A DNA stretch of 64,000 bases. Origin: Planctomycetota bacterium (lineage in GTDB: Bacteria; Planctomycetota; Planctomycetia; Pirellulales; Pirellulaceae). The notes under the pieces were generated by a model. It searched no databases. It was not told the DNA's origin and saw nothing but the letters and a program-made list of their open reading frames with translations. Positions 1-64,000 of this stretch are shown here, in pieces; the stretch's first letter is position 1, and each line of letters starts with the position of its first letter. The position numbers and the translations under genes were made by a program. The stretch covers positions 1 to 64,000 of the forward strand of contig JAQBZB010000005.1 of the NCBI GenBank assembly GCA_027622275.1, written 5' to 3'.

Positions 1-57
1 AGCGCGCGGACAGCGCCAACGATTTTGGCTAAAGCAGACTTCGAATGATCGCTTGTT

Positions 58-2307
58 TTGGGTCTAGCATGGAGTCCTGATGGGAAAATGTTCGCTACCG
101 CGTCGAACTCCGCTCCGAACGAGATCAGAGTATTTAGCGAAAGCGGAGAGTTGCTTCAAGCATTCAAACGAAACCTGATAACGCACCTCGTCGATATTGA
201 GTGGAGCCCCGATGGCAAGTGGCTCGCGTGCGGTTCCCACGGTTCGTACAGTTTAGAATCCGGTGTCAAGGTCTGGAACACGGAATCTTGGGAGAACCGA
301 TTGGTCGCGGATGCTCACGCGGGCCACTATTCGATCGAGTGGGAACCAAACGGTGAACGGCTGGCAATGATCGCCAAGTATGGCAGTGACGCTCACTTCT
401 ACTTTACCATCCATAGCGGTGACTCACTGGAGATTGAACGGACGATCGGACTGCCCTGGACGACGAACGGTACTCACCGCCTCGCATGGTCGCCCAGAAC
501 GCAATGGATGGCTGTCACCTGGAACGGAACGATTTACTTATATGACATTGATGCAGGCGCGCTTGTGCAAACGATCGGATGCAACGACGAAATCCGATCG
601 ACGGCCTGGTCGGCGGATGGACGGCGAATCGCAACGGCCCTCGAAGACGGCACGACGCGCATCTGGTCATTCGATGGGGAGCCGATCACTTCGATTCGCA
701 CGCATCCACGCATGCCAGATAGTCAGTCAACGGCCACGGCACTCAATCCGGACGGCACGAGCGTCGCAGTCAGGTGGGCAGATCGAAGGAATTGGAATAC
801 ACAAGTATTCGATGTCGCATCCGGTGTCCGTCGCCATCAGGCCAATAGTCAACATTGCGTCGGCATCCACGCGAGCGAGCTAGTCTGGAGCCCCGCGGGG
901 AATCTGTTGGCGACTGCCTCCTGGGACGTCGACGGCGAACAGGCAAGCGATCTTAAGATTGCTTTGTGGAATCCGACGAACGGCACGAAGTCCTTTCTTC
1001 GTGGACACGAAACGCTGAACTGGGCTCGTTTCGCGTGGAGTGGTGACGGCACGCGACTGGCTTCGTCTGGCTCGGACAAAACGATTCGAGTGTGGGACGT
1101 AGCGAACGCGCAACAGATAGCACTGGCCGACGCTCCAGGCAACGCCCTCGATCTGCGGTTTTCACCCGACGCGACGACTGTCGTAGGCCAATTCATGGAT
1201 TCTTTACTATTCATTGATGCGGAAACTGGCAAGTGCATTCGACAGGCCGCTGCGAGAGCCAACGACTGGAACGCGCTAGGAATCTGGTTCACGCCAGAAG
1301 GCGACTTGGCTTCGATGATGGGCCGAAGCCTCGTAGTGCGAGATGGCAAGACAGGCCTCCTAATTCGCGAACGAGAACCAGAAACGCCCTTGGGATCCTT
1401 TCGAGCAGTCGTATCTCCCGATGGAACACGACTCGCCTTCCAAACTTGGCGCGACGGTCATAGTCTCGAAATTCGAGACACCAGTACCTTCGAGCCGCTT
1501 TGGTCGAGTGTCGTCGTCAGCGACGAGCACATGGCGGCCTTCACTCCAGCAGGGCAGATGTTGAATCCCGAACCAGAGATCGTCGAACAACTGGCATGGG
1601 TCATCGAGAATCCGGACGGTACACTCTCCGTGATGTCGCGGCAAGAGTTTCTTGCTCGCATCGGGTCAGACGCAGAGCCCGCCTCCATTCCCGCTCCCGC
1701 AAGCGTTGGTAATTCGACAGATGCAACTTCAAACAAATGGATCGAACTCTTCAACGGTCGAGACCTGACAGGCTGGACGAAGCAAGGTGAGGCTGAGTGG
1801 AACGTTCAGGATAGTGCGATCTCCGTCAGGAGCGACAAAACCGGTTCGTTGGTGTGTAAGCAACCGTTCAAAAACTTCGACCTGGAACTTGATGTGTTTG
1901 CCGCGCCTTTGGCCAATGGTGGTGTGCGGATTCACACGATCGATCCGACCAGCCTGGAACATAGTGGTTACGAAGTGCAAGTCGCCGGGTCACAAGACCC
2001 GGGGGAAAAAAACTTTACTGGTGGCGTGTACGGAAAAGAAATCGTCTTTCAACAAGCTGCTGATCCCACGCTCGACAATCGCTGGGTGAAGCTACGGGTA
2101 CGTGTCGAAGATGCTTTGATTCGGACTTGGGTCGATGGCAGTCTGGCTGCGGACTTTTCAGGGGATCCGCTCAGGTTAACAGGAGGCCATATCGCGCTAC
2201 ACAGTTGGGAATGGAAATCTAGTGTCAGCACTTCAAATTCCGATCCGCCGTCGGCAACACTGCTCAAGTACCGAAACCTACGAATCCGTGAAGTAGTTTC
2301 CAAGTAG
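58..2307 (+). CDS. WD40-repeat protein with C-terminal DUF1080 domain
   Basis: The first ~520 residues contain repeated WD40-type blades (recurring AWSPDG, WSADGRR and IRVWD motifs), which form a beta-propeller for protein contacts. Residues ~555-745 are a DUF1080 (3-keto-disaccharide hydrolase-like) domain that opens with ELFNGRDLTGW. The pairing is common in planctomycete secreted or kinase-linked proteins. The only usable start in frame is a TTG at 58, because a stop lies in frame at 46-48. The protein begins inside a blade (GLAWSPDGK) with no signal peptide and no clear ribosome-binding site. I therefore infer that the 5' end is missing, by truncation or by a frameshift upstream. Function unknown. 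Confidence 0.75.
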   Translation: MGLAWSPDGKMFATASNSAPNEIRVFSESGELLQAFKRNLITHLVDIEWSPDGKWLACGSHGSYSLESGVKVWNTESWENRLVADAHAGHYSIEWEPNGERLAMIAKYGSDAHFYFTIHSGDSLEIERTIGLPWTTNGTHRLAWSPRTQWMAVTWNGTIYLYDIDAGALVQTIGCNDEIRSTAWSADGRRIATALEDGTTRIWSFDGEPITSIRTHPRMPDSQSTATALNPDGTSVAVRWADRRNWNTQVFDVASGVRRHQANSQHCVGIHASELVWSPAGNLLATASWDVDGEQASDLKIALWNPTNGTKSFLRGHETLNWARFAWSGDGTRLASSGSDKTIRVWDVANAQQIALADAPGNALDLRFSPDATTVVGQFMDSLLFIDAETGKCIRQAAARANDWNALGIWFTPEGDLASMMGRSLVVRDGKTGLLIREREPETPLGSFRAVVSPDGTRLAFQTWRDGHSLEIRDTSTFEPLWSSVVVSDEHMAAFTPAGQMLNPEPEIVEQLAWVIENPDGTLSVMSRQEFLARIGSDAEPASIPAPASVGNSTDATSNKWIELFNGRDLTGWTKQGEAEWNVQDSAISVRSDKTGSLVCKQPFKNFDLELDVFAAPLANGGVRIHTIDPTSLEHSGYEVQVAGSQDPGEKNFTGGVYGKEIVFQQAADPTLDNRWVKLRVRVEDALIRTWVDGSLAADFSGDPLRLTGGHIALHSWEWKSSVSTSNSDPPSATLLKYRNLRIREVVSK

Positions 2308-2325
2308 CGGAGTTGGGAGCCAAGA

Positions 2326-2544
2326 TCAGTTCCGATATACGCCAAATCGTGACCAACTCGCGGCGGGCCAGAAGATATAGTCGCCATAGCCGATCACGTC
2401 GCCCACGTAGATCGAGCCGAAGTGGCGGCTGACCTTTGATCGCATTCGATTGTCGCCCATTACAAACACACTGCGTGGCGGGACAACGTGCATTGTCACA
2501 GCTTGACTTTGGGGTCGGGTAGAAGGTGCCGGCGTTAGCCGCAC
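2326..2544 (-). pseudogene. Signal peptidase I (S26) C-terminal remnant
   Basis: A 72-codon open frame contains VFVMGDNRMRSKVSRHFG, which matches the conserved GDNR-x-x-S-x-DSR-x-x-G box near the C-terminus of type I signal peptidases, and then a VGDVIGYGDYIFWP tail. The Asp of the DSR motif is Val here. The N-terminal membrane segment and the catalytic Ser and Lys regions are absent. The GTG start has no ribosome-binding site. This is most simply a gene relic rather than a working peptidase. Confidence 0.5.
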
Positions 2545-2733
2545 CTTAGATCCGAGATACCCTTGGTGCAGCTGACGCCGACACCCTACGACTCCAATTC
2601 CGGAGGCCCGAACACTTCACCCTTCAGCAAACCAGTTTTCGGCTTTGACAATGCAATTAGTTTGTTGGAAGTACGGTAGTGGGTTATCCTGTCCAATTGT
2701 TGATTCGTCGTATTCGCGTTAGGAGGTTTCGTG

Positions 2734-4083
2734 ATGAGTTGTCATCGGGATTCTAGGCGTCGCTTTCTCGGTTACCTCGGAATGTCGGCAGTCGCCGCAG
2801 GCGTAACAGGGAAAGTCTCCGGCAGTGAACTGCCAATCGTCACCAGCCCTCGTGCAACCGATGGCGACGAGCGATTCGAGCCGAATTGGGGGGAACGACT
2901 GACGATAACCGTCGGTCATAAAGACGCGGATCTGGTCGGACATGATGATCGTGTGTTGCAAGCGGCAGTTGACTATGTCGCAAGGCTGGGTGGCGGCACG
3001 GTGCATGTCCTGCCCGGAACCTACACGCTGCGCTGTGCCGTCTCGCTGCCGTCGAAGATCCGGCTGCTAGGCAGCGGCGCGGAATCGATCCTCACCAAGA
3101 TTCCCTCCGAGACCGTAGATCTCGCGGCCGATTCCGATTGGTACGACCAAGAAGTCACGCTGCAAAACGGCAAAGACTTCCGAGTGGGAGACGGCATCGT
3201 GCTGCGGTCGAAGAACCCCGACAACGGCAGCCAGACGGTCATCAAGCGAACGCTGGTCGCCCGCTCGGGCAATCGTTTCAAATTGAACGATGGTCTGCGC
3301 GAGAACCTGTGGCTGACCGGCAAGCCGACTTGCTCGTCGCTCTTTCCGTTGCTGACCAGCGAGTACACGTCGGACGTGTTGATCGAGAACATCACGCTCG
3401 ATGGCAATCGCGCGAACAACGAGAACTTCAACGGGAACTATGGCGGTTGCATCTTCTTGCAAGACTGCAATCGCTATACGATTCGCGGCGTGACCGCCAG
3501 GAACTACAACGGCGACGGCGTCAGCTTCCAGATCTGTCACGACGTCGTCGTCGAGAATTGCCACAGCCACGACAACGCGGATCTCGGCGTGCATCCCGGA
3601 TCGGGCTCGCAGCGCCCGCTGATCCGCAACAACAAGCTGGAGCGTAACAACCTTGGTTTGTTCTGGTGCTGGGGCGTGAAGTACGGCTTGGCGGAAGGCA
3701 ATTTCATCGACGGCAACCGCAGCTACGGGATCTCGATCGGGCACTGCGACACGGACAACGTGATGCGGAACAACGTGATCCGCAACAGCGGCAAGATCGG
3801 CATCCTGTTCCGCGACGACTCCCGCGGTCAGGACTTTTGGGCCAATCGCAATCTCGTGGAAGGCAACAAGATCCTCGACAGCGGCGGCGACGAAGGCATC
3901 GCGATCGACATCACCGGCAAGACAAAGGACGTCCGCATCGTGGACAATGAGATTCGCGAAACTCGCAAGCCCATGCAGCGGACTGGCATTCGCATCGGCG
4001 AGCAAGCCGGCAAAGTCGAAATGACCGACAATCGCATCGAAGGCTTTGCGTCGAACATCGTCGACCAAAGGGATTTGGGCTAG
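2734..4083 (+). CDS. Exported right-handed parallel beta-helix protein
   Basis: The N-terminus carries a Tat-like signal (SRRRFLGYLG followed by a small-residue stretch ending near VSGSE). The body from about residue 45 to 445 is a right-handed parallel beta-helix, with repeated N-x-I/V, NGDGVSF, NNKLERNN and IRNSGKIGI turns. This fold is shared by pectate lyases and other polysaccharide-active proteins. The upstream region covers a pectate-lyase-3-like start (GGGTVHVLPGTY). ATG 2734 is chosen because an AGGAGG lies at 2721-2726; the GTG one codon upstream is too close. A carbohydrate-active or surface-binding role is inferred from the fold only, and no substrate can be assigned. Confidence 0.8.
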   Translation: MSCHRDSRRRFLGYLGMSAVAAGVTGKVSGSELPIVTSPRATDGDERFEPNWGERLTITVGHKDADLVGHDDRVLQAAVDYVARLGGGTVHVLPGTYTLRCAVSLPSKIRLLGSGAESILTKIPSETVDLAADSDWYDQEVTLQNGKDFRVGDGIVLRSKNPDNGSQTVIKRTLVARSGNRFKLNDGLRENLWLTGKPTCSSLFPLLTSEYTSDVLIENITLDGNRANNENFNGNYGGCIFLQDCNRYTIRGVTARNYNGDGVSFQICHDVVVENCHSHDNADLGVHPGSGSQRPLIRNNKLERNNLGLFWCWGVKYGLAEGNFIDGNRSYGISIGHCDTDNVMRNNVIRNSGKIGILFRDDSRGQDFWANRNLVEGNKILDSGGDEGIAIDITGKTKDVRIVDNEIRETRKPMQRTGIRIGEQAGKVEMTDNRIEGFASNIVDQRDLG

Positions 4084-4130
4084 AGAATCACCAAGTTCGA
4101 GTTGGCCTGCAACTCGATCTGGAGTAGATC

Positions 4131-4723
4131 GTGACGACAGAAACATTTCGAGATGTCTATGCGAGGCTTACAGAAGGTAGCCAAGCTGCATCCGCCGAAG
4201 TGTTCGAGCGGTACGCGCGGCGGATTATCGGTTTGGCACGCAGACGGCTTGACGAAAGGCTGCAGGGGAAAGAAGAGCCGGATGACATACTTCAGTCCGT
4301 ACTCCGTAGCTTCTTCGTCAGGCAGCGTGACGGGAAGTTTGATCTGAACAACTGGGATGGCCTGTGGGCTCTGCTGGCTACAATCACCGCCCGAAAATGC
4401 AATCGGCGGTTGGAGTACTGGAATGCTGAGAAGCGAAATGTGGCTCAGGAGATTCATCCGACGATCCAGAGGCTGGATCTGACCCTAACGACCTCGCGAC
4501 TCCTGCGAACGCGGAAGACGCGGTCGTCATCGCTGACTTGATCCAGACGTTGCAGGAACAGCTTGATCCTCTTGGGCGAGAAATCCTCACACTGCGATTG
4601 CAAGGAGAGGCCATCGCGGATATTGCAGCGAAGGTCAATCGATCCGAGCGGACGGTACTGCGGAAGCTTGGCGACGCTCGGGGGTTCCTCGAAGCGATGC
4701 TTCACGAAGATGATGATTGCTGA
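4131..4723 (+). pseudogene. ECF-type sigma factor, frameshifted
   Basis: This is one planctomycete-type ECF sigma factor split between two frames. Frame one (GTG 4131, GGAG at 4121-4124) encodes region 2, including DDILQSVLRSFFVRQRDGKF. Frame two, ending at 4723, encodes region 4 (LDPLGREILTLRLQGE, then a helix-turn-helix with NRSERTVLRKLG). Reading on in the second frame from 4460 gives DDPEAGSDPNDLATPANAED and joins region 4 without a gap, so one base appears to be missing near 4458-4462. The gene converges on the broken kinase gene 22 bp away. It is either a pseudogene or a sequencing error; no slippery heptamer is visible. Confidence 0.8.
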
Positions 4724-4745
4724 TCAGCGGCGACAGTTTCGCGGC

Positions 4746-6785
4746 TCATTCCGATGAATCGTCTGCTGGCAGTCGGAATATGCGAATCGTCGCGTCGAGG
4801 CTGCCAGCGGCTGCAAACCGTCCATCCGGCGAGAAGGCAACATCGCTCACAGTTTGGCTTGCAGCAGGCTCTCGGTCAAACTTCTTTATCAACATTCCTG
4901 ACTTGGCATCCAGCAACTGCAGGCGTCCGCGATAATGTCCCGTGGCGACATATCGTTCATCGGGAGACAGTGCGAAGCTAGCGATGCCAAAGCCGACTTG
5001 GCCGCTCTCAAATTGCAGGCTGAGTTTCCCGGTCTCCACATCCCATCGACGCACGACCGCATCCGCACCAGCCGCCAGGATTTGTTGACCGTCTGACGTA
5101 AACACGACTCTGCTTACCCCCCGACGGCGATCACCGTCTTCGATCACACGCACTACTTCGAGATTGCCGTCACGTCGTAGTGGCTGCGTTACGTTGGCCG
5201 TTGCGGGATCGGGGGTGGAAGAATGCTCGACCAAGTCCGGGCCTTGCAGTTCCCTAATGCGGATGCTTCGAAATTGAGCGGGTGTATTCAGAACTTGCAA
5301 TCCGATCTGACCGGATTGGCGTTTCGCTTTCTCCCCTTCAATCTTCGCGTCAAGAACTAGCGAGTCGTTGTGCCATACGCGGACTCGGATGCCTTCCGCG
5401 ATAATCCGCACCGAGTGCCAGGTATCAGGAGTTGAATCAACGGCACTATCAGGTTTAGTTAGACCGTGGAGTGATGCGGTTGGCCAGCCTGTACCTACGT
5501 ATCGCTTGTCGTCCAGTAGTTGAACCTCCAGATGATACGCGCCGCCCGGTGAGGGAGATTGTGGATCAGCGCGCAGAAAGATCCCGCTGTTGCCACGTTC
5601 TGGAAGACGGTACTCAAACTCAAGTTCGAAATCAGAGAAATGCTCCTGGGTTCCCAACCAGCCTGCCCCGCCATCGAGCGACAGGATTCCATCTTCATTC
5701 GATGCCTTGATATCACGATGAACGACTCCCCGTTCGTGAGCAAAAGCGAGTCCTTCAGCAATCTGTCGCACGCATCCCACCGCGTCCGCCACGTCAAGTG
5801 GCCCATGCTCTTTGACAATCTGATGCAAGTTGGTGCCATCGACGTATTCCATCACGAGAAAGTGCGTGTCGCCGTCGCATCCAGCATCAAACGCTGTCAC
5901 GATTCGGGAGTGAATCAATCTCGCGGCCGCTCGCATTTCGCGTTGAAATCTTGCGACAGCATCAGTAGTCGAAACAAGTTCCTTGGACAGTATCTTCAGC
6001 GCGACAACCCGATCCATCGGCGTGTGCTTCGCCCGATAAACCCGCCCCATCCCACCGGCCCCAATTTCGTCCAGCAACAGATACTGTCCCAACCGGAGCA
6101 GCGCGGAGTTCCCTGCGGCAATCATCGCTGCCTGAAACGGTGTCAACAGGCCGTTGGAAACACAGATCGCCAGCGCCGACTGTGCCGTACCGGTAGATTC
6201 CGCCAGAACCGCGTCCCACTGTTCGCGTGAAACCAACTGCAAGCCAAGTACGACATCGGCAACGCTGCTTGCCGAACCATCGATGTAGAACTCCGTCTCG
6301 CAAGACGGATTGCGCAAGGCCACCGTTGTCTCGCGGCTCAACTCATTGGCTTCCTGATCAAACTGTGTATCCACGAGATCGAGCGCCGTTTCGAGTTCAG
6401 CCTGCTAGGCAGGGAATCGCTGAAGATACTCTTCTCGCGTCGGATTATCTCCGTACCGGCGACGGATCCGATATTCGTTGGCCAGTAGGTCCGTTGCGAT
6501 TCGATCATCGGACTTGACGATGCCGAACCGTTGCCAGTAATCTTCCAGGCGAGGACGGACCGGGAGACCAGACGGATCGTCGTGGTCCTTCGGTCGCAAC
6601 TGTTCGTCGGCTGAACTGCTGGCATATCGCCGCCAACGGTACTCTTGATCGACCGCAATGAGTTCAAGCATTAGTTCCTCATTTCCAGTTTCGGCACGCA
6701 TGAGAATTTCAGACACCGCGGGAGCGTTCCCAGACGCCCAGGCTTCTTCGAAGTCTTCGAGAAGTTGTTCCAGGTCAGGTTTCAT
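4746..6785 (-). pseudogene. Ser/Thr protein kinase-DUF1080-WD40 fusion, interrupted and internally deleted
   Basis: From the 5' end (6785), 126 residues match the N-terminal extension of planctomycete Ser/Thr kinases and end ...EEYLQRFPA. An amber codon at 6405-6407 then interrupts the frame, which stays open to 4746 (542 residues counted from a GTG at 6374). In that second part the P-loop GAGGMG is at residues 105-110, the VALK lysine is at 127, and the catalytic loop HRDIKASN is at 219-226. Immediately after it comes the middle of a DUF1080 domain (EDGILSLDGG...), so the DFG motif, activation loop and whole C-lobe are missing. WD40 blades follow from about residue 400. The stop is probably a CAG-to-TAG change, since FPAQAELE would read naturally. 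I infer it is catalytically dead. Confidence 0.85.
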
Positions 6786-7405
6786 TTCTCATTGCGGCTT
6801 TAATGAAGTGACGTGATTGGCTGCGACCACAATCTGTTAATGCGGAACGGAGAAACGCAAATGACATGCAATCCAGAAACAATGTGACTCCGCCGCTGCA
6901 TAGGGCTGCGGACGAATTACAGATTCGCACATTTAGTCTACACAAACCACTTCTTGAGCGAATGATCGAGTACCGCCAGCCAATTGTAAGAAAGCAACAA
7001 TGCCGGGCCGAGTATGTTACCGCAGTCAGCCCGGCACTTGATCGGACGCGTGAATTGGCAGGTCGTGGCTGGACTATATTTTTATTGAGCCTGCTTTGCG
7101 TTTCTGCCATTGAATAGATCTTATCTCGATTGCACTTCCCTTGAGCTGCTGCCACCCAATTACGCAAGGCGAAGTTCGATGAAATCGACTGCTCACCACG
7201 GGCCAACTTCTCCACGGCGGACAGCAGCCAGGGATATCTGAACCTGACTTATTCATGCCCTCAATGCACTGTCCGGCTGACGTACCTTCACGAGACAGCG
7301 GGGCGTGTGAGGTCGGCGGGCGGCGCGTCGGGGCGTAAGGCGCCCTACCCCAAGTTGTCGTGTGCTGAATTGATCCCATGAGAAACTACGCCGACAGGAG
7401 ACACG
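6786..7405. other. Gene-poor stretch
   Basis: About 620 bp with no coding sequence I can support. Open frames on the minus strand (for example around 7215-6775) show no recognisable domain. A perfect 8-bp inverted repeat (TGCCGGGC / GCCCGGCA) spans roughly 7001-7036, and a GTAAGGCGCCCTAC palindrome lies near 7337-7350. It separates the broken kinase gene from the transposase relic and is probably degenerate sequence. Confidence 0.4.
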
Positions 7406-8484
7406 TCACTCGCGCCGCACCTCCTCCGCAAACGCGTGCCGCGGCGGCGGAAGCCAAGGACACGCACGTGCTCCCAACGGAGTGGCAAAACGCGAGGGAA
7501 GTTGCCAGCGTTCAAGACAGGCGATCAGCCGCTGCCAGAACGGAGCCACCACCTTCGCCACCTGCAACACCAACCGCCGACCGTGCTTCACCACCCGAGC
7601 TCCCGCCTTCAACACGTCGCGCTGAAAGCGGCCCCAACTCGATCACGTCTTCGTAACCGCCCTTGGGCGGCCGGCCCACGGGCCGCCAGAGGTGCGGTAC
7701 CGCTAGCCGCTCGAGCACCGCATTGCTCTTCAAGCGGCCAATAAAACGCAGGCCGGCGTCGGTGAGTTCATCCAGCGTTTCGCCGGCGGTGTAGCCGGCG
7801 TCAATGCGGAAATCGACCACCTGCCCCAAGCGTTTGGCCTTGCGGATGACTTCATGCATGAACCGCCGCATGCCATGTGCCGTGTGAACTTGTCCTTGCC
7901 GCAGGAGCGCGTGCAGAAAGCCGTTGCCCAGGCGGTGTCCCTCGTGCATGCTGTCGTACGTGCCGGCCACCGAGTAGCTGGCCACCAGCGGATGATACAC
8001 CGTCTCCTTGTAGTAGCCGTTGTAAGCGGCACCCGGTTGTTGGCCGTAGACTTGAATGGGAAAGCTGTCGATGTCGACGGTCACGCGCCGCGCCGCCGGT
8101 GGCCCGCAGATGCCGCTCGCACGACTCGGCGAGCACGTCGCACAGCGCCGCGCGGTTGCCGGGTGTGAGCGTCAAGATATCGATCAACCGCGATTGCGTC
8201 GGCTGGCTGGCGAGCCGTTCGTCGATGGCTTGGTCGCCGGGGCGATTCCAAGCGGCTTCACGGAGAGGCTGTGAAAAAATCGTAGGGTGCGTGAAACGCA
8301 CCACAACATGTCGCGGATGGTGCGTTCCACTACATCTTGTGTCGCTAGCAACAAGAGATCTGATTTATTCACAGCCTCGGAGGAGGATGAAACCGGCGTC
8401 GGAGGTGATTCGGTCATCGCTGGCGAACACCTTGACGGCACGGTTGAACGAGGGTTCCAATAGCGGTTGAATGGCTTCACCCAT
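7406..8484 (-). mobile_element. Degenerate IS1380-family transposase
   Basis: Three fragments in different frames can be read from 8484 downwards. A start codon with AGGAG leads into an N-terminal piece (FNRAVKVFASDDRITSDAGF). It is interrupted by a 114-bp inverted-repeat insertion. The central piece (~8264-7630) carries RLASQPTQSRL, then after a frameshift the DDE-domain motif VDIDSFPIQVYGQQPGAAYN and FRIDAGYTAGETLDEL. A C-terminal piece (~7615-7406) carries KAGARVVKHGRRLVLQVA. The sections between LLR and RLASQ, and between DVIELG and KAGARV, are much shorter than in intact IS1380 transposases, so material has been deleted. No intact terminal repeats were identified. The element is dead. 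Confidence 0.8.
8265..8378. mobile_element. 114-bp MITE-like insertion
   Basis: The terminal inverted repeats are 17 bp with one mismatch: GAGGCTGTGAAAAAATC at 8265-8281 and the complement of GAGGCTGTGAATAAATC at 8362-8378. A direct GGA flanks both ends (8262-8264 and 8379-8381), consistent with a 3-bp target duplication. An internal perfect hairpin GGTGCGT-GAA-ACGCACC sits at 8286-8302. No coding capacity. It splits the N-terminal part of the IS1380 transposase relic. Confidence 0.65.
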
Positions 8485-8683
8485 TGCGTGATCTCCTGGT
8501 GTGACGTGGAATGCGGTTTACACCCCATGAAACACCGGGAATCACGCAATGATCTTGTCATTCGGAAATTGGTTGCGTGAATAAGACGGAATCAGGGGAA
8601 GGACTCGAACTCGTCCTCATGCTCCGCGTCCTGCTCCCTGCTTCCACAAAATTAATCCCGTGATGCGATTTGTTCGAAGACCA

Positions 8684-8722
8684 GGGGATAAGTCCAATTA
8701 GACAAATATTGGACTTATCTCC
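8684..8722. repeat. REP-like palindrome (GGATAAGTCCAAT type)
   Basis: The arms GGGGATAAGTCCAAT (8684-8698) and ATTGGACTTATCTCC (8708-8722) pair at 14 of 15 positions around a 9-nt loop. It lies in the otherwise empty 8485-8898 interval between the transposase relic and the J-like gene. It could fold in RNA or DNA; no role can be assigned from sequence. Confidence 0.6.
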
Positions 8723-8898
8723 TCTCTCCCACCCTGCCGTCCGGAGGGAAAACAATTCGCGCGACGATTTGGCGAGTAAACTTTGCTACCGCAAAATTGT
8801 CAGAGCGCTTCGTGTCCGTTTGAAGTTTGTGCCCCCGCGCCGCCAGAAAGTCGAAGACCCACACTCAAGGCAGTCGATTCCTCGTTAGACGATCGGTG

Positions 8899-9639
8899 TC
8901 ATTTCTTTTTTTTCTTTGAGTGCTTTGCGGGGGGCACCGGGTCGGAATCGAAATTTGGCTGGAAGTCGGGAATCATCGACTCAGCCTCGTGTGCCATCTT
9001 GGCGAAACTTTCATGCCGTTCTCGAATTCGTGCTTCTTCGGCCGCGCTACGTCTCGCCTCGCTGTTGCTACCTCCAAACAGGGCGAAGACGACGGCGCAG
9101 ATCAACAGTCCACCACCGGAAATGAAACTCATTAGCAGCAGCGGCGATGCCTTTCGCTTGCCGCGCGGCGGGGTTTTGCCCGCTGGCGATGAGGTCGTGC
9201 GTTCGGAAGTTGTGGTGATGGCGGGCCGTTTCGTTGATGATTTGCGAACGGGCGGCGGCTTGGTAACGGAACTTGCGCCGGTATCAATCGCAAACGCCGG
9301 TGCCACGGGCGGTGGCGGTTCGGTGTCGCCTTCCGGAGGCCAAATCGCTTGCGCCAACTCAGCACCGAGCTGCTCATCGTAGGCCGACTTTTGTGCTTCA
9401 TCGAGCAAGCACAGCCGCGCCGCCGCGATCTCGTTTAACAATCTCTGCGACTCTTTCGACTGTGGTCCCGAAGCGACATCTTGCAAAAAGGCAACGATCC
9501 GATCGACAGCGGCTTCGATCACGTCCGGGTCCGGCTCGTACAGATCGAGCGACAGGAGCCGATAATGATTTGGCGGCTGATGCTGCGGCGAGATGCCGAG
9601 CCACTTGTGATAAGGATCGAAGTCGGACATGAAGTTCAT
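8899..9639 (-). CDS. J-domain-like membrane protein, partner of Hsp70
   Basis: The N-terminal ~90 residues (YHKWLGISPQHQPPNHYRLL ... LLNEIAAARLCLLDEAQKSA) resemble the planctomycete J-like module, which predicts an Hsp70 co-chaperone fold. The HPD signature needed to stimulate Hsp70 ATPase is not visible. A Pro/Ser/Thr-rich linker follows, then one transmembrane segment (about residues 166-187, SPLLLMSFISGGGLLICAVV), a charged helix and a poly-Lys end. The gene lies 108 bp downstream of the Hsp70 gene on the same strand, with a large hairpin between them, so co-transcription is likely. ATG at 9639 or 9630 could be the start. Confidence 0.7.
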   Translation of the reverse strand: MNFMSDFDPYHKWLGISPQHQPPNHYRLLSLDLYEPDPDVIEAAVDRIVAFLQDVASGPQSKESQRLLNEIAAARLCLLDEAQKSAYDEQLGAELAQAIWPPEGDTEPPPPVAPAFAIDTGASSVTKPPPVRKSSTKRPAITTTSERTTSSPAGKTPPRGKRKASPLLLMSFISGGGLLICAVVFALFGGSNSEARRSAAEEARIRERHESFAKMAHEAESMIPDFQPNFDSDPVPPAKHSKKKKK

Positions 9640-9650
9640 CCAATGATCGC

Positions 9651-9718
9651 GTTGTACGATGGACTTCCAAGGCCGTCGAATCAGGCAGATCGACGGCTTT
9701 GGAAAGCCATCGTACGAC
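9651..9718. repeat. Long inverted repeat between Hsp70 and J-like genes
   Basis: The 29-bp arms at 9651-9679 and 9690-9718 pair at 25 of 29 positions around a 10-nt loop (core GTACGATGG ... CCATCGTAC). The hairpin fills most of the 108-bp gap between two co-directional genes. It could attenuate transcription, stabilise or process the message, or simply be a REP-type element. Confidence 0.65.
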
Positions 9719-9747
9719 AGTAAATGATTGGCCGTTCCTCAGCCAGC

Positions 9748-11499
9748 CTAACCGATCCCCTTCAGGAAATCATCCAGCGCGTCGTCGCCTGTCCCTCGTT
9801 TTGGCGGTGGCACCGCGTCGGCTTCGGACTCGCTCTTCAAAGTTCCTGTCACGCCTGCGATCTCCGGTTCACTGTCGCTAACTTCAAGCTCCATCTCCTC
9901 GTCGTCGAGCAAGTGTTGGATATCGCCGACATCGAGTGGCTCCTCGGGTAGCCGCTCCTCTTCGATCACGAGTCCTGCCGAAAGCCGCTTGCTCCACACT
10001 TCAAACTGTTCGCGGGACATACCGACAGCACGCTCGATCATCGTTTGAGCATCACAAGAAGCCGACGGCAATTCGGCGCGGACCGCCAATCGCCCATCGG
10101 TTCCGTACTTGAAGATGACCGTCACTGGCGTGCCTTTGGGAAGATCTTTCGGCAGTCCTTGTACGACGCACTTGCCGATCGGTGTTGCTCCGTGCCCCGC
10201 GTCCGTGCCTCCTTCGACGACACGCACCGCAACACTCTTCTGGAATTGCTTCGCGGTCTTGAATATGCTTGATCGCTTGCACGGCAAGGGCGAATTCCTG
10301 GGGATCATGATGTGCCGGCGGGGGCGCCCGGTTGTCGGGTCGACCCCCATCACGCCCAGATCGTGCGAACTGACATTTTGAACGTCGAATGTTTGCTTGA
10401 CACCCTTGCCACCCGCCATCAACGTGCCGGCATAGATGGCCGCTCCGTGCGCGACGGCTTCATCGGGCGAGAGCGAACGGTCGACCTGCAAGCCCGATTC
10501 CTGTTCGAGCATCGTTTGCACCATGGGCATCCGGGTCGAACCACCGACCAGCAACAATCTCGTCAGATCCGGCCATGTCAGCCGCGCATCTTTCAGTAAA
10601 CGCTTGACGGTCATCCGCGTCCGATCGAGCAAGCCGGCGGTTCGCTGTTCGAACTCAGCACGCGTTAAGTTCAGCTGCACCCGCTTGTCATCGTGCGCGA
10701 ACCGAATGGTTGCTTCGTCGCGGGCCGTCAGCGTGTGCTTGACGCGAATCGATTCGTCAATCAGTTTCTCCGAGGCGGCGGGGTCCGACCATAGGTCGGC
10801 ACCATGTTCCTCTTGAAATCGCTGGTTGACGAATTCGGCGATGCACTGGTCCCAATCGATGCCGCCCAAATACACGTCGCCGGCCGTCGCGATCGCGTTG
10901 AACTTGCGTCCGACGATTTCCATCAGCGTCACATCGAACGTGCCGCCGCCGAGATCATAGACCAAAACCACTTCCCGCTCGTGGGCTTCGCCGCTGGCCG
11001 ACAGAAAGCCTTGCTGAACGCCGTAGGCGATTGCCGCGGCGGTCGGCTCGTTGATAATGTCGAGGACTTCGAGGCCGGATAAACGGCCGGCGTCTTGGGT
11101 CGCCTTGCGGCGAGGCTCGTTAAAGTACGCCGGCACCGTGACAACCGCCTTCGTGAACGGGCCGATGCGCAGTTCGGCGTCGTGTTTGAGCTTCTTCAAA
11201 ATCAGCGCTTGAATGACTTCCGGCGGCAGCTGATTGCCGAGAATCGGTTTGTGGTAAAACCCTTCTCCCATGTCACGTTTCGCAAAGCGGGCAACTCGTT
11301 GCGGCTCGAACTCCGCCGCCTTAATCGCCTCGCGGCCAACGACCGTGCCGCGTTTGTCGAAAAAGACAACACTGGGCGTGGTCAACTCGCCCTCGTCGTT
11401 GGCGAGCGTGATCGGTTTGCCATCGCGATCCAGATGAGCGACAACGGAGTAAGTTGTCCCCAAATCGATGCCGATCGCAGGTTCTGTCTGTTGGCCCAT
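9748..11499 (-). CDS. Hsp70-family (DnaK-like) chaperone
   Basis: The ATPase domain is well conserved: IGIDLGTTYSVVA near residue 9, VTVPAYFNE, INEPTAAAIAYG, VLVYDLGGGTFDVTLME and LLLVGGSTRMPMVQ. The normal DnaK substrate-binding domain is shortened and divergent after about residue 385; it keeps HDLGVMGVDPTTG and a phase of beta strands, then an acidic tail. At 583 residues it is a little shorter than DnaK (~640) and is an accessory Hsp70, not the housekeeping copy. The J-like membrane protein downstream on the same strand is its likely partner. The gene diverges from dihydroorotase across 129 bp. Confidence 0.9.
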   Translation of the reverse strand: MGQQTEPAIGIDLGTTYSVVAHLDRDGKPITLANDEGELTTPSVVFFDKRGTVVGREAIKAAEFEPQRVARFAKRDMGEGFYHKPILGNQLPPEVIQALILKKLKHDAELRIGPFTKAVVTVPAYFNEPRRKATQDAGRLSGLEVLDIINEPTAAAIAYGVQQGFLSASGEAHEREVVLVYDLGGGTFDVTLMEIVGRKFNAIATAGDVYLGGIDWDQCIAEFVNQRFQEEHGADLWSDPAASEKLIDESIRVKHTLTARDEATIRFAHDDKRVQLNLTRAEFEQRTAGLLDRTRMTVKRLLKDARLTWPDLTRLLLVGGSTRMPMVQTMLEQESGLQVDRSLSPDEAVAHGAAIYAGTLMAGGKGVKQTFDVQNVSSHDLGVMGVDPTTGRPRRHIMIPRNSPLPCKRSSIFKTAKQFQKSVAVRVVEGGTDAGHGATPIGKCVVQGLPKDLPKGTPVTVIFKYGTDGRLAVRAELPSASCDAQTMIERAVGMSREQFEVWSKRLSAGLVIEEERLPEEPLDVGDIQHLLDDEEMELEVSDSEPEIAGVTGTLKSESEADAVPPPKRGTGDDALDDFLKGIG

Positions 11500-11628
11500 G
11501 AAGGAACTCTGTGTCTCTTCTTATTCCGGAACGGGTGTTTCCGGCATTATTTCATGATCGAGTCGTATTCGCCAGAGTCCGGGGGAGGGGCGATTGATGA
11601 GACGTCTGACGTCGTGTAGCGTTCGAGA

Positions 11629-12957
11629 ATGAAAACGCTCATCAAGAACGCCACCGTCGTACTCCCCGAATCGACCTTGCACACGTCGGTGTTGATCGAA
11701 GGGACGAAGATCGTTGATATCGATCCGGCGATCCAAGTCGCGGCCGATCATGTCGTCGAAGGGGAAGGGCTGCACCTGCTGCCGGGTGTTGTCGACGATC
11801 AGGTTCACTTCCGTGATCCGGGGCTGACCCACAAGGAAGATCTGTACACGGCAAGCCGGGCGTGTGCGAAAGGGGGCGTGACGACATTCCTGGAAATGCC
11901 GAACACGAATCCAAACACGATCTCGCAAGAGGCGTTGGACAGCAAGTTGGCGTTGGCGGCCGGCAAGAGTCTGGTCAATTACGGCTTCTACATCGGAGCG
12001 ACTCCCGACAACGTCGCGGCGCTCAAGCACGCTCGTCGAACTCCCGGCATTAAGATCTTCATTGGCTCCAGCACGGGCAATTTGCTTGTCGACAAGCAAG
12101 AAGCACTCGAACGCATCTTCGCCGAGACGACCCTGCCCGCTTGTGCGCACTGCGAAGACGAGACAACCATTCGGGCGAACGCCGAACGGTTTGCCGGCAC
12201 GACGGACATTACCGACCATTCGCGAATCCGGGATCATGAGGCCGCCATCATCGCCACGCGCCGCGCCATCGACCTTGCCAAGCGGCATAATCATCGCTTC
12301 CACGTGCTGCACGTCTCGACGGGTGCCGAGACTCCGTTGCTAGCCGATCACAGCGGCTTGATCACGGCTGAAGCCTGTCCGCACCATCTGTTTTTCAACG
12401 TCGATGATTACGCCCGGCTTGGCTCGCGCGTGCAGATGAACCCGTCGATCAAAGCGAAGGAAGACAACTCGCAACTCTGGCAGGCCTTGCTCGACGGGCT
12501 GATCCAAGTCATCGCCACCGACCACGCGCCGCATACGCTGGAAGAGAAGCAGCAGCCGTATCCGAAATCGCCTGCGGGATTGCCGGCCGTCGAGAATTCA
12601 CTGGCGTTGATGCTCGATCAAGTCCACCAAGGCCGTTGTACGATCGAACAGGTTGTGCAGTGGATGTGCGACGCGCCGGCCCGTGTCTGGGACATTGTCG
12701 ACAAAGGACGCATCGCAGTCGGTTATGACGCCGACCTCGTGCTCGTCGACCTCAACAAGACACTTATGGTCCGTGATGAGGAGCAGGAGACGAAGTGCAA
12801 GTGGAGCCCCTGGCATGGCGAGTCGCTGACGGGGTGGCCGGTGCGGACATGGGTGCTGGGGCACGAGGTCTTCCGCGAGGGATTCTTCGATGAATCGCGT
12901 CGTGGCAGCGAAGCGGTTTACGACCATGCACGCGGCGGGTATTGGGCGACAGCGTAA
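11629..12957 (+). CDS. pyrC: Dihydroorotase (class I type)
   Basis: An amidohydrolase of 442 residues that would convert N-carbamoyl-aspartate to dihydroorotate in pyrimidine synthesis. Visible family motifs are [13 protein letters not shown] (residues 60-72), [23 protein letters not shown] with the metal-bridging Lys, [23 protein letters not shown] and [14 protein letters not shown]. The usual HxH metal pair at the end of the first strand reads QVH here (residues 58-60), a variant I recall from a dihydroorotase subgroup in Bacteroidetes. Length and motifs are otherwise normal. Confidence 0.85.
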
Positions 12958-12958
12958 G

Positions 12959-13079
12959 AGTAGCCATCACGCTCCGCCGTGATGAGCCAGAGAGGATGGG
13001 CGTCGATGTGGTCTTGACGTTTACGGAAGCGACAGCGCTCGGTGCGTAAGGCTCGTCACGGCGGAGCGTGACGGCTACT
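12959..13079. repeat. Inverted repeat downstream of dihydroorotase
   Basis: The 30-bp arms at 12959-12988 and 13050-13079 are reverse complements with two mismatches and enclose a 61-bp spacer. Each arm also has an internal dyad (ATCACG ... CGTGAT). The right arm runs into TTTT. It lies between two convergent genes and could end transcription in both directions; the arm sequence looks like a planctomycete REP-type repeat. Confidence 0.6.
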
Positions 13080-13081
13080 TT

Positions 13082-13408
13082 TCACACAATAATGCCAAGT
13101 TTCTTGGCTCGCTCGCGGAGCGCCCGCTGGAAATAGAAGAACGGGTAGTCTTTTGCTCTGGGGTTCTTGCGCGTCCACTGAAAAGTGGCCATCACGAGTT
13201 CGAGCGGAAGTTGATCGTCGCTGACCATCGCCACCACTTTTCTGATGTAGGCAAACTCTTCTGGCCGACGGCATTTCAAGCCGCTTTGGAGTTGTGTCTG
13301 GAGATCGGCAACATTTGTTTCAATGGTCGACGCGCCGGTGGACTGCGGGCTTGGGAAGCTGATGGCGAGGAGGCAACCACAAACGATGCAGCAAATTACT
13401 CGGTTCAT
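13082..13408 (-). CDS. Small exported protein of unknown function
   Basis: The ATG at 13408 gives a 108-residue protein with a hydrophobic signal segment (MNRVICCIVCGCLLAISF) followed by a charged soluble part (TQLQSGLKCRRPEEFAYIRK ... WTRKNPRAKDYPFFYFQRAL). The frame stays open up to 13552, but that extension overlaps a perfect 23-bp hairpin and lacks signal-peptide character, so the internal start is preferred. I do not recognise the family. Confidence 0.6.
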   Translation of the reverse strand: MNRVICCIVCGCLLAISFPSPQSTGASTIETNVADLQTQLQSGLKCRRPEEFAYIRKVVAMVSDDQLPLELVMATFQWTRKNPRAKDYPFFYFQRALRERAKKLGIIV

Positions 13409-13443
13409 TTTCGACTCGTGGCAAGAACTAGCAACAATTGCGT

Positions 13444-13498
13444 TACGTGGCCCTTCGCTCCGCGAACGGACTCCCTTCGCGGAGCGAAGGGCCACGTA
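13444..13498. repeat. Perfect 23-bp hairpin upstream of a small exported gene
   Basis: The arms at 13444-13466 and 13476-13498 are exact reverse complements (core GGCCCTTCGCTCCGCG) around a 9-nt loop. It sits 36 bp upstream of the start at 13408 and about 100 bp from the divergent DUF1501 gene. It is probably a REP-type palindrome. Confidence 0.75.
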
Positions 13499-13602
13499 GG
13501 CGGCTTTTAATCGATCTCGAATTGCACAACAAGATCGTTCGCGCTGGATCAACGCTGCTAGCGGCTGATTTCAGGTTGCTTGCTAGCTCCTGAAGGATTA
13601 CC

Positions 13603-15117
13603 TTGGCTACTAGGTTTAATAGGAGCGAACACGTGCTGCACGTACTTGGAAAACCATCTCGCGTTTGCGAAGGAACGACTCGCCGGCAACTTCTTCAGGC
13701 CGGAGGCGCGGGGCTGCTTGGTCTGTCCGTGCCGAAGTTGCTGCGAGCGGAAGCCCAACGGCTGCAAGCGGGAACCCAGCTGCTGCAAGCGGAAACCCAG
13801 TCGCCGTTTCAGAACGCTCGGGCAAAGTCGGTCATATTCTTGTTTTGCTTCGGCGGGCCTAGTCAGCTCGAAACATTTGATATGAAGCCCGACGCTCCCG
13901 ATACGATTCGCGGTCCCTTCAAGCCGGTTGCGAGTCGCACGCCGGGGCTGCTGATTAGCGAACATCTGTCCCGATGCGCGGCCGTGTCCGACAAGTTTGC
14001 TGTGATCAAGACGATGACGCATGATTTCAACGATCACAGTGGCGGCGGGCATTACGTTCAGACGGGGCATCGCTGGCACCTCCCGATCGGCGGCGGCTTC
14101 AACGTCACACCGAACGATTGGCCCGCGATGGGATCGGTGGTGAAACACTTCTCGCAGCAAGTTCCTGACGATCCAACGCGCGAGATGTCGCCGTACGTTG
14201 TTGTCCCAAATTTCCTGGGTCGCCTGCAAGAATATCGAGTCCAATTGCGGCGCCCCGGCGAGACGGCTGGGTGGCTGGGGCGAGCCTTTGATCCGCTGAA
14301 TACTCGCATCGATAAGAAGGATGCAAAAGACAACCCGTACTGGCGCGATTGCAGCGACGACGAACTGAACTATCAGATCCAGGGGTTGGAAGCTCGTGCT
14401 GATGTGACACTCGACCGGCTCGATCGTCGCAAGTCGTTGCTGCAACAGTTAGACGATCAGCGTCGTTTGGCTGAACAGCATGGTTCGGTCCAGGCATTCG
14501 ACAAGTTCAGGCAGCAGGCCTTGGAACTGGTCACGTCTGAGAAGACCCGCAACGCGTTCGACATCCGCAAGGAGTCCGACAAGCTGCGCGATCAATACGG
14601 CCGCAACCTGTTCGGGCAATCAACGCTGGTCGCGCGGCGATTGGTCGAGGCGGGGGCGCGGTTCGTGACCGTGCATTATGATTGCGTCGATGGTTACAGT
14701 TGGGATTCGCATCAGCATAGCGACGATGTCGCGAAACACTTGCTTCCCGGTTTGGACCAAGCGTTGTCGGCGTTGCTGATCGATTTAGATGACCGTGGCT
14801 TGCTGGACGAGACCCTGGTCGTGGCGATGGGAGAAATGGGACGCACTCCTCAGGCAAACGCGAAGTGGGGGCGAAATCACTGGAGCACGCTGTTCCCTGC
14901 TGTTCTTGCCGGTGCGGGGATTCGCGGCGGCATGATTTATGGCGAGACCGACAAGGATGCGGCTTACGCGGTCAGCAACCCTGTCTCGCCCGAGGATCTT
15001 GCCGCAACGATCTATCACGCTCTCGGTATCGATCCCGAGGCACGCATCTACGACGCGCAACGTCGCCCGGTTCCGATCGTCGATGGCGGGCGACCTGTTC
15101 TCGAACTGTTCGGGTAA
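13603..15117 (+). CDS. DUF1501 (sulfatase-like) exported protein
   Basis: A 504-residue DUF1501 protein, a planctomycete-rich family with an alkaline-phosphatase/sulfatase-like core. The signal is Tat-like (TTRRQLLQAGGAGLLGLSVP). Family landmarks are FCFGGPSQLETFDMKPDAP, THDFNDHSGGGHY, WDSHQHSDDV, VVAMGEMGRTP and HW near the C-terminus. The start is a TTG at 13603. Just after the signal, three imperfect 21-bp repeats (13738-13800) encode LLRAEAQ-RLQAGTQ-LLQAETQ. There is no DUF1549/DUF1553 partner next to it, unlike the other two DUF1501 genes in the window. Confidence 0.85.
   Translation: MATRFNRSEHVLHVLGKPSRVCEGTTRRQLLQAGGAGLLGLSVPKLLRAEAQRLQAGTQLLQAETQSPFQNARAKSVIFLFCFGGPSQLETFDMKPDAPDTIRGPFKPVASRTPGLLISEHLSRCAAVSDKFAVIKTMTHDFNDHSGGGHYVQTGHRWHLPIGGGFNVTPNDWPAMGSVVKHFSQQVPDDPTREMSPYVVVPNFLGRLQEYRVQLRRPGETAGWLGRAFDPLNTRIDKKDAKDNPYWRDCSDDELNYQIQGLEARADVTLDRLDRRKSLLQQLDDQRRLAEQHGSVQAFDKFRQQALELVTSEKTRNAFDIRKESDKLRDQYGRNLFGQSTLVARRLVEAGARFVTVHYDCVDGYSWDSHQHSDDVAKHLLPGLDQALSALLIDLDDRGLLDETLVVAMGEMGRTPQANAKWGRNHWSTLFPAVLAGAGIRGGMIYGETDKDAAYAVSNPVSPEDLAATIYHALGIDPEARIYDAQRRPVPIVDGGRPVLELFG
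13738..13800 (+). repeat. Three 21-bp tandem repeats inside the DUF1501 gene
   Basis: Units at 13738-13758, 13759-13779 and 13780-13800 (core CTGCAAGCGG-AACCCAG) encode three heptads. They lie just after the predicted export signal and keep the reading frame. This looks like a small minisatellite that could vary in copy number between strains. Confidence 0.7.
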
Positions 15118-15128
15118 GACGCGACCGC

Positions 15129-16079
15129 ATGCGGATTCTGATTGTCACTCCCGCGCCACCGCGATCCCGCAAAGGCAATCGGATCACCGCGCTTCGTTGG
15201 GCGCGTTTGCTACGCGAGCTGGGGCATCGCGTTGCGTTGGCGGAGTCGTTTTTCGGTCAACCGTGTGATTTGTTGATCGCGATGCATGCGAAGCGGAGTG
15301 CCGCGTCGATCCGTGAGTTTCACGACTCGCGCTCCGGCACTCCGCTGATTGTCGCGTTAACGGGTACCGATCTGTATCGCGACATCAAGACGAATCGTGC
15401 CGCCCAGTATTCACTGGAATTGGCGGATCGGCTTCTCTTGCTACAGCCCGCGGGCGTCGGCTCGTTGCCAACGCCGCTACAAGCGAAGGCGCGAGTCATT
15501 CAACAGTCAGCGACCGGGCTATCGAACCCACCTCCGCGCTTGCGCAGCGTGTTCGAGGTCGCCGTCATCGGTCACTTGCGTCCGGTGAAAGATCCGTTCC
15601 GAGCGGCGATGGCGGCGCGAACACTTCCGGCGTCGTCGCGCATCCGAGTCGTCCACATCGGTGCCGCGCTCAGCGAGGCGATGGCCGGGCGGACCCGTAC
15701 CGAAATGGTGCGCAATCCGCGTTACCAGTGGATCGGCGAGTTGTCTCCGGCGGCGACCAGGCAAAGACTCGCCCGCGCCCGCTTGCTCGTTCTTAGCTCG
15801 CGAATGGAAGGCGGGGCAAACGTAATCTCCGAAGCCATCGCCGTCGGAACGCCGATCATCGCCTCAAAGATCTCGGGCTCAATCGGGCTGCTTGGCGAGG
15901 ACTATCCTGGCTACTTCGAAGTCGGCGACACTTCGGCTCTGCGTCAGTTGCTGCAACGAGCGGAAGAGGATTCGCGATTCTATGGCCTGCTGCAACGAAG
16001 TTGCCGCGCGCTGCTTCCGCTGGTAAAGCCGCGACGCGAGCGAGACGAATGGGAACGGCTGATCAGCGAGTTCGTTTGA
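15129..16079 (+). CDS. Glycosyltransferase of TIGR04348 type, SenB-like
   Basis: This 316-residue protein begins MRILIVTPAPPRSRKGNRIT and has the conserved elements of the TIGR04348 glycosyltransferase group: VALTGTDLYRD, VIGHLRPVKDPFRAAMA, IRVVHIGAAL, YQWIGEL and the C-terminal nucleotide-sugar motif SSRMEGGANVISEAIAVGTP. The group, as I recall it, includes the selenosugar synthase SenB of selenoneine biosynthesis. That pathway also needs an EgtB-like SenA and a SelD-like protein, neither of which is in this window, so the substrate is uncertain. The ATG starts 11 bp after the DUF1501 stop. Confidence 0.7.
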   Translation: MRILIVTPAPPRSRKGNRITALRWARLLRELGHRVALAESFFGQPCDLLIAMHAKRSAASIREFHDSRSGTPLIVALTGTDLYRDIKTNRAAQYSLELADRLLLLQPAGVGSLPTPLQAKARVIQQSATGLSNPPPRLRSVFEVAVIGHLRPVKDPFRAAMAARTLPASSRIRVVHIGAALSEAMAGRTRTEMVRNPRYQWIGELSPAATRQRLARARLLVLSSRMEGGANVISEAIAVGTPIIASKISGSIGLLGEDYPGYFEVGDTSALRQLLQRAEEDSRFYGLLQRSCRALLPLVKPRRERDEWERLISEFV

Positions 16080-16088
16080 GGCGAGCTC

Positions 16089-16991
16089 TCACTCACCGAA
16101 GAACGGAAACAACTTCTTCAGTTCTTCGCGGGTCGGTTGGCGTCCGTATTCACAGATTTCAAACGCTTCGGCGTACTTCACCGCCTTGCCGGCTGCTTCA
16201 CCGTACCAAGCGATCAAGGCTTCGCGATGCTTGTCCGCGATTCGCCCTTGCCGTTTCTGCCAGCTATCGGTTGCCCACTCGCGGCGAGCGATCGGATTGT
16301 CGGCGTGACGCTGGCGCAATGTCTCTTCGGAGCCTAACGCGCCCCCTTCGTAGACTTGCGAGACCAAGGCATCGACGGCGTCCATCTTCTTCTCGAACAC
16401 GTCGTCAATCGCCACGATCACATCCGGCTTGAACGGGTTCGGCTTCTGGAAGCCGTCCGGGAAGTACATGAAGACGGGGTTTCGTTTCAGCGGCGGCGTA
16501 TCGGGACAGAAGAACGGCACCGCGACCATGTAAGCAGAATCTTGGACCAGCACCCCAGTGTAACGATGATCGGGGTGATAGTCGTTGGGGCGATGCGCGA
16601 TCACGACGTCGGCGTCCCACTCGCGGATCAGCCGAGTGATCTTCTGGCGATTGTCGAGCGTCGGCAAGAGTTCGCCGTCGTGGATGTCGAGCACTTCCGC
16701 CGTCGTGCCGATCCGCCGAGCCGCTTCATGCACTTCCGCCGTGCGGCGCTGCGCGAGCGGCCCGCCCGCCATCCGCCAATGGCCGATGTCGCCGTTGGTG
16801 ACGGAAACCAGCTTGACGTGATGCCCTAGCTGCGTCCATTTGACAGCGGTTCCCGCCATCTGGAACTCGCAGTCGTCGGGATGGGCTCCGAACGCAATGA
16901 TCCGCAGCTTGCCGTCATCTTCGGCAGTTGAAACGGATGAGAACGAATTCGTAGCGATGATGAGCAGGAAGAGAATAGCGAGGCGTTTCAT
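16089..16991 (-). CDS. Exported PIG-L family deacetylase
   Basis: A signal peptide (residues 1-23) precedes a LmbE/PIG-L fold with the metal-binding motifs AHPDD (residues 36-40) and HPDH (139-142). These enzymes remove N-acetyl groups from amino sugars or conjugates using a divalent metal. The 300-residue length is usual. It is convergent with the glycosyltransferase gene 9 bp away. The substrate cannot be read from the sequence. Confidence 0.85.
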   Translation of the reverse strand: MKRLAILFLLIIATNSFSSVSTAEDDGKLRIIAFGAHPDDCEFQMAGTAVKWTQLGHHVKLVSVTNGDIGHWRMAGGPLAQRRTAEVHEAARRIGTTAEVLDIHDGELLPTLDNRQKITRLIREWDADVVIAHRPNDYHPDHRYTGVLVQDSAYMVAVPFFCPDTPPLKRNPVFMYFPDGFQKPNPFKPDVIVAIDDVFEKKMDAVDALVSQVYEGGALGSEETLRQRHADNPIARREWATDSWQKRQGRIADKHREALIAWYGEAAGKAVKYAEAFEICEYGRQPTREELKKLFPFFGE

Positions 16992-17110
16992 GGTGTGACT
17001 CCGAGGCGGGCAGAGGGCTTAGAGTTGGCGTCATCCAGCAACATGACAGGGCCTGAGTATACGCAGCCCCCAATTGCAACAGCAACAACTTTCCAGGCCA
17101 AGAAATGACA

Positions 17111-17135
17111 GAGCCCGGCGTTTATCACCGGGCTC
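17111..17135 (-). terminator. Possible terminator hairpin
   Basis: GAGCCCGG (17111-17118) pairs perfectly with CCGGGCTC (17128-17135), 25 nt beyond the stop of the membrane-protein gene at 17160. The following minus-strand bases (TGTCATTTCTT) are only moderately U-rich, so this is a weak intrinsic terminator at best. Confidence 0.4.
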
Positions 17136-17159
17136 GTCTGGCGAACAGGCTCATCGCTC

Positions 17160-17567
17160 CTACAGGATTTCCGCCGCCGTCGCTCGCTCGAAACTCGAGG
17201 GAGCATTGACGTACCTCGGCTTGCCGTGAATGCGTGCGTAGAGGGCGATGTGAGCGAAGTGCGAAATCGCTAGTACGACCAGCACCATGCCGATCTTGGT
17301 ACTCAGCAACTCGATCGACTCAACGAGATCGACCGCATAGCCGCCCAGCTTCAGCGTCAACAAGATGCAGCCGATGTGCAGCAAGTAGAATCCGACCGAC
17401 AACAGGTGGCTGAGCGATTCGGTCAGCTCGTCGTTTCCCTTGCAACCTTTCGCCAAAAACACTCGCCCGTGGATGCGCAGCGTTCGCCCGACCCACACGG
17501 TCAGCGCGATGCCGATGGTGACGTAGCAGAGATGTGTCGCGGGCATGATGGTGATGGCGTCGAACAT
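17160..17567 (-). CDS. Small integral membrane protein, tandem paralogue 2
   Basis: 135 residues with three or four hydrophobic segments. ATG 17567 has AAGGAG 8 nt upstream. It shares much of its length with the neighbouring gene at 17639-18052: both have WV-(G/A)-RTL, a GR-(V/I)-FL block, a VGFYL helix, LVESIE-(L/F)-LSTKIG and a final helix with H and F. The two are clearly tandem duplicates, 71 bp apart. Function unknown; a membrane complex or heterodimer is a reasonable guess. Confidence 0.75.
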   Translation of the reverse strand: MFDAITIMPATHLCYVTIGIALTVWVGRTLRIHGRVFLAKGCKGNDELTESLSHLLSVGFYLLHIGCILLTLKLGGYAVDLVESIELLSTKIGMVLVVLAISHFAHIALYARIHGKPRYVNAPSSFERATAAEIL

Positions 17568-17638
17568 GGACCGTCTCCTTGTGGTTGCGGTGGTGTATTC
17601 AGTTGATTTGCGAGCCGGCTGATGTGCCCGGTGTTGGT

Positions 17639-18052
17639 CTATCGCGAAAACATCTGTCCGCTTGCTGGGTTGGCCAACGGAACGAACGGGCTGTCGCCTT
17701 CCGTGCGGCGAGGCGGTTTCTTCTGGCCCATCCGAGTGAAGATGAAGATGTTGAAGAAGTGCATCCCGCCCAGGATCAGCAGGACGAGCCCGATCTTGGT
17801 CGACAGGAATTCGATGGACTCGACCAGGTTGGTCGGCTTTGTGCCGTATCGCAACGCGAGCGTCACGTAGCCGAAGTTCACCAGGTAAAAGCCCACCACG
17901 AGCAAGTCGTTGATCGAATCCGCAAGTTGCTCGTTGCCTTGGGCACAGTTGACCAGAAAGATCCGCCCTCGGTTGTGCAGCGTCCGCGCCACCCAGATCG
18001 TGATCGCCGCGCTGATGGCGAGATATATCAAGTAAGTCGTTGACATCGTCAT
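17639..18052 (-). CDS. Small integral membrane protein, tandem paralogue 1
   Basis: The ATG at 18052 follows GGAGG with an 8-nt spacer, giving 137 residues (MTMSTTYLIYLAISAAIT...). It has four hydrophobic stretches and the motif LVESIEFLSTKIG shared with its downstream duplicate. The C-terminus adds a soluble tail (KKPPRRTEGDSPFVPLANP) not present in the other copy. The pair is probably one transcription unit. Family not recognised. Confidence 0.75.
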   Translation of the reverse strand: MTMSTTYLIYLAISAAITIWVARTLHNRGRIFLVNCAQGNEQLADSINDLLVVGFYLVNFGYVTLALRYGTKPTNLVESIEFLSTKIGLVLLILGGMHFFNIFIFTRMGQKKPPRRTEGDSPFVPLANPASGQMFSR

Positions 18053-18142
18053 CGCTGTTTCCTCCAAAGCTCGCTCGTTTGCCACCTGTCAAACCGCGAG
18101 CACGCGCTATGAGTTAACAGCACTATTTCTCACACGGGGTGG

Positions 18143-18190
18143 CCCCGTTTGCTCGCAACCCCGTTTGCTCGCAACCCCGTTTGCTCGCAA
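18143..18190. repeat. Three perfect 16-bp tandem repeats
   Basis: The unit CCCCGTTTGCTCGCAA occurs three times head to tail (18143-18158, 18159-18174, 18175-18190) with no spacer, so this is not a CRISPR. It opens a 600-bp repeat-rich interval with no genes. Confidence 0.85.
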
Positions 18191-18242
18191 CCTGAGCCAC
18201 TCTGCGCGCTGACAAGTCCGCCTGCTCCTGGGGATCCTGCCC

Positions 18243-18524
18243 CCAACGAGCTTGTCTCGTTGGAGCAATCGATTGGCGAGTTAGATGTGGATGTACGCCG
18301 ATCCGAGACCCCAACGGGCTCGCCCCGTTCGGTGAATGAGATTCGATGCGGACACGGCGCTGCGGCGACTTAGGACCGTTCGAGAAATACCTGTCCGAAT
18401 TCAGGTGAGCGGCACGGCGCTAGCCGCCGGTGTTTCACGGCGCAGGAAGAACCGGCGGCTAGCGCCATTCCGCTCACTAATTCCTCGAACGGCGACTTAT
18501 TCACCCACGAGACAAGCTCGTGGG
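18243..18524. repeat. Cluster of palindromic repeats
   Basis: At least three inverted repeats occur in 280 bp: CCAACGAG / CTCGTTGG at 18243-18263; a 27-bp pair at 18405-18431 and 18451-18477 (two mismatches, core GGCGCTAGCCGCCGGT); and CCCACGAG / CTCGTGGG at 18504-18524. The middle one is further framed by GTTCGAG copies. The remainder of 18053-18727 shows no gene. REP-type accumulation downstream of the BBP7 gene. Confidence 0.65.
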
Positions 18525-18727
18525 GGCCTGAATCGTGGAGCGGCGATTTCTAACCCATTAATCTTTACCGGCCAGGGTGAGGCTCCTGCCGAACCGGCTC
18601 AGCGGGAGCTTCGCCCTCCCAAAACCTCCGGTTGGTAAGTTTTCATCTGCCACTCGCGTTAGTGCTTCGCAGGCACGCGGAGTTCTCCACGTGACCAGCG
18701 TGACCGCCGAGTCAAGAGACCGCTCCG

Positions 18728-20425
18728 CTACCAACGAAAGTCGCCGCCGAATGTCAGGCCCTGCGCCCAGAAATCGCTTTCACGCCAGGCAAACTCAGGA
18801 CGCAGCGCGCCCGAGAACGGAATGGCTTCCACCGGGAAGAGGTTCGGGTTAACGTCGGTGCTGATCTGGTCGCCTGCTCGGACGACGTTGCTGAAGTAGA
18901 CCAGCGTATAACCCGCCGTCAAAGTGAATCGCCGCGTCACTCGCCAGCCGAGTGTCACACCCAATTGTGGAATCAGCGCCAGTTCGTCGCGGGAATAGCG
19001 GCCGATGTTGGTCCGCTGAGCGAGAACTCCGCCAGGAAATGTCGTTGTCATGCCAAGCTGAGTGATCTCACTGGACCCAGTGATATTGGCAACTTGATGG
19101 TTGTTGCCGACGGCGATTTTGGAGAGTGCTTCGATAAACAGTGGGCCACGATCGGCTTCGTAAACCGCCCCGACCTCGACACCGTGGAATTTGTTATCCG
19201 TCGTGAATCCATCTTCGTTGATGAAGCTTCCCGGATTCGCCGTGTCGAGCGACACGAGGTCGTCGCGAATGCCGATATCGTCTTCCAACTTCATGTAACG
19301 ATAGCCGAGAACCCAGTCCAACTTCCGTCCCGAGCGGGCTTCACAAGGACTGCCTGTACCGTGCGGATCGAAACGCATCCAGAGGCCGCCCGATTGCAGG
19401 TTGGTCAATGCGGTTGCTTGAATGCTGCCGCGGATAACGTTTGGAAACGCGACCAGGTCGGCTGATTCTTGACCGTTGACGATGTCGAAGAAGGGCCGCG
19501 CGATAATCGGATCGCCCGTCGAAGTTGCTTGGTATTGCGAGGACTGTTCGTCGAGCGCGAAGTATTCGGCTTCGATGCCGATTTTGCTGGCTTCATCCCA
19601 CCAAAAACCTCCCCGCAACCGGAGGCCGGAATGGGGATCGTTGTTGATGCTGCCGAGGCCATACAAAACACTCGTACCCGCTTCGCCGAGTACACCGGCC
19701 ATGGGCTGCGCAGTGGCAGTCGGGCTCGTCGTAACCAAAGCCGGCGTGCGGAGACTGTCTGTTAACCACAACAGGTACTCGGCTCGCACCCACGACCGGC
19801 CACCCAGACCATTGCTTCGCGTTGCCGGAGGCCGCAGCCAATCAAAGCCAGTGACCGGTGGCTCGACCACATAGTCGTCCGGCGTGGTGTCGATCTCGAT
19901 CGACATCGGCGGCTGGCTGAGAACTTCCGAGGGAGCTGGCAGCCCGTCGGTCAGCGCGGCCACTCGGATGTCGTTCAGTTCGCCCGGCGGTTTGATCGGG
20001 CGGGCACCAGCAGCAGCTTCAAAGGCGGCGGGGCGGACATTTGTCGCGCGGGCGGTAACAGGTTTTTGATCGTCGAGCGCAGTCACGCGCTCGGCCGCAA
20101 AACGCGGTCGATTTTCGCCGCCGCCCTCTTCGGTCGCTCCATGAAGTGAAACATAACGGTCTACGAAGGCCGCGAGTTCAAGACCGGGCGCTGCGATAAT
20201 TTGATACGTCGCTTTCTCGTAGACGTCCTTCAGGACGAACACCTCTTGGTCCGAATCGCTATCGGCTCGCCGGCGCAGATAGCCGACTCGGCGTGAGGTC
20301 GACATGTCGCGCCGCAACTGGGCCGCGCGTCCTTCCTCGGGTTCTTCCGCACCAGTCCGCGAAAGCAGCACGGTCGACGCGAGCAGACAAAGCCAACCGA
20401 TTGTGGTCAGAGACGAGTGGCGCAC
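18728..20425 (-). CDS. BBP7-type outer-membrane beta-barrel protein
   Basis: The C-terminal ~340 residues show the BBP7 pattern of planctomycetes: WVRAEYLLWLTDS, a GLRLRGGFWWDE strand, LDWVLGYRYMKLEDDI, HGVEVGAVYEADRGP, and a final strand ending in aromatic-charged residues (FGGDFRW). The N-terminal half is a low-complexity periplasmic or surface region. The GTG at 20425 gives a signal peptide (SSLTTIGWLCLLASTVLLS). The frame stays open to 20566, but that part runs into a palindromic repeat, so it is not used here. Likely an outer-membrane structural or adhesive protein. Confidence 0.75.
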   Translation of the reverse strand: MRHSSLTTIGWLCLLASTVLLSRTGAEEPEEGRAAQLRRDMSTSRRVGYLRRRADSDSDQEVFVLKDVYEKATYQIIAAPGLELAAFVDRYVSLHGATEEGGGENRPRFAAERVTALDDQKPVTARATNVRPAAFEAAAGARPIKPPGELNDIRVAALTDGLPAPSEVLSQPPMSIEIDTTPDDYVVEPPVTGFDWLRPPATRSNGLGGRSWVRAEYLLWLTDSLRTPALVTTSPTATAQPMAGVLGEAGTSVLYGLGSINNDPHSGLRLRGGFWWDEASKIGIEAEYFALDEQSSQYQATSTGDPIIARPFFDIVNGQESADLVAFPNVIRGSIQATALTNLQSGGLWMRFDPHGTGSPCEARSGRKLDWVLGYRYMKLEDDIGIRDDLVSLDTANPGSFINEDGFTTDNKFHGVEVGAVYEADRGPLFIEALSKIAVGNNHQVANITGSSEITQLGMTTTFPGGVLAQRTNIGRYSRDELALIPQLGVTLGWRVTRRFTLTAGYTLVYFSNVVRAGDQISTDVNPNLFPVEAIPFSGALRPEFAWRESDFWAQGLTFGGDFRW

Positions 20426-20559
20426 CGCACGCGCTCCGGAACATGAAGAGATGATGAGACAACTTGAGACGAGGCGGGAATATTCCGGGAAACCAATTGC
20501 ATCGTCAAGAGAGATCGCGTCGATAATAGGGCTTTTGTTTGATTGAAGTTGTGCAAGAA

Positions 20560-20629
20560 GTAGCATGGCCTCGTAGGCCGTGTCGGCATGGACAAGCCTG
20601 AAAACACACGGCCTGCGAGGCCATGTTAC
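20560..20629. repeat. REP-like repeat, copy 1 (GCATGGCCTCGTAGGCC type)
   Basis: The 24-bp arms at 20560-20583 and 20606-20629 pair with two mismatches. The same element occurs at 42308-42377, and similarity continues outside the arms (TGCAAGAAGTAGC before, CAAAAGCCCTGG after), so a larger unit was duplicated. Confidence 0.8.
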
Positions 20630-20735
20630 TCATTTGAACGCACCGAGTTTGAACAACACAAAAGCCCTGGCGATATAGCTCGCGTCGCGTGAGTGAACTG
20701 CCGAAAGCTAACACGCTAGCGACGATATCACGCTG

Positions 20736-21821
20736 CTAATTCGCCACGACCGTTCGCACGCGATGATTGTTCGTGTCGCCAATGTAGATCGTGCCGTCCG
20801 GGCCGACGCAGATGCCGTGCGGCCGATCCATCTGGGCTTGCGTCGCGTGTCCACCGTCGCCTGCTCCGCCACGATGCTCCGGACCGACGCCAGCGACGGT
20901 CGAGATCAGCTTCGTTCTCGTGTTGATCATGCGAATCACTTGGTTCTCGGTATCGACGACATAGACGTTTCCATCCGGCCCAACCGCGATCCCTTTAGGT
21001 CCGTTGTATGTCGCATCAGCCGCCGGCCCGCCGTCGCCGCTGAAGCCCTGTTTGCCTGTTCCAGAGATATGGCTCCAGGTGCCGGCTTCCAACGACAGCG
21101 TCCAGACCGAGTGTCCCTCGCGCAACGCGACCCACATCGTGTCCCGATCGATGAACAACGCGCGAGGTCCAACAACGGCGTTTCCTTTCGCGGCTTGTCC
21201 GTGCCGCGGTGACTTCTCGCCGCCGTTGCCTGCAATCGAATCGACAAGTCCCGTTGCCAGATCGATACGGCGGATTCGATGGTTGCCAATATCCGCGACG
21301 TACAGTCCGCCGCGATGATCGAGGGCGATGCTATGCGGGCTGCTGAACTGCGCCTCGCGTGCCGGCCCGCCGTCGCCGCCAAAACCAGCCTTACCAGTAC
21401 CGGCGATGGTACTAATGATTCCCAACTTGGCATCAACGCGGCGAATGAGGTGGTTCTGCATCTCGACAACGAACATGTTCCCTTGCTTGTCGAAGCGTAC
21501 TTCATACGGTTCGTTTAATTCGGCCTCGGTTGCCTTGCCGCCATCGCCCGCGTAGCCCTTGCGTCCACAACCGGCAACGGTGGTTAGTTTGCCGGACTTC
21601 AACTCGACTCGCATGACGCGATGGTTCTGTACTTCGGTGACGTACAACGCACCGTCGGGTCCCACTTCGACACCGAATGGCTGCCCCACGTTAACTTCCG
21701 TTGCTTTGCCAGCCGATCCATTGTTGTCGGGTCGTCCCGTGCCCGCGACCGTTTCGATGTTCGCGGCCGCAACCTGTTGGCAGAACAATGAACAAGCGAA
21801 GGCAAGTAGAATCGATCGCAT
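20736..21821 (-). CDS. Exported NHL-repeat beta-propeller protein
   Basis: A signal peptide (residues 1-19) is followed by five or six NHL repeats, seen as recurring GVEVGPDGALYVTEVQNHRV, IALDHRGGLYVADIGNHRIR and ICVGPDGTIYIGDTNNHRVR, with interleaved TIAGTGKAGFGGDGGPA turns. The repeats form a six-bladed propeller. Such exported NHL proteins are widespread in planctomycetes, and a binding role or lactonase-like activity is possible but not visible in the residues. The 361-residue length is usual. Confidence 0.85.
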   Translation of the reverse strand: MRSILLAFACSLFCQQVAAANIETVAGTGRPDNNGSAGKATEVNVGQPFGVEVGPDGALYVTEVQNHRVMRVELKSGKLTTVAGCGRKGYAGDGGKATEAELNEPYEVRFDKQGNMFVVEMQNHLIRRVDAKLGIISTIAGTGKAGFGGDGGPAREAQFSSPHSIALDHRGGLYVADIGNHRIRRIDLATGLVDSIAGNGGEKSPRHGQAAKGNAVVGPRALFIDRDTMWVALREGHSVWTLSLEAGTWSHISGTGKQGFSGDGGPAADATYNGPKGIAVGPDGNVYVVDTENQVIRMINTRTKLISTVAGVGPEHRGGAGDGGHATQAQMDRPHGICVGPDGTIYIGDTNNHRVRTVVAN

Positions 21822-22012
21822 GGTGTCTCTCGCGGAGGGATTGGACGCAGAATGAGTCGGTCAATTATGCGATGCCAGCGCGGCTGACGCAATTGAGTCT
21901 CGCGAAAGGCTTGATCTCCGACAATAGAAGGCTTGGATTGCCCGGTCCGTTACGTCAGAATGGAGTAATGTAAGATCGTCGTTCTCGCCCGCCCGCCAAC
22001 TCCAATGCTCTT

Positions 22013-25003
22013 ATGAACACGCGTTTGTTCTTTCTCGTTCTCTCGGGTCTCTTGTATCCATCCGTCGCATCGCACGCCGATGACGACTTCGAGTCGAAGG
22101 TGGCGTCCATTTTGGAACGTCGCTGTGTCAGCTGCCACAACGATGACGACCGCGAAGGCGAACTCTCGTTGCAGTCCGAGGAAGCATTGCGGCGCGGCGG
22201 CGAGAATGGAGTTGTCATCGATCGGGATGACCCGATGGCTAGTTTGCTATTGGATTATGTTTCGGGCGATGATCCCGAGATGCCGAAGGAAGGCGATCCG
22301 TTGTCCGCCGCTGAGGTCGCCGTGATTCGTGAGTGGATTCTCGCGGGGGCCAAGTGGTCCGGGGCGAAGCGACTCGAAGACAAGAGTGTTGCCGATCGGA
22401 ACTGGTGGTCGCTCGAACCGTTGGTGCGCCCGGTTGTGCCCAGTGTCGACGACAAACTCGCCAGCGAAGCCGCGACGCCAATCGACATGTTCATCTTGGC
22501 CAAGCTGCAAGCGAATGGTCTGTCGCTGTCGGCCCAAGCCGATCGCCGGACGTTGGCTCGCCGGCTGTACTTCGACCTGCTGGGTCTGCCGCCCACGCCG
22601 GAAGAGATCACCGAGTTTGTCGAAGACGATTCGCCGCAAGCCTACGAACGGCTTGTCGATTGCTTGTTGGCTTCGCCGGCGTACGGCGAGCGTTGGGCGC
22701 GGCATTGGCTGGATGTCGTGAAGTACGCGGACACGTGCGGTTATGACAAGGACAAGCTGCGTCCGAACGCCTGGCCCTACCGCGATTACGTGATCCGGTC
22801 GTTCAACGAAGACAAACCCTACGATCGCTTTGTGCAAGAACAGATCGCCGGCGACGTGTTGTTTCCCGGCGAGCCCGATGGGATCTTGGGACTTGGTTTC
22901 ATCGCGGCGGGGCCGTGGGATTTCATCGGGCACGTCGAGGTTCCCGAAGCGAAGATCGACGGCAAGGAGGCGCGCAACATCGATCGCGACGAAATGGTCA
23001 GCAACACCTTGAACACGTTCAACAGCGTCACGATTCAGTGTTGCCGCTGCCACGACCACAAGTTCGATCCGTTCACGCAGAAGCATTACTACAGCTTGCA
23101 GGCCGTGTTTGCCGCGGTCGATCGAGCCGAGCGGCCGTACGACCTTGACCCCGCCGTCGAACAACAACGCCGCGAGTTGGACGACTCGCTGAAGTCAGCC
23201 AACGCGGCGCTCGCAACGCTTGATGCCGCCGTCAAGCAGCAAGGCGGCGAAGAGCTCGCAGCCGTCGAGAAACGGATTGCGGAGTTGAATCCTAAAGCGG
23301 ATGTGAAGGACAAGAACCCGGCGTTTGGTTATCACAGCAACATCGCGAGCGATTCGAATCGCGAGAAGTGGGTGCAAGTCGACCTCGGTCGAGAAGTGGC
23401 GATTCGCAAAGTCGTCTTGCATCCGTGCCATGACGAGTTCGCCGGGATCGGCGCGGGGTTTGGCTTTCCCGTGCGTTTTAATGTCGTCTCGAGTGTAGTT
23501 GCGTCACTCATGGAACCGGCGACGTTGGATGACCAAACCAAGTCCGACGTCCCCAACCCGGGGCTTGTGCCGCGCGAGATCGAAGTCGACGGTGTCAAGG
23601 CTCGCTACGTTCGAATCACGGCGACCAAGCTCGCGGAACGAAAGAACGATTTCATTCTGGCCCTGGCGGAACTCGAAGTCTTTGACGAAGAGGGAACCAA
23701 TGTTGCGTTGAAGGCGGAAGTGACTTCGCTCGATTCGATCGAAGCGCCCGTGCGGTGGGCCGAGTCGAATCTGACCGACGGCATCTGGGCTCAGGCGGGC
23801 GACCCGATCGCGATCCGCGAGTTGGCGGCAGCCAACAAGCAGCAGACCGAGATCCTCGCCCGTATCAACACACCGGAGCGAATCGCCGAGCGAGAACAAC
23901 TCAACGGGCGGATCACGGAAGCGGCACAAAAGCTGGCTGCCTTGCCGCAGGGCCGCATGGTGTATGCCGCCGCGACTCACTTTACGCCGCAAGGCAATTT
24001 CCAGCCGACGATGGGAACGCCTCGCCCGGTTCGGCTGCTGCATCGCGGCGATGTTACTTCGCCGCGCGATGAAGTGCATCCCGGCACGCTGCCGCTTCTT
24101 GACTCGGTCGGCCCCGAGTTCGCTCTGCCCACCGATCATAGCGAAGGTGAGCGGCGCGCCGCACTGGCGCGTTGGATTACGCACCACGATCATCCGCTGA
24201 CCTGGCGGTCGATCGCCAACCGCATCTGGCTGTATCACTTCGGCACCGGCATCGTCGACACACCCAATGACTTTGGCCGCATGGGGCAGCTCCCGTCGCA
24301 TCCCGAGCTGCTCAACTGGCTCGCTTGTGAGTTGCGCGACAACGGCCAATCAATCAAGGCTTTGCATCGGCTGATCGTGACCAGCCGCGTCTATCAGCAA
24401 ACCAGCAGCGCGACGCCCGCCGACGCGGCGGCAGCTAGCGCGGCTGACTCCGGCAATCGTTTGCTGTGGCGAATGAATCGCAGGCGGCTGGAAGCAGAAG
24501 AGATCCGCGACGCGATCTTGTCCGTCAGCGGCCGCATGGACACGGCGATGGGCGGTCCCGGCTACTACCTGTTCGTGTTGGAGAAGACCGACCACTCGCC
24601 GCACTACGAGTACCATCTGTTCAATCCTGAAGACCGCGCGTCGCACCGCCGTTCGATCTATCGGTTCATCGTGCGTTCGCAACCCGATCCGTTCATGACG
24701 ACGCTCGACTGCGCCGACTCGTCGCAAAGCACGCCGCTGCGCAACGAAACGCTCACGTCGCTGCAAGCCTTATCGCTGTTGAACAACAAGTTTAATCTGG
24801 CGATGTCGCGACATTTTGCAAGGCGATTGAAAACAGAAGCCGGATCGCTATCAAACGGCGTCGAACACGCAATGCAGCTTGCGATTGGGCGCAAACCGAC
24901 TGCGGCAGAACAAAAGCAACTAGAAAATTACGCCGCGAAGCATGGCGTCGAAAATCTGTGCCGCGTATTATTTAACTTGAGTGAGTTTGTTTATTTGGAC
25001 TGA
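22013..25003 (+). CDS. Planctomycete cytochrome (PSCyt1)-DUF1549-DUF1553 protein
   Basis: A signal peptide is followed by a heme-binding CVSCH (residues 38-42) in a planctomycete-type cytochrome domain. DUF1549 follows (about 140-360, with PIDMFILAKL, YADTCGYD and CHDHKFDPF), and DUF1553 lies near the C-terminus (about 720-985, with WITHHDHPLTWRSIANRIWL and MNRRRLEAEEIRDAILSVSG). A discoidin-like F5/8 C insertion (about 425-590) may bind sugar. It is the first gene of an operon ending in a DUF1501 gene. The usual inference is extracytoplasmic redox or polysaccharide handling, but the biochemical role of these families is unproven. Confidence 0.9.
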   Translation: MNTRLFFLVLSGLLYPSVASHADDDFESKVASILERRCVSCHNDDDREGELSLQSEEALRRGGENGVVIDRDDPMASLLLDYVSGDDPEMPKEGDPLSAAEVAVIREWILAGAKWSGAKRLEDKSVADRNWWSLEPLVRPVVPSVDDKLASEAATPIDMFILAKLQANGLSLSAQADRRTLARRLYFDLLGLPPTPEEITEFVEDDSPQAYERLVDCLLASPAYGERWARHWLDVVKYADTCGYDKDKLRPNAWPYRDYVIRSFNEDKPYDRFVQEQIAGDVLFPGEPDGILGLGFIAAGPWDFIGHVEVPEAKIDGKEARNIDRDEMVSNTLNTFNSVTIQCCRCHDHKFDPFTQKHYYSLQAVFAAVDRAERPYDLDPAVEQQRRELDDSLKSANAALATLDAAVKQQGGEELAAVEKRIAELNPKADVKDKNPAFGYHSNIASDSNREKWVQVDLGREVAIRKVVLHPCHDEFAGIGAGFGFPVRFNVVSSVVASLMEPATLDDQTKSDVPNPGLVPREIEVDGVKARYVRITATKLAERKNDFILALAELEVFDEEGTNVALKAEVTSLDSIEAPVRWAESNLTDGIWAQAGDPIAIRELAAANKQQTEILARINTPERIAEREQLNGRITEAAQKLAALPQGRMVYAAATHFTPQGNFQPTMGTPRPVRLLHRGDVTSPRDEVHPGTLPLLDSVGPEFALPTDHSEGERRAALARWITHHDHPLTWRSIANRIWLYHFGTGIVDTPNDFGRMGQLPSHPELLNWLACELRDNGQSIKALHRLIVTSRVYQQTSSATPADAAAASAADSGNRLLWRMNRRRLEAEEIRDAILSVSGRMDTAMGGPGYYLFVLEKTDHSPHYEYHLFNPEDRASHRRSIYRFIVRSQPDPFMTTLDCADSSQSTPLRNETLTSLQALSLLNNKFNLAMSRHFARRLKTEAGSLSNGVEHAMQLAIGRKPTAAEQKQLENYAAKHGVENLCRVLFNLSEFVYLD

Positions 25004-25015
25004 GGAAGTTGTACG

Positions 25016-25378
25016 ATGTCCAGCGTTTCTATTTTCCCGATCGTCGTTGATGACGGCGGTACGATTTATCGAGCTGTGTGCGGCGAACATCGTTCCTCCG
25101 GCAAAACCGCTGGCGAAGCATTGGACGCGATTCGGAAACAGCTCACCGGCGACGAGCGAAATACGATGGTCGTCTTGCAGGAACGAGAACCTGACCAATT
25201 CTTTCCCGTTGAAAGTCAGGTGAGGCTGCGACAGCTCATGTCGGGATGGCGACAGGCGCGTGACACGGGAGTGTCGTTCGATGCAGGTCTGCAATCGGAA
25301 TTAGATGCGTTGATTGACGCGGAACTAGTGGCCGCCACGGAGCGATCGCGACAAGCTCTGCGAGATGCGACCGCATGA
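25016..25378 (+). CDS. Hypothetical protein paired with HNH nuclease
   Basis: 120 residues, starting 13 bp after the DUF1553 stop with AGGAAG upstream. The first half is compact and beta-like (IFPIVVDDGGTIYRAVCGEH ... MVVLQERE); the second half is helical and charged. Its stop overlaps the ATG of the HNH gene by 4 bp (ATGA at 25375-25378), which implies translational coupling. I do not recognise the family. It may modulate or target the nuclease. Confidence 0.7.
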   Translation: MSSVSIFPIVVDDGGTIYRAVCGEHRSSGKTAGEALDAIRKQLTGDERNTMVVLQEREPDQFFPVESQVRLRQLMSGWRQARDTGVSFDAGLQSELDALIDAELVAATERSRQALRDATA

Positions 25379-25773
25379 ATCCCGCGTATCCGTTTGTTGC
25401 TGAACGGGCCAGACATCGATGTGAGTATTGCCTCGCCCCCGAGACGATGTTCAATTGCGAATTTGAAGTGGAACACATTCTTCCCAGGTCGCAAGACGGT
25501 TCGTCACAGACCGACAATTTGGCATTGTCCTGTCGGGCATGTAACAAAAACAAGAGCGACCGTGTCGAAGAAATTGACGATATGTCGCAAGAGCGGACAC
25601 GGCTCTTTCATCCTCGCCGCGACAAATGGACTTTGCATTTCGCGATTAGTGCCGACGGGAGTATCCTTGGCCTCACGGCGATCGGACGCGTAACCGTGTT
25701 CCGTCTGAAATTTAACTCTCGATTTCAACTAGCCGCAAGACAATGCTGGATAAAACTAGGGCTGTTTCCATGA
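25375..25773 (+). CDS. HNH endonuclease
   Basis: 132 residues with a clear HNH core: CEYC (Zn-binding), then FEVEHILPRSQDGSSQTDNL and CRACNKNKSD. This gives the two CxxC knuckles and the ExEHIxP-N-L-C pattern of McrA-type HNH nucleases. The C-terminal 50 residues are a separate small segment. It is sandwiched by 4-bp ATGA overlaps with the hypothetical gene upstream and the DUF1501 gene downstream (25770), so it is translated with both. Predicted to nick or cut DNA, or possibly RNA. Confidence 0.85.
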   Translation: MNPAYPFVAERARHRCEYCLAPETMFNCEFEVEHILPRSQDGSSQTDNLALSCRACNKNKSDRVEEIDDMSQERTRLFHPRRDKWTLHFAISADGSILGLTAIGRVTVFRLKFNSRFQLAARQCWIKLGLFP

Positions 25774-27242
25774 ACGGTAACGAGGACCTCAACCTAGCAC
25801 GCCGCCGGTTTCTGCTCCGTTCACGTGACAGTTTTGCTGGCCTGGCACTATCGTGCTTGCTGTCAGGTGACGATCCAGTTATCGCAACCGAGTCGGGCGT
25901 CGTGCAAGTCCTCCATCATCCCCCCAAGGCGACGCGCGTCGTGCAGTTATTCATGGGCGGAGCCGCCAGTCCAATCGATCTGTTCGATCATAAGCCGGCG
26001 CTCGAAAAGCATCATGGCGAGGCGTCCGACTTTGGCGAGCATGTCGAGGCGTTTCAAAACGGGCTGGGGCCGTGGATGAAGTCGCCGTTCAAGTTCAGCG
26101 CGTACGGCCAGTCGGGCAAGATGATCAGCGAGGCGGTAGCGCCGCTGGGCGATTGTGTCGATGACATGGCTTTCGTGCATAACATGATTGGCAAGACGGG
26201 CGTCCACAGCCAGGCAACTTATCTGCAAGCGACAGGCTTCCAAGATCCGGGCTTTCCGGGCATGGGAGCGTGGATCAGCTACGGCCTGGGAAGTCTGTCG
26301 GACAACTTGCCGACGTTTGTGGTCTTGCCGGATCATCGCGGCTTCGCGTCGAACGGGCCGAAGAACTGGAGTTCCGCCTTCCTGCCGACGCACACACAAG
26401 GCACTGCCATCTTTCCGCAACGCGAGAATCCGATCGAAGATCTGCTGCCGCACGCCGAGTTCGTGACGAAGGCCAGCGATCAGGAAGGACTCGCGCTGCT
26501 GAATCGATTGAATCGTGACTTCCAACAGCAACGGCCGGACGATTCGCGGCTCGAAGCCCGCATCCGGTCGTATGAGTTGGCCGCCAAGATGCAGTTGAGC
26601 GCGCCCGAAGCACTCGACTTGTCCGGCGAGCCCGATCACATCATGAAGCTGTACGGCTTGGAGGCTCCTGGAAAAACTTATCCCGCCGAGATCAATGTTC
26701 CCGAAGAGATCGAATACTTCGGACGCAAGTGCCTGATCGCGCGGCGATTGCTCGAGCGCGGCGTGCGGTTCGTGCAGATCTGGTCCGGCAACGACAACAG
26801 CTTCCCGCGGCGCAACTGGGACAGCCACGAAGACATCGAGCGCGACCACAAACCGCTGGCTTACGGCATGGCGGTCGGGGCCGCGGCGCTCGTCAAGGAC
26901 TTGAAGCAGCGCGGCCTGCTGAACGAGACGATCATTCTGTGGACGACCGAGTTCGGCCGCATGCCGAGCACGCAAGGCAGCAAGGGCCGCGACCACAATC
27001 CGTATGTCTTTACGAACTGGCTGTGCGGCGGCGGCATTCGGGGCGGCGTCAGCTACGGCCCGAGCGACCAATGGGGTTACAAGCCGCTGGACCGCTTGAA
27101 TCCGACGCAGGTCTACGACATCCACGCCACGATTCTGCACCAGCTGGGCATCGATCATAAACGCTTGACCGTCCGCCACAACGGCATCGATCGCCGCTTG
27201 ACCGACGTTCACGGGCATGTCATCGACGACCTCGTGGCGTAA
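25770..27242 (+). CDS. DUF1501 (sulfatase-like) exported protein
   Basis: A DUF1501 protein with a Tat-like leader (ARRRFLLRSRDSFAGLALS) and the family core VVQLFMGGAASPIDLFDHKP, MGAWISYGLGS, VQIWSGNDNS, WDSHEDIERDH and WTTEFGRMPSTQ. ATG 25770 overlaps the HNH stop by 4 bp (ATGA); the frame also has an ATG at 25743 that would lie inside the HNH gene and is less likely. Usual partner of the DUF1549/DUF1553 gene upstream. Confidence 0.88.
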   Translation: MNGNEDLNLARRRFLLRSRDSFAGLALSCLLSGDDPVIATESGVVQVLHHPPKATRVVQLFMGGAASPIDLFDHKPALEKHHGEASDFGEHVEAFQNGLGPWMKSPFKFSAYGQSGKMISEAVAPLGDCVDDMAFVHNMIGKTGVHSQATYLQATGFQDPGFPGMGAWISYGLGSLSDNLPTFVVLPDHRGFASNGPKNWSSAFLPTHTQGTAIFPQRENPIEDLLPHAEFVTKASDQEGLALLNRLNRDFQQQRPDDSRLEARIRSYELAAKMQLSAPEALDLSGEPDHIMKLYGLEAPGKTYPAEINVPEEIEYFGRKCLIARRLLERGVRFVQIWSGNDNSFPRRNWDSHEDIERDHKPLAYGMAVGAAALVKDLKQRGLLNETIILWTTEFGRMPSTQGSKGRDHNPYVFTNWLCGGGIRGGVSYGPSDQWGYKPLDRLNPTQVYDIHATILHQLGIDHKRLTVRHNGIDRRLTDVHGHVIDDLVA

Positions 27243-27308
27243 GCGGTGGCGATCCGGTAAAACGGTGTTGCCAGTGTTGTCATTGTCGTTTATCCCGCTT
27301 CTCGCAGC

Positions 27309-28070
27309 GTGAGCCTAATCATGAGCATGCCGCATAACTTCGCGGACGATCCGAATTCGTTTCCCGGCCCACCGGCGAAGTCAAGCAACACGACCGTCAT
27401 CCTTATCGCGATCGCGATCATCGGCGGCACGCTGATGCTGATCTGCGGCGGAGTGATCTTCGGCGTGGTGATGACGGTGCGGCAAGCACAGCAAGACTTC
27501 GAGATCGTAATGAACGACCAGCAGTGGCAAACGGCTGATGATGTGCCGTTCCAGGACTACTCGAGGTTCGTCACCGAAGGGCGCTACTCCGAGGCCCTTG
27601 AGAGTGTTAACGTGGCGTTGGAGTCCAATCCGGACAGTGCTTTCCTGCGCAACAACAAAGCTTGGCTCCTCGCCACTTGTCCGGACGACGCCGTCCGCGA
27701 CGGCAAACTCGCGATCGAACATGCGACCAAGGCTTGTGAGTTGTCGAACTGGATCAACGCCATGTTTCTCGACACGCTGGCCGCGGCCTATGCGGAAACG
27801 GGCGACTTCGAATCGGCGGTCAAATGGCAAAAGGAAGCGATTCGTCTCGACAACGGCGCGTTTGCACAAGACTTTCAAAAGCGGCTCCGATTGTTCAAGG
27901 CCGGCAAGCCGTATCGCGAAGGCGTGCCTCCGTACCAAGATATGGGAGACGAGCCGTTGAGCGACGAGTCGCCGGTCGAAGCGGAATTCACTGACCCCGC
28001 TCAACCGGAAGCCACTGAACCAACAACCACGGACGAAGCAACTCCTCAACAGGACACTGAGCAACCATGA
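27309..28070 (+). CDS. Membrane-anchored TPR-like protein
   Basis: The N-terminus has one transmembrane segment (about residues 28-52, VILIAIAIIGGTLMLICGGV). Residues ~75-200 look like TPR helices (GRYSEALESVNVALESNPDS, DTLAAAYAETGDFESAVKWQ). The last 50 residues are an acidic Pro/Thr-rich tail. The GTG start at 27309 could be replaced by ATG at 27321 or 27327. The stop overlaps the next gene by ATGA. It probably scaffolds a protein complex. Confidence 0.7.
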   Translation: MSLIMSMPHNFADDPNSFPGPPAKSSNTTVILIAIAIIGGTLMLICGGVIFGVVMTVRQAQQDFEIVMNDQQWQTADDVPFQDYSRFVTEGRYSEALESVNVALESNPDSAFLRNNKAWLLATCPDDAVRDGKLAIEHATKACELSNWINAMFLDTLAAAYAETGDFESAVKWQKEAIRLDNGAFAQDFQKRLRLFKAGKPYREGVPPYQDMGDEPLSDESPVEAEFTDPAQPEATEPTTTDEATPQQDTEQP

Positions 28071-29059
28071 AAGCTGCCTACATCGAACAGACTGGCCCGG
28101 CCGACAACATCATCTACGGCGACCTGCCGAAACCAGTGGCCGCCGCGTCGCAGGTGCTTGTGAAGACCGGAGCCGTGGCCGTCAACCCGGTGGACACCTA
28201 CATTCGTAACGGCGCGAATTATTGGGAGTTGCCGAAACCCTTCATTATCGGCTGCGATCTCGCGGGAACCGTCGAAGCGATCGGGCCGGGCGTCACGCGA
28301 TTCAAGGTTGGCGATCGCGTCTGGTGTACGAATCAGGGCCTGTTGGGGCGTCAAGGCACATTCGCGGAATACTGTGCCGTCGACGAGTGTTGGCTGTATC
28401 CGACGCCGGACGATGTGTCTGACGAGACAGCGGCCGCGTGTGCATTAGTCGGAGTCACCGCGCACCTCGGATTGTTTCGCGACGCCAACCTGCGAGCCGG
28501 CGAAGCGATCTTCGTTCACGGCGGCACCGGCGGCGTTGGATCGATGGTGGTGCAGATGGCCAAGGCGGCCGGCGCTCGCGTGATCACCACCGGCGGCAGC
28601 GACGAGAAGTGTGCCAAGGCGACAGCGATGGGAGCCGACGTCGCGGTGAACTACAAGACACAAGACGTGGCCGCCGCCATTAAAGAGTTCGCTCCCAACG
28701 GCGTGAACGTCGTGTGGGAAACGCTGCGCGAGCCGGACTTCGATGCGTTGACTTCGTACCTGGCCGAGCGTGGTCGTATGGTGTTGATGGCCGGTCGCGA
28801 CGCACGGCCGCCGTTCCCGGTCGGCCCCTTCTACGTGAAGGGCTGCTCGCTGCACGGCGTCGTCATGTTCAAAGCAACGGCGGACGAAATGCGCGCCTGC
28901 TCGGCTGACATGAATCGTTGGATGTCGGCCGGGAAGCTCAAGGCCCAAATCGGCAAAACCCTGCCCCTCGCCGAAGCCGCCGCCGCGCATCGGCTGCAAG
29001 AAGAAAACACGCTTCAAAAGAGCGGCACGCTGGCGGGCAAGATCGTCATGAAGCCGTGA
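28067..29059 (+). CDS. MDR-family NADPH:quinone reductase-like oxidoreductase
   Basis: 330 residues with the zinc-independent MDR pattern: a GroES-like N-terminus, FIIGCDLAGTVEAIGPGV, the nucleotide motif GTGGVGSMVVQMAKAAGA, and VNYKTQDV. No structural or catalytic zinc cysteines are arranged as in alcohol dehydrogenases. It would reduce quinones or enones with NADPH. ATGA overlap with the TPR gene and 3 bp to the M81 gene indicate one operon. Confidence 0.85.
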   Translation: MKAAYIEQTGPADNIIYGDLPKPVAAASQVLVKTGAVAVNPVDTYIRNGANYWELPKPFIIGCDLAGTVEAIGPGVTRFKVGDRVWCTNQGLLGRQGTFAEYCAVDECWLYPTPDDVSDETAAACALVGVTAHLGLFRDANLRAGEAIFVHGGTGGVGSMVVQMAKAAGARVITTGGSDEKCAKATAMGADVAVNYKTQDVAAAIKEFAPNGVNVVWETLREPDFDALTSYLAERGRMVLMAGRDARPPFPVGPFYVKGCSLHGVVMFKATADEMRACSADMNRWMSAGKLKAQIGKTLPLAEAAAAHRLQEENTLQKSGTLAGKIVMKP

Positions 29060-29062
29060 CCC

Positions 29063-30574
29063 ATGCGTATCGCCATCGGCCAACTCTGGCAGGAAACAAA
29101 CACCCTGAATCCGCTCGCAACCACGCGGGCGGACTTCGAGCAGTTCGGAATCTGCCGCGGCGATGATCTCGTCACGCAAATGGCGGACGTGAATGAACTC
29201 GGCGGATTTATTCAAGCGATGCGCGCCTGGCCCGGGCCGCCCGAGATCGCCGGACTCGTCCGCTTGCCGGCTTGGCCGAGCGGAACGGCAACCGCTGAGT
29301 GTTTCAAATGGCTGCGACGAGAGTTCTTCGGCGCGGTTGAAGCGGCAGGAAACGTCGACGCCTTCCTGCTGGCCCTGCATGGTGCGATGGTCGCGCAAGG
29401 GCAGCCCGATGTCGAGGGCGCGATCTTGCAAGAGTTGCGGGAACGAAGTGGTCCTGATGTGCCGATCGTCGCCACGCTCGATTTGCATACGAACATCACT
29501 CGTGAGATGGTGCGTGCCGCGGATGTTTTAGTGACATATCACTCGATGCCGCACGTTGACATCTTCGAGACCGGCCAGCGTGGGGCCGAAGCCTTGCGAC
29601 GTATGCTCTTCGAAGGCGCCAAGCCGACCACGGCGTTCTGCAAGATCCCCGCCGTTGTCCCGCCGGAGAACTCGAATACGGAAGCCGATGCCGGGATCGC
29701 CGTCGAGCTGAAACGCCGCGTCGTTGAACTTGAAAAGATGTCGAACATTTTGTCGGCCGGCATCGCGCCCGTGCAGCCGTGGATGGATATCCCGCAGTTT
29801 GGCTCCAGCGTCGTCGTCACAACGGACAACGATCCGGCAGCGGCTCGCGCGGCTTGTGTCTCGGTGGCCGAAGAGTTCTGGCGACGCCGACGCGAGTACA
29901 TGCCGACGCTTGTTTCGGTCGAAGACGCAGTTCGGCTGGCCCACGAGGAAAGCGGATTGACTGTCTTGAGCGATGCCGCCGATGCGACGACCTCCGGCGC
30001 GCCAGGCGACAGCGTTTGGATTCTGGCAGAACTATTGAAGTACCGTTGGCCGCGCGAGGCGCTGGTTACAGTTGTCGCGCCCGAGGTCGTCGAGCAATGT
30101 GCGGGCGTCGTTCCAGGTACGCAACTGACCGTAAGTCTAGGCGGCCTGCGGGACAATCGGTTCGGAAAGTCGATCGAGTTGGACGTGACTGTCGAGCGTA
30201 CGTTCGATGCCCGCTTCACGATGACCGGGCATATTGGGAAGAACATGCCGATCGACATGGGACGCTCCGTGGTCCTGCGTCACGCGAGCAACACACTTGT
30301 GATCGTCACGACTCGCACGGGACCGCACTTCGCGCCGGAACTGTTCCGCGCGGCGGGATTCGAACCTTTTGAAGCGTCCGTTGTCATCGCCAAAAGCCCT
30401 TGCGGCTTCCGAGCAGTTTATGCTGGCCACGCCGCGGGGATCTACTCGGTGAAAGCTCCTGGCTGCGCGCCCTCCGACTTCTGGAATCACGACTTCAAGA
30501 ATATCCCGCGCCCACTGTGGCCGTGGGACGACATCGAACAATGGACACCCGCGGAGGGCTTGCTTCAAAAGTGA
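29063..30574 (+). CDS. M81 family metallopeptidase (MlrC-like)
   Basis: 503 residues with the two-domain MlrC arrangement: N-terminal DUF1485 (GQLWQETNTLNP, FLLALHGAMVAQG, ATLDLHTNIT, VTYHSMPHVD) and C-terminal MlrC_C (SVWILAELL, LGGLRDNRFGKSIELDV). Members include microcystinase C, which degrades linearised microcystin peptides; most relatives have unknown substrates. The DxH and YHxxxH motifs are the candidate zinc ligands. The stop overlaps the start of the next gene (GTGA at 30571-30574). Confidence 0.85.
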   Translation: MRIAIGQLWQETNTLNPLATTRADFEQFGICRGDDLVTQMADVNELGGFIQAMRAWPGPPEIAGLVRLPAWPSGTATAECFKWLRREFFGAVEAAGNVDAFLLALHGAMVAQGQPDVEGAILQELRERSGPDVPIVATLDLHTNITREMVRAADVLVTYHSMPHVDIFETGQRGAEALRRMLFEGAKPTTAFCKIPAVVPPENSNTEADAGIAVELKRRVVELEKMSNILSAGIAPVQPWMDIPQFGSSVVVTTDNDPAAARAACVSVAEEFWRRRREYMPTLVSVEDAVRLAHEESGLTVLSDAADATTSGAPGDSVWILAELLKYRWPREALVTVVAPEVVEQCAGVVPGTQLTVSLGGLRDNRFGKSIELDVTVERTFDARFTMTGHIGKNMPIDMGRSVVLRHASNTLVIVTTRTGPHFAPELFRAAGFEPFEASVVIAKSPCGFRAVYAGHAAGIYSVKAPGCAPSDFWNHDFKNIPRPLWPWDDIEQWTPAEGLLQK

Positions 30575-31560
30575 CACTTCCTGTTTCCTACGACGACGTT
30601 CTCGCCGCGCTGCCGCGCGTCCACGCGCTGCTCAAGCCAACGCCGCTGTTCGAATGGCCGGGGCTGACGAAACTGCTGGGCTTTCCGTTTTGGCTGAAGC
30701 ACGAAAACCACCAGCCAGTCGGCGCGTTCAAGGTGCGCGGCGGAATCAATTTTGCAAGTACGCTGAGCGACCACCAGCGGCGGGCCGGCATCATCGGCGT
30801 CTCGACGGGGAACCAAGGCCAATCGCTGGCTTACGCCGGTCGGCATTTTAATGTGCCATGCACGATTGTCGTTCCAGAAAACACGAATCCCAGCAAGTGT
30901 CTGGCAATTCGCAATCTCGGCGCGCAGCTGATCGAACATGGCCGCGACTTCGACGAGGCGAAGGACCATGTCGAAGAGTTGGTGAAGACTCGTGGCGCTC
31001 GTTACGTGCATTCGGCCAACGAGCCGCTGTTGATCGCCGGAGTCGGCACGATGGCGTGGGAGATTTTCGAGCAGCTTCCCGATCCTGACGTGATTCTCGT
31101 GCCGATCGGACTGGGCAGCGGCGTCTGTGGGACTTGCATCGTGGCGAAGCATCGCTATCCGCGAGCTGAGGTCATCGGTGTGCAATCCGAGATCGCGCCG
31201 GCCGTCGCCGAGTCGTGGCGGACGAACACAACCGTCACGACAGATACGGCCAGCACCTGGGCTGAAGGCTTCGCCACGCGGGCACCCGCCGAGATGACGC
31301 TCGAGATCATGCGGGCCTTGATGGACGACGTCATTCTGGTCGGCGAAGACGAATTGCGGCTTGCGGCCTACTGGATCCTCAAGCACACGCACAATCTGGC
31401 GGAAGGCGCCGGAGCCGGTGCGCTCGCGGCAGCGTTCAAATCACGAGGGCGGTTTGCGGGCCAGCGGGTTGTCGGTATCTTTTCGGGCGGCAATCTTGAT
31501 CTAGCGGAGTTGCCACGAATCCTTGAAGCCGGCCAAGTGTACGCGGCGTCGCATCCTTAA
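30571..31560 (+). CDS. Ser/Thr dehydratase-like PLP enzyme
   Basis: 329 residues from the GTG at 30571, which overlaps the M81 stop. Fold-type II PLP motifs are present: HENHQPVGAFKVRGG with the PLP lysine, the STGNQGQSLA phosphate loop, and FSGGNLD near the C-terminus. The glycine-rich VPIGLGSGVCGT replaces the usual GGGGL. This suggests a threonine dehydratase or amino-acid deaminase/racemase relative. Last gene of a four-gene operon; 114 bp separate it from the RAMP cluster. Confidence 0.8.
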   Translation: MTLPVSYDDVLAALPRVHALLKPTPLFEWPGLTKLLGFPFWLKHENHQPVGAFKVRGGINFASTLSDHQRRAGIIGVSTGNQGQSLAYAGRHFNVPCTIVVPENTNPSKCLAIRNLGAQLIEHGRDFDEAKDHVEELVKTRGARYVHSANEPLLIAGVGTMAWEIFEQLPDPDVILVPIGLGSGVCGTCIVAKHRYPRAEVIGVQSEIAPAVAESWRTNTTVTTDTASTWAEGFATRAPAEMTLEIMRALMDDVILVGEDELRLAAYWILKHTHNLAEGAGAGALAAAFKSRGRFAGQRVVGIFSGGNLDLAELPRILEAGQVYAASHP

Positions 31561-31674
31561 GCATGTCGACAACTGTCACTGGATGTCCTATCTTGAACGC
31601 CGAGCCATTTGTTCGACATTTCGCGCCGTCACGAAAGCGACGAACCGGGCACGGGGTCGCTGGGGAGTTTTGCA

Positions 31675-33306
31675 ATGAACGCTTCAGAAACTGCGTCTCC
31701 CTACTTGCTGCGGATCGAAGGCGTCAACCTATCCTACTTCATCTTCGACACCGATGATCTTAGTACGATTCGGGGCGGCAGCTTGTTGTTGCTATTTGCG
31801 CCAGCGCTCGTACAAGACGATGCGATCTGGAAGCAACTGGCGAATGACGCCCCGGCGGCCGAGATCGTGACATCCGGCGCGTCGCAAACGATCTTGCGTT
31901 TCTCGGCGAAGTCGCAAGCAGCCGCCGATGCCGTTGCGAGGGAAGTTCGAACGTGGCTGCAATGTCACGAGGAACTCGGCGAGGCAACGTTTGTCGTGGA
32001 AGTCCGTCAGGACCATGATGACTTCGCGGTCGACAAAGAGTATCTGTTGGCAGCGAGCCGCTGGCAACAGATGCAACGCCCGCGTCTTGTCGTGCCACCG
32101 TGGAACGAACAGGCAGGTAAGGAGCAGCATCCTTGTGACATCGATTTCGTGCGTCCTGCGACCCACACGATAGACGCCAGAAACCTCAACAAACGCGAGG
32201 TCAGCCGTTCCGTCTCCACGCGCCGGGAATACGGCTTCGTTCACAAACAAGAACTTTATTACAAGCTGACCGGCTGGAAACCTCGTGACCGCGAAGGCAC
32301 GGAGTCGCAGTTGGCATGGGATTTCCACGAGATCGCCGCCCGTGGAGAACATCGGTACGGGCGGGCGGACGACAACGATGGTGATCCGCTTGCACATTTG
32401 CACGACAAGATGGCCGTACTCTACATCGATGGCAACCGATTTGGTGACATCCAACGGAGCAGTTGTCACGACTCAGCACGTCAGCGAGCTTGGGACGAGC
32501 ATGTGCAAGGCCTGCGCAAAAAGGTGCTGAAGAGCTTGCTGGAAAAAACGGACGATGATGACGAATGGATCTGCAAATTGGGGACGCCCAAACAAGGGAA
32601 GCCTCAGCAGATCGCGATTCGTCTCGAAACATTACTGTGGGGCGGCGACGAACTGACCTGGGTTGTGCCCGCCTGGAAGGGCTGGGAAGTCGTGCAAACA
32701 TTCTTCCAAGTTGCCGCCGCTTGGCCCCAATGGCAACAGAATGACAAGGACTCGCTGCAACTGACCCATGCCGCGGGATTGGTCTTCTGTCATGCCAGTT
32801 CTCCGATTCACGGTGTGACGGCGCTGGCCCGCGAACTCGCCGGACAAGTCAAGCAATGGAACAAAGATCAGTCCCAAGGCGAGTTGTCTCGCTATCAAGA
32901 CGGGATTGCTTATCAGGTGCTGGAGTCATTCGATCAACTTGGCGACGAAGTTGCCAAGGCGCGGAAGCGAGACTTGCCAGCCGGTTGCTCGCCCGCTGAT
33001 CTGGTGATTCCAGCAACCGAATTGACCGCACTAACCAGCGACTTGCTCAAGCCAATTCAAACCGGATTTCCACGAGGTGCGGTTTACCGGCTGTTGAAGT
33101 CGTTGCAACGTGGCAAGACCGATGAATATTGGCGATGGTTGGAGCGGGCAATGCGTGATCATCCGGTTCTGCCCGAATCGTTTGGCACCAGCCAAGACAA
33201 CGACGATCTGCCACCTAGTCCTGCGCAACAAATTCGCTGGCTGCACCTCTGTGAGCTATGGGACTACATCGGCCACCTCGACCCTTCGACCTTGGCGGCG
33301 GAGTAG
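31675..33306 (+). CDS. Cas10-like double-palm protein of a type III-like complex
   Basis: 543 residues from ATG 31675, chosen because GGGAG sits 7 nt upstream; the longer open frame has no such signal. Residues 1-130 are compatible with a first palm (NLSYFIFDTDDLSTIRGGS). Residues ~245-400 hold a second palm with LYIDGNRFGDIQ (D252) and LLWGGDELTWVVP (GGDEL 323-327), the position of the Cas10 GGDD cyclase motif. No N-terminal HD nuclease and no zinc-ribbon cysteines are visible. The C-terminal ~120 residues are helical and could correspond to the Cas10 D4 or Cas11-like part. First gene of a four-gene RAMP operon. The GGDE variant leaves cyclic-oligoadenylate synthesis open. Confidence 0.75.
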   Translation: MNASETASPYLLRIEGVNLSYFIFDTDDLSTIRGGSLLLLFAPALVQDDAIWKQLANDAPAAEIVTSGASQTILRFSAKSQAAADAVAREVRTWLQCHEELGEATFVVEVRQDHDDFAVDKEYLLAASRWQQMQRPRLVVPPWNEQAGKEQHPCDIDFVRPATHTIDARNLNKREVSRSVSTRREYGFVHKQELYYKLTGWKPRDREGTESQLAWDFHEIAARGEHRYGRADDNDGDPLAHLHDKMAVLYIDGNRFGDIQRSSCHDSARQRAWDEHVQGLRKKVLKSLLEKTDDDDEWICKLGTPKQGKPQQIAIRLETLLWGGDELTWVVPAWKGWEVVQTFFQVAAAWPQWQQNDKDSLQLTHAAGLVFCHASSPIHGVTALARELAGQVKQWNKDQSQGELSRYQDGIAYQVLESFDQLGDEVAKARKRDLPAGCSPADLVIPATELTALTSDLLKPIQTGFPRGAVYRLLKSLQRGKTDEYWRWLERAMRDHPVLPESFGTSQDNDDLPPSPAQQIRWLHLCELWDYIGHLDPSTLAAE

Positions 33307-33312
33307 CTTTCG

Positions 33313-35307
33313 ATGCTTCAACTAACTTTCACCTTACAGCTCACAATCAAAGGGCCGTTTACGACCAAGTCCTCCGGAGTCGGAGGCTATGGCGTCGACG
33401 CCGTCTTGCTGCGCGACCGCCATGGAAAGCCGTTGCTGCCAGGCACGCAAGTCCGTGGACGCGTGCGCGAGTCCTTGGAGGAACTCGCGTCTGCGATCGG
33501 CGAAAGCGAAGGCGAAACGCTCGCGACATTTGTCCGAAACGCTTTCGGTCCACCGGTCAAACTCGATGCATTCGAACCCGCGCACGGACATCGTGCAGGT
33601 GCGATCCACTTTAGCGACTTTACAGGCAGCGACTCGCCACCGGCTGGCGACGACGCCGAGCAGTTGCTAACTCGTATCCAGGTTGATTCAGCGAAAGGCA
33701 GTGCTCACTCACACGCCTTGCTCGTACTCGAGACGGCAGCCGAACCAGCGCGTCTCATCCGATTCGAAGGCAAAGTGGAGCTATTCGAACGAGACGTTGA
33801 CAGCGCGGTCACGGCGGCGGACTACTTATTCAAAGCCCTCGACTGGGTTCCCTCGCTGGGCTCGTTTCGCACGGTTGGGTTTGGGAGATTCGTCGGCGTG
33901 TGTGTCACTGGCGTGAAGGCGAAGTTGAATGAAGCGGGGGGTGACCAGACCGAGAATCTAGTGCCGGCCCTGGACGATCGGCTCGCGGAGTTATGTGAAG
34001 AAATGCCACCGGCGGACCTCGTCTGTATCGAACCTGCGGCAGCTTGTGCCGAGACAACGTCTTGCTGCCATCTCGAACTGCAACTCCACGAACCGTTCGT
34101 TGTGGGACAGCGACGCACGAACCGTAATATCACGCGGTCGGTCGATTATCTGAGCGGCGCGGTGATCAAGGGTGCGCTCGCCGCTCAACTTCAACGCTGG
34201 TTGTCGGATCGCCGCGAAGTTGGTCCCCGCACGGACGTTGGCACTCTCGGCCCAGGCACGCGCTGGGAGTCGTTGTGTCTTCATTTGTCGCAGATACGTT
34301 TCTGTACGGCGTTCCCGATCCGCAAAGATCAACCCGGTCGGCCCGTCGTCCAACCGTTGTCGCTGGTCAAATTTGACGATCAACTGCGTGATGCGGCACT
34401 CGCGCGCGGGCCTTGTGTGCTGAAAGCCGGCACCGACACGTCAGCGCCGGTCGCACCGGCGTTCTCCGTCGATTGGAAAGACCCGGCAACATCCCCTTGG
34501 GACAGCGGTCTCGCGCGCCCGGTCAAGGAGCTTCGTTTTCATACGGCGATGGATGATCAGACTCGAACGGCGCGACACGAGCATCTCTTTGCACACGAGC
34601 TGGTGCATCCCGTTGATAAAGAGGAACGGCCGCTCGTCTGGCGCGGCACAGTCGACCTGTCTCGCGTGCCAGAGGTCGTCCGCAACGATGTCCGCCGTCA
34701 GCTGGGCGAAGTATTCGGATTCGTCGAGCTTCACTTTGGCAAGACCAAGGCCCGCGCCCAGGCATCGCTCGACACGAGTGCTTCGTTGTCGGCCAGCCAG
34801 GTTTCGTCCACGACTCCGATCGAGGGCAATCAATGGGTGATCGTACTGCAATCGCCGGCATTTCTCGCAGATCCCCGCACCGTTCAACAATCTTGGGACG
34901 CGGGAGAACCGGACGGTTTGAAACGGGAATACGAGCGGGTCTTTGAGGAGTTTTCAGGAGGCTCGTTGCGATTGCTCCGCTACTTCGCCGATCAATCGCT
35001 ACACGGGGGATTCCTGGCACAACGCACGGCCCGTGATTTGAACCAACCCTACAATCCCCTGTTCGTAACCGAACCGGGCAGCGCGTTCGTCCTTGAAGCA
35101 ACCGGCGATCCTTCGTCGGCAGCCGGCCAGATCGAAACTTGGTTCGCAGGCGGCTTGCCGCTCCCCGATTGGGCCAAGACTCTGTATGGCGAGACGTATC
35201 GCACCAACCCGTTCTTGCCGGAGGATGGATTCGGCGAGATCGCCGTCAACCTATCGCTGCATGAATCGCTTCGCATCAACGACGACGAGGCCGAGTATGT
35301 CAACTAA
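33313..35307 (+). CDS. Multi-domain RAMP (Csm3/Cmr-like) protein
   Basis: 664 residues starting 6 bp after the Cas10-like gene. The first RAMP domain (1-200) has a Csm3-like layout: GGYGVDAVLLRDRHGKPLLP, then GTQVRGRVRESL (44-55), IHFSDF and the glycine loop GSFRTVGFGRF (183-193). D29 aligns with the target-RNA-cleaving Asp of Csm3. A second RAMP domain (about 250-470) has FVVGQRRTNRN and LSGAVIKGALAAQLQ but no matching Asp. A third region (about 490-664) is RAMP-like only in outline. This is a fusion of backbone subunits that are separate in ordinary type III complexes. Confidence 0.75.
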   Translation: MLQLTFTLQLTIKGPFTTKSSGVGGYGVDAVLLRDRHGKPLLPGTQVRGRVRESLEELASAIGESEGETLATFVRNAFGPPVKLDAFEPAHGHRAGAIHFSDFTGSDSPPAGDDAEQLLTRIQVDSAKGSAHSHALLVLETAAEPARLIRFEGKVELFERDVDSAVTAADYLFKALDWVPSLGSFRTVGFGRFVGVCVTGVKAKLNEAGGDQTENLVPALDDRLAELCEEMPPADLVCIEPAAACAETTSCCHLELQLHEPFVVGQRRTNRNITRSVDYLSGAVIKGALAAQLQRWLSDRREVGPRTDVGTLGPGTRWESLCLHLSQIRFCTAFPIRKDQPGRPVVQPLSLVKFDDQLRDAALARGPCVLKAGTDTSAPVAPAFSVDWKDPATSPWDSGLARPVKELRFHTAMDDQTRTARHEHLFAHELVHPVDKEERPLVWRGTVDLSRVPEVVRNDVRRQLGEVFGFVELHFGKTKARAQASLDTSASLSASQVSSTTPIEGNQWVIVLQSPAFLADPRTVQQSWDAGEPDGLKREYERVFEEFSGGSLRLLRYFADQSLHGGFLAQRTARDLNQPYNPLFVTEPGSAFVLEATGDPSSAAGQIETWFAGGLPLPDWAKTLYGETYRTNPFLPEDGFGEIAVNLSLHESLRINDDEAEYVN

Positions 35308-36919
35308 ACACTCCAAGTTCGTCAATCGAATCCGTATCGTTGGAAGTCTGACGTTGGACAGCGAATTGCATATCGGTGACGGTGGCGTCACTCCGGACAC
35401 GGCGTTCACGAACAACGAAAACCAAACACGACGCCCGCCCGACATTGCCACGATCGCCCGCGACATGGCAGGCAATCCCGTCGTTCCAGGCGCAGCGATC
35501 AAAGGCGTGCTTCGTTCGTATCTGGAAAAGAGCAAATCGCTCAAGCCGGTGATCGACGCTGTTTTTGGGCGAACGCCGGGAACAAAGTCGTCAGACGTTC
35601 AGGAGCTTCCCGGGGAAGAACGAGGGACTGGCGGCAAAGTCGAGTTTTCGTACGCCCCGTTGCTGCCGCTGGCCAACGACGACGCTGCCGAAACCGTAAG
35701 CGACACAACGAACGAATTGCCCGTTCAATCCTCGGTTGGCATCAATCGTCAGACCGGAGCCGCCCACGATCGGGCGCTCCGCTCGTCCCAGTACGTGCCG
35801 CGTGGCCGCGCGTTCGAAGTCGAGCTAGTGGGATACAACCTTGATGAATCGGAAATCGGGCTATTGCTTCACGGGCTCGATGGATTCGATGATCGCGAGC
35901 GGCTACGGCTGGGCGCGGGCCACGCGAATCAAGCCGGTTTGGCGACGTGGGAATTGGTCGAGTTGCATCACATACAACCGCAGGATGTGAAGCACTGGTT
36001 CGCAACGCCCCACGCCGACCGCCCGGATTGGCGAGACCTTGGCAAGTTGAACTCGAGTGCTCGCAAGAAGCTCGAAGAACGTGCCGCCAAGGCGATCGCG
36101 GGCAAGTTCGCCAAACCGTCACGGCTGACTGGCGAGATCACCTTGCATTTTGATGGGCCGTTCTTGACCAACGACGCGCGCTCGACGGACGACGACGTCG
36201 ATCATCGCCCCAGTTTGACATCCGACGGCAGATTGCTGCTCGCCGCCCGAGGGTTTCGCGGCGCGTTCCGCAGTCACGCAGAGCGGATCGTGCGGACGCT
36301 GAACGGTCAGGCGGCGGGCGACCCATTCGCGAAGCCGCCGGGATCAGCGGCGGCAACGCCGTCGAAGGCGACTCCGAATCTGATCGACGAACTCTTTGGA
36401 AACACGGATCACCGCGCGGTGTTGGAAGTATCCGATTTCGTCGCGGACGCCCCGCTGACTGCGACCGAGGTCCAGGAGTTCGTGGCGATCGACCGCTTCA
36501 CCGGTGGAGCGGCAGACGCGAAGAAGTTCAACGCTCACTTTGTCTACCGACCGACGCTGAAGGGACGATTATCCATTCTGCTGGAGGATCTGCGGCCGTG
36601 GAGCCTGGGGCTGTTGGCGTTGACGGTCCGCGATTTGATCGAAGGCGATATCACGTTCGGCTGGGGCGCTTCCAAAGGTTATGGAGCCTGTCGTGCGGAG
36701 ATCAGCAAAATCTCCTGCCCGATAGCGTTCGATGTGACCCAAGCCTTTGGCGAAGAGTTCTCGATCGATGCGAAGAGCTGGAAGTCGTCTCATAAATTGC
36801 TACACCAAGCCGCACCGCTGGACCCGAACTTGCTTGAACCAACGAAGTCCATCTTTCCCACATTGCTCGCCAGTGCTGTACAACAACTTCACGCCAAGCT
36901 TGGCATCACCGCCAAATGA
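35297..36919 (+). CDS. Double Csm3-like RAMP protein
   Basis: 540 residues from ATG 35297, overlapping the previous stop by 11 bp. Two Csm3-type domains are fused. Domain one: ELHIGDGG, D49 in PPDIATIARDMAGNPVVPG, then AAIKGVLRSYLE and the loop LRLGAGHANQAG. Domain two (from ~275): D302 before SDGRLLLAARGFRGAFRSH, ELFGNTDHRAVLEVSDF, EFVAIDRFTGGA and the loop FGWGASKGYGAC. D49 and D302 fall where Csm3 has its RNA-cleaving Asp. The linker between domains is rich in charge. Predicted to form backbone segments that bind guide RNA and cut target RNA. Confidence 0.78.
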   Translation: MSTKHSKFVNRIRIVGSLTLDSELHIGDGGVTPDTAFTNNENQTRRPPDIATIARDMAGNPVVPGAAIKGVLRSYLEKSKSLKPVIDAVFGRTPGTKSSDVQELPGEERGTGGKVEFSYAPLLPLANDDAAETVSDTTNELPVQSSVGINRQTGAAHDRALRSSQYVPRGRAFEVELVGYNLDESEIGLLLHGLDGFDDRERLRLGAGHANQAGLATWELVELHHIQPQDVKHWFATPHADRPDWRDLGKLNSSARKKLEERAAKAIAGKFAKPSRLTGEITLHFDGPFLTNDARSTDDDVDHRPSLTSDGRLLLAARGFRGAFRSHAERIVRTLNGQAAGDPFAKPPGSAAATPSKATPNLIDELFGNTDHRAVLEVSDFVADAPLTATEVQEFVAIDRFTGGAADAKKFNAHFVYRPTLKGRLSILLEDLRPWSLGLLALTVRDLIEGDITFGWGASKGYGACRAEISKISCPIAFDVTQAFGEEFSIDAKSWKSSHKLLHQAAPLDPNLLEPTKSIFPTLLASAVQQLHAKLGITAK

Positions 36920-36947
36920 CCGCGGACGAATCACAAAGGATCAAGTC

Positions 36948-39374
36948 ATGCCGAAATTTCATAACCCCTACCATTTCGTACCGATGCCCGCGGGACAGGG
37001 CGACCAGCCGCCAGCGGTTGCGAGACGAGAGTTCGAAGGTCAAACGGCAGCCCACTTGACGCACGATCGTTACGTCTCGCAATTGTTCAGCGGGCGTCTG
37101 GTGTGCCAGTTGCAGACTAAAGATCCTGTGATCATCGGTGCGGCGCAAGAGGCTGGCGACAAGTCGAGCAACACGAGCCGACAAGTCACGCCCTTTCAAC
37201 TGCCGAATCGCTCGGCCACGGACGCTGGTGAGGCAGAGAAGCTGCCGGCAATCCCCGCTTCGACGCTGCGCGGATTGATCTCGTCTGTCACCGAAGCAGC
37301 CACCTGCTCGGCGATGCGAGTGCTGGCCGATACGCGGCTGTCGCGGCGGATGGCGATGGGAAAAGGAACGCGAAGGGAGTCGCTCTCCGCCATCGGAATG
37401 ATTGTGATCGAGAAAGACGAAAATGGTACGGAGACGCGCCGCTTGCGTCCGTTGGCCTTGCCATCGCTGCAATATGATGTGGCGCAAGGTCGCTCGATAC
37501 TGAAAGACGAGCAAGCGGCCGTGTGGAAGATGTTCTCAGATTGCCGAACTGCACTGCGAGTTTACGTAGATGTGGAACCCGATTCCTACGGTGCCGACAA
37601 CCGCAACGAATTTTGGTATTTGAAGCTTCCCCCGCAGGACGCGATTCGAGTCACCGCAGACAAATCGGGGATCGAAGTTCAGGACGTGGGCGGGGCGGGA
37701 GACCGTGGCCGAGAGCTCTCCTGTCCCTTTGCCAAGATCAAAGTAACTGGCCCGACCCATCAGTTATTGGCACAACAACCTGTCGGCAACAGGAATCCGC
37801 TATCTCGAGACAAACTCGAATTGCCATCCCCGGAAGCCAACCCGGCCGATCACGGCTACACGCGCGGAATTCTGCGTGTCTTGGGGATCTTCGACGGACG
37901 CGCTAGCGAGATGCCGACCAAGAAGCACGAGATCTTCTTGCCCTACACCGAGCGCGACGAACAGCGGCCTACTTTCGCAATCACCGACGGTGCCTGGGAC
38001 ACCTTCCGCGCCCTGGCGGACCAGCAAGCGTCGTTGAACAAGGAAAATACGAAACCGGGTGATCAGTTGCCCTTCCATACCAAAGGCTCGCAACGCGCTG
38101 AGAAGACCAAGATCAAACGCATCGAACATCCGTTACGGTTACGCGACGGCGATCTGGTCTTCTTTCAAGCGGGTGACGGGGACGATGGGGAGCCGGTCGT
38201 CGATGAATTGGCCGTCTCGTCGATTTGGCGGAAGGACTCGGGGCCGGTGCATGCTTACTTCGAAGGCCTTTCTCCCGAGCTGCTCCCCTTCAACACGCAG
38301 CGCAAGACGATCACGGTGGCGGAGCAGATGTTCGGCTTCGTGGAAGAAGTGAAGAAGGAACTCACGGCGAAGTCGGCCGCCGGTTCCGCCAAGAAGCCGC
38401 CCCCGCTGGCGTTCAAAAGCCGGTTGCGATTCTCGTTCGGGCACGCGGCACCAAGCCAGAGCGACCTGTTGCTGCCCGAGGTGCCGCTGCGTCCGCTGCT
38501 GTCCCCCAAGCCACCCTGCCCGGCGATGTACTTCACGCGACGCTCCGGTTCACAAAAACTCATCACCAAACAGGAATTGAAACCGCCACACAACAAGACC
38601 CAAGGCAAACAAGACGACCAGGACTACATTCCGCAAGGCCGTAAGTTCTACTTGCATCGCCATGACGCTGGTCAGCCCCTTCCGCCAAACGCCGAACCCT
38701 GGCGGGCCGACGATCAAGCCCGACCCGATCTGTCCGCGATCGCAACTCCGATCGCCGCCAACAAGACCTTCTGGTTCCACGTCGACTTCCACAATCTAAC
38801 ACGGCACGAGCTGTCCGCGCTTTGCTATGCGCTATCGCCCGCCGACCAGTGGCTCGAAGCCGGTGACTATCCCCCCCAGCTCTTGGCAGACGGCGCGCGG
38901 CCCAAGTTCTGGCACAAGCTAGGCATGGGGAAACCGCTGGGTTTGGGAGCGGTCGAGATCAAGCCCTTGGGATTGTTTTATGTTGATCGAGAGCAGCGGT
39001 ATCGGGAATTGACTTGGGACAAAAGCGCGCCGCGTTATCGTTGCGTCCGCTTCCATGCCGGTGGCGATGCAGGGTTGTTGCCCGCTTGGTACGAGCAAGA
39101 GCGGGCGACCCAAGAAAGCGGTGCGGACGGACACTACGCATCGTTCGGCGAATTGCGTGCCGAGTTCCGTGGTTCGATGAACCGAACCGTTCGCCGAGCG
39201 TTGGAGTTGATCGGAAATCCCGCGTCAATTACGGCCCTCGTTCAGCCACCGCGCGACGAACAGGCCGAGCCGGCCAAGGCCCAGTACGAATGGTTCGTGC
39301 GGAATAAAAAGCAGTGCCTGCCGCCGGTCACCGCCGAGTCGGAACAACTGCCCAAACTCGACACTCGTCATTAG
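36948..39374 (+). CDS. TIGR03986-type CRISPR-associated RAMP protein
   Basis: 808 residues from ATG 36948 with AAAGGA upstream. It begins MPKFHNPYHFVPMP, the signature opening of TIGR03986 RAMP proteins. Next come HDRYVSQLFSGRLVCQLQTK and IPASTLRGLISSVTEAAT, the usual RAMP helix after strand one. A second RAMP half covers roughly 470-790 (DYIPQGRKFYLHRHD, KLGMGKPLGLGAVEIKPLG as glycine loop). In other genomes this family occurs beside Cas10 and Csm3-like genes in type III loci. It is the last gene of the operon, followed by a repeat-rich non-coding stretch and no CRISPR array. Confidence 0.82.
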   Translation: MPKFHNPYHFVPMPAGQGDQPPAVARREFEGQTAAHLTHDRYVSQLFSGRLVCQLQTKDPVIIGAAQEAGDKSSNTSRQVTPFQLPNRSATDAGEAEKLPAIPASTLRGLISSVTEAATCSAMRVLADTRLSRRMAMGKGTRRESLSAIGMIVIEKDENGTETRRLRPLALPSLQYDVAQGRSILKDEQAAVWKMFSDCRTALRVYVDVEPDSYGADNRNEFWYLKLPPQDAIRVTADKSGIEVQDVGGAGDRGRELSCPFAKIKVTGPTHQLLAQQPVGNRNPLSRDKLELPSPEANPADHGYTRGILRVLGIFDGRASEMPTKKHEIFLPYTERDEQRPTFAITDGAWDTFRALADQQASLNKENTKPGDQLPFHTKGSQRAEKTKIKRIEHPLRLRDGDLVFFQAGDGDDGEPVVDELAVSSIWRKDSGPVHAYFEGLSPELLPFNTQRKTITVAEQMFGFVEEVKKELTAKSAAGSAKKPPPLAFKSRLRFSFGHAAPSQSDLLLPEVPLRPLLSPKPPCPAMYFTRRSGSQKLITKQELKPPHNKTQGKQDDQDYIPQGRKFYLHRHDAGQPLPPNAEPWRADDQARPDLSAIATPIAANKTFWFHVDFHNLTRHELSALCYALSPADQWLEAGDYPPQLLADGARPKFWHKLGMGKPLGLGAVEIKPLGLFYVDREQRYRELTWDKSAPRYRCVRFHAGGDAGLLPAWYEQERATQESGADGHYASFGELRAEFRGSMNRTVRRALELIGNPASITALVQPPRDEQAEPAKAQYEWFVRNKKQCLPPVTAESEQLPKLDTRH

Positions 39375-39523
39375 AGGGCATTTCAATACCAGCGCGCAGC
39401 GCAAGCAAGTGAGTGAGTCGAATCGTCCAATGGTCGCGGTGGGGTGGCGCGCTCACTGGCGCTTCTTGAGTTGCCCTGTGTCCACAGTCGCGCAGCGACG
39501 GCGTGTAATAGCCCCGGCTTTCA

Positions 39524-39706
39524 GAGGTCGTGCAGCTTTTAAGTCGAACTGAGTTAGATGTTTAGAGTAACGCTGAACCAGTTCACGGAGAACCACGGAG
39601 TTGGCGTCGCATGGCTAGCGTCGCATCCAATCTGTTGTTTCCCAACTCCGCACGCCTACAACTCAAAACTCCCGAATAACAAACAACTTAAAAGCTGCAC
39701 GACCTC
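39524..39706. mobile_element. 183-bp element with perfect 21-bp terminal inverted repeats
   Basis: The arms at 39524-39544 and 39686-39706 are exact reverse complements (start GAGGTCGTGCAGCTTTTAAG). The 141 bp between them have no credible gene. The form is that of a MITE or a non-autonomous element. It lies 150 bp after the RAMP operon. Confidence 0.6.
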
Positions 39707-39831
39707 CTTTGGGAAGGGCCGCTTCAATCGAGCCAGAAAGCGACGCACGTGAGACTCCGGCAACGCCGGAGAGTCGAGCAGATGGACGGCGTCCGGCATG
39801 TATACGTAGCGCGGTCCGCAACCGCAAAATT

Positions 39832-39883
39832 GTAGACGGCACACTCCGTGTGCCGAATTCCGCACACGGAGTGTGCCGTCTAC
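39832..39883. terminator. Perfect 22-bp hairpin between convergent genes
   Basis: The arms at 39832-39853 and 39862-39883 (core GACGGCACACTCCGTG) pair exactly around an 8-nt loop. It lies between the RAMP operon and the convergent dehydratase gene (stop at 39948), so it could stop transcription from both sides. The sequence also looks like a planctomycete REP element. The rest of 39375-39947 shows only a short GGCAACGCC hairpin. Confidence 0.55.
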
Positions 39884-39947
39884 ATTATGCACAAAATAAC
39901 TTCAAATTCGCGGATTACTGATGCAAGCGACCAGATCACACGAGACT

Positions 39948-41066
39948 TCATCTCGATTCAGCGACGAGCAGGCGCGAGACGACTTCTTCGTTGAGCGTCA
40001 CTCCCAGGCCAGGACCGTCGGGGACCGTGATGAAGCCGTTTTCGGCCTGCACGCGTTCGTGGCATAATTCGTTGCGGATGGGCGAATCCTCGACACAATC
40101 CTCGAACAGAAAGGCGTCGCGGCACGTGCTTAACCAGTGCAGACTGGCGGCCGCTGTGATCGGCGAAGTGTAGAAGTGGTTGCAGGGGCGGGCTCCGATT
40201 TCTTCGATTCGTGCTCGCAGGTACGCCGCGTCCGTGAACCCGTTGCGAGAGAGATCCACTTGGTAAACATCCAGCGCGTGCCGATCGATCAGTTGACGGA
40301 ATGCCTCGCGGCCGCATTCTCCTTCGCCGGACGCAATCGGCACGGGAGAACGATCGCGCAGCCACACGTAGCCGTCGATGTTATCTTCGCGCAACGGCTC
40401 TTCCAGCCATTCGATTCCAAAGTCCGCAAAGGCATGAGCGCGGCGCAGCGCCGTCCGCGTGTCCCAAACGCAGCCCGCGTCGATCAGCAGCGTGGCATCG
40501 CCCACTCCCTCGCGCGCGCCGCGAACAAGGTCCAAGTCAATCGCTTCGCTCTCGCCCATCGGCTCCCAGCCAAACTTGACCGCTTGATAACCGGCTCCCG
40601 TCCAGCGGCGTCCAATGTTCGCGGTTTCGGCCCCGTCACGGCCGAACAGGATCGATGCGTAAGCCTTGATCTTGTCGTGCTGTTTTCCGCCCAGCAGCCG
40701 ATGAATCGGTTCGCCGAAGTGTTTCCCCTTGATGTCCCATAAGGCGAGATCGACGGCCGCCATCGCGGCGATCGCCACCGAGGTCCGCCCGAAGTACATC
40801 GTCCGGCGATACATCTTTTGCCACAGGCGCTCCGTTTCAAGCGGATTCTCGCCGACCAGGATCTCGCGCAGACCGCAGGCAATGTTGTGGCTGAACGGTG
40901 CGTCGATGATCGAACAGACAACTTCGGGCGACGCGTCCGCCTCGCCGATCCCTTCCAGACCGGAATCCGTACGGACTCGAACGATGCAGGCATCCTGGCT
41001 GCTGGCGGTCTTTGCTTCGACGGCGGGAACGCGGAGAATCTGGCAGACTACTTCGGTGATCTTCAT
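39948..41066 (-). CDS. Enolase-superfamily dehydratase (mandelate racemase/MLE type)
   Basis: 372 residues with the capping domain followed by the barrel. Metal ligands are visible as D196 (LLIDAGC), E222 (WLEEPL) and E248 (ASGEGE). K164 (VKFGW) and the D271-H297 pair (VDLSRNG, CNHFYTSP) fit a mandelate-racemase-type base arrangement. Such enzymes dehydrate or racemise sugar acids. It lies 36 bp downstream of a second family member on the same strand, so the two are one unit. Confidence 0.85.
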   Translation of the reverse strand: MKITEVVCQILRVPAVEAKTASSQDACIVRVRTDSGLEGIGEADASPEVVCSIIDAPFSHNIACGLREILVGENPLETERLWQKMYRRTMYFGRTSVAIAAMAAVDLALWDIKGKHFGEPIHRLLGGKQHDKIKAYASILFGRDGAETANIGRRWTGAGYQAVKFGWEPMGESEAIDLDLVRGAREGVGDATLLIDAGCVWDTRTALRRAHAFADFGIEWLEEPLREDNIDGYVWLRDRSPVPIASGEGECGREAFRQLIDRHALDVYQVDLSRNGFTDAAYLRARIEEIGARPCNHFYTSPITAAASLHWLSTCRDAFLFEDCVEDSPIRNELCHERVQAENGFITVPDGPGLGVTLNEEVVSRLLVAESR

Positions 41067-41102
41067 GGTGTTCGTTCCGTCTATTTCAAGGAGGTTTCGG
41101 GG

Positions 41103-42224
41103 TTAGTTAATCTCACGGCTGTCCAGCTTGTGAATCGTTGCGGCGCGCATGGCGTCCCAGTCGATCCGGTGGCCGAGTCCGGGGCCTTGCGGCGCGATCA
41201 CGAAACCTTCCGCTGACGTGCGGATTGTTTCGCGCATGCCATACTCATACGGTCCGTACGGCATGGGCTGTTCGTAGTAGGAACTCAAACCGCTGCCGAG
41301 CATCAAGTGCAGATTGGCGGATGAAACAAGCGTGTTGCCCCAGGACATGATCTCGCATTTCATGCCGGCCGCCTTGACCAGCGCCATGTACTTTTGCGCT
41401 GCAGTGAACCCGCCACAGACGGTGACGTCCGTGCGCGCCCGCGACCAGCAGCCCGTTTGTAACGCGTGTCCGAAGGCCGACAGATCCTGAATCCAATTCC
41501 CGGACGGGATGATCGGAACATTTACTCGCTCGGTCAATCGGCGGTAGCCCTCGCGGTCGTAATCCATCAGAGGTGCTTCGAACCACTCGAACGCGAGGTC
41601 TTCCAGCTCTTGAGCCATTTCGAAGGCGTCCTGCCACTCGTAGTTGTTTTCAACGTCCAGCATGAACGCCACATCGCGATTTGGAAACGCCTGTCGGACG
41701 GCCCGCACCAGCTCGCGATCCTTCTCGGGCAGGCACCAGCAATGAAACTTGATCGCGCGAAACCCCTGATCGATCATGTCCTCGACGAACTTCAAATACG
41801 TGGCAACATCGTCAAACAGAGGCGTGCTGGCATAGGACCGAATTCTGTCACACGCGCCTCCCAGCAGTTGATACACCGGAAGGTTGGCGACCTTGCCAAA
41901 CAAGTCCCACAAGGCAATGTCGATCGCGGCAAGTGCTCCCGGCGGTAGCGGAAAGACACGCGACCACAGCGCATTCCAAATCGGCTCGCGCTTCAAAGGA
42001 TCTTTGCCGATCAGGATCGGAAGCATGTGGCGCAGCGTCTCGGCCGTGTACCGATCGAAGTCGTAGGACGTGTAGTTCGAGACGCCGCCGACTCCTTCGA
42101 CACCATCGTCCGTGTAAATCCGGACCAGCGTATTGGTCATGTATTGTTCGGGGAGGTCGTGCGACCAGGTGAATCGCTGGACCTCCGGGGCGACCGCCAA
42201 CACTTCAACGCGATCGATTCGCAT
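41103..42224 (-). CDS. Enolase-superfamily protein lacking the third metal ligand
   Basis: 373 residues from ATG 42224 (the longer frame enters a REP element). The barrel has K159-x-H161 (IKFHCW), D190 (FMLDVENNY) and E216 (WFEAPL). The position of the third acidic ligand, normally in a GE motif, reads SGNWIQD (N243). H/W residues follow in MSWGNTLV. The protein is typical in length. The substrate is unknown, and the missing acid hints at changed metal chemistry. Upstream gene of the pair with 39948-41066. Confidence 0.8.
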   Translation of the reverse strand: MRIDRVEVLAVAPEVQRFTWSHDLPEQYMTNTLVRIYTDDGVEGVGGVSNYTSYDFDRYTAETLRHMLPILIGKDPLKREPIWNALWSRVFPLPPGALAAIDIALWDLFGKVANLPVYQLLGGACDRIRSYASTPLFDDVATYLKFVEDMIDQGFRAIKFHCWCLPEKDRELVRAVRQAFPNRDVAFMLDVENNYEWQDAFEMAQELEDLAFEWFEAPLMDYDREGYRRLTERVNVPIIPSGNWIQDLSAFGHALQTGCWSRARTDVTVCGGFTAAQKYMALVKAAGMKCEIMSWGNTLVSSANLHLMLGSGLSSYYEQPMPYGPYEYGMRETIRTSAEGFVIAPQGPGLGHRIDWDAMRAATIHKLDSREIN

Positions 42225-42307
42225 ACACACATCTCTTTCAGCGGGCTGTGAACGACTTGAGGTGGAAGACCGGGCCGGGCATTTACATGTTTGAACTTTT
42301 GCAAGAA

Positions 42308-42377
42308 GTAGCATGGCCTCGTAGGCCGAGTCAGCTTTGGAGTCGCCGGGAACACACGGCCTACGAGGCCATGCTAC
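42308..42377. repeat. REP-like repeat, copy 2 (GCATGGCCTCGTAGGCC type)
   Basis: The 24-bp arms at 42308-42331 and 42354-42377 pair with one mismatch and match the copy at 20560-20629, including TGCAAGAAGTAGC before and CAAAAGCCCTGG after. The loop sequence differs between copies. It lies in the 275-bp gap between divergent genes, which holds nothing else recognisable. Confidence 0.8.
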
Positions 42378-42499
42378 TCGTTTGCCAACACCTCAGAGTG
42401 AACAAATCAAAAGCCCTGGGAGACCAGGGACACGTGCTGGGAGTGTTGGTAAACTGTTACCAACCGCATTTTCAGGGAATCTCGGACACGCACTAACCA

Positions 42500-44665
42500 A
42501 TGATGCACAGGATAGCAATTCGCCACGCCTTTTTCTGCCTAGCCATGCTCTCCGGAACTGCGCTGTGGGCTCAGTCGCCGGAGAAGCGTGAATGGCCATT
42601 TTACCCGCTGCCAGTCGCGGAGCTACCAGAGGTCCGTTCAAGTTGGATTCGCAACGGCATTGATGCTTTCATTCTCGAAAGGCTGAACGAGGCGGGGCTC
42701 GAACCGGCACCGGAGGCAACTCGGCAGCAACTCGTCCGGCGATTGTATCTTGATCTGATCGGATTGCCGCCGAGCCCCGAGGATGTCGAGGCATTTATCG
42801 AGGATGAATCGGAGCGGGCCTACGAAGCACTTGTCGATCGCTTGTTGAACGATCCGCGGTACGGAGAACGCTGGGCGCGGTTGTGGCTTGATCTGGCGCG
42901 ATATGCCGACACCGCCGGCTACGAAGGCGACCCCGATCTGCCGCACGCCTGGCGATATCGCGACTATGTGATCGACGCCTTTAACAGCGACAAGTCCTAC
43001 ACGGAATTCATCAAGGAACAGATCGCGGGCGACGAGTTCGAGGAAGTCATGGGTGCCGGCGAATTGCCGGAACCTCTTCCCGAACGAGTTGTGGCGATGA
43101 CGTTTCTTCGACTGGCACCCTTCACCGAACCGCGGGGCGATGAGAGTCGTCACGAACTGCTCAGCGAAATGACGTCAACCGTCGGCTCCGTGTTTCTCGG
43201 ACTGACGGTCGGCTGTGCGAAGTGTCACGACCACAAGTACGACAGCATTCCCACGAAAGACTTCTATCGGCTGCAGGCATTCTTCGCGACGATCTCCATG
43301 CCGCGTCCCGAGCCGGGTGATGGCTTTCAGATTGGCGGTTCAATCCCGGCTCCGTTTTATCGCCGCGGCGAACAGGAATGGGCCAACGCGCAGCGGGCGA
43401 AGTTAGAACGCGAAATTGACGACTCCAAACAGCAACTAGAAGAACTCGAGAAGACGCTCACTACGTCCATCAACCCCGACGCATCGGCGAAAGAAAACCT
43501 GGACGCAATCCTCGCGGACGATAACAACGCGCTGATTTCGGCGGAGAATCGGCAGCGGTATCGCTGGTTGTCGAATCGCGAGCGGTTTCTCCGCCAGCAA
43601 CTCAAGCGGTTGCAGCCAGTCGCGATGTCGCTGCGGCATTCGTTCGGTCCGCCGTACGAGCCGGGTGTGCCGACTTCGCGCTTAATGATTCGCGGCGAGT
43701 ATGACAACCCTGGGGAAGCCGTGACACCCGGATTTCTAAGTTGCATCACCGGCAACCAGGGACCGGCGAGTATTCGGCTGGACCCGTTCAAACGCTGGCC
43801 CACGCGCAGCCGGCGGATGGCGCTCGCGCAGTGGATCGCCAGTCCCGACAATCCGCTCACGGCGCGTGTGATGGCAAACCGGCTCTGGCACTGGCACTTC
43901 GGCCGCGGCATCGTCGAAACGCCCAGCGACTTTGGGCAACTCAGCGGCGGGCCATCACACGCGGAGTTGCTGGACTGGCTCGCACTCCAACTGGTCAAGG
44001 AGAACTGGAGCCTCAAAGCCCTTCATCGGCTGATCGTCACGTCCGCGACGTATCGTCAGACGTCTCTGCGTCCCAACGAACAAGCTGCCGAGATCGATCC
44101 GGACAACAAATTGCTGTGGCGATTTCGTCGGCGACGTCTCGAAGCGGAAGCGGTGCGCGATAGCGTGCTTGTGGTCAGCGGACGGCTCAACTCCGAACAG
44201 TTTGGTCTGCCAATCTTCCCGCCGCTGCCGGACGATATTGAGGAACGGGTCAAGTTTTCGACCAGCAAGTGGGACACACAACACGGGCCGCAAGGCCGCA
44301 AGCGGAGCATCTACATTTACCAGCAGCGCACGTTGACCATGCCGCTGATGCAGTCGTTCGACGCGCTGGTGTGTGATGAATCCCGGCCGCGGCGTCGGCA
44401 TTCGGTAACGCCGCTGCAGGCACTGGCAATGTACAACGGCCAGTTCGTCAGCGAGGAGGCGAAACATTTCGCAGCGCGAGTGAACAAGGAAGCAGGCGAC
44501 GACATCACGCAGCAAATCGAGCTTGCCTACCGGATCGCACTCAGCCGCGCTCCGTCACCGGACGAGTTGGCCGAACTGAAAGTGCTCGCTGGTGCGGACG
44601 AGTCTGGTCTCGCGGCCGTTTGTCGCGTTCTGTTGAACAGTAACGAGTTTATCTATGTCGACTGA
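42500..44665 (+). CDS. DUF1549-DUF1553 exported protein
   Basis: 721 residues with a signal peptide (AFFCLAMLSGTALWAQ). DUF1549 covers about 45-250 (IDAFILERLNEAGL, ARLWLDLARYADTAGY, VGCAKCHDHKYDSI). A coiled-coil spacer (about 295-375) follows, then DUF1553 (about 430-715, WPTRSRRMALAQWIASPDNP, RRRRLEAEAVRDSVLVVSG). Unlike the copy at 22013 it lacks the N-terminal cytochrome CxxCH and the sugar-binding insertion. Its stop overlaps the class II aldolase start by 11 bp. Confidence 0.88.
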   Translation: MMHRIAIRHAFFCLAMLSGTALWAQSPEKREWPFYPLPVAELPEVRSSWIRNGIDAFILERLNEAGLEPAPEATRQQLVRRLYLDLIGLPPSPEDVEAFIEDESERAYEALVDRLLNDPRYGERWARLWLDLARYADTAGYEGDPDLPHAWRYRDYVIDAFNSDKSYTEFIKEQIAGDEFEEVMGAGELPEPLPERVVAMTFLRLAPFTEPRGDESRHELLSEMTSTVGSVFLGLTVGCAKCHDHKYDSIPTKDFYRLQAFFATISMPRPEPGDGFQIGGSIPAPFYRRGEQEWANAQRAKLEREIDDSKQQLEELEKTLTTSINPDASAKENLDAILADDNNALISAENRQRYRWLSNRERFLRQQLKRLQPVAMSLRHSFGPPYEPGVPTSRLMIRGEYDNPGEAVTPGFLSCITGNQGPASIRLDPFKRWPTRSRRMALAQWIASPDNPLTARVMANRLWHWHFGRGIVETPSDFGQLSGGPSHAELLDWLALQLVKENWSLKALHRLIVTSATYRQTSLRPNEQAAEIDPDNKLLWRFRRRRLEAEAVRDSVLVVSGRLNSEQFGLPIFPPLPDDIEERVKFSTSKWDTQHGPQGRKRSIYIYQQRTLTMPLMQSFDALVCDESRPRRRHSVTPLQALAMYNGQFVSEEAKHFAARVNKEAGDDITQQIELAYRIALSRAPSPDELAELKVLAGADESGLAAVCRVLLNSNEFIYVD

Positions 44666-45416
44666 GCATCTACCAACTGGCCAATTCGCAGCGTCTCAAG
44701 AGACTCAGGCCCGGATCGATCTGGCAGCCATCTTGCGTTGGGCGGATCGGCAGAAGCTGAGCGAAGGGATCTGCAATCACTTCAGTCTGCTGCTGCCCGG
44801 CACGACCGATCAGTTTCTTCTCAATCCGCAGGGGCTGCACTGGTCGGAGATGCGAGCGAGTGATTTGATCGTGGTCGACGCGAGTGGCGAGCTAGTCAAA
44901 GGCGAATACGCCGCCGAGCCGTCCGCGTTCTTTATTCACTCGAGCGTGCATCGCAGCCGCCCTTCGGCCAAGTGTGTGCTGCACGCGCACCCGCCGTACT
45001 GCACGGCGCTGTCCTGCATCGAAGGCGGCCGGCTGGAATGGTGCAGTCAGAATTCGCTCCGGTTTTATGGACGCATCGCTTATGATGACGCCTACCATGG
45101 TGCCGCCTTCGACAACCAGGAAGGCGATCGCATCAGCTCGAAACTCGCGGATGCCGAGATCTTGTTGATGGCAAATCACGGCGTGTTGGTCACTGGCGAG
45201 GACGTAGCGCGGGCCTTCGATGATCTCTATTACCTGGAACGCGCCGCGATGACGCAACTCATGGCCATGAACACCGGTCGGGCACTGCGGTTGATCCCGG
45301 AGGATGTATGTCGGGCGACGCGGCAGCAGATCGCGGAGGAATCGGATCAGGCTTACCATTTCCTGGAAGCCATCAAGCGGATTCTGATGCGAGACTGCCC
45401 GGAGTTCGCGGAGTAA
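44655..45416 (+). CDS. Class II aldolase/adducin family protein
   Basis: 253 residues with the zinc-binding pattern of this family: NHFSLLLPG, VLHAHPPYCTAL (HxH) and a distal ANHGVLVTG histidine. A Glu near the first strand would act as base. Members cleave or epimerise sugar phosphates such as fuculose- or ribulose-phosphate. It is nested between DUF1549/1553 and DUF1501 genes and translationally coupled to the first by an 11-bp overlap. The exact substrate is not readable. Confidence 0.85.
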   Translation: MSTEHLPTGQFAASQETQARIDLAAILRWADRQKLSEGICNHFSLLLPGTTDQFLLNPQGLHWSEMRASDLIVVDASGELVKGEYAAEPSAFFIHSSVHRSRPSAKCVLHAHPPYCTALSCIEGGRLEWCSQNSLRFYGRIAYDDAYHGAAFDNQEGDRISSKLADAEILLMANHGVLVTGEDVARAFDDLYYLERAAMTQLMAMNTGRALRLIPEDVCRATRQQIAEESDQAYHFLEAIKRILMRDCPEFAE

Positions 45417-45447
45417 GTTGAGGTAGCGGCGGAGAAGCTTGCAGATC

Positions 45448-46884
45448 ATGACAAATCCTTTCACTCGACGAAATTTCCTGAGCACCGCTTTCAACGGACT
45501 CGGCTCGCTTGCGCTCAGCGATCTGTTGGCCAGCGAGTCACTTGGTTCGCCGTCGGTTGTTGATCCGCTGGCCGCCGGCCAACCGCATCTGCCGCGACGG
45601 GCGAAGCACTGCATATTTCTTTTCATGCAAGGCGGCGTTAGTCAGCTTGACTCATTCGAGTACAAACCGGCGCTAAAGAAGGTGCATGGGAATCCGCTGC
45701 CGAGGATACCGAGCATCTCCGGCGAATTGCAGGGCCGGTTGTCCTTTCCGCACGTGGCGATTGGCAGCCCGTTTGAATTTCAACAGCACGGAGAATCCGG
45801 ACACTGGTTTTCCGAGTTGTACCCGCAAATCGCCCGGCACGCGGACAAGCTGGCGATGGTTCGCGGCATCAAGACGGACAACCAGAATCATGGACCATCG
45901 ACGCTGCACGTCACGACCGGCAGCCAGTTCCCCGGCAGCCCTTCGGTGGGTTCGTGGGTCAGCTACGGGCTGGGGTCACCTAACCGCAATATGCCCGGTT
46001 ACATCGTGATTCAAGATCCGCGCGGAGCGCCGGTGAATGGGGCCGCCGTGTGGGCGAACGGTTATCTGCCGGCTGCGTATCAAGGCACGTTGCTGCGGTC
46101 GAGCGGTACGCCGATTCTGAATCTGGCTCGGCCGGATGGAATCACTGCCGCGCAGCAGCGCCGCGAATTCGACGTACTGGCGTCGCTCAACCGCCGTCAT
46201 CTCGAATCCCGGCCCGACGACACGGAACTTGCCGCTCGCATCAACGCGTACGAGCTGGCATTTCGAATGCAGACAGAAGCTCCGGAGCTCGTTGACCTGT
46301 CGGGCGAGACGCAGGCGACGCAACAAGTCTACGGTCTCGATGACCCGGCCACGGCAGGTTTCGGCCGCCAGTGCCTGCTCGCGCGAAGGATGGTGGAAAG
46401 CGGAGTTCGTTACACGCTGTTGGTTCACGGTGTCCAAATCGGTCCGCACAGTTGGGACGATCATGGCGATGTGCAAGGCGGGATGAAGCGTCATTCGCGC
46501 GAGGTCGATCAGCCCGTGGCCGCGCTGTTGACGGATCTGCATGAACGAGGATTGCTCGAAGAGACGTTAGTTGTCTGGGCGTCCGAAATGGGACGCACTC
46601 CGTTCGTCAACGGCGCGATGAGTGACAAGCCCGGCCGCGAACACAATTCATGGAACCTCGTGATGTGGATGGCGGGCGGTGATGTGAAAGGTGGTTCGTC
46701 GGCCGGCGAGACCGATGAATTCGGTCTGCGATCGGTCGGCGAAGGGATTCACATCCGCGACGTACATGCCACGCTTCTGAATCTAATGGGTCTTGACGAT
46801 GAGCGGCTTCGCTACTTACATGCCGGCCGTCTGCGACAACTGACGGATATCGGCGGCAATGTGCTGCACGAGATCATGGGTTGA
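45448..46884 (+). CDS. DUF1501 (sulfatase-like) exported protein
   Basis: 478 residues from ATG 45448 (a TTG at 45439 is less likely). The signal is Tat-like (FTRRNFLSTAFNGLGSLALS). Core motifs are CIFLFMQGGVSQLDSFEYKP, TTGSQFPGSPSVGSWVSYG, HSWDDHGDV and VWASEMGRTPF. It starts 31 bp after the class II aldolase. It is the partner of the DUF1549/1553 gene at 42500. Confidence 0.87.
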   Translation: MTNPFTRRNFLSTAFNGLGSLALSDLLASESLGSPSVVDPLAAGQPHLPRRAKHCIFLFMQGGVSQLDSFEYKPALKKVHGNPLPRIPSISGELQGRLSFPHVAIGSPFEFQQHGESGHWFSELYPQIARHADKLAMVRGIKTDNQNHGPSTLHVTTGSQFPGSPSVGSWVSYGLGSPNRNMPGYIVIQDPRGAPVNGAAVWANGYLPAAYQGTLLRSSGTPILNLARPDGITAAQQRREFDVLASLNRRHLESRPDDTELAARINAYELAFRMQTEAPELVDLSGETQATQQVYGLDDPATAGFGRQCLLARRMVESGVRYTLLVHGVQIGPHSWDDHGDVQGGMKRHSREVDQPVAALLTDLHERGLLEETLVVWASEMGRTPFVNGAMSDKPGREHNSWNLVMWMAGGDVKGGSSAGETDEFGLRSVGEGIHIRDVHATLLNLMGLDDERLRYLHAGRLRQLTDIGGNVLHEIMG

Positions 46885-46921
46885 CACTTCTTCACTGAAT
46901 CTCGTCAATCCGTCGCATCGA

Positions 46922-47692
46922 TCAAGTGCCGTAGACTTCGTTCAAATCCGACGAAGACTGCTTGAGAGCCGCCATGAAGGCGCGAAAGTCGCCGCCATAG
47001 GCAATCAACTGAGCACCTTGCTCGCGAAGTTGTTTGACTTGTTCCCCCGAGCCGGCCGGACAGCCCCAGGCTTTGCCGTGCCGTTTTGCAGCGGCGGCAA
47101 CGGTTGCGACAGCGGCGTCCAGCGTCAGTTTGGTTTCGGTCTTCTTGATGCGCAAACCCAGATCGCCCGGCCCGATGAACAAGCCGTCGACACCATCCAC
47201 GGATGCGATTTCCTCGACGTTTGCGACCGCCTGCGGGGTCTCGATCTGAACGACGAGAAACGTCTCGCGGTTTGCCTCGTCGGTGTAGTCATCACCGCCG
47301 GCGAGAAAGAAGTCGCTGTCCAAGCCCGCACCGTCCAAGCCGCGATCGCCAAGCGGCGGGAACTTCACGGCGTCGACCAACATGCGCGCCTTGTCGGCCG
47401 TCGAGACGTGTGGAATCATCAACCCCGTCGCGCCGTCTTCCAAGTAGCGATACAGCCGAGTCTTCTCCAGCGTCGGTGCCCGCAGCATGCAGTCGATGTC
47501 GAAGAGATGAAAGTACGCGAGCAACGCCTGCACCTCGTGATCGCTCATCGCGCGGTGCTCCAGATCAAGCCAAATGCAGTCGTAGCCATAATGAGCCGCG
47601 TGCCGGATGTAGGCGGGAATGAAATGCCCGAGCGAACACATGCGGACCGGGTTGCTGGCTCGCAGACGCGCCAATGTTTTACTTTTTCGCAC
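46922..47692 (-). CDS. HpcH/HpaI-type aldolase
   Basis: 256 residues. HpaI motifs are present: WLDLEHRAMS, MLRAPTLEKTRLYRYLEDGA, MIPHVSTADKA, VVQIETPQAVANVEEI and LFIGPGDLGLR. These metal-dependent class II aldolases make or cleave 4-hydroxy-2-oxo acids, for instance 2-keto-3-deoxy sugar acids. That would follow naturally from the dehydratases at 39.9-42.2 kb. Same strand as the PhyH gene 37 bp upstream. Confidence 0.85.
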   Translation of the reverse strand: MRKSKTLARLRASNPVRMCSLGHFIPAYIRHAAHYGYDCIWLDLEHRAMSDHEVQALLAYFHLFDIDCMLRAPTLEKTRLYRYLEDGATGLMIPHVSTADKARMLVDAVKFPPLGDRGLDGAGLDSDFFLAGGDDYTDEANRETFLVVQIETPQAVANVEEIASVDGVDGLFIGPGDLGLRIKKTETKLTLDAAVATVAAAAKRHGKAWGCPAGSGEQVKQLREQGAQLIAYGGDFRAFMAALKQSSSDLNEVYGT

Positions 47693-47729
47693 AAGAGTTC
47701 CTTTGGATGAAGTTTAAGAAGCCATTCAC

Positions 47730-48587
47730 TCAATCACGCAGCCATCGGCTCGGGTTCATGCCGGGTGCTTCACGCGGCATGTTGGGCCGTTTGTTCCCAC
47801 CACCGAAGTCCCACACTCGCCGGTTCCGGCTCGCCAACAGCGACCGCACCGATTCCGGCACGCCCGCCAAATCCTCTTCTTTCCATTCGTCGACGTTTCC
47901 AATGGGGCCCGCCCAAGCCGGTCGATAGGCGATCGCCAGCATTTCCCGCGCGCAGTCGCCGGTGTTGGGAAAGTTGCCGTGAAACACGCGATGATTGATC
48001 AAGACCGCGGAACCAGCCCGAGCAGTTACCATGACTTCTTCCGGATGCGACTCGTAGCGCAAATAGGGATTGGCGGCGGCGTGCATGCACAGGTGCGATC
48101 GCGGCACGACGCGGAACGGCGACACTTCCGGCGTCAGATCGTCGAGGTAGTACAACACACGGACCAGCCAGGGGCAACTCCCCTCTTGCCCGAAGATCTC
48201 GGAGCCGTAGGGTTGGCCATCCGCGTGCAGGCTGATTCCCGGATGTCCCGGCTCGCTGCGTGCATAGGCATAGCTCATCAAGATGATTTCGCTGCCGAAC
48301 AACTCGCGCAGGAATGTCACGGTCGGCGGGTGTGCAATCAATTCGGTGATCCGTCCTCCCGCGAATTGGATTCCCGGGCAAACCTGCTGATGAATGCTGT
48401 AATCGACGGCCCGAGTCTGTAGCTTCGCGGTCTCCGCCTTCAGCGCGGCGATTTCCACTGCGTCAAGCAAATCGGGCAGCACGAGGTAGCCTTCGACTTC
48501 GAGCTGCCGAATCCGCTCGCCAAGCGTCAACGCCGACCAGTCTCGGTGATCGAGTCGCGGGCTGTGAGTGTTTGTCAGGCTTTCCAT
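47730..48587 (-). CDS. Phytanoyl-CoA dioxygenase (PhyH) family protein
   Basis: 285 residues with a cupin-type 2-oxoglutarate Fe(II) oxygenase core. Iron ligands are H121 and D123 (ISLHADG) and H203 (VFHGNFPN). The 2-oxoglutarate Arg is probably in AIAYRP. N-terminal LEVEGYLVLPDLL is typical of the family. The substrate is unknown; planctomycetes carry many such genes near catabolic clusters. ATG 48587. The hairpin at 48633-48685 lies in its upstream region. Confidence 0.85.
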   Translation of the reverse strand: MESLTNTHSPRLDHRDWSALTLGERIRQLEVEGYLVLPDLLDAVEIAALKAETAKLQTRAVDYSIHQQVCPGIQFAGGRITELIAHPPTVTFLRELFGSEIILMSYAYARSEPGHPGISLHADGQPYGSEIFGQEGSCPWLVRVLYYLDDLTPEVSPFRVVPRSHLCMHAAANPYLRYESHPEEVMVTARAGSAVLINHRVFHGNFPNTGDCAREMLAIAYRPAWAGPIGNVDEWKEEDLAGVPESVRSLLASRNRRVWDFGGGNKRPNMPREAPGMNPSRWLRD

Positions 48588-48632
48588 TTGGATTCACGTA
48601 ACCGGTCGGTTATGTTCAGGCTTGGACCGTTC

Positions 48633-48685
48633 GTAGTGGTGGCTTCCAGCCACCACATTCAGCGGCGGCTGGAAGCCACCGCTAC
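48633..48685. repeat. REP-like hairpin between divergent genes
   Basis: The 19-bp arms at 48633-48651 and 48667-48685 (core GTGGCTTCCAGCC) pair with one mismatch. It lies in the 117-bp gap between the PhyH and sialidase genes, which must also hold both promoters. Confidence 0.6.
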
Positions 48686-48704
48686 TTCAATGCGGAGATT
48701 ATAG

Positions 48705-49808
48705 ATGACACGAGGCCAGTTAAGAATCGTGGGTCAAGGCATGTTGTCGCATGACCCAGGTCACGGTGCGTTCATGCCGTCGATTACGCCGCTGGACGAC
48801 GGGACGTGGATTGCGTGTCAGCATGTCGGCCGGGAGCTTGGTTCCGCGGACAACCGCATCGAAGTGCTGCGATCGAGCGACGGCCGGGAGTGGCGCAACC
48901 AAGGCTGCATGCACGCCGTTGATGAGCGCTGGTCGTATCGCGGCCCCGACATCGAGCAGTTGCCGGATGGACGACTTGTCATGACAGCAACTCGATTCGA
49001 AGTTACGGATGCAGCGCTGTTCGACCCCAATTCGGAAGGCTTACAACGTCCCGAGATGCTGCTCTTCTGGTCGGAGGATCAAGGGGCGACTTGGTCGCCG
49101 CCTCAGATCGTCCCCGTGGACCTGCCGCCGGCAAAGTACACCTGGAACAGAGCGGGCCGGCTCATCCAGTGTTCGCCCACGCGGTGGCTGTACCCGTTCG
49201 AAACCTGGAAGCCAGATGGCTACGATGGGCCGCCCGATCAAAAGGCCGCCACCGTGATTTCCACCGATCAAGGCCGAACATGGGGCGAGCTGACGGTCAT
49301 GGCAGACGACACCAGCGGCCAGCTGCTGTGGTGGGATCAGATGAACGTGCGACTGCCTGACGGACGGCTGTTTGACATGTTGTGGACTCATCGCTACGGG
49401 ACCAAGGAAGATCTCGCCGTCCATTGGATCATCTCGGGCGACGAAGGACGCAGCTGGTCCGAGCCGCGACCGACGAACTTGCCCGGGCAAGTCTGTTGCC
49501 CCATCGCGTTGCCCGACGGACGGATCGCCGCGATCTACAATCACCGCACGCCGCCACAGGGAATCCGTGTCGCGTTGAGCGAAGACTTTTCGCACTTCGA
49601 TCGCGAACGGGAAGTCGTGGTCTTCGATGCCGGAGCCGAAGCGACGTTCGGCCACACGGACCACGAGAATTTCCTTGCCGAACACATGCTGATCGCCTTT
49701 GGAAAGCCGGGGGGCATTTGTCTCGCGGATGGTACTTTGCTCACGTTCTTTTGGTGTACGTCACAAGGGATCACCCATACCCGCTGGGTACGGTTGTCCG
49801 TCGACTGA
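48705..49808 (+). CDS. Sialidase/BNR-repeat family protein
   Basis: 367 residues with four Asp-box repeats of the S-x-D-x-G-x-T-W type (SSDGREWRN, SEDQGATWSPP, STDQGRTWGE, SGDEGRSWSEP), giving a six-bladed sialidase propeller. No signal peptide is seen, so it may act in the cytoplasm. The catalytic Arg triad of true sialidases cannot be assigned by eye, so the activity is unproven. Context: sugar-acid and hydroxy-acid genes on both sides. Confidence 0.75.
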   Translation: MTRGQLRIVGQGMLSHDPGHGAFMPSITPLDDGTWIACQHVGRELGSADNRIEVLRSSDGREWRNQGCMHAVDERWSYRGPDIEQLPDGRLVMTATRFEVTDAALFDPNSEGLQRPEMLLFWSEDQGATWSPPQIVPVDLPPAKYTWNRAGRLIQCSPTRWLYPFETWKPDGYDGPPDQKAATVISTDQGRTWGELTVMADDTSGQLLWWDQMNVRLPDGRLFDMLWTHRYGTKEDLAVHWIISGDEGRSWSEPRPTNLPGQVCCPIALPDGRIAAIYNHRTPPQGIRVALSEDFSHFDREREVVVFDAGAEATFGHTDHENFLAEHMLIAFGKPGGICLADGTLLTFFWCTSQGITHTRWVRLSVD

Positions 49809-49809
49809 G

Positions 49810-49862
49810 AGGTCGCGGAGGTCAGAGGTCAGAAGTCAGAGGTCAGAAGCGAGAAACCAGGA
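49810..49862. repeat. Degenerate GGTCAGA short repeats
   Basis: A stretch of 6-8-bp repeats (AGGTCAGA, AAGTCAGA and variants) fills the gap between the sialidase and FMN oxidase genes. It looks like a simple-sequence expansion, and any effect on the downstream ribosome-binding site is speculative. Confidence 0.6.
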
Positions 49863-49869
49863 GATCACT

Positions 49870-51063
49870 ATGGATCGTCGATCATTTGCGCAATTACTAA
49901 CACTCGGCGCGGGCACTTTGGGGCTGCAACAAGCTGCGGCACGAGCCGACGACGTGGACGCAGTGCCAGGCGCGAAGCCGCAACAAAACAAGACTCACCC
50001 GCAGCCGGTGAATGTGGCGGACTTTCAGGCGCTGGCCGAGTCCACGCTGCCGAAAGCAACTTTCGAATACATCACGACGGGTTCTGCGGATCAGATCACC
50101 TTGCACGAGAATCTCGCGGCCTTTCAGCGGTTGCGCGTCTATCCGCCGCTGATGAAAGGCGTGTCGGACGCCGATCTCTCGACAACTGCGTTGGGCCAGA
50201 AGATCAACCTCCCCGTGATCTTGGCGCCAGTCGCGGGTCAACGTATGTATCACGCCCAGGGAGGTTTGGCGGCGGCGCGAGCTGCCGCCGCCGCGGGGAC
50301 GATCTATGGAGTCAGCAGCAGCGTCGGGCACAGCGTCGAGGAAATCGCCACATCCAGCAACGGACCGAAGTGGTTTCAGCTGTACGTTCCCAAAGATCGG
50401 GCGGTCGCGCGCCGGCTTGTCGAACGCGTCGATCGGGCTGGCTACGAAGCGATCATCGTCACCGTTGATCTTGGCGAATGGAAAGACGCCGACCGCCGTA
50501 ACCGCTTCGCGCTGCCCAAGGAGATGTTGGTCAAGCATCTGCGCGACGTCGGCTTCGACCAGATCACCGACCAGATGAGTTACGAAGAAGTTGCCGCTTT
50601 CAACGCCGACGCTTGGGATCTCTCGCTTTCCTGGGAGTTCTTTGCCTGGCTGCGTGGCATTACGAAGCTGCCGCTGCTGATCAAAGGCGTGTTGCGGCCC
50701 GAAGACGCGAGAAAGGCGGTCTCGATCGGGCTTGATGGCATTGTCGTTTCCAATCATGGCGGGCGTCGGCTCGACGGCATGCCGGCGACGATCGACGTGC
50801 TGCCGGGCGTCGTCGAAGCGGTTACTGGCCGGACGGAGGTGTTCATGGACGGAGGCGTCCGGCGCGGCACCGATGTGTTGAAGGCGCTGGCGTTGGGTGC
50901 GCGAGCCGTTTTGATCGGCCGGCCTTATGCCTGGGCTTTGGCCGCGGACGGCGAGGCTGGAGTCACCAAAGTCATCGACCTGTTTCGCGAAGAATTGCTC
51001 AACGCCATGCTGGCGACTGGATGTGCTCAGATCAGTGACATCGAGCCTTCGCTGATCGCATGA
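49870..51063 (+). CDS. FMN-dependent alpha-hydroxy acid dehydrogenase/oxidase
   Basis: 397 residues from ATG 49870. The lactate/glycolate oxidase family fold is visible: FEYITTGSADQITLHEN (substrate Tyr), PVILAPVAGQRMYHAQGGLA, FQLYVPKDR, LLIKGVLRPEDA (catalytic Lys), VSNHGGRRLDGMPATIDVLP (catalytic His-x-x-x-Arg) and MDGGVRRGTDVLKALALGA. The N-terminus (MDRRSFAQLLTLGAGTLG) is an export-type leader, unusual for the family. It would oxidise a 2-hydroxy acid to a 2-oxo acid. Confidence 0.87.
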   Translation: MDRRSFAQLLTLGAGTLGLQQAAARADDVDAVPGAKPQQNKTHPQPVNVADFQALAESTLPKATFEYITTGSADQITLHENLAAFQRLRVYPPLMKGVSDADLSTTALGQKINLPVILAPVAGQRMYHAQGGLAAARAAAAAGTIYGVSSSVGHSVEEIATSSNGPKWFQLYVPKDRAVARRLVERVDRAGYEAIIVTVDLGEWKDADRRNRFALPKEMLVKHLRDVGFDQITDQMSYEEVAAFNADAWDLSLSWEFFAWLRGITKLPLLIKGVLRPEDARKAVSIGLDGIVVSNHGGRRLDGMPATIDVLPGVVEAVTGRTEVFMDGGVRRGTDVLKALALGARAVLIGRPYAWALAADGEAGVTKVIDLFREELLNAMLATGCAQISDIEPSLIA

Positions 51064-51081
51064 AGCCGCTCACTAGCCGCT

Positions 51082-52011
51082 TTACAACTTGCTCGCTTTC
51101 GTCAATGGTGCCGGCAGATGCTTGTGCATGGTCAGCTCGTTGCCGTGGGCGTTGTACGACACCTCGTCCATCAGGGATTCGATCAGCGTGAGGCCACGAC
51201 CAGCGCCTTGCTCGAACCGATCCGTCGCCTTACGACTTGCGACAAAGCTTGTACTAAAGCCGCGGCCTTGATCGCGGATCACGAAACGCGCGTCCGTCGG
51301 CGTCAGATGCACGACGACAAGGATCCTGCGCTCACCAATGTGCGGGTCCCGACAGCGTTCATCGACTAAACGGCAGAGCAAGTGGTCGTCCAGCTCGGAA
51401 CGAACTTTGGCCAATTCGTGTTCGTCAATTTCGAGATTGCCATGATACATGGCATTCAGCAGCGCTTCTTCCAACGCTTCGCCACTACGAATCCTCTCGA
51501 CCGTGTCGCCGAACTCCTGGTCGACCATGACCTGTTGAACATGGTCGACGAGCGCCCGTATCAACGACAAATCGTTTTCCAGCCAAAAACGACCGTTGTA
51601 CTCCAACATACACTGCCGCAATCGTTCATGGTTCCGCTGTACCAGCGCGTGTCCGACGACGCGGTCAACCGTCTCGACCAATCGTTCGGCCTGCTTCGCC
51701 TTAGGCACATAGCTGGCGGCTCCCGCGTCCAATGAGTCGATCGCCGTGGTTTCATCGCCGTAAGCCGTCATCAAGATCACTGGCAGATCCGGATACTGGC
51801 GTCGCACCTGACGAACCAACTCCAGCCCATCCATCTCCGGCATGAGCAAGTCAGTCACCACCAGATCAGGAGGCGCAGCATCGATCTTGTCCATCGCTTC
51901 TTTGCCGTTCTCCGCCAGCTCTACGCGGTAGCTCGGATTTCGTATCAACAGTGATTCGACGAGCAGCCTTTCCACGGGCGAATCGTCAACAACGAGGATC
52001 GTGGTAGTCAT
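51082..52011 (-). CDS. Response regulator with C-terminal HATPase domain
   Basis: 309 residues. The receiver domain (1-120) has phospho-acceptor D54 (VTDLLMPEMDG). The C-terminal region (about 155-300) is an anti-sigma/HATPase_c_2-type ATPase with EEALLNAMYHGN and DQGRGF. The layout is like RsbW-related switch kinases driven by a receiver. It faces away from the histidine kinase gene at 52220, with a palindromic site in between. Its likely target is an anti-sigma-factor pathway. Confidence 0.85.
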   Translation of the reverse strand: MTTTILVVDDSPVERLLVESLLIRNPSYRVELAENGKEAMDKIDAAPPDLVVTDLLMPEMDGLELVRQVRRQYPDLPVILMTAYGDETTAIDSLDAGAASYVPKAKQAERLVETVDRVVGHALVQRNHERLRQCMLEYNGRFWLENDLSLIRALVDHVQQVMVDQEFGDTVERIRSGEALEEALLNAMYHGNLEIDEHELAKVRSELDDHLLCRLVDERCRDPHIGERRILVVVHLTPTDARFVIRDQGRGFSTSFVASRKATDRFEQGAGRGLTLIESLMDEVSYNAHGNELTMHKHLPAPLTKASKL

Positions 52012-52114
52012 GGCTTTTCTCCGTGGGCACCGAGTGGCAGATTCTGTCCGTCCGTGCCATCAATTGTCGACGATCGCATTCGTCAAGCTAATCAGGAGAA
52101 TGCGGTATGCGGCA

Positions 52115-52129
52115 TGGGGGATTCCCCGA
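52115..52129. promoter_or_regulatory. Palindromic motif, site 1
   Basis: TGGGGGATTCCCCGA is one base away from the perfect 7-1-7 palindrome TCGGGGATTCCCCGA. It lies 103 bp from the start of the receiver-HATPase gene and 90 bp from the histidine kinase start, in the divergent region. A related copy (53971-53985) and an exact copy (57555-57569) occur nearby. A binding site for the LuxR-type regulator at 53283 is inferred. Confidence 0.5.
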
Positions 52130-52219
52130 TGCCACGATTGCTTGACGATCGGCGGCTTGGCGTGCCACACTAAAGGCGTTCCGCAACCGATGTCTATCCT
52201 TTCCACGAGTTGTTGCGTG

Positions 52220-53302
52220 ATGAATGGCAAGCCCATCACGATCTTGGCGATCGAAGACAGTGTGGCCGACGCACATTTGCTTCGGTCGATCCTGAACGGA
52301 GTCGCCCGGTTTGACTTCGACCTGCGGCACGAGAGTCAACTCGCCGATGGTCTGAGCGTGTTGTCGGGGGAGGATTGCGACGTCGTTCTATTGGATCTCA
52401 TGCTGCCAGACAGCATGGGGCTTGAAACGGTAGATCGCGTCCATCTCGCGGCACCTTACACGCCGATCATCGTCTTAACAAACGTCGACGACGAAGTGAA
52501 CGCCTTCGAAGCCGTCCGCCGCGGCGCACAGGATTACTTGTTCAAGTCACGCCTGGACGGCCCTTTGGTGTCGCGGGCCATCATGTACGCCATCGAGCGC
52601 AAGCGAGCCGAGCGGGTGTTGAACGAGAGCATCGTCCAACGTCAGATTCTGGAAGCGGAAGTGCTGAAGATCAGCACCCACGAGCAGCAACGGATCAGTC
52701 AAGACCTGCATGACAGCGTTGGCCAGCAACTGACCGGTTTGAGTTACATGGCCAGTAGTCTGGCAAAACGACTGGCCCGCGGTTCGCTTCCCGAAGCTGC
52801 CGACGCGCAGATGATCGTTGAAGGAATCCAAACGGCCTTGATGGAAGTCCGCCGCGCCATTCGCGGCCTGGCGCCGGTCGACGTCGATGCCGAGGGGCTC
52901 ATGGTGGCCCTCAAGAGGCTTGCCGCGAGTACCGGGCAGCGATGCGGCGTCGAGTGTCGCTTCACTTGTCATGACCCGGTTCGCATCGAAGACAACGATA
53001 GCGCGACACATCTGTACCGCATCGCCCAAGAGGCGCTGCACAATGCGGTCAAGCACTCCGGCGCTGGGCGTGTGCTCGTCAGTCTGTGTCGGCGAAAAGA
53101 CCATCTCGTGCTGGAAGTGTCCGACGATGGCACCGGGCTGAACGGCGAGGCGTCGAGTGACTCTGGCATGGGCTTGCACATCATGCACTACCGCGCGCGG
53201 ATGATCGGTGCCACATTGAATGTTTCGTCCGCCGCCGAACACGGGACTACCATTACCTGCACCGTCAAACAGGAGTTCGCTCATGCCGGCAACAATACTT
53301 AA
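52220..53302 (+). CDS. Receiver-histidine kinase hybrid protein
   Basis: 360 residues from ATG 52220. An N-terminal receiver has D59 (VVLLDLMLPDS). A HisKA_3 dimerisation domain follows with H164 (RISQDLHDSVGQQLTGL), then a HATPase with N-box EALHNAVKHSG and G1 SDDGTGL. This is the NarX/UhpB-type kinase layout without a membrane sensor, so it is cytoplasmic and takes its input through the receiver. It overlaps the LuxR-type regulator gene by 20 bp, a typical cognate pair. Confidence 0.88.
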   Translation: MNGKPITILAIEDSVADAHLLRSILNGVARFDFDLRHESQLADGLSVLSGEDCDVVLLDLMLPDSMGLETVDRVHLAAPYTPIIVLTNVDDEVNAFEAVRRGAQDYLFKSRLDGPLVSRAIMYAIERKRAERVLNESIVQRQILEAEVLKISTHEQQRISQDLHDSVGQQLTGLSYMASSLAKRLARGSLPEAADAQMIVEGIQTALMEVRRAIRGLAPVDVDAEGLMVALKRLAASTGQRCGVECRFTCHDPVRIEDNDSATHLYRIAQEALHNAVKHSGAGRVLVSLCRRKDHLVLEVSDDGTGLNGEASSDSGMGLHIMHYRARMIGATLNVSSAAEHGTTITCTVKQEFAHAGNNT

Positions 53303-53963
53303 GATGAGGACGACGCCGATCAGAATTCTGATCGTCGATGATCACGCTCTGGTCCGATTGGGACTTGCCCAATTAATCTCGGACGAACCGGACATGGAGG
53401 TGTGCGGTGATGCGAGCGACGCCGACGAGGCTCTGGCCAAGGTCAAGGAGTTGCAGCCACATCTCGTGATCTTGGACATCTCGTTGCAACGAGGCAACGG
53501 CATTGAACTGACCAAATGCCTCAAGGCCCGTCATCCGAACGTCAAGGTGCTGATCTCTTCGATGCATGACGAGTCCCTGTTTGCCGAACGTGCGTTGCGC
53601 GCCGGAGCACTCGGTTATATCAACAAGCAGGAAGCCACGGACAAAGTCATCGGAGCGATCCGGCAAGTGCTCGACGGGCAGATCTACCTGAGCTCGGAAA
53701 TGACCAATCATCTGCTGCATCGCCTTGGGAACCATCGCGATGAACTGCTCGAACGACCGTCGCTGGAATCGCTGTCCGACCGCGAGTGGGAAGTGTTCGA
53801 GCTGATCGGCCGCGGACTCGCCACGCGTCAGATCGCCAAACAGTTGCATCTCAGCATCAAGACCATCGAGACACACCGCGAGCACATCAAAGAGAAGCTG
53901 GCTCTGACCAGCGGCGCCGAGCTAACGCGGCATGCCATACAGTGGGTGTTGGAAGACAGTTGA
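53283..53963 (+). CDS. LuxR/NarL-type response regulator
   Basis: 226 residues from ATG 53283 with CAGGAG 7 nt upstream. The receiver has D65 (VILDISLQRGN), and the LuxR helix-turn-helix covers about 156-220 (LSDREWEVFELIGRGLATRQ, LHLSIKTIETHREHIKEKL). The gene overlaps the kinase gene, so it is its partner. Regulators of this type bind short palindromes; the TCGGGGATTCCCCGA-type sites nearby are the obvious candidates. Confidence 0.9.
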   Translation: MPATILKMRTTPIRILIVDDHALVRLGLAQLISDEPDMEVCGDASDADEALAKVKELQPHLVILDISLQRGNGIELTKCLKARHPNVKVLISSMHDESLFAERALRAGALGYINKQEATDKVIGAIRQVLDGQIYLSSEMTNHLLHRLGNHRDELLERPSLESLSDREWEVFELIGRGLATRQIAKQLHLSIKTIETHREHIKEKLALTSGAELTRHAIQWVLEDS

Positions 53964-53970
53964 CCAGCGT

Positions 53971-53985
53971 CGGGGATTGTCCGAT
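53971..53985. promoter_or_regulatory. Palindromic motif, site 2
   Basis: TCGGGGATTGTCCGA has the left half of the palindrome intact and two changes in the right half. It lies 129 bp upstream of the UspA start and just after the regulator gene. A reverse half-site (GTCCCCCGA) follows at about 53999-54007. Confidence 0.45.
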
Positions 53986-54114
53986 GGCAAATGCATCCGT
54001 CCCCCGATACAGAGCTAGGCTGGGCAGGTCCTAGAATTGGCAAGGTGGTTTCATGTCGAAGCAAGACTCCGGCGGAGCGCGGAGTGTGAGCAGAATGCAA
54101 GGGAGATGAATAGA

Positions 54115-54558
54115 ATGAATGCCCGCACAATCCTGTTCCCAACCGATTTTTCGCACTGCGGCGACGCAGCCTTGGAGATGGCAACCTCGCTCGCCCTGGA
54201 GAGCGGCGCGAAGTTGTTGATCGTCCACGTCGAGGAGCCGGCTGCCGGTTACGGTGGAGGTGAACTCTTTGCCTTCCCGCTCGACACGACCGACGATTTG
54301 TTGGCAACGCTAACGAGGGTCATACCAACCGATCCTAATGTTGCTTACGAACATCGGCTCGTCACTGGCGAGCCTGCTCACGCGATCGTCCGCTTGGCCA
54401 CACAAGAGAACGCGGACATGATCGTCATCGGCACGCATGGCCGGACCGGGCTGACGCGACTGTTGATGGGCAGCGTTGCGGAGTCGGTTGTGCGACGCGC
54501 CGCGTGTCCCGTGATCACCGTCAAGCAAAACGCCGAGATGGCGCAGCAAACGCACTGA
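54115..54558 (+). CDS. Universal stress protein (UspA family)
   Basis: 147 residues from ATG 54115, where GGGAG sits 9 nt upstream; an ATG at 54106 is too close to that sequence. ILFPTDFSHCGDAALEMA at the start and the ATP-binding GTHGRTGLTRLLMGSVAE (G-x2-G-x9-G-S) near the end identify an ATP-binding UspA. Likely stress-induced under the two-component pair upstream. Confidence 0.88.
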   Translation: MNARTILFPTDFSHCGDAALEMATSLALESGAKLLIVHVEEPAAGYGGGELFAFPLDTTDDLLATLTRVIPTDPNVAYEHRLVTGEPAHAIVRLATQENADMIVIGTHGRTGLTRLLMGSVAESVVRRAACPVITVKQNAEMAQQTH

Positions 54559-54872
54559 GCGTGACCGGATTCTGGCTACCACGTCGCCAATCTCTCATCC
54601 ATGACGGTGCGAGGTATAGCACGCCAATCGTCTCAAAACTCGTGGGACGTGAAGTGTCCCGAGAATGGACCCTCGTGAGACAGCTTCCGCCGCGGCCCGA
54701 TTTCGCGACCACCGAGCGATTCGGGATACGTTTCATCACGCGCGCCGGAGTTCGTCATCTATCATTCGACGGGTGAGCGATCCTCTCTGTGAATGGCACA
54801 TCCCTAAGGCGCAGTGCTATAATCGTAAACGATCGCTATACCAGCTGCTCTTCTTCGGAAAGTTAGGTTCGA
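54559..54872. other. Intergenic stretch without gene
   Basis: 314 bp between UspA and the vWA gene. Short open frames on both strands show no domain, and no RNA gene is recognisable. Confidence 0.4.
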
Positions 54873-54875
54873 GTG

Positions 54876-57023
54876 ATGACCGCAGGCGATTCCAATTGCA
54901 ACCTGGACGAGTTGTCTCCGGCAATTCCTTCTGCCGGCGCGACGCCTGCGGATATCGCTCAGTTGGAACACGCCGAGCCCCAGAGCATGGCCTCCAGTTC
55001 TGGCGAACCACCACCGCTGCCTGAACGCAAATCCACGATCGACTCCAATGGCTCGGGCCAAACTGCGGACGCCGACACAGAACTGGTCGAGTGCGAGGAC
55101 GAAGAGAACCAGGAGTACGAGGAGTACGAGGACGAAGACGAGCGAAAGAAGTGGTCGTCAAAAGGTGGTTTGCAAACGACGGAAGCCGTCTTGGGTTCCA
55201 TGGTCGTGCATCTGATTGTGCTCATCAGCTTGGCGCTCTGGATGCTGCCCGACATCGTGCATGAGATCCAGACGGCGATCATCGTCGATATGAATCCCAA
55301 CTCCGAAGACGTGGTGGAGCCTGTGACCTTGCAGAATCTGGAGACTTCCGCGACTTCGATCTCGGTCCTTAGCGCCACCGCGATGGGCGGCTCGGCAAGC
55401 GGACCCGGAGGAGCGATTGGTGCGCCGTCCCTTGATCAGAAATTGGTCGAACACCTCGCCTCCAACGTCTCGCAAGTATCGATTTCGCATCCGTTGGAAG
55501 GAGCACCCGCGCCGAGGCGCTTGATCGAAGCAACGCCGGACGGCGCATTGGGCGACGCTCGAGCGGTGGTTGCTGACTATGACGATGCCTTCGACCGCAT
55601 TACGCAAGAGCTGCTATGGATGCTGTCCAAGTCCAACGTGCTGGTGACTTGGTGCTTTGACCAATCGGAGAGCATGAAGGACGACCAGCAGGAGATTCGC
55701 TCGCGGATCAACCGCGTCTACGCCGAGTTGGGTTTGGTCGGCCAATCGAATAACGAGGCGCTGACGACGGTGGTGACCAGCTATGGGCAAGGCTTTTTGA
55801 AACATACCAAACGGCCGACTGGGAGCGTCCAAGAAATCCAAGACGCGATGGACTCGGTGCCCGTCGATCCATCCGGCATGGAGATGATGTGTCAGGGCGT
55901 GGGACTGTCCATCACACAGCATCTAAGCTACGTCAAACAAGGTGACCGGCAAATGGCGTTGATTCTCGTGACCGATGAAGCCGGCGAGCGCGAGGGGAAT
56001 GTCCAACTGCTCGAACAAGCGATCGCCGCGGCGCGAGAAGCCAAATGCCGCATCTTCATTTTGGGACGCGAGGCGGTGTTTGGTTATCCCTACGCCCACA
56101 TGAAATGGCAGCACCCATACACCGGGCACATCCACTGGCTGCCCATCGATCGCGGCCCGGAGACGGCCTTCGTCGAACAGCTGCAGACCGATGGTTTTCG
56201 CCGCCGTTACGATGCTCATCCCAGCGGCTTCGGGCCTTACGAACAGGCCCGCATGGCCCGCGAGTCCGGTGGTATCTTTTTCATGCTGCCCAGCCTTGAA
56301 ACGGACCTCGTACGGGGCGAGAAGCGGCTCTACGAACTCGAGGCCATGCGGTCGTATCTCCCCAACCTGCGAGTCCGGGACGAGCAGTTGGCCGAGCGCG
56401 GGTCGAGTCTGCTGCGGAGCATGCTTTGCAAGATCATCAACGATCTGAACCCCTACAACGACGAAGTGGCAAAAGTGATGGAAGTCCGTTATGAGTTTTC
56501 GGCCAACCCCCAGCAGTTTCTCGTCCAGGCGCGTGAGGAGCAAGCAAAGGCCAAGCTCTATCTTCGGTATCTGGTCGCCGCCGAAGAGGCGCTCGCGCAA
56601 ATCGGCAAACACCGCAATCAGGAGGTGTCGCCTCGCTGGCAAGCCAACTACGATCTGATCGATGCCCAGGTGATTGCCTACATCGCTCGTACCTACGAAT
56701 ACGGGGCCTACCTCGAAGCATTCATCGCCAACCCCAAAGTCGTCCCTCTGGAGAAACCGAACTTCCACCGGCTCTCGAGCTGGCACATTGACCACAGCAA
56801 AACAACTGTCAGCGGCACGCAAACCGCCGCTTACATCGAACGGGCATCCGATATGTTTCGTCGCGTGTGCGAGGAACATGCCGGCACACCGTGGGCGGCG
56901 CGAGCCGAGTGGGAACTGAGTCGCGGCTTTGGCTTTGAACTGCACGAGCGGTACTCTTATTACGGCCCCCGAGCACCGCAGCCGACTTCCAATATTCCCG
57001 ATGTCCCCATTCCAAAACTCTGA
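54876..57023 (+). CDS. Membrane-anchored vWA-domain protein
   Basis: 715 residues from ATG 54876 (a GTG one codon earlier is possible). The first 95 residues are soluble and end in a strongly acidic run (ECEDEENQEYEEYEDEDER). One transmembrane helix follows (about 106-126, GSMVVHLIVLISLALWMLPD). The von Willebrand A domain (about 245-420) has the MIDAS motif DQSES (FDQSESMKDD) and VTDEAGE. The C-terminal 250 residues are helical. This layout suggests a periplasmic metal-ion-dependent adhesion or complex-assembly protein. Confidence 0.8.
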   Translation: MTAGDSNCNLDELSPAIPSAGATPADIAQLEHAEPQSMASSSGEPPPLPERKSTIDSNGSGQTADADTELVECEDEENQEYEEYEDEDERKKWSSKGGLQTTEAVLGSMVVHLIVLISLALWMLPDIVHEIQTAIIVDMNPNSEDVVEPVTLQNLETSATSISVLSATAMGGSASGPGGAIGAPSLDQKLVEHLASNVSQVSISHPLEGAPAPRRLIEATPDGALGDARAVVADYDDAFDRITQELLWMLSKSNVLVTWCFDQSESMKDDQQEIRSRINRVYAELGLVGQSNNEALTTVVTSYGQGFLKHTKRPTGSVQEIQDAMDSVPVDPSGMEMMCQGVGLSITQHLSYVKQGDRQMALILVTDEAGEREGNVQLLEQAIAAAREAKCRIFILGREAVFGYPYAHMKWQHPYTGHIHWLPIDRGPETAFVEQLQTDGFRRRYDAHPSGFGPYEQARMARESGGIFFMLPSLETDLVRGEKRLYELEAMRSYLPNLRVRDEQLAERGSSLLRSMLCKIINDLNPYNDEVAKVMEVRYEFSANPQQFLVQAREEQAKAKLYLRYLVAAEEALAQIGKHRNQEVSPRWQANYDLIDAQVIAYIARTYEYGAYLEAFIANPKVVPLEKPNFHRLSSWHIDHSKTTVSGTQTAAYIERASDMFRRVCEEHAGTPWAARAEWELSRGFGFELHERYSYYGPRAPQPTSNIPDVPIPKL

Positions 57024-57086
57024 GTGCCCGACTTGTCCGGCGTCAACAGATGCTGCGCGTCGGTCTCGAGCAGTTCGATCAGTGAT

Positions 57087-57434
57087 TCACGCCACGCGGC
57101 TGATGGCTTCGAGCAGACGAACATCGATCCAAATGTCGTACGGAGCCGGCATTGGATTCTCGATTCGATAGCGCGAAGCTTCGCTGTCGGGGTGATCGGC
57201 GTCGGCATCTGGCACCGGGCCGAATGGCGTTGCCGTAGTGTCCCCATCGGCACGCTCGACGGCGGCATTGACTGGTACTTGGCTCGGTCGCTCGATATCC
57301 CCCACCGTATACGCACCCAACGACCGCGGGCTACCGGTTGCCGTGGCCGCAATCACCAAGCCCACCAATAATGCCAACACGATCCGTATCAGAGCCCAAG
57401 ATTGGATTCCCCTGTCGTGAATGACCAGTTTCAT
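57087..57434 (-). CDS. Small exported protein of unknown function
   Basis: 115 residues from ATG 57434, which has AAAGGAG 7 nt upstream. A hydrophobic segment (ALIRIVLALLVGLVIAATAT) near the N-terminus precedes a short acidic soluble part ending WIDVRLLEAISRVA. Family not recognised. A palindromic regulatory-type site lies 120 bp upstream. Confidence 0.65.
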   Translation of the reverse strand: MKLVIHDRGIQSWALIRIVLALLVGLVIAATATGSPRSLGAYTVGDIERPSQVPVNAAVERADGDTTATPFGPVPDADADHPDSEASRYRIENPMPAPYDIWIDVRLLEAISRVA

Positions 57435-57554
57435 GGTTCTCTCCTTTGACAGACCGCACAACAGAAATGTCTCTTGCGCAATTGTTGTCGACTCAGCTCA
57501 ACGCTGTATCAGGTGCGAGATGCTATTCGGGTCGGCGAATGTCTCTGCACAAAG

Positions 57555-57569
57555 TCGGGGATTCCCCGA
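57555..57569. promoter_or_regulatory. Palindromic motif, site 3
   Basis: TCGGGGATTCCCCGA, a perfect 7-1-7 palindrome, in the 343-bp divergent gap between the small exported gene (start 57434) and the UnbV gene (start 57778). It matches 52115-52129 at 14 of 15 positions. The rest of 57435-57777 shows no gene. Confidence 0.55.
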
Positions 57570-57777
57570 TGTGTCTCTCGCATGACGGTTTCGCCTTTGA
57601 TTGGTCGCTTTGCGGATAACATGTCTCTTCCAAGGTTGACTGGCGCGACAAACATGATCGAATGACAAACACTTCAGACAAGCCGGGTAACACGGCGTGT
57701 GTGAACCAGTTGTTTTCCGTGACACCCCAATGACATGAATCAGCGAATCGACAGTTGATCCAGAATAGGAATGTGAT

Positions 57778-59493
57778 ATGGGCGAGACGATCCGCAGCGA
57801 AACTTACTTGTGGCCGCGCATCGGTTCGACGCTGATAATGTCCGTCGTGTGCGGCTTGGCGATTCTCGGTGCCGATATCGTACGCGGACAGTCTCCCTTC
57901 GCGTTTCGCGATGTTGGCGACGAGACTGGTTTGTTTCCCGCCGTGGCGGACATCGCCGGGCATGGCGTTGGCTGGGGCGATGTAGATGGCGACGGCTGGC
58001 CTGATTTGTACGTGGGGACGTTTGGCGGTCATCCTTACGGATCAAAGCCGAATCAGTTGTTCCTGAACCGAGGCGGCAAATTCGAACTCGATCCGCAACC
58101 GCAGCTTCGTGTCTTGGGCCGAGCAAATGGCGCCGTGTTTGCCGACTTGGATAACGATGGTGACTTGGATTTGTACGCCACGAATCACGCCATCGACGGC
58201 CAGTCGCACGGCCAGCCGCACTACGGGGAACCGAATCACTTGTTTCGAAACGAAGGCGGCGGCAAGTTCACCGATGTGTCGGCCGAAAGCGGCACGTGTC
58301 CCGCCGGCATTGCCGCCCGCAGCGTCGCTGCGGTGGATTATGACGGTGATGGGCTGCTCGATTTGTTTGTGGGCGAGTGTTTCTTTCAAGGCGGCCAAAG
58401 CCGCACGCGGCTCTACCGCAATCGCGGCGCGTTGAAGTTTGAGAACGTGACGCAGGCGATCGGGTTGCCTGAAACTCTCACCGGGTTCGGCGTGGCGGCA
58501 GGCGATGTGAACGGTGATGGCTGGCCCGATCTCTTGGCGGGCGGGCGGCATCACGGCAACCGGTTGTTCGTCAACGATCGGCATGGGCAGTTTCGCGAAG
58601 TCCCCAAGTCACACGCCGATTTCGTCTTCGAGTACAAGGACACGCCGGACGATACCGCTTGCGGCGTCTGTTTCGGCGACGTGAACCGCGACGGCCGGGC
58701 TGATATCGTCATCGGTTCGCATTTCGATCGGCCTTGGTGGACGGGTGGCGTAGCCGTAAGGCTTTACCTCAATCGCGGCGACAGCGACGGCTGGCCGCGA
58801 TTCGAGAATGTCACCGAGCGTGCCGGGCTGACGCCGCTGCCGATGAAATCGCCCCATGTCGAAGTGCAAGATTTCGACAACGACGGTTGGCCTGACATCT
58901 ACACCAGCATCGTCAAATTCCGCGGCGAGGAAGCGCACCCGGTGATCTTCCGCAACCTTGGCAAGAAGGACGCGATGCCGCAATTCAAAGAGTTCGCGTT
59001 AGCCGTGAACGACTTTCCGACGGCCGAGGACCGCGCGATGGAATCCGTAGGACCGTTCTTCGAGAAGATGGAGCGCGAGCACAAGATTGTTTATACCGCT
59101 CCCGGCCCGAGCTGCGACTTTGACCGCGACGGACGGCTCGATCTATTCTTGGGGAACTGGTGGGTCAAGCAGCGATCGTTGTTGTTGAAAAACGAATCGC
59201 AGTCCGGCAACTGGCTACAAGTCACCGTAGCGGGCGGGGATGGCGTGAATCGCAACGGCATCGGATCGGTCGTGCAAGTTTATCCGTCGGGCAAGCTCGG
59301 TCAGCCCGATGCGCTGTGGTGCGCTCGCGAGATCGCCGTCGGATATGGCTATGCCTCCGGGCAAGAAGCGATCGCCCATCTTGGACTCGGGACGATGGAC
59401 ACCTGCGATATCATGGTCGTCTTGCCGCACGGCAAAGGGCGAACCGAGCGAACGGGAGTCGAAGCCAACCAACGTGTCACCATTGAACGCTAA
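57778..59493 (+). CDS. CRTAC1/UnbV-type FG-GAP repeat protein
   Basis: 571 residues with a hydrophobic leader and repeated calcium-type FG-GAP/VCBS blades (DVDGDGWPDLYVGTFGG, DLDNDGDLDLYATNH, DVNGDGWPDLLAGG, DFDNDGWPDIYTS, DFDRDGRLDLFLGNWW). The C-terminus is the ASPIC/UnbV domain (GIGSVVQVYPSG, AHLGLGTMDTCDIMVV). It is an exported integrin-like propeller. Its ligand is unknown. 21 bp upstream of the next gene. Confidence 0.87.
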   Translation: MGETIRSETYLWPRIGSTLIMSVVCGLAILGADIVRGQSPFAFRDVGDETGLFPAVADIAGHGVGWGDVDGDGWPDLYVGTFGGHPYGSKPNQLFLNRGGKFELDPQPQLRVLGRANGAVFADLDNDGDLDLYATNHAIDGQSHGQPHYGEPNHLFRNEGGGKFTDVSAESGTCPAGIAARSVAAVDYDGDGLLDLFVGECFFQGGQSRTRLYRNRGALKFENVTQAIGLPETLTGFGVAAGDVNGDGWPDLLAGGRHHGNRLFVNDRHGQFREVPKSHADFVFEYKDTPDDTACGVCFGDVNRDGRADIVIGSHFDRPWWTGGVAVRLYLNRGDSDGWPRFENVTERAGLTPLPMKSPHVEVQDFDNDGWPDIYTSIVKFRGEEAHPVIFRNLGKKDAMPQFKEFALAVNDFPTAEDRAMESVGPFFEKMEREHKIVYTAPGPSCDFDRDGRLDLFLGNWWVKQRSLLLKNESQSGNWLQVTVAGGDGVNRNGIGSVVQVYPSGKLGQPDALWCAREIAVGYGYASGQEAIAHLGLGTMDTCDIMVVLPHGKGRTERTGVEANQRVTIER

Positions 59494-59514
59494 ACAAACC
59501 AAAGGAACTTGAAC

Positions 59515-60819
59515 ATGAAACTCCAACACCAACTGATGCTTGTCTTGATGGCGATGGCAACTGCCGCCACCGCCGCCGACCCGATGCCCAGCAAGTGGAT
59601 CGACTCCACCGCCTACGTCATCCCCAAAGAGACCGCGACCGAAGGCGAAGGCTATTTCGCGATCATCGAAGGCCACAACGGCCGTCTCTACGTCGGCACG
59701 CACGCCAACTCGGTCAACTCGTGGCTGGTCGAATTCGATCCAGCCGCCGAGAAGATGAATATCGTTGTCGACGCTCACAAGGCCATCGGTACGGATCTGA
59801 AGGGATTCGGCTCGCAATCGAAGATTCACACGCGGAACAACACGGGCAAGCTCACCGGCAAGATCTACTTCGGCACAAAACAGGGATATCCGTCCGCCGA
59901 AGAGAAGCGCGAAGATTACCCCGGCGGCTATCCGATGGTCTACGATCCGAAAACCGGCGAGACCAAGGTCTATCCGATTCCCGTGCCGCATCACGGAATC
60001 AACAGCATCACGCCTGACGAAGCGCGTGGCGTGGCGTACATCTCGACGTGTTCCGATCATCGCCCCGGTCCCGGCGAGAACTCGATCTTCTTGAGTCTCG
60101 ATTTGAAGACCGGCAAGTACCGCGAGCTGATGGACACGGAGCATTTCTACGGCTTCATCGTCGTCGATCACTTGGGCCGGGCGTATCATCCGATTCTCGG
60201 CGGCGACATCGCGCGCTACGATCCAAGCAGCGACAAGCTTGAACGGCTCAAACAAACGATCGATGGACAGCCGCCGACGGAAGCAAGCAGGCTGGCACTG
60301 ACCCCGAATCCCGATCCGATCAACTGGGACATCTCTCCCGACGGCAAAACCCTGTACGCTCAACCTATGAGCAGCAACCAACTGTTCGCATACGACCTGA
60401 CCGCTGAAGGCGACACGCTGCCGTGTCGCGCGTTGGGCACCTTGATTCCCGGTGGCAAGAACACCGACTGCCGCGCGATGTGTGTGGGTCCGTCGGGCGC
60501 GGCATGGTGCGCGATTACCGAGAGCGTGGAAGGGATCAGCGTATTGCACCTGGTTCGCTATCGGCCCGGCGATAAAGCGCCGGTCGACCTCGGTGCCGTC
60601 GCGGTGCGCAACCCGGACTTCACGGAGTTCACTGACAAAGATGGCAAGCCGCTCCCGTTCCATGGCGGTTTCACCAAGCTGGAGAACGGCAAGACCATTA
60701 CGCGATACGTCATTCTTGGTGTCTGCGAGAGCAAGGACGGCAACGTCAACATTCTGGCGCTGCACCCCTACAGCGTGTTGCAGGTCCGAGCGGCCGACAT
60801 TTCGGCGGCTGGATCGTAA
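59515..60819 (+). CDS. Exported beta-propeller-like protein
   Basis: 434 residues from ATG 59515 with AAAGGA upstream. A signal peptide (QLMLVLMAMATAATAAD) is followed by repeated sheets with GHNGRLYVGTHANSVNSWLV, YDPKTGETKVYPIPVPHHGI and LTPNPDPINWDISPDGKTLY, resembling a lactonase/YncE-like propeller. It belongs to a family without a known activity, as far as I can tell. It follows the UnbV gene at 21 bp and may be co-transcribed. Confidence 0.7.
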   Translation: MKLQHQLMLVLMAMATAATAADPMPSKWIDSTAYVIPKETATEGEGYFAIIEGHNGRLYVGTHANSVNSWLVEFDPAAEKMNIVVDAHKAIGTDLKGFGSQSKIHTRNNTGKLTGKIYFGTKQGYPSAEEKREDYPGGYPMVYDPKTGETKVYPIPVPHHGINSITPDEARGVAYISTCSDHRPGPGENSIFLSLDLKTGKYRELMDTEHFYGFIVVDHLGRAYHPILGGDIARYDPSSDKLERLKQTIDGQPPTEASRLALTPNPDPINWDISPDGKTLYAQPMSSNQLFAYDLTAEGDTLPCRALGTLIPGGKNTDCRAMCVGPSGAAWCAITESVEGISVLHLVRYRPGDKAPVDLGAVAVRNPDFTEFTDKDGKPLPFHGGFTKLENGKTITRYVILGVCESKDGNVNILALHPYSVLQVRAADISAAGS

Positions 60820-60878
60820 ACATTTTTTGGTTTAACCAACTTGATTTTCGGTTCCGACGCCGAAGTGGCGATTGCGAG

Positions 60879-61304
60879 CTAACTCGTTTGCGAGATGTGT
60901 TCGGCGATCCAGGCTTCGAGTTCGGCGAAGTCCACTGCCGGTAGTTCCGCCAGATCGGGACGCAGTTTCTGGGCACCGCCGAGATAGACGTGCGTGATCT
61001 CGCACTGCGTCTTCTCGGTGTTCCAGTGAACCAGAATCCGAATGCACTTCTGAAGCGAACCGGGAACATTCAGCTCATACGAGCAGAGCAGCGGCACGTC
61101 GCGCCAGCCGAGTTGCCTGGCGGCAAGGGCGGGGAATTCGGCGTCGAGATCGCGGGTCAAGGTGAAGGTCGCGCTGGCCACGTCTTCGGAATCGATCTCG
61201 TTGAAGCGGATCATCAGCGCCAGCAGCTTCTGAGTCTCCTTCAAGATCGCTTCGCGCGAATTCGCTTCCACCGTCGTCGCACCTCGAACACCGCGGCAAA
61301 CCAT
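60879..61304 (-). CDS. aroH: Chorismate mutase, AroH type
   Basis: 141 residues, the trimeric pseudo-alpha/beta-barrel chorismate mutase that makes prephenate for Phe and Tyr. Motifs: [18 protein letters not shown] at the start (Arg of the active site), the [13 protein letters not shown] block, [20 protein letters not shown] and IRILVHWNT with the second Arg. Length is as expected (~125-140). Encoded on the same strand as the GGCT and AddA genes. Confidence 0.87.
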
Positions 61305-61388
61305 TCTCGAACTTCCTCCCGCAAGGCCACGATAATACAGCAGACTTAAACTTACCGTCCCGATGCAGTGTCGGATAGACTGCCGCGA

Positions 61389-61814
61389 CTAGCTGCCGCC
61401 GATGCGGCACCTCGTCCAACGACACAAGCCCTCCGCGTCTGGCAGGATGATCGGCGACATCACGATTTCATCGGGCTTCGCGTATCGATAAGTGTGGGCT
61501 CGCCGCATTTCGCCAGCCAACGTGCGGCAGGCCACGATCTCGCGGACGTAGAGATTCTCATCGCCCTGGCCGTACCCTTCGATCTCGTCCAGCACGGCGA
61601 GCGTCGCGTCCAGGTCCGCTTCCGCGATGTGCCATAACTCGCCCAAGATCAAGTCTTCGCCGGCAAGCAGCGCGGGGTAGTCGCCCAAATCGCGCAACTG
61701 GCCGCGGATCATGCACCATTCGATTTGCGACGGCTGGCGAGGCCAACATCGCGCTCGCTCTTCGCCGCGCTGGAGGGTTCCGTAGACAAAGATCGCCTCG
61801 ACCCTTTGGGACAT
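61389..61814 (-). CDS. Gamma-glutamylcyclotransferase-like protein
   Basis: 141 residues from ATG 61814, with GGAG 9 nt upstream; ATG 61820 and TTG 61829 are alternatives. FVYGTLQRGE is the GGCT/AIG2 fold signature, and VLDEIEGYGQGDE contains the catalytic Glu position. Such enzymes cyclise gamma-glutamyl residues. 18 bp from the AddA-type gene upstream. Confidence 0.8.
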   Translation of the reverse strand: MSQRVEAIFVYGTLQRGEERARCWPRQPSQIEWCMIRGQLRDLGDYPALLAGEDLILGELWHIAEADLDATLAVLDEIEGYGQGDENLYVREIVACRTLAGEMRRAHTYRYAKPDEIVMSPIILPDAEGLCRWTRCRIGGS

Positions 61815-61832
61815 AGACATGAACTCCAAGAA

Positions 61833-64000
61833 TCACGCCACTCGAACAACCAGGCCGCGACCGACGAACACGAGCCTCGCGATCACTTGCTCGGCCGTCA
61901 ATCCCGACATGCGACAGACCGCGTCGCGATACGATTCCAGCTGCGGGCGATAATACTCGCGTTTCTTGTTCACGGCTTCATCATCTTCGGCGAGATCGGT
62001 CTTAAAGTCGAGGATGTCGGCGGCGACAAGCTGTTGCCCGGCATAGATCCACACAATGCGGTCGATGCTTCCGCTGAGCAACTGGCTGTCGTTGCGGACG
62101 GCAAACGTCCGTTCGTTTTCGACGACAAGATGCGGCTTGCCGCTCGAAAGTGCGTCGCAGACCGAATTGCAAAACCCGAGCTTTGCCGGCGCGTCGTAAG
62201 CTGCTTGCGATAACGCGCCCGCGACGTCAGGTTGCTGAAGCATTGCGTGGAACGCCGCCAACTCGCGCTCGATATCCAAGGGCGACGCCTCGCTACGCCT
62301 AAGTTCAACAGCAACTTGCCGCAGCATTTGCTCGTCCGGCAGCTCCTTGTCGCTCCACTTTACCAGCTCGAACCAAGCATGGATCAGTGTGCCGCGAGCC
62401 AGGGCCGACGATTGCCGAGGCTGTAACAGCTCGGCCATGTTTACCCGAGTGCCGCCTTCGAAACTGGAGGGGCTCTGCCGGTCGAGCCCGCGCCGGCGAT
62501 GCTTCGTGGTCTTGGCGAGCCGGACTTTCGCGGGCAACGGCTCGCGAGTCGCGGTTGTCGCTGGCGCTTTGTGTGCGGCGCGCTCGAACCAATCACTTTC
62601 TCCGCACTCGTACAACAACGCGCCCGGCGGTGCGGGACCACCGCCGCGCAACGCCGACCGCAGCAAGCCCGCCGGCGTCAGCGGCATGAGCTTCTCATTC
62701 TGCTTCGAGGGAGCGATGACAATGTGCAACGCGTGGACGGCCCGCGTTAATGCCACATACAACACACAGAGCGACTCGGTGACCGTGCGGTCCGTCGCAT
62801 CCTCGAACATCTGCTGAAACCTTCGCGGCAGAAGCCGTTGGATATCGGCGTTGACGTATCGGCAAAGCCGATCCGGAGGGCTGACCGGAGTCTTGCGGTG
62901 TACGACGAACGAATCTGGCGAGCCGATCAAGTGGCCGTCCAGTTCCGGAAGGACGACGACGTCGAACTCGAGTCCCTTCGCCTGATGGATCGTCATGACT
63001 CGCACCTGCGCGCTCGTTGGGTCGGCGACTCGCTGCTGCTCGACGAATTGCACAAAGTCATCAACACGATTGGTCGCCCGCTGCTGATAGGCGAAGGCGA
63101 GTTCCACAAGTTGTCCAAGCCGGCTTCGTTCTCGGGACGTGCAATGTGGCAACAGTAACTCGGTCCACGCTGCCACCGTCGGCCCATAACCCTGCTCGAC
63201 CAACGCACGCCGAGCTTGATGGCTCAGTCGAACACAGCTCTTGTCATCGCCGTATTCGGTGAACCCAACACGTTCCCCAAGTGGGCTCGTGGCGACATGA
63301 AACCTCGCGACGGTGTCGCCAGGATGATCCGCTAGTTGCACCAGTGACATCACGAGAAGCACCGCAGCCGAATCCGTCAGCGGATTGCCTCCCTCTTCAC
63401 TCGCCGATACGCCGTGCTCTCGCAACAGCCCGATCAAACGGCCCACGGTCTCGTTGCGCCGCACGAGAACGCCGACCGTGTGGTGCGGCGAGCGGCCCGC
63501 GAACTCGGCAACTCGTTGCGCAGTAAAGTCGAGTAAGGAGTCGCTGTCGGGCGCGGTCTCCATCGCGACATAGCCCGGCAAGTCACCGCGCTTTGTCGTG
63601 TGCCGCTCGAATTGCTGACACCACTTTCGCACCGCGTCTTCCGCCCGCCCGAGGTTGGTGTGCTGGAGGGCGTTCGTAAACACTTCATTAACGGTTTCGA
63701 TCACTGGTTCGGACGAGCGAAAGCTCGCGTTTAAGCCAGTTTCATGCAGCCCCGTCAACTCCGAACGGATGGCATCAAAGATCTCCGCGACGCCGCCTCG
63801 CCAACCATAAATCGCTTGCTTGGTGTCGCCGACACAGAAGAAGGAGTCGTCCCTCTCGTCGCTGGTGACGCGTTTGGCGAACGGACGGAGTACTTCCCAC
63901 TGAGCGGGCGCTGTATCCTGAAATTCGTCGAGCAATAAGTGATGGACATGGGCGTCGAGCCGATACGACATTTGGCGATAGGTGCCACTCGGCTCACTCG
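61833..64000 (-). CDS. AddA/RecB-type helicase-nuclease, 3' part
   Basis: The frame stays open past the window edge, so the 5' part, including the Walker A motif, lies outside. Visible here: motif II LLLDEFQDT, motif III FFCVGDTKQAIYGWRG, motif V RVMTIHQAKGLEFDVVVLPE, motif VI LYVALTRAVHALH, and a C-terminal PD-(D/E)xK nuclease with GSIDRI and DILDFKTD. This is a UvrD-type helicase with an AddA-like exonuclease end, used in double-strand-break repair. The internal Met at 63971 is not the start. Confidence 0.87.
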   Translation of the reverse strand, partial: SEPSGTYRQMSYRLDAHVHHLLLDEFQDTAPAQWEVLRPFAKRVTSDERDDSFFCVGDTKQAIYGWRGGVAEIFDAIRSELTGLHETGLNASFRSSEPVIETVNEVFTNALQHTNLGRAEDAVRKWCQQFERHTTKRGDLPGYVAMETAPDSDSLLDFTAQRVAEFAGRSPHHTVGVLVRRNETVGRLIGLLREHGVSASEEGGNPLTDSAAVLLVMSLVQLADHPGDTVARFHVATSPLGERVGFTEYGDDKSCVRLSHQARRALVEQGYGPTVAAWTELLLPHCTSRERSRLGQLVELAFAYQQRATNRVDDFVQFVEQQRVADPTSAQVRVMTIHQAKGLEFDVVVLPELDGHLIGSPDSFVVHRKTPVSPPDRLCRYVNADIQRLLPRRFQQMFEDATDRTVTESLCVLYVALTRAVHALHIVIAPSKQNEKLMPLTPAGLLRSALRGGGPAPPGALLYECGESDWFERAAHKAPATTATREPLPAKVRLAKTTKHRRRGLDRQSPSSFEGGTRVNMAELLQPRQSSALARGTLIHAWFELVKWSDKELPDEQMLRQVAVELRRSEASPLDIERELAAFHAMLQQPDVAGALSQAAYDAPAKLGFCNSVCDALSSGKPHLVVENERTFAVRNDSQLLSGSIDRIVWIYAGQQLVAADILDFKTDLAEDDEAVNKKREYYRPQLESYRDAVCRMSGLTAEQVIARLVFVGRGLVVRVA

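Follow-up and report, generated by a model that had tools for sequence, protein, structure and literature searches.

On the minus strand of the window, i.e. the whole stretch of 64,000 nucleotides that was analysed, positions 4746-6785 hold the coding strand of a kinase-like gene that is interrupted by a stop codon and in which half of a kinase domain runs straight into a DUF1080 domain. This raises the question of whether the locus is a decayed gene, a product of assembly, or a protein of a new kind. Most likely there is no new protein type here but simply a dead gene: we put at roughly 0.77 the probability of a pseudogene that derives from a single-pass, receptor-type Ser/Thr kinase with the kinase-DUF1080-WD40 architecture of planctomycetes. 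The features of the locus and of its immediate surroundings are the following:

4131-4723, plus strand: ECF sigma-factor gene with a frameshift around 4440-4500 (Sigma70_ECF profile positions 10-99 of 185 in one frame, Sigma70_r4_2 in another)
4749-5123, minus strand: short WD40 stretch, ca. three repeats by eye (Pfam; two stretches pass alone)
5253-5696, minus strand: DUF1080, now 3-keto-disaccharide hydrolase (3keto-disac_hyd, PF06439), Pfam profile positions 27-187 of 187
5696/5697, minus strand: junction, without the DFG motif, C-lobe, membrane segment and linker expected here from the spacing in relatives
5697-6404, minus strand: adaptor region and kinase N-lobe ending in HRDIKASN (Pfam Pkinase positions 3-128 of 263, at 5697-6077)
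6405-6407, minus strand: in-frame amber codon TAG; the frame of relatives continues past the same position
6408-6785, minus strand: N-terminal domain of the kinase gene, 126 codons from an ATG at 6785, with matches in relatives
7512-8084, minus strand: transposase remnant (Pfam DDE_Tnp_1_4, profile positions 140-257 of 435)

An interrupted frame that lacks the kinase C-lobe

The remnant is not a single open frame. As the first-pass annotation had read it, though with no strand stated, the TAG at 6405-6407 parts the 126-codon ORF from 552 codons that stay open in the same frame until a TGA at 4746-4748. The translation contains GAGGMG and VVALK, which we take to be the glycine loop and the conserved lysine of the N-lobe, as well as the HRDxKxxN catalytic loop of Hanks-type kinases (PF00069), present as HRDIKASN directly ahead of the junction. 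There the Pkinase match ends, at position 128 of 263, and the remnant has no DFG motif, activation segment or C-lobe, also in agreement with what had been noticed earlier; nor is there a transmembrane helix between kinase and DUF1080, since HRDIKASN abuts the latter. The same annotation had let the kinase jump into the middle of DUF1080: the join is indeed immediate, but it lies near the start of that domain, of which positions 27-187 of 187 are present. A WD40 propeller usually needs about seven repeats, and the ca. three counted by eye in the remnant are too few to close one; reading three frames below the TGA by eye revealed no further WD40 remnants.

Codon log-odds, for which 21 large ORFs picked by us within the window served as the reference, are positive in each of the four parts of the remnant (0.082, 0.038, 0.038 and 0.008), and the two shifted frames score below zero (-0.118 and -0.260), which argues that the frame is derived from coding sequence. 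Its GC3 (0.565) is below that of all 21 reference ORFs (0.593-0.770), a value that fits relaxed constraint but is no proof of it. The frame has no additional break downstream of the TAG, so that decay would be recent or incomplete.

The position of the stop can be compared with relatives of the 126-residue N-terminal domain, which was matched in 22 of 60 sampled genomes, that of the window included, with 36 rows outside the window. In a frame check that leans on ORFs which had to be open in order to be listed, and from which ca. 15 of the 36 rows were left out (including G077:C25, with a frame of only 121 codons), each of the 24 rows, corresponding to 21 distinct genes, stays in frame for 84 residues or more beyond the N-terminal match. 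A kinase hit lies in the same frame in 19 of these 21 relatives (aligned as 21 rows); of the two without it, L072 appears to end close to where a kinase begins, and L078 continues into something else. Seven of the 21 reference ORFs terminate in TAG, so that it is an ordinary stop here, which, together with the continuation of the frame in the 21 relatives, upholds the nonsense mutation proposed earlier.

Intact relatives and searches for the same junction

Among the loci collected for comparison, eight distinct ORFs outside the window combine a kinase with DUF1080 (L090, L132, L133, L134, L137, L138, L140 and L141; L024 is part of L090 and hence was not counted separately). The Pkinase match reaches at least position 253 of 263 in all eight, and in each of them 355-1267 residues separate the catalytic loop from the point at which the DUF1080 of the window begins, a distance that is nil in the remnant. 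With the shortest of these relatives (355 residues) as a guide, the missing stretch amounts to ca. 1.07 kb or more; an in-frame deletion had been postulated before, rightly so, but its size had been given as several hundred bp. A simple residue pattern detected a hydrophobic stretch in seven of the eight relatives, L132 being the one in which that pattern gave none. The lesions, taken together with the complete kinase domain of all eight relatives, support the earlier reading of the locus as a decayed sensor.

Two of these relatives deserve a closer comparison. L132 (G002:C194, from a genome of the same genus; 1531 codons) shares with the remnant the order kinase, DUF1080, WD40, so that the intact architecture predicted from the window does exist; it differs in that Pkinase (1-253 of 263), DUF1080 (1-187 of 187) and a long WD40 part are all complete, and its N-terminal region has no match to that of the remnant. 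L090 (contig C494 of the same genome as the window; 1178 codons) is a kinase-DUF1080-DUF1080 protein; its first DUF1080 gave the best of the matches obtained and natively begins late too, at profile position 20. In contrast to the remnant, L090 has a complete kinase, a membrane-like segment and no WD40 hit, and since the two are only 35% identical in the kinase and 44-45% in DUF1080, it is not a direct parent. WD40 and a complete DUF1080 also occur together, with their order reversed, in a second gene 2.4 kb away from the remnant, at 58-2307 of the window (plus strand).

Homologues with the same junction in intact form, which the first-pass annotation had named as evidence against decay, were found in none of the genome samples searched. 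These samples, of 60, 98, 396 and 392 genomes, overlap, and they contain one genome per species. The 542-residue protein, searched against 60 relatives at E 1e-60 or better, retrieved only itself among the best 24 candidates scored per genome, and the DUF1080-WD40 part, searched against 98 genomes at 1e-25, retrieved itself and C494 only (best 23 candidates per genome). A junction-centred query of 120 residues rendered no shared junction in 396 genomes of the order and only itself in 392 genomes of the phylum, in both cases among the best 11 candidates scored per genome. Twelve of the 396 genomes, that of the window included, gave matches to this query, with rows located on the DUF1080 side except for those of the window itself and of G286. 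The latter (E 4e-13) was rejected as a shared junction, being a complete kinase with a DFG-type motif whose alignment crossed the junction by chance.

In the named genome collection 38 loci were matched, none of them with a DUF1080 hit, and those checked of the matches running beyond query residue 226 (L037, L042 and L064 among others) turned out, with one exception, to be ordinary kinases. Thirteen such or otherwise long-matching loci were checked: 11 have an HRDxK or HADxK loop and then a DFG-type motif, and in the two others, L054 and L049, our pattern found no loop, the match of L054 running past the junction. No close orthologue of the remnant was found in the genomes searched.

Probable decay of the locus, its surroundings and the alternatives

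The intact gene would have encoded a cytoplasmic kinase, one transmembrane helix and, outside, a DUF1080 and WD40 part, which presumably sensed a ligand. An in-frame deletion, probably in this lineage, has most likely fused the catalytic loop to DUF1080 with loss of the DFG motif, the C-lobe, the membrane helix and the linker. The nonsense codon would end translation after 126 residues, and even if it were read through no working kinase product would be possible, so that function has presumably been lost. Decay is indicated by the truncated domains, the intact relatives, the lack of a shared junction in the searches, the low GC3, the damage to neighbouring genes and the broken frames of kinases on C44 and C183 of the same genome.

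Regarding these neighbours, the ECF sigma-factor gene, convergent (tail to tail) with the remnant, adds with its frameshift a lesion absent from the first-pass annotation; the five relatives of this gene that were inspected are single ORFs. The transposase remnant sits in DNA of which BLAST found partial copies elsewhere in the same genome. Repeated DNA at 7233-7583 and 8257-8382 matches the end of contig C149 with 96% identity and pieces of C162, C229, C389 and C169 with 83-92%. When another 20 large ORFs in the window were scanned, 14 had a Pfam match over at least nine tenths of the profile and three had no match; the lesions therefore seem to be clustered at 4.4-8.6 kb rather than to reflect poor sequence throughout. 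Elsewhere in the window, the region 31609-39374 (plus strand) carries Type III CRISPR-like genes, with a Cas10/Cmr2 palm domain and two RAMP ORFs, after which comes an ORF of 875 codons that has no Pfam match at 1e-5.

The main rival to decay is an assembly artefact, i.e. that the conserved catalytic loop of a kinase was joined to a DUF1080 in the draft and the middle was dropped. The draft genome consists of 555 contigs and contains 107 Pkinase matches. Six contig ends lie at Pkinase positions ca. 123-147 (C478, C435, C388, C543, C147 and C183), ca. 0.9 being expected by hand calculation; contig ends therefore gather in the stretch from the catalytic loop to DFG, and assembly is difficult exactly at this motif. 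We nevertheless consider an artefact unlikely, with something like one chance in six, as the join keeps the frame and both the amber codon and the sigma frameshift stand apart from it as separate lesions. Moreover, when the 141-base junction region was compared with 229 other loci none shared more than 15 bases and none spanned the junction, and BLAST of window positions 4100-8700 against the same genome rendered no second copy near the junction, although a collapsed repeat would show in neither comparison. A near-identical copy, as a sign of misassembly or as a parent, was discarded for the region near the junction on the same BLAST result. Nor was a leftover DUF1080 starting at a contig end found above threshold in this genome, at a sensitivity at which a 26-position fragment would escape detection.

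Considerably less probable is that the locus encodes a working, re-purposed N-lobe-DUF1080-WD40 protein with no kinase role, starting after the stop (e.g. at the GTG at 6374). The 552 codons open past the TAG and their coding-like codon use would be in accordance with such a protein, but it would consist of half a kinase domain, no membrane helix and ca. three WD40 repeats, and no relative of such a form appeared in the searches run. That UAG is read here as an amino acid, as the frame open on either side of the TAG might suggest, is hardly credible, given the ORFs that end in TAG (seven of the 21 picked) and that readthrough would leave the C-lobe missing all the same.

Decay thus being the preferred reading, the remnant taken alone merely adds a decayed paralogue to a genome that has 107 Pkinase matches, and it calls for caution in that it would enter a list of domains as a kinase or as a DUF1080 protein.

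Catalytic-loop inserts in sibling kinases and comparison with known systems

More interesting than the remnant itself are the REP-like, palindromic, in-frame inserts that some sibling kinases carry in the loop immediately behind HRDxKPxN, beside the position of the breakpoint. From HRDxKPxN to D[FLM]G, 97 of the 105 distinct loops in all collected loci have 11-16 residues and eight have at least 20; in the genome of the window, six of 45 distinct loops have 28-36 residues. Five of these six (L004, L007, L015, L026 and L027) form long hairpins according to RNA folding energies, and their inserts are in frame and of at least three sequence types. When four of the five hairpin loops were scored for palindromes, two were clearly above 20 shuffles (14 vs 10 and 8) and the other two exceeded the shuffles narrowly (10 vs 9). 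Palindromes are neither present in every loop insert nor confined to loop inserts: the best of 20 shuffles was beaten by four of ten insert rows in the loop (profile positions 131-135) and by one of 16 elsewhere (L270, position 230). L007 contains, at 830-885, a 56-base palindrome that starts with GTAG and ends with CTAC, and a similar GTAG...CTAC palindrome of 61 bases (L030) is found near another kinase of the same genome. That all loop inserts stem from one abundant family of repeats was rejected, as one 18-base arm, searched with at most one mismatch, has just two occurrences in the genome.

Damage is also seen in other kinases from the same genome. The one on C44 (L225) has a frameshift right after HRDLKPAN, and that on C183 (L223) a tandem-repeat insert, CTCAACTCTCAACC, and a frame break near the catalytic loop. 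On C343 (L224), the kinase match ends at profile position 174. In this genome, inserts, frame breaks and contig ends seem to concentrate at the turn of the catalytic loop, which affects the counting of planctomycete kinases. It would be a further step, and one that we regard as improbable, to take the turn after HRDxKPxN as a hotspot of insertion and breakage across the ca. 100 kinase paralogues of this genome and the deletion in the window as the scar of a cut or slipped hairpin; no palindromic insert is kept at the window junction, and the link between inserts and deletion is therefore speculation.

The GTAG/CTAC tag of the L007 palindrome is similar to that of REP elements of the GTAG superfamily. 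According to PMC3733652 these elements occur in Planctomycetes and, for several species, within genes, so that REP inserts in frame are already known. A gathering of REP elements in the catalytic-loop turn of kinases was not seen in the portion of PMC3733652 consulted or in the literature searched.

As for the remnant, the part of PMC11032199 consulted describes membrane-spanning Ser/Thr kinases of Planctomycetota with periplasmic DUF1080 or WD40, that is, with the same domain set. Unlike those kinases, the remnant has neither C-lobe nor membrane segment, its WD40 repeats are few and its frame is interrupted by a nonsense codon, as would be expected of a recently decayed paralogue of this known receptor-kinase architecture.

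What the first reader, a model, noticed from the sequence alone, without database searches (positions are those of the whole stretch)
31675..39374. Type III-like RAMP operon with no CRISPR array, adaptation genes or processing enzyme
Seen: four genes, with gaps of +6, -11 and +28 bp, encode a Cas10-like double-palm protein, two fused multi-RAMP proteins and a TIGR03986-type RAMP. No repeat array, Cas1, Cas2, Cas6, HD domain, CARF or HEPN protein is in the window. Known: type III complexes normally keep Cas7-like subunits separate (type III-E and some III-D fuse them). Inferred: a minimal fused type III effector that either borrows guide RNAs from elsewhere in the genome or has been turned to another RNA- or nucleotide-signalling role.
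Basis: partly seen in the sequence, partly recalled or inferred. Interest (0 to 1): 0.88.

Follow-up and report, generated by a model that had tools for sequence, protein, structure and literature searches.

The report
Type III-D CRISPR effector, array elsewhere
This is a type III-D CRISPR effector operon, a known kind of RNA-guided RNA-cutting machine, whose guide-RNA array and helper genes are missing locally but most likely sit on another contig of the same genome, so the 'array-less' look is a split locus and not a new system.

Summary
The four genes are real: Cas10 (HD-less, palm motif GGDE), Cas7-Cas5, a double Cas7 (Cas7-2x) and a TIGR03986-type Cas7-insertion. The rest of the 94.4-kb contig holds no array or other cas gene. 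The architecture is known. It lies between type III-Dv (Synechocystis, but without Csx19 and the fused Cas11) and III-D2 (but with Cas7x3 still two genes). The closest solved complex is PDB 9wxh. All three Cas7 cleavage aspartates are kept.

This is the only Cas10/RAMP locus found in the 9.8-Mb draft genome. Contig C445 carries the complementary set with no effector: CorA (frameshifted), NrN (DHH phosphodiesterase), Cas6-RT-Cas1, a 12-repeat array and Cas2. In five of six relatives those parts are joined, in varying sets, to the same effector; the sixth contig is too short to tell. So the effector most likely takes its guides from C445 in trans. A misassembly at a shared 75-bp repeat is a minor alternative.

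Unexpectedly, three of these loci pair a III-D effector with CorA plus NrN, which a 2025 survey says III-D loci lack. That suggests, but does not show, SAM-AMP signalling. I rate it a new variant of a known kind.

The parts
31675..33306 (+). cas10: large subunit, no HD domain, palm 2 with metal-binding LYIDGN and GGDE (LETLLWGGDEL)
   Evidence: PF22335 4.3e-6, PADLOC Cas10 1.9e-32; PDB 9wxh_B 5e-53; GGDE in all seven clade members, GGDD in Synechocystis
33313..35307 (+). cas7-cas5 fusion (N-terminal Cas7 with D29; C-terminal Csx10-like Cas5). The Cas11 tail present in the Synechocystis III-Dv protein is absent.
   Evidence: RAMPs 4.2e-12, Csx10 TIGR02674 6.7e-6, PDLC01408 5e-52, 9wxh_C 5.9e-57, alignment to Synechocystis
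35297..36919 (+). cas7-2x: two fused Cas7 domains, predicted catalytic D49 and D302
   Evidence: two RAMPs stretches 9.1e-32; 9wxh_D residues 15-463 at 8.4e-55; D33/D246 equivalents
36948..39374 (+). cas7-insertion (TIGR03986 family), the last Cas7 with a large insertion
   Evidence: TIGR03986 1.6e-69 over cut-off; 9wxh_D C-terminal part 1.7e-61
39525..39705 (.). 181-bp element with perfect 20-bp terminal inverted repeats just downstream of the operon; 75 bp of its right part (39633-39707) are identical to the right end of contig C445
   Evidence: sequence; genome search, five near-full copies; blastn
30400..31560 (+). PALP-family (threonine-dehydratase-like) gene: last gene of a syntenic block (ADH-M81-PALP) shared with same-genus genomes; synteny ends at its 3' end, where the effector operon begins. 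Boundary marker, not part of the system.

Best explanation
The operon encodes a crRNA-guided type III effector of a III-D2/III-Dv-like clade: Cas10, Cas7-Cas5, Cas7-2x and Cas7-insertion. It has lost, or was inserted away from, its local array and accessory genes. The likely mechanism is as follows. Cas6-RT-Cas1 on contig C445 cuts the C445 array transcript into crRNAs (inferred). The four proteins assemble once each around a crRNA (inferred from III-Dv). They cut complementary RNA at three positions through D29, D49 and D302 (residues shown, activity inferred). Binding of foreign RNA switches on the Cas10 palm domain (GGDE), which makes a nucleotide messenger; the CorA-family membrane protein on C445 senses it, and the DHH phosphodiesterase NrN removes it (inferred, with SAM-AMP the most likely messenger). 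New spacers are taken up by Cas6-RT-Cas1 and Cas2 (inferred). Shown here: gene identity, intact residues, uniqueness of this effector in the draft genome, content of C445, and physical linkage of the same parts in relatives. The functional coupling in trans is inferred.
For: Profile and PDB matches of all four proteins. All three catalytic aspartates conserved. Genome searches: the only RAMP genes are these; the only Cas10 is this one, the second Cas10-palm hit being a GGDEF diguanylate cyclase by inspection; the only PF10040 Cas6 match is the Cas6-RT-Cas1 on C445. C445 carries CorA, NrN, Cas6-RT-Cas1, a 12-repeat array, Cas2 and no effector subunit. Relatives hold these parts in cis: Escarpia endosymbiont L033 (Cas6-CorA-Cas10-Cas7-5-Cas7-2x-Cas7ins-NrN-RT-Cas1-Cas2-array); L034 (Cas6-CorA-effector-NrN to contig end); Tistrella L024 (effector-Cas6-array-CorA-array-RT-Cas1-Cas2); class relatives L085 (array-effector-NrN/CorA fusion, NrN 50% identical to C445 NrN) and L086 (RT-Cas1, 38% identical to C445's, then Cas2, array, effector). 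C445 has the same GC and tetranucleotide profile as the window and 20 sampled contigs.
Against: Coupling in trans is not demonstrated. The genome is a 555-contig draft (96.2% complete, 4.05% contamination), so another type III effector could be missing. CorA on C445 is interrupted by one frameshift, so the signalling arm may be dead, unless this is a sequencing error. CorA+NrN also occurs in a same-family genome (G274) that has a different Cas10 and no hit to this effector clade, so the pair is not specific to this clade. RT-Cas1 modules combine promiscuously with type III effectors (PMC5513706). Repeat similarity between the C445 and L033 arrays was not specific. No spacer match in the phage collection.
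Confidence: 0.72

Rival explanations
1. Orphan effector: the operon was acquired horizontally without partners and is not coupled to C445. The C445 module belongs to a type III effector that was lost or lies in the unassembled 4% of the genome. The operon is idle, decaying, or uses another Cas6.
For: The operon starts exactly where synteny with three close relatives ends, so it is lineage-specific. CorA on C445 is frameshifted. RT-Cas1 modules often lack effectors (PMC5513706). CorA-NrN occurs with other type III systems.
Against: All four reading frames and every checked catalytic residue are intact, so there is no sign of decay. C445 holds most of the accessory set found next to this effector in relatives, and its NrN and RT-Cas1 best matches among the compared loci are in III-D2-like loci of the same class. 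No other Cas10 or RAMP gene is in the assembly.
Confidence: 0.16
2. Assembly artefact: effector and C445 module are neighbours in the real chromosome. C445 ends in 75 bp identical to window 39633-39707, so the contigs may have been joined wrongly at this repeat; the true locus would be effector (+) followed by Cas2, array, Cas6-RT-Cas1, NrN and CorA on the other strand.
For: Exact 75-bp identity between the C445 end and the region 260-335 bp downstream of the operon, in the orientation needed. The convergent layout resembles relative L085.
Against: The repeat has five near-full copies, so the match is not unique to this pair. In C380 the 75 bp sit inside a short 181-bp element with both terminal repeats, different from whatever lies beyond the C445 end, so reads longer than 75 bp would resolve it.
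Confidence: 0.08
3. A repurposed, non-CRISPR RNA-binding or nucleotide-signalling complex that works without crRNA.
For: No array, Cas6 or Cas1 within the 94.4-kb contig; HD domain absent.
Against: The three target-RNA cleavage aspartates and the palm motif are kept. The same effector in relatives sits next to arrays and adaptation genes. A complete crRNA-supply module is in the genome.
Confidence: 0.04

Closest known systems
Type III-Dv effector of Synechocystis PCC 6803 (PDB 8s9t; PMC11026444)
   Same: Same gene order cas10, Cas7-Cas5 fusion, Cas7-2x, Cas7-insertion; no working HD domain; three catalytic Cas7 aspartates in matching places.
   Different: No Csx19 gene, which is required for assembly or stability in Synechocystis; no Cas11 domain on the Cas7-Cas5 protein; GGDE instead of GGDD; separate well-supported Cas10 clade (100/99). 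CorA/NrN instead of Csm6/Csx1.
Type III-D2 (Cas10 and Cas6 kept, three fused Cas7 domains = Cas7x3; PMC8730458) and the complex in PDB 9wxh/9wxi/9wxj
   Same: Best PDB match of all four proteins; the 1,235-residue 9wxh_D equals window genes 3+4. Three class relatives have the fused Cas7x3 with the same Cas10 and Cas7-Cas5.
   Different: In the window Cas7x3 is two genes (Cas7-2x and Cas7-insertion); no Cas6, array or adaptation genes in cis. I could not find a paper for 9wxh, so its subtype label is my inference.
Tistrella mobilis pTM1 type III locus (NC_017957)
   Same: Same four unfused genes; Cas10 36% identical, same GGDE.
   Different: Complete in cis: Cas6, two arrays, CorA, RT-Cas1, Cas2; gene 2 lacks the D29 equivalent (His); no NrN found.
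CorA/NrN SAM-AMP type III-B system of Bacteroides fragilis (PMC10600005)
   Same: CorA-family membrane protein plus DHH phosphodiesterase NrN, HD-less Cas10.
   Different: The effector is III-D-like, not Cmr. The D70 position (N300 in P. furiosus) appears to be glycine here, as in the cOA-making Synechocystis enzyme (manual alignment).
Subtype III-G (effector without array or adaptation genes, crRNA presumably in trans; PMC12669027)
   Same: No local array or adaptation module.
   Different: III-G has an inactive palm and an active HD; here the palm looks active and HD is absent.

Membership tests
Type III CRISPR effector | Cas10 with palm domains plus Cas7 and Cas5 RAMP subunits | tested here: met
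Type III-D | Csx10-type Cas5 | tested here: met
   Csx10 TIGR02674 6.7e-6 but below its equivalog cut-off; Cas5_IIId 1.7e-7 and III-D fusion model 5e-52
Type III-Dv | Cas7-Cas5-Cas11 fusion | tested here: not met
   Cas7-Cas5 present; no counterpart of the Synechocystis Cas11 tail in the window protein or three relatives
Type III-Dv | Csx19 subunit | tested here: not met
   no gene between cas7-2x and cas7-insertion; no tblastn hit of Synechocystis Csx19 on the 94-kb contig
Type III-Dv | Cas7-2x and Cas7-insertion as separate proteins | tested here: met
Type III-D2 | single Cas7x3 protein | tested here: not met
   two genes in the window; fused in L084, L085, L086 and 9wxh_D
Type III-D2 | Cas10 and Cas6 retained | tested here: inconclusive
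   Cas10 yes; Cas6 only in trans, as Cas6-RT-Cas1 on C445
Type III-E (Cas7-11) | single-protein effector without Cas10 | tested here: not met
   Cas10 present and four proteins; gRAMP model matches only partial and far below cut-off
Complete CRISPR-Cas locus | array and crRNA processing in cis | tested here: not met
   none on the contig; both on C445
RNA-cleaving type III | catalytic Asp in each Cas7 | tested here: met
   D29, D49, D302 align with D26, D33, D246 of Synechocystis
Signalling Cas10 | GGDD-type palm 2 motif | tested here: met
   GGDE, listed as a variant seen in loci with known effectors (PMC11229360); activity not tested
SAM-AMP signalling (CorA type) | CorA and a SAM-AMP-degrading enzyme encoded with the effector | tested here: inconclusive
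   in cis in L033, L034 and L085; for the window only on C445, with a frameshifted CorA
SAM-AMP signalling (CorA type) | acidic residue at the D70 (N300 Pfu) position of Cas10 | tested here: inconclusive
   manual alignment through the LPNKALAIV strand puts Gly68 there, as in Synechocystis; remote alignment
SAM-AMP signalling (CorA type) | SAM-AMP is made on activation | not testable with these tools
   needs biochemistry

The most novel reading that the evidence does not exclude
A III-D2-like clade whose Cas10 carries GGDE signals by SAM-AMP (or a related conjugate) to CorA with NrN as off-switch, extending this pathway from III-B to III-D. In this genome the pathway, guide array and RT-based spacer uptake are physically split from the effector and work in trans.
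Probability: 0.4. Interest if true: 0.62.

Novelty: new variant of a known kind. Interest (0 to 1): 0.42.

Why it matters
It turns an apparent array-less oddity into a concrete case of a split type III locus, with the effector on one contig and adaptation, guide supply and signalling on another. Such trans co-operation is often presumed for type III but rarely has both halves named in one genome. It also gives direct counter-examples to the statement that III-D loci with CorA lack known SAM-AMP-degrading enzymes (PMC12669027): L033, L034 and L085 encode NrN next to a III-D-like effector. That makes the open question of which messenger III-D CorA senses directly testable. The three fusion states of Cas7-2x and Cas7-insertion in one Cas10 clade add intermediates to the III-D to III-E fusion series.

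Tried and rejected
AlphaFold2 of gene 2 with a four-row alignment gave pLDDT 41; it was not used and no fold search was made. Repeat similarity between C445 and relatives' arrays: p = 0.005 with L033, but the unrelated C75 array gave 0.009, so it was rejected as evidence. Spacer targets: no match of the C445 array in the phage collection; no significant match in the sampled own contigs. Viral contigs: no relative of the Cas10 clade; phage records: no Cas7-Cas5 relative. Phylum search with PDLC01408 gave only the window and two weak hits. The second palm hit C391 is a GGDEF protein, not Cas10. The NrN tree could not place C445 with support, so it is not used. Promoter and terminator counts near the operon do not exceed shuffles.
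Full report
OBSERVATION. Gene 1 is a Cas10 (PF22335 4.3e-6; PADLOC Cas10 1.9e-32). Gene 2 matches RAMPs 4.2e-12 at its N-terminus and Csx10-type Cas5 after it. Gene 3 has two RAMP stretches (9.1e-32). Gene 4 is TIGR03986 family (1.6e-69, above cut-off). The whole contig C380 is 94,421 bp. No array is found in it with settings that do find the C445 array, and no Cas6, Cas1, Cas2, CorA or NrN homologue.

WHAT THE PROTEINS ARE. All four best match the chains of one solved complex, 9wxh: gene 1 to chain B (5e-53), gene 2 to chain C (5.9e-57), gene 3 to residues 15-463 of chain D (8.4e-55), and gene 4 mainly to residues 723-1195 of the same chain D (1.7e-61). Genes 3+4 are therefore the unfused version of a protein with three Cas7 domains. 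A protein with three fused Cas7 domains is the mark of variant III-D2 (PMC8730458). The gene order also matches the III-Dv operon of Synechocystis: cas10, cas7-cas5-cas11, cas7-2x, csx19, cas7-insertion (PMC11026444). Two III-Dv features are missing. There is no csx19, and gene 2 ends where the Synechocystis Cas5 part ends, so there is no Cas11 tail in it or in three relatives. Cas10 lacks an HD domain, as is usual for III-D (PMC11229360). Its palm 2 motif is GGDE, conserved in all seven members of the clade, against GGDD in Synechocystis and Anabaena. GGDE is listed among variants seen in loci with known effectors. The aspartates shown to cut target RNA in III-Dv (D26, D33, D246) align with D29 of gene 2 and D49 and D302 of gene 3. 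Nothing in the operon looks decayed.

THE REST OF THE GENOME. The genome is a draft of 9.78 Mb in 555 contigs, 96.2% complete. Searches of it find no RAMP genes outside this operon and no other Cas10; the second palm hit is a GGDEF protein by inspection. Five cas1 loci exist. One of them, contig C445, carries CorA, NrN (PDLC01071 1e-66, DHH_CorA 1e-33) and a Cas6-RT-Cas1 fusion, then a 12-repeat array and Cas2. It has no effector subunit. Its Cas6 is the only PF10040 match in the genome. C445 has GC 0.595 and tetranucleotide correlation 0.757 with the genome background, within the range of other contigs. CorA on C445 is split by one frameshift near position 14,855.

RELATIVES. A genome scan and class-wide search gave six relatives of this Cas10 clade. 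Gene content was read from local BLAST and PADLOC models. Tistrella pTM1: Cas10, Cas7-Cas5, Cas7-2x, Cas7-insertion, Cas6, array, CorA, array, RT-Cas1, Cas2. Escarpia endosymbiont (L033): Cas6, CorA, the four effector genes, NrN, RT-Cas1, Cas2, array. Methylothermaceae MAG (L034): Cas6, CorA, the four genes, NrN, contig end. Class relative G528 (L085): array, Cas10, Cas7-Cas5, Cas7x3, and an NrN-CorA fusion whose NrN part is 50% identical to the C445 NrN and whose CorA part aligns along both frames of the C445 CorA. Class relative G638 (L086): RT-Cas1 (38% identical to the C445 one), Cas2, array, Cas10, Cas7-Cas5, Cas7x3. Class relative G627 (L084): three effector genes on an 8-kb contig. In the Cas10 tree these seven form a fully supported clade apart from Synechocystis, Anabaena and G269 (100/99). 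Five of six relatives thus carry in cis parts that in the window genome sit on C445; the sixth contig is too short to tell. In L033 the four effector genes lie between CorA and NrN. In C445, CorA and NrN are adjacent and the effector genes are absent, as if they had been moved out.

WHERE THE OPERON SITS. In two same-genus genomes and one other family member the block ADH-M81-PALP (in one of them only M81-PALP was matched) is conserved up to the PALP end (window about 31,517). After that nothing matches, and neither the operon nor the enolase genes are there. The operon therefore lies at a lineage-specific breakpoint. Just downstream is a 181-bp element with 20-bp inverted ends. Its right 75 bp are identical to the right end of C445 and occur in five near-full copies in the genome. 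A shared mobile element beside both halves could have mediated the split; this is speculation. It also leaves a small chance that the contigs were joined wrongly there.

MECHANISM. Best reading: a crRNA-guided RNA-cleaving complex with an active Cas10 palm domain, fed with crRNAs from the C445 array by Cas6-RT-Cas1, and signalling to the membrane protein CorA with NrN as off-switch. Residues, gene content and linkage in relatives are shown; assembly, crRNA loading, messenger identity and trans coupling are inferred. The case for SAM-AMP rests on CorA plus NrN only. The acidic Cas10 residue that marks the III-B SAM-AMP makers (D70, equivalent to Pfu N300) seems to be glycine here, as in the cOA-making Synechocystis enzyme (manual alignment), so this test is inconclusive.

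KNOWN OR NEW. Type III loci without arrays or Cas6 are common, and Cas6 is usually thought to come in trans (PMC12669027). About half of RT-cas1 loci lack effector genes and are thought to work in trans (PMC5513706). So the split is an example of a suspected pattern, not a new kind. New in detail: a clade with GGDE Cas10, without Csx19 and the fused Cas11, with Cas7-2x and Cas7-insertion either split or fused, and with CorA plus NrN in III-D loci. The 2025 classification says known SAM-AMP-cleaving enzymes are not encoded in III-D loci (PMC12669027); L033, L034 and L085 are counter-examples if these loci are counted as III-D.

Noticed in passing
window 39525-39705; C445:21530-21604; C192:1-69; C32:2-68; C252:16530-16596: 181-bp element with perfect 20-bp terminal inverted repeats (AGGTCGTGCAGCTTTTAAGT) downstream of the operon; its right end recurs at 100% identity in five places, three of them at contig ends, suggesting a mobile element that breaks the assembly.
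   Followed up: partly
window 39831-39884: Almost perfectly self-complementary intergenic stretch that recurs in other contigs of the genome (L053, L039): a dispersed palindromic repeat.
   Followed up: no
L085:9500-12034 (minus): NrN-CorA fusion protein next to a III-D2-like effector and an array in a genome of the window's own class.
   Followed up: yes
L007:13592-15717 (contig C445): CorA-like membrane protein interrupted by one frameshift near 14,855; sequence continues in another frame, so a recent mutation, an assembly error or recoding are all possible.
   Followed up: partly
G000 contigs C550, C294, C75, C322: Four further cas1 loci in the genome, among them type I-C (Cas8c on C550) and a Cas9 locus (C322), with arrays of different repeats on C294, C75 and C322.
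   Followed up: partly
L007:2820-5072 (minus, contig C445): SEFIR plus NACHT/NB-ARC-like STAND protein near the CRISPR adaptation module, probably part of a defence island.
   Followed up: no
L059:13021-16712 (G274:C173): CorA and NrN pair on a contig with HEC-01- and Hma-like defence genes and no effector on the contig, in a same-family genome whose best Cas10 hit lies on a different contig.
   Followed up: partly
L060 (G358:C85): Cmr-type III-B genes with both a CARF-TM protein and an NrN-like DHH protein; its Cas10 palm is split over two frames with a stop inside.
   Followed up: no
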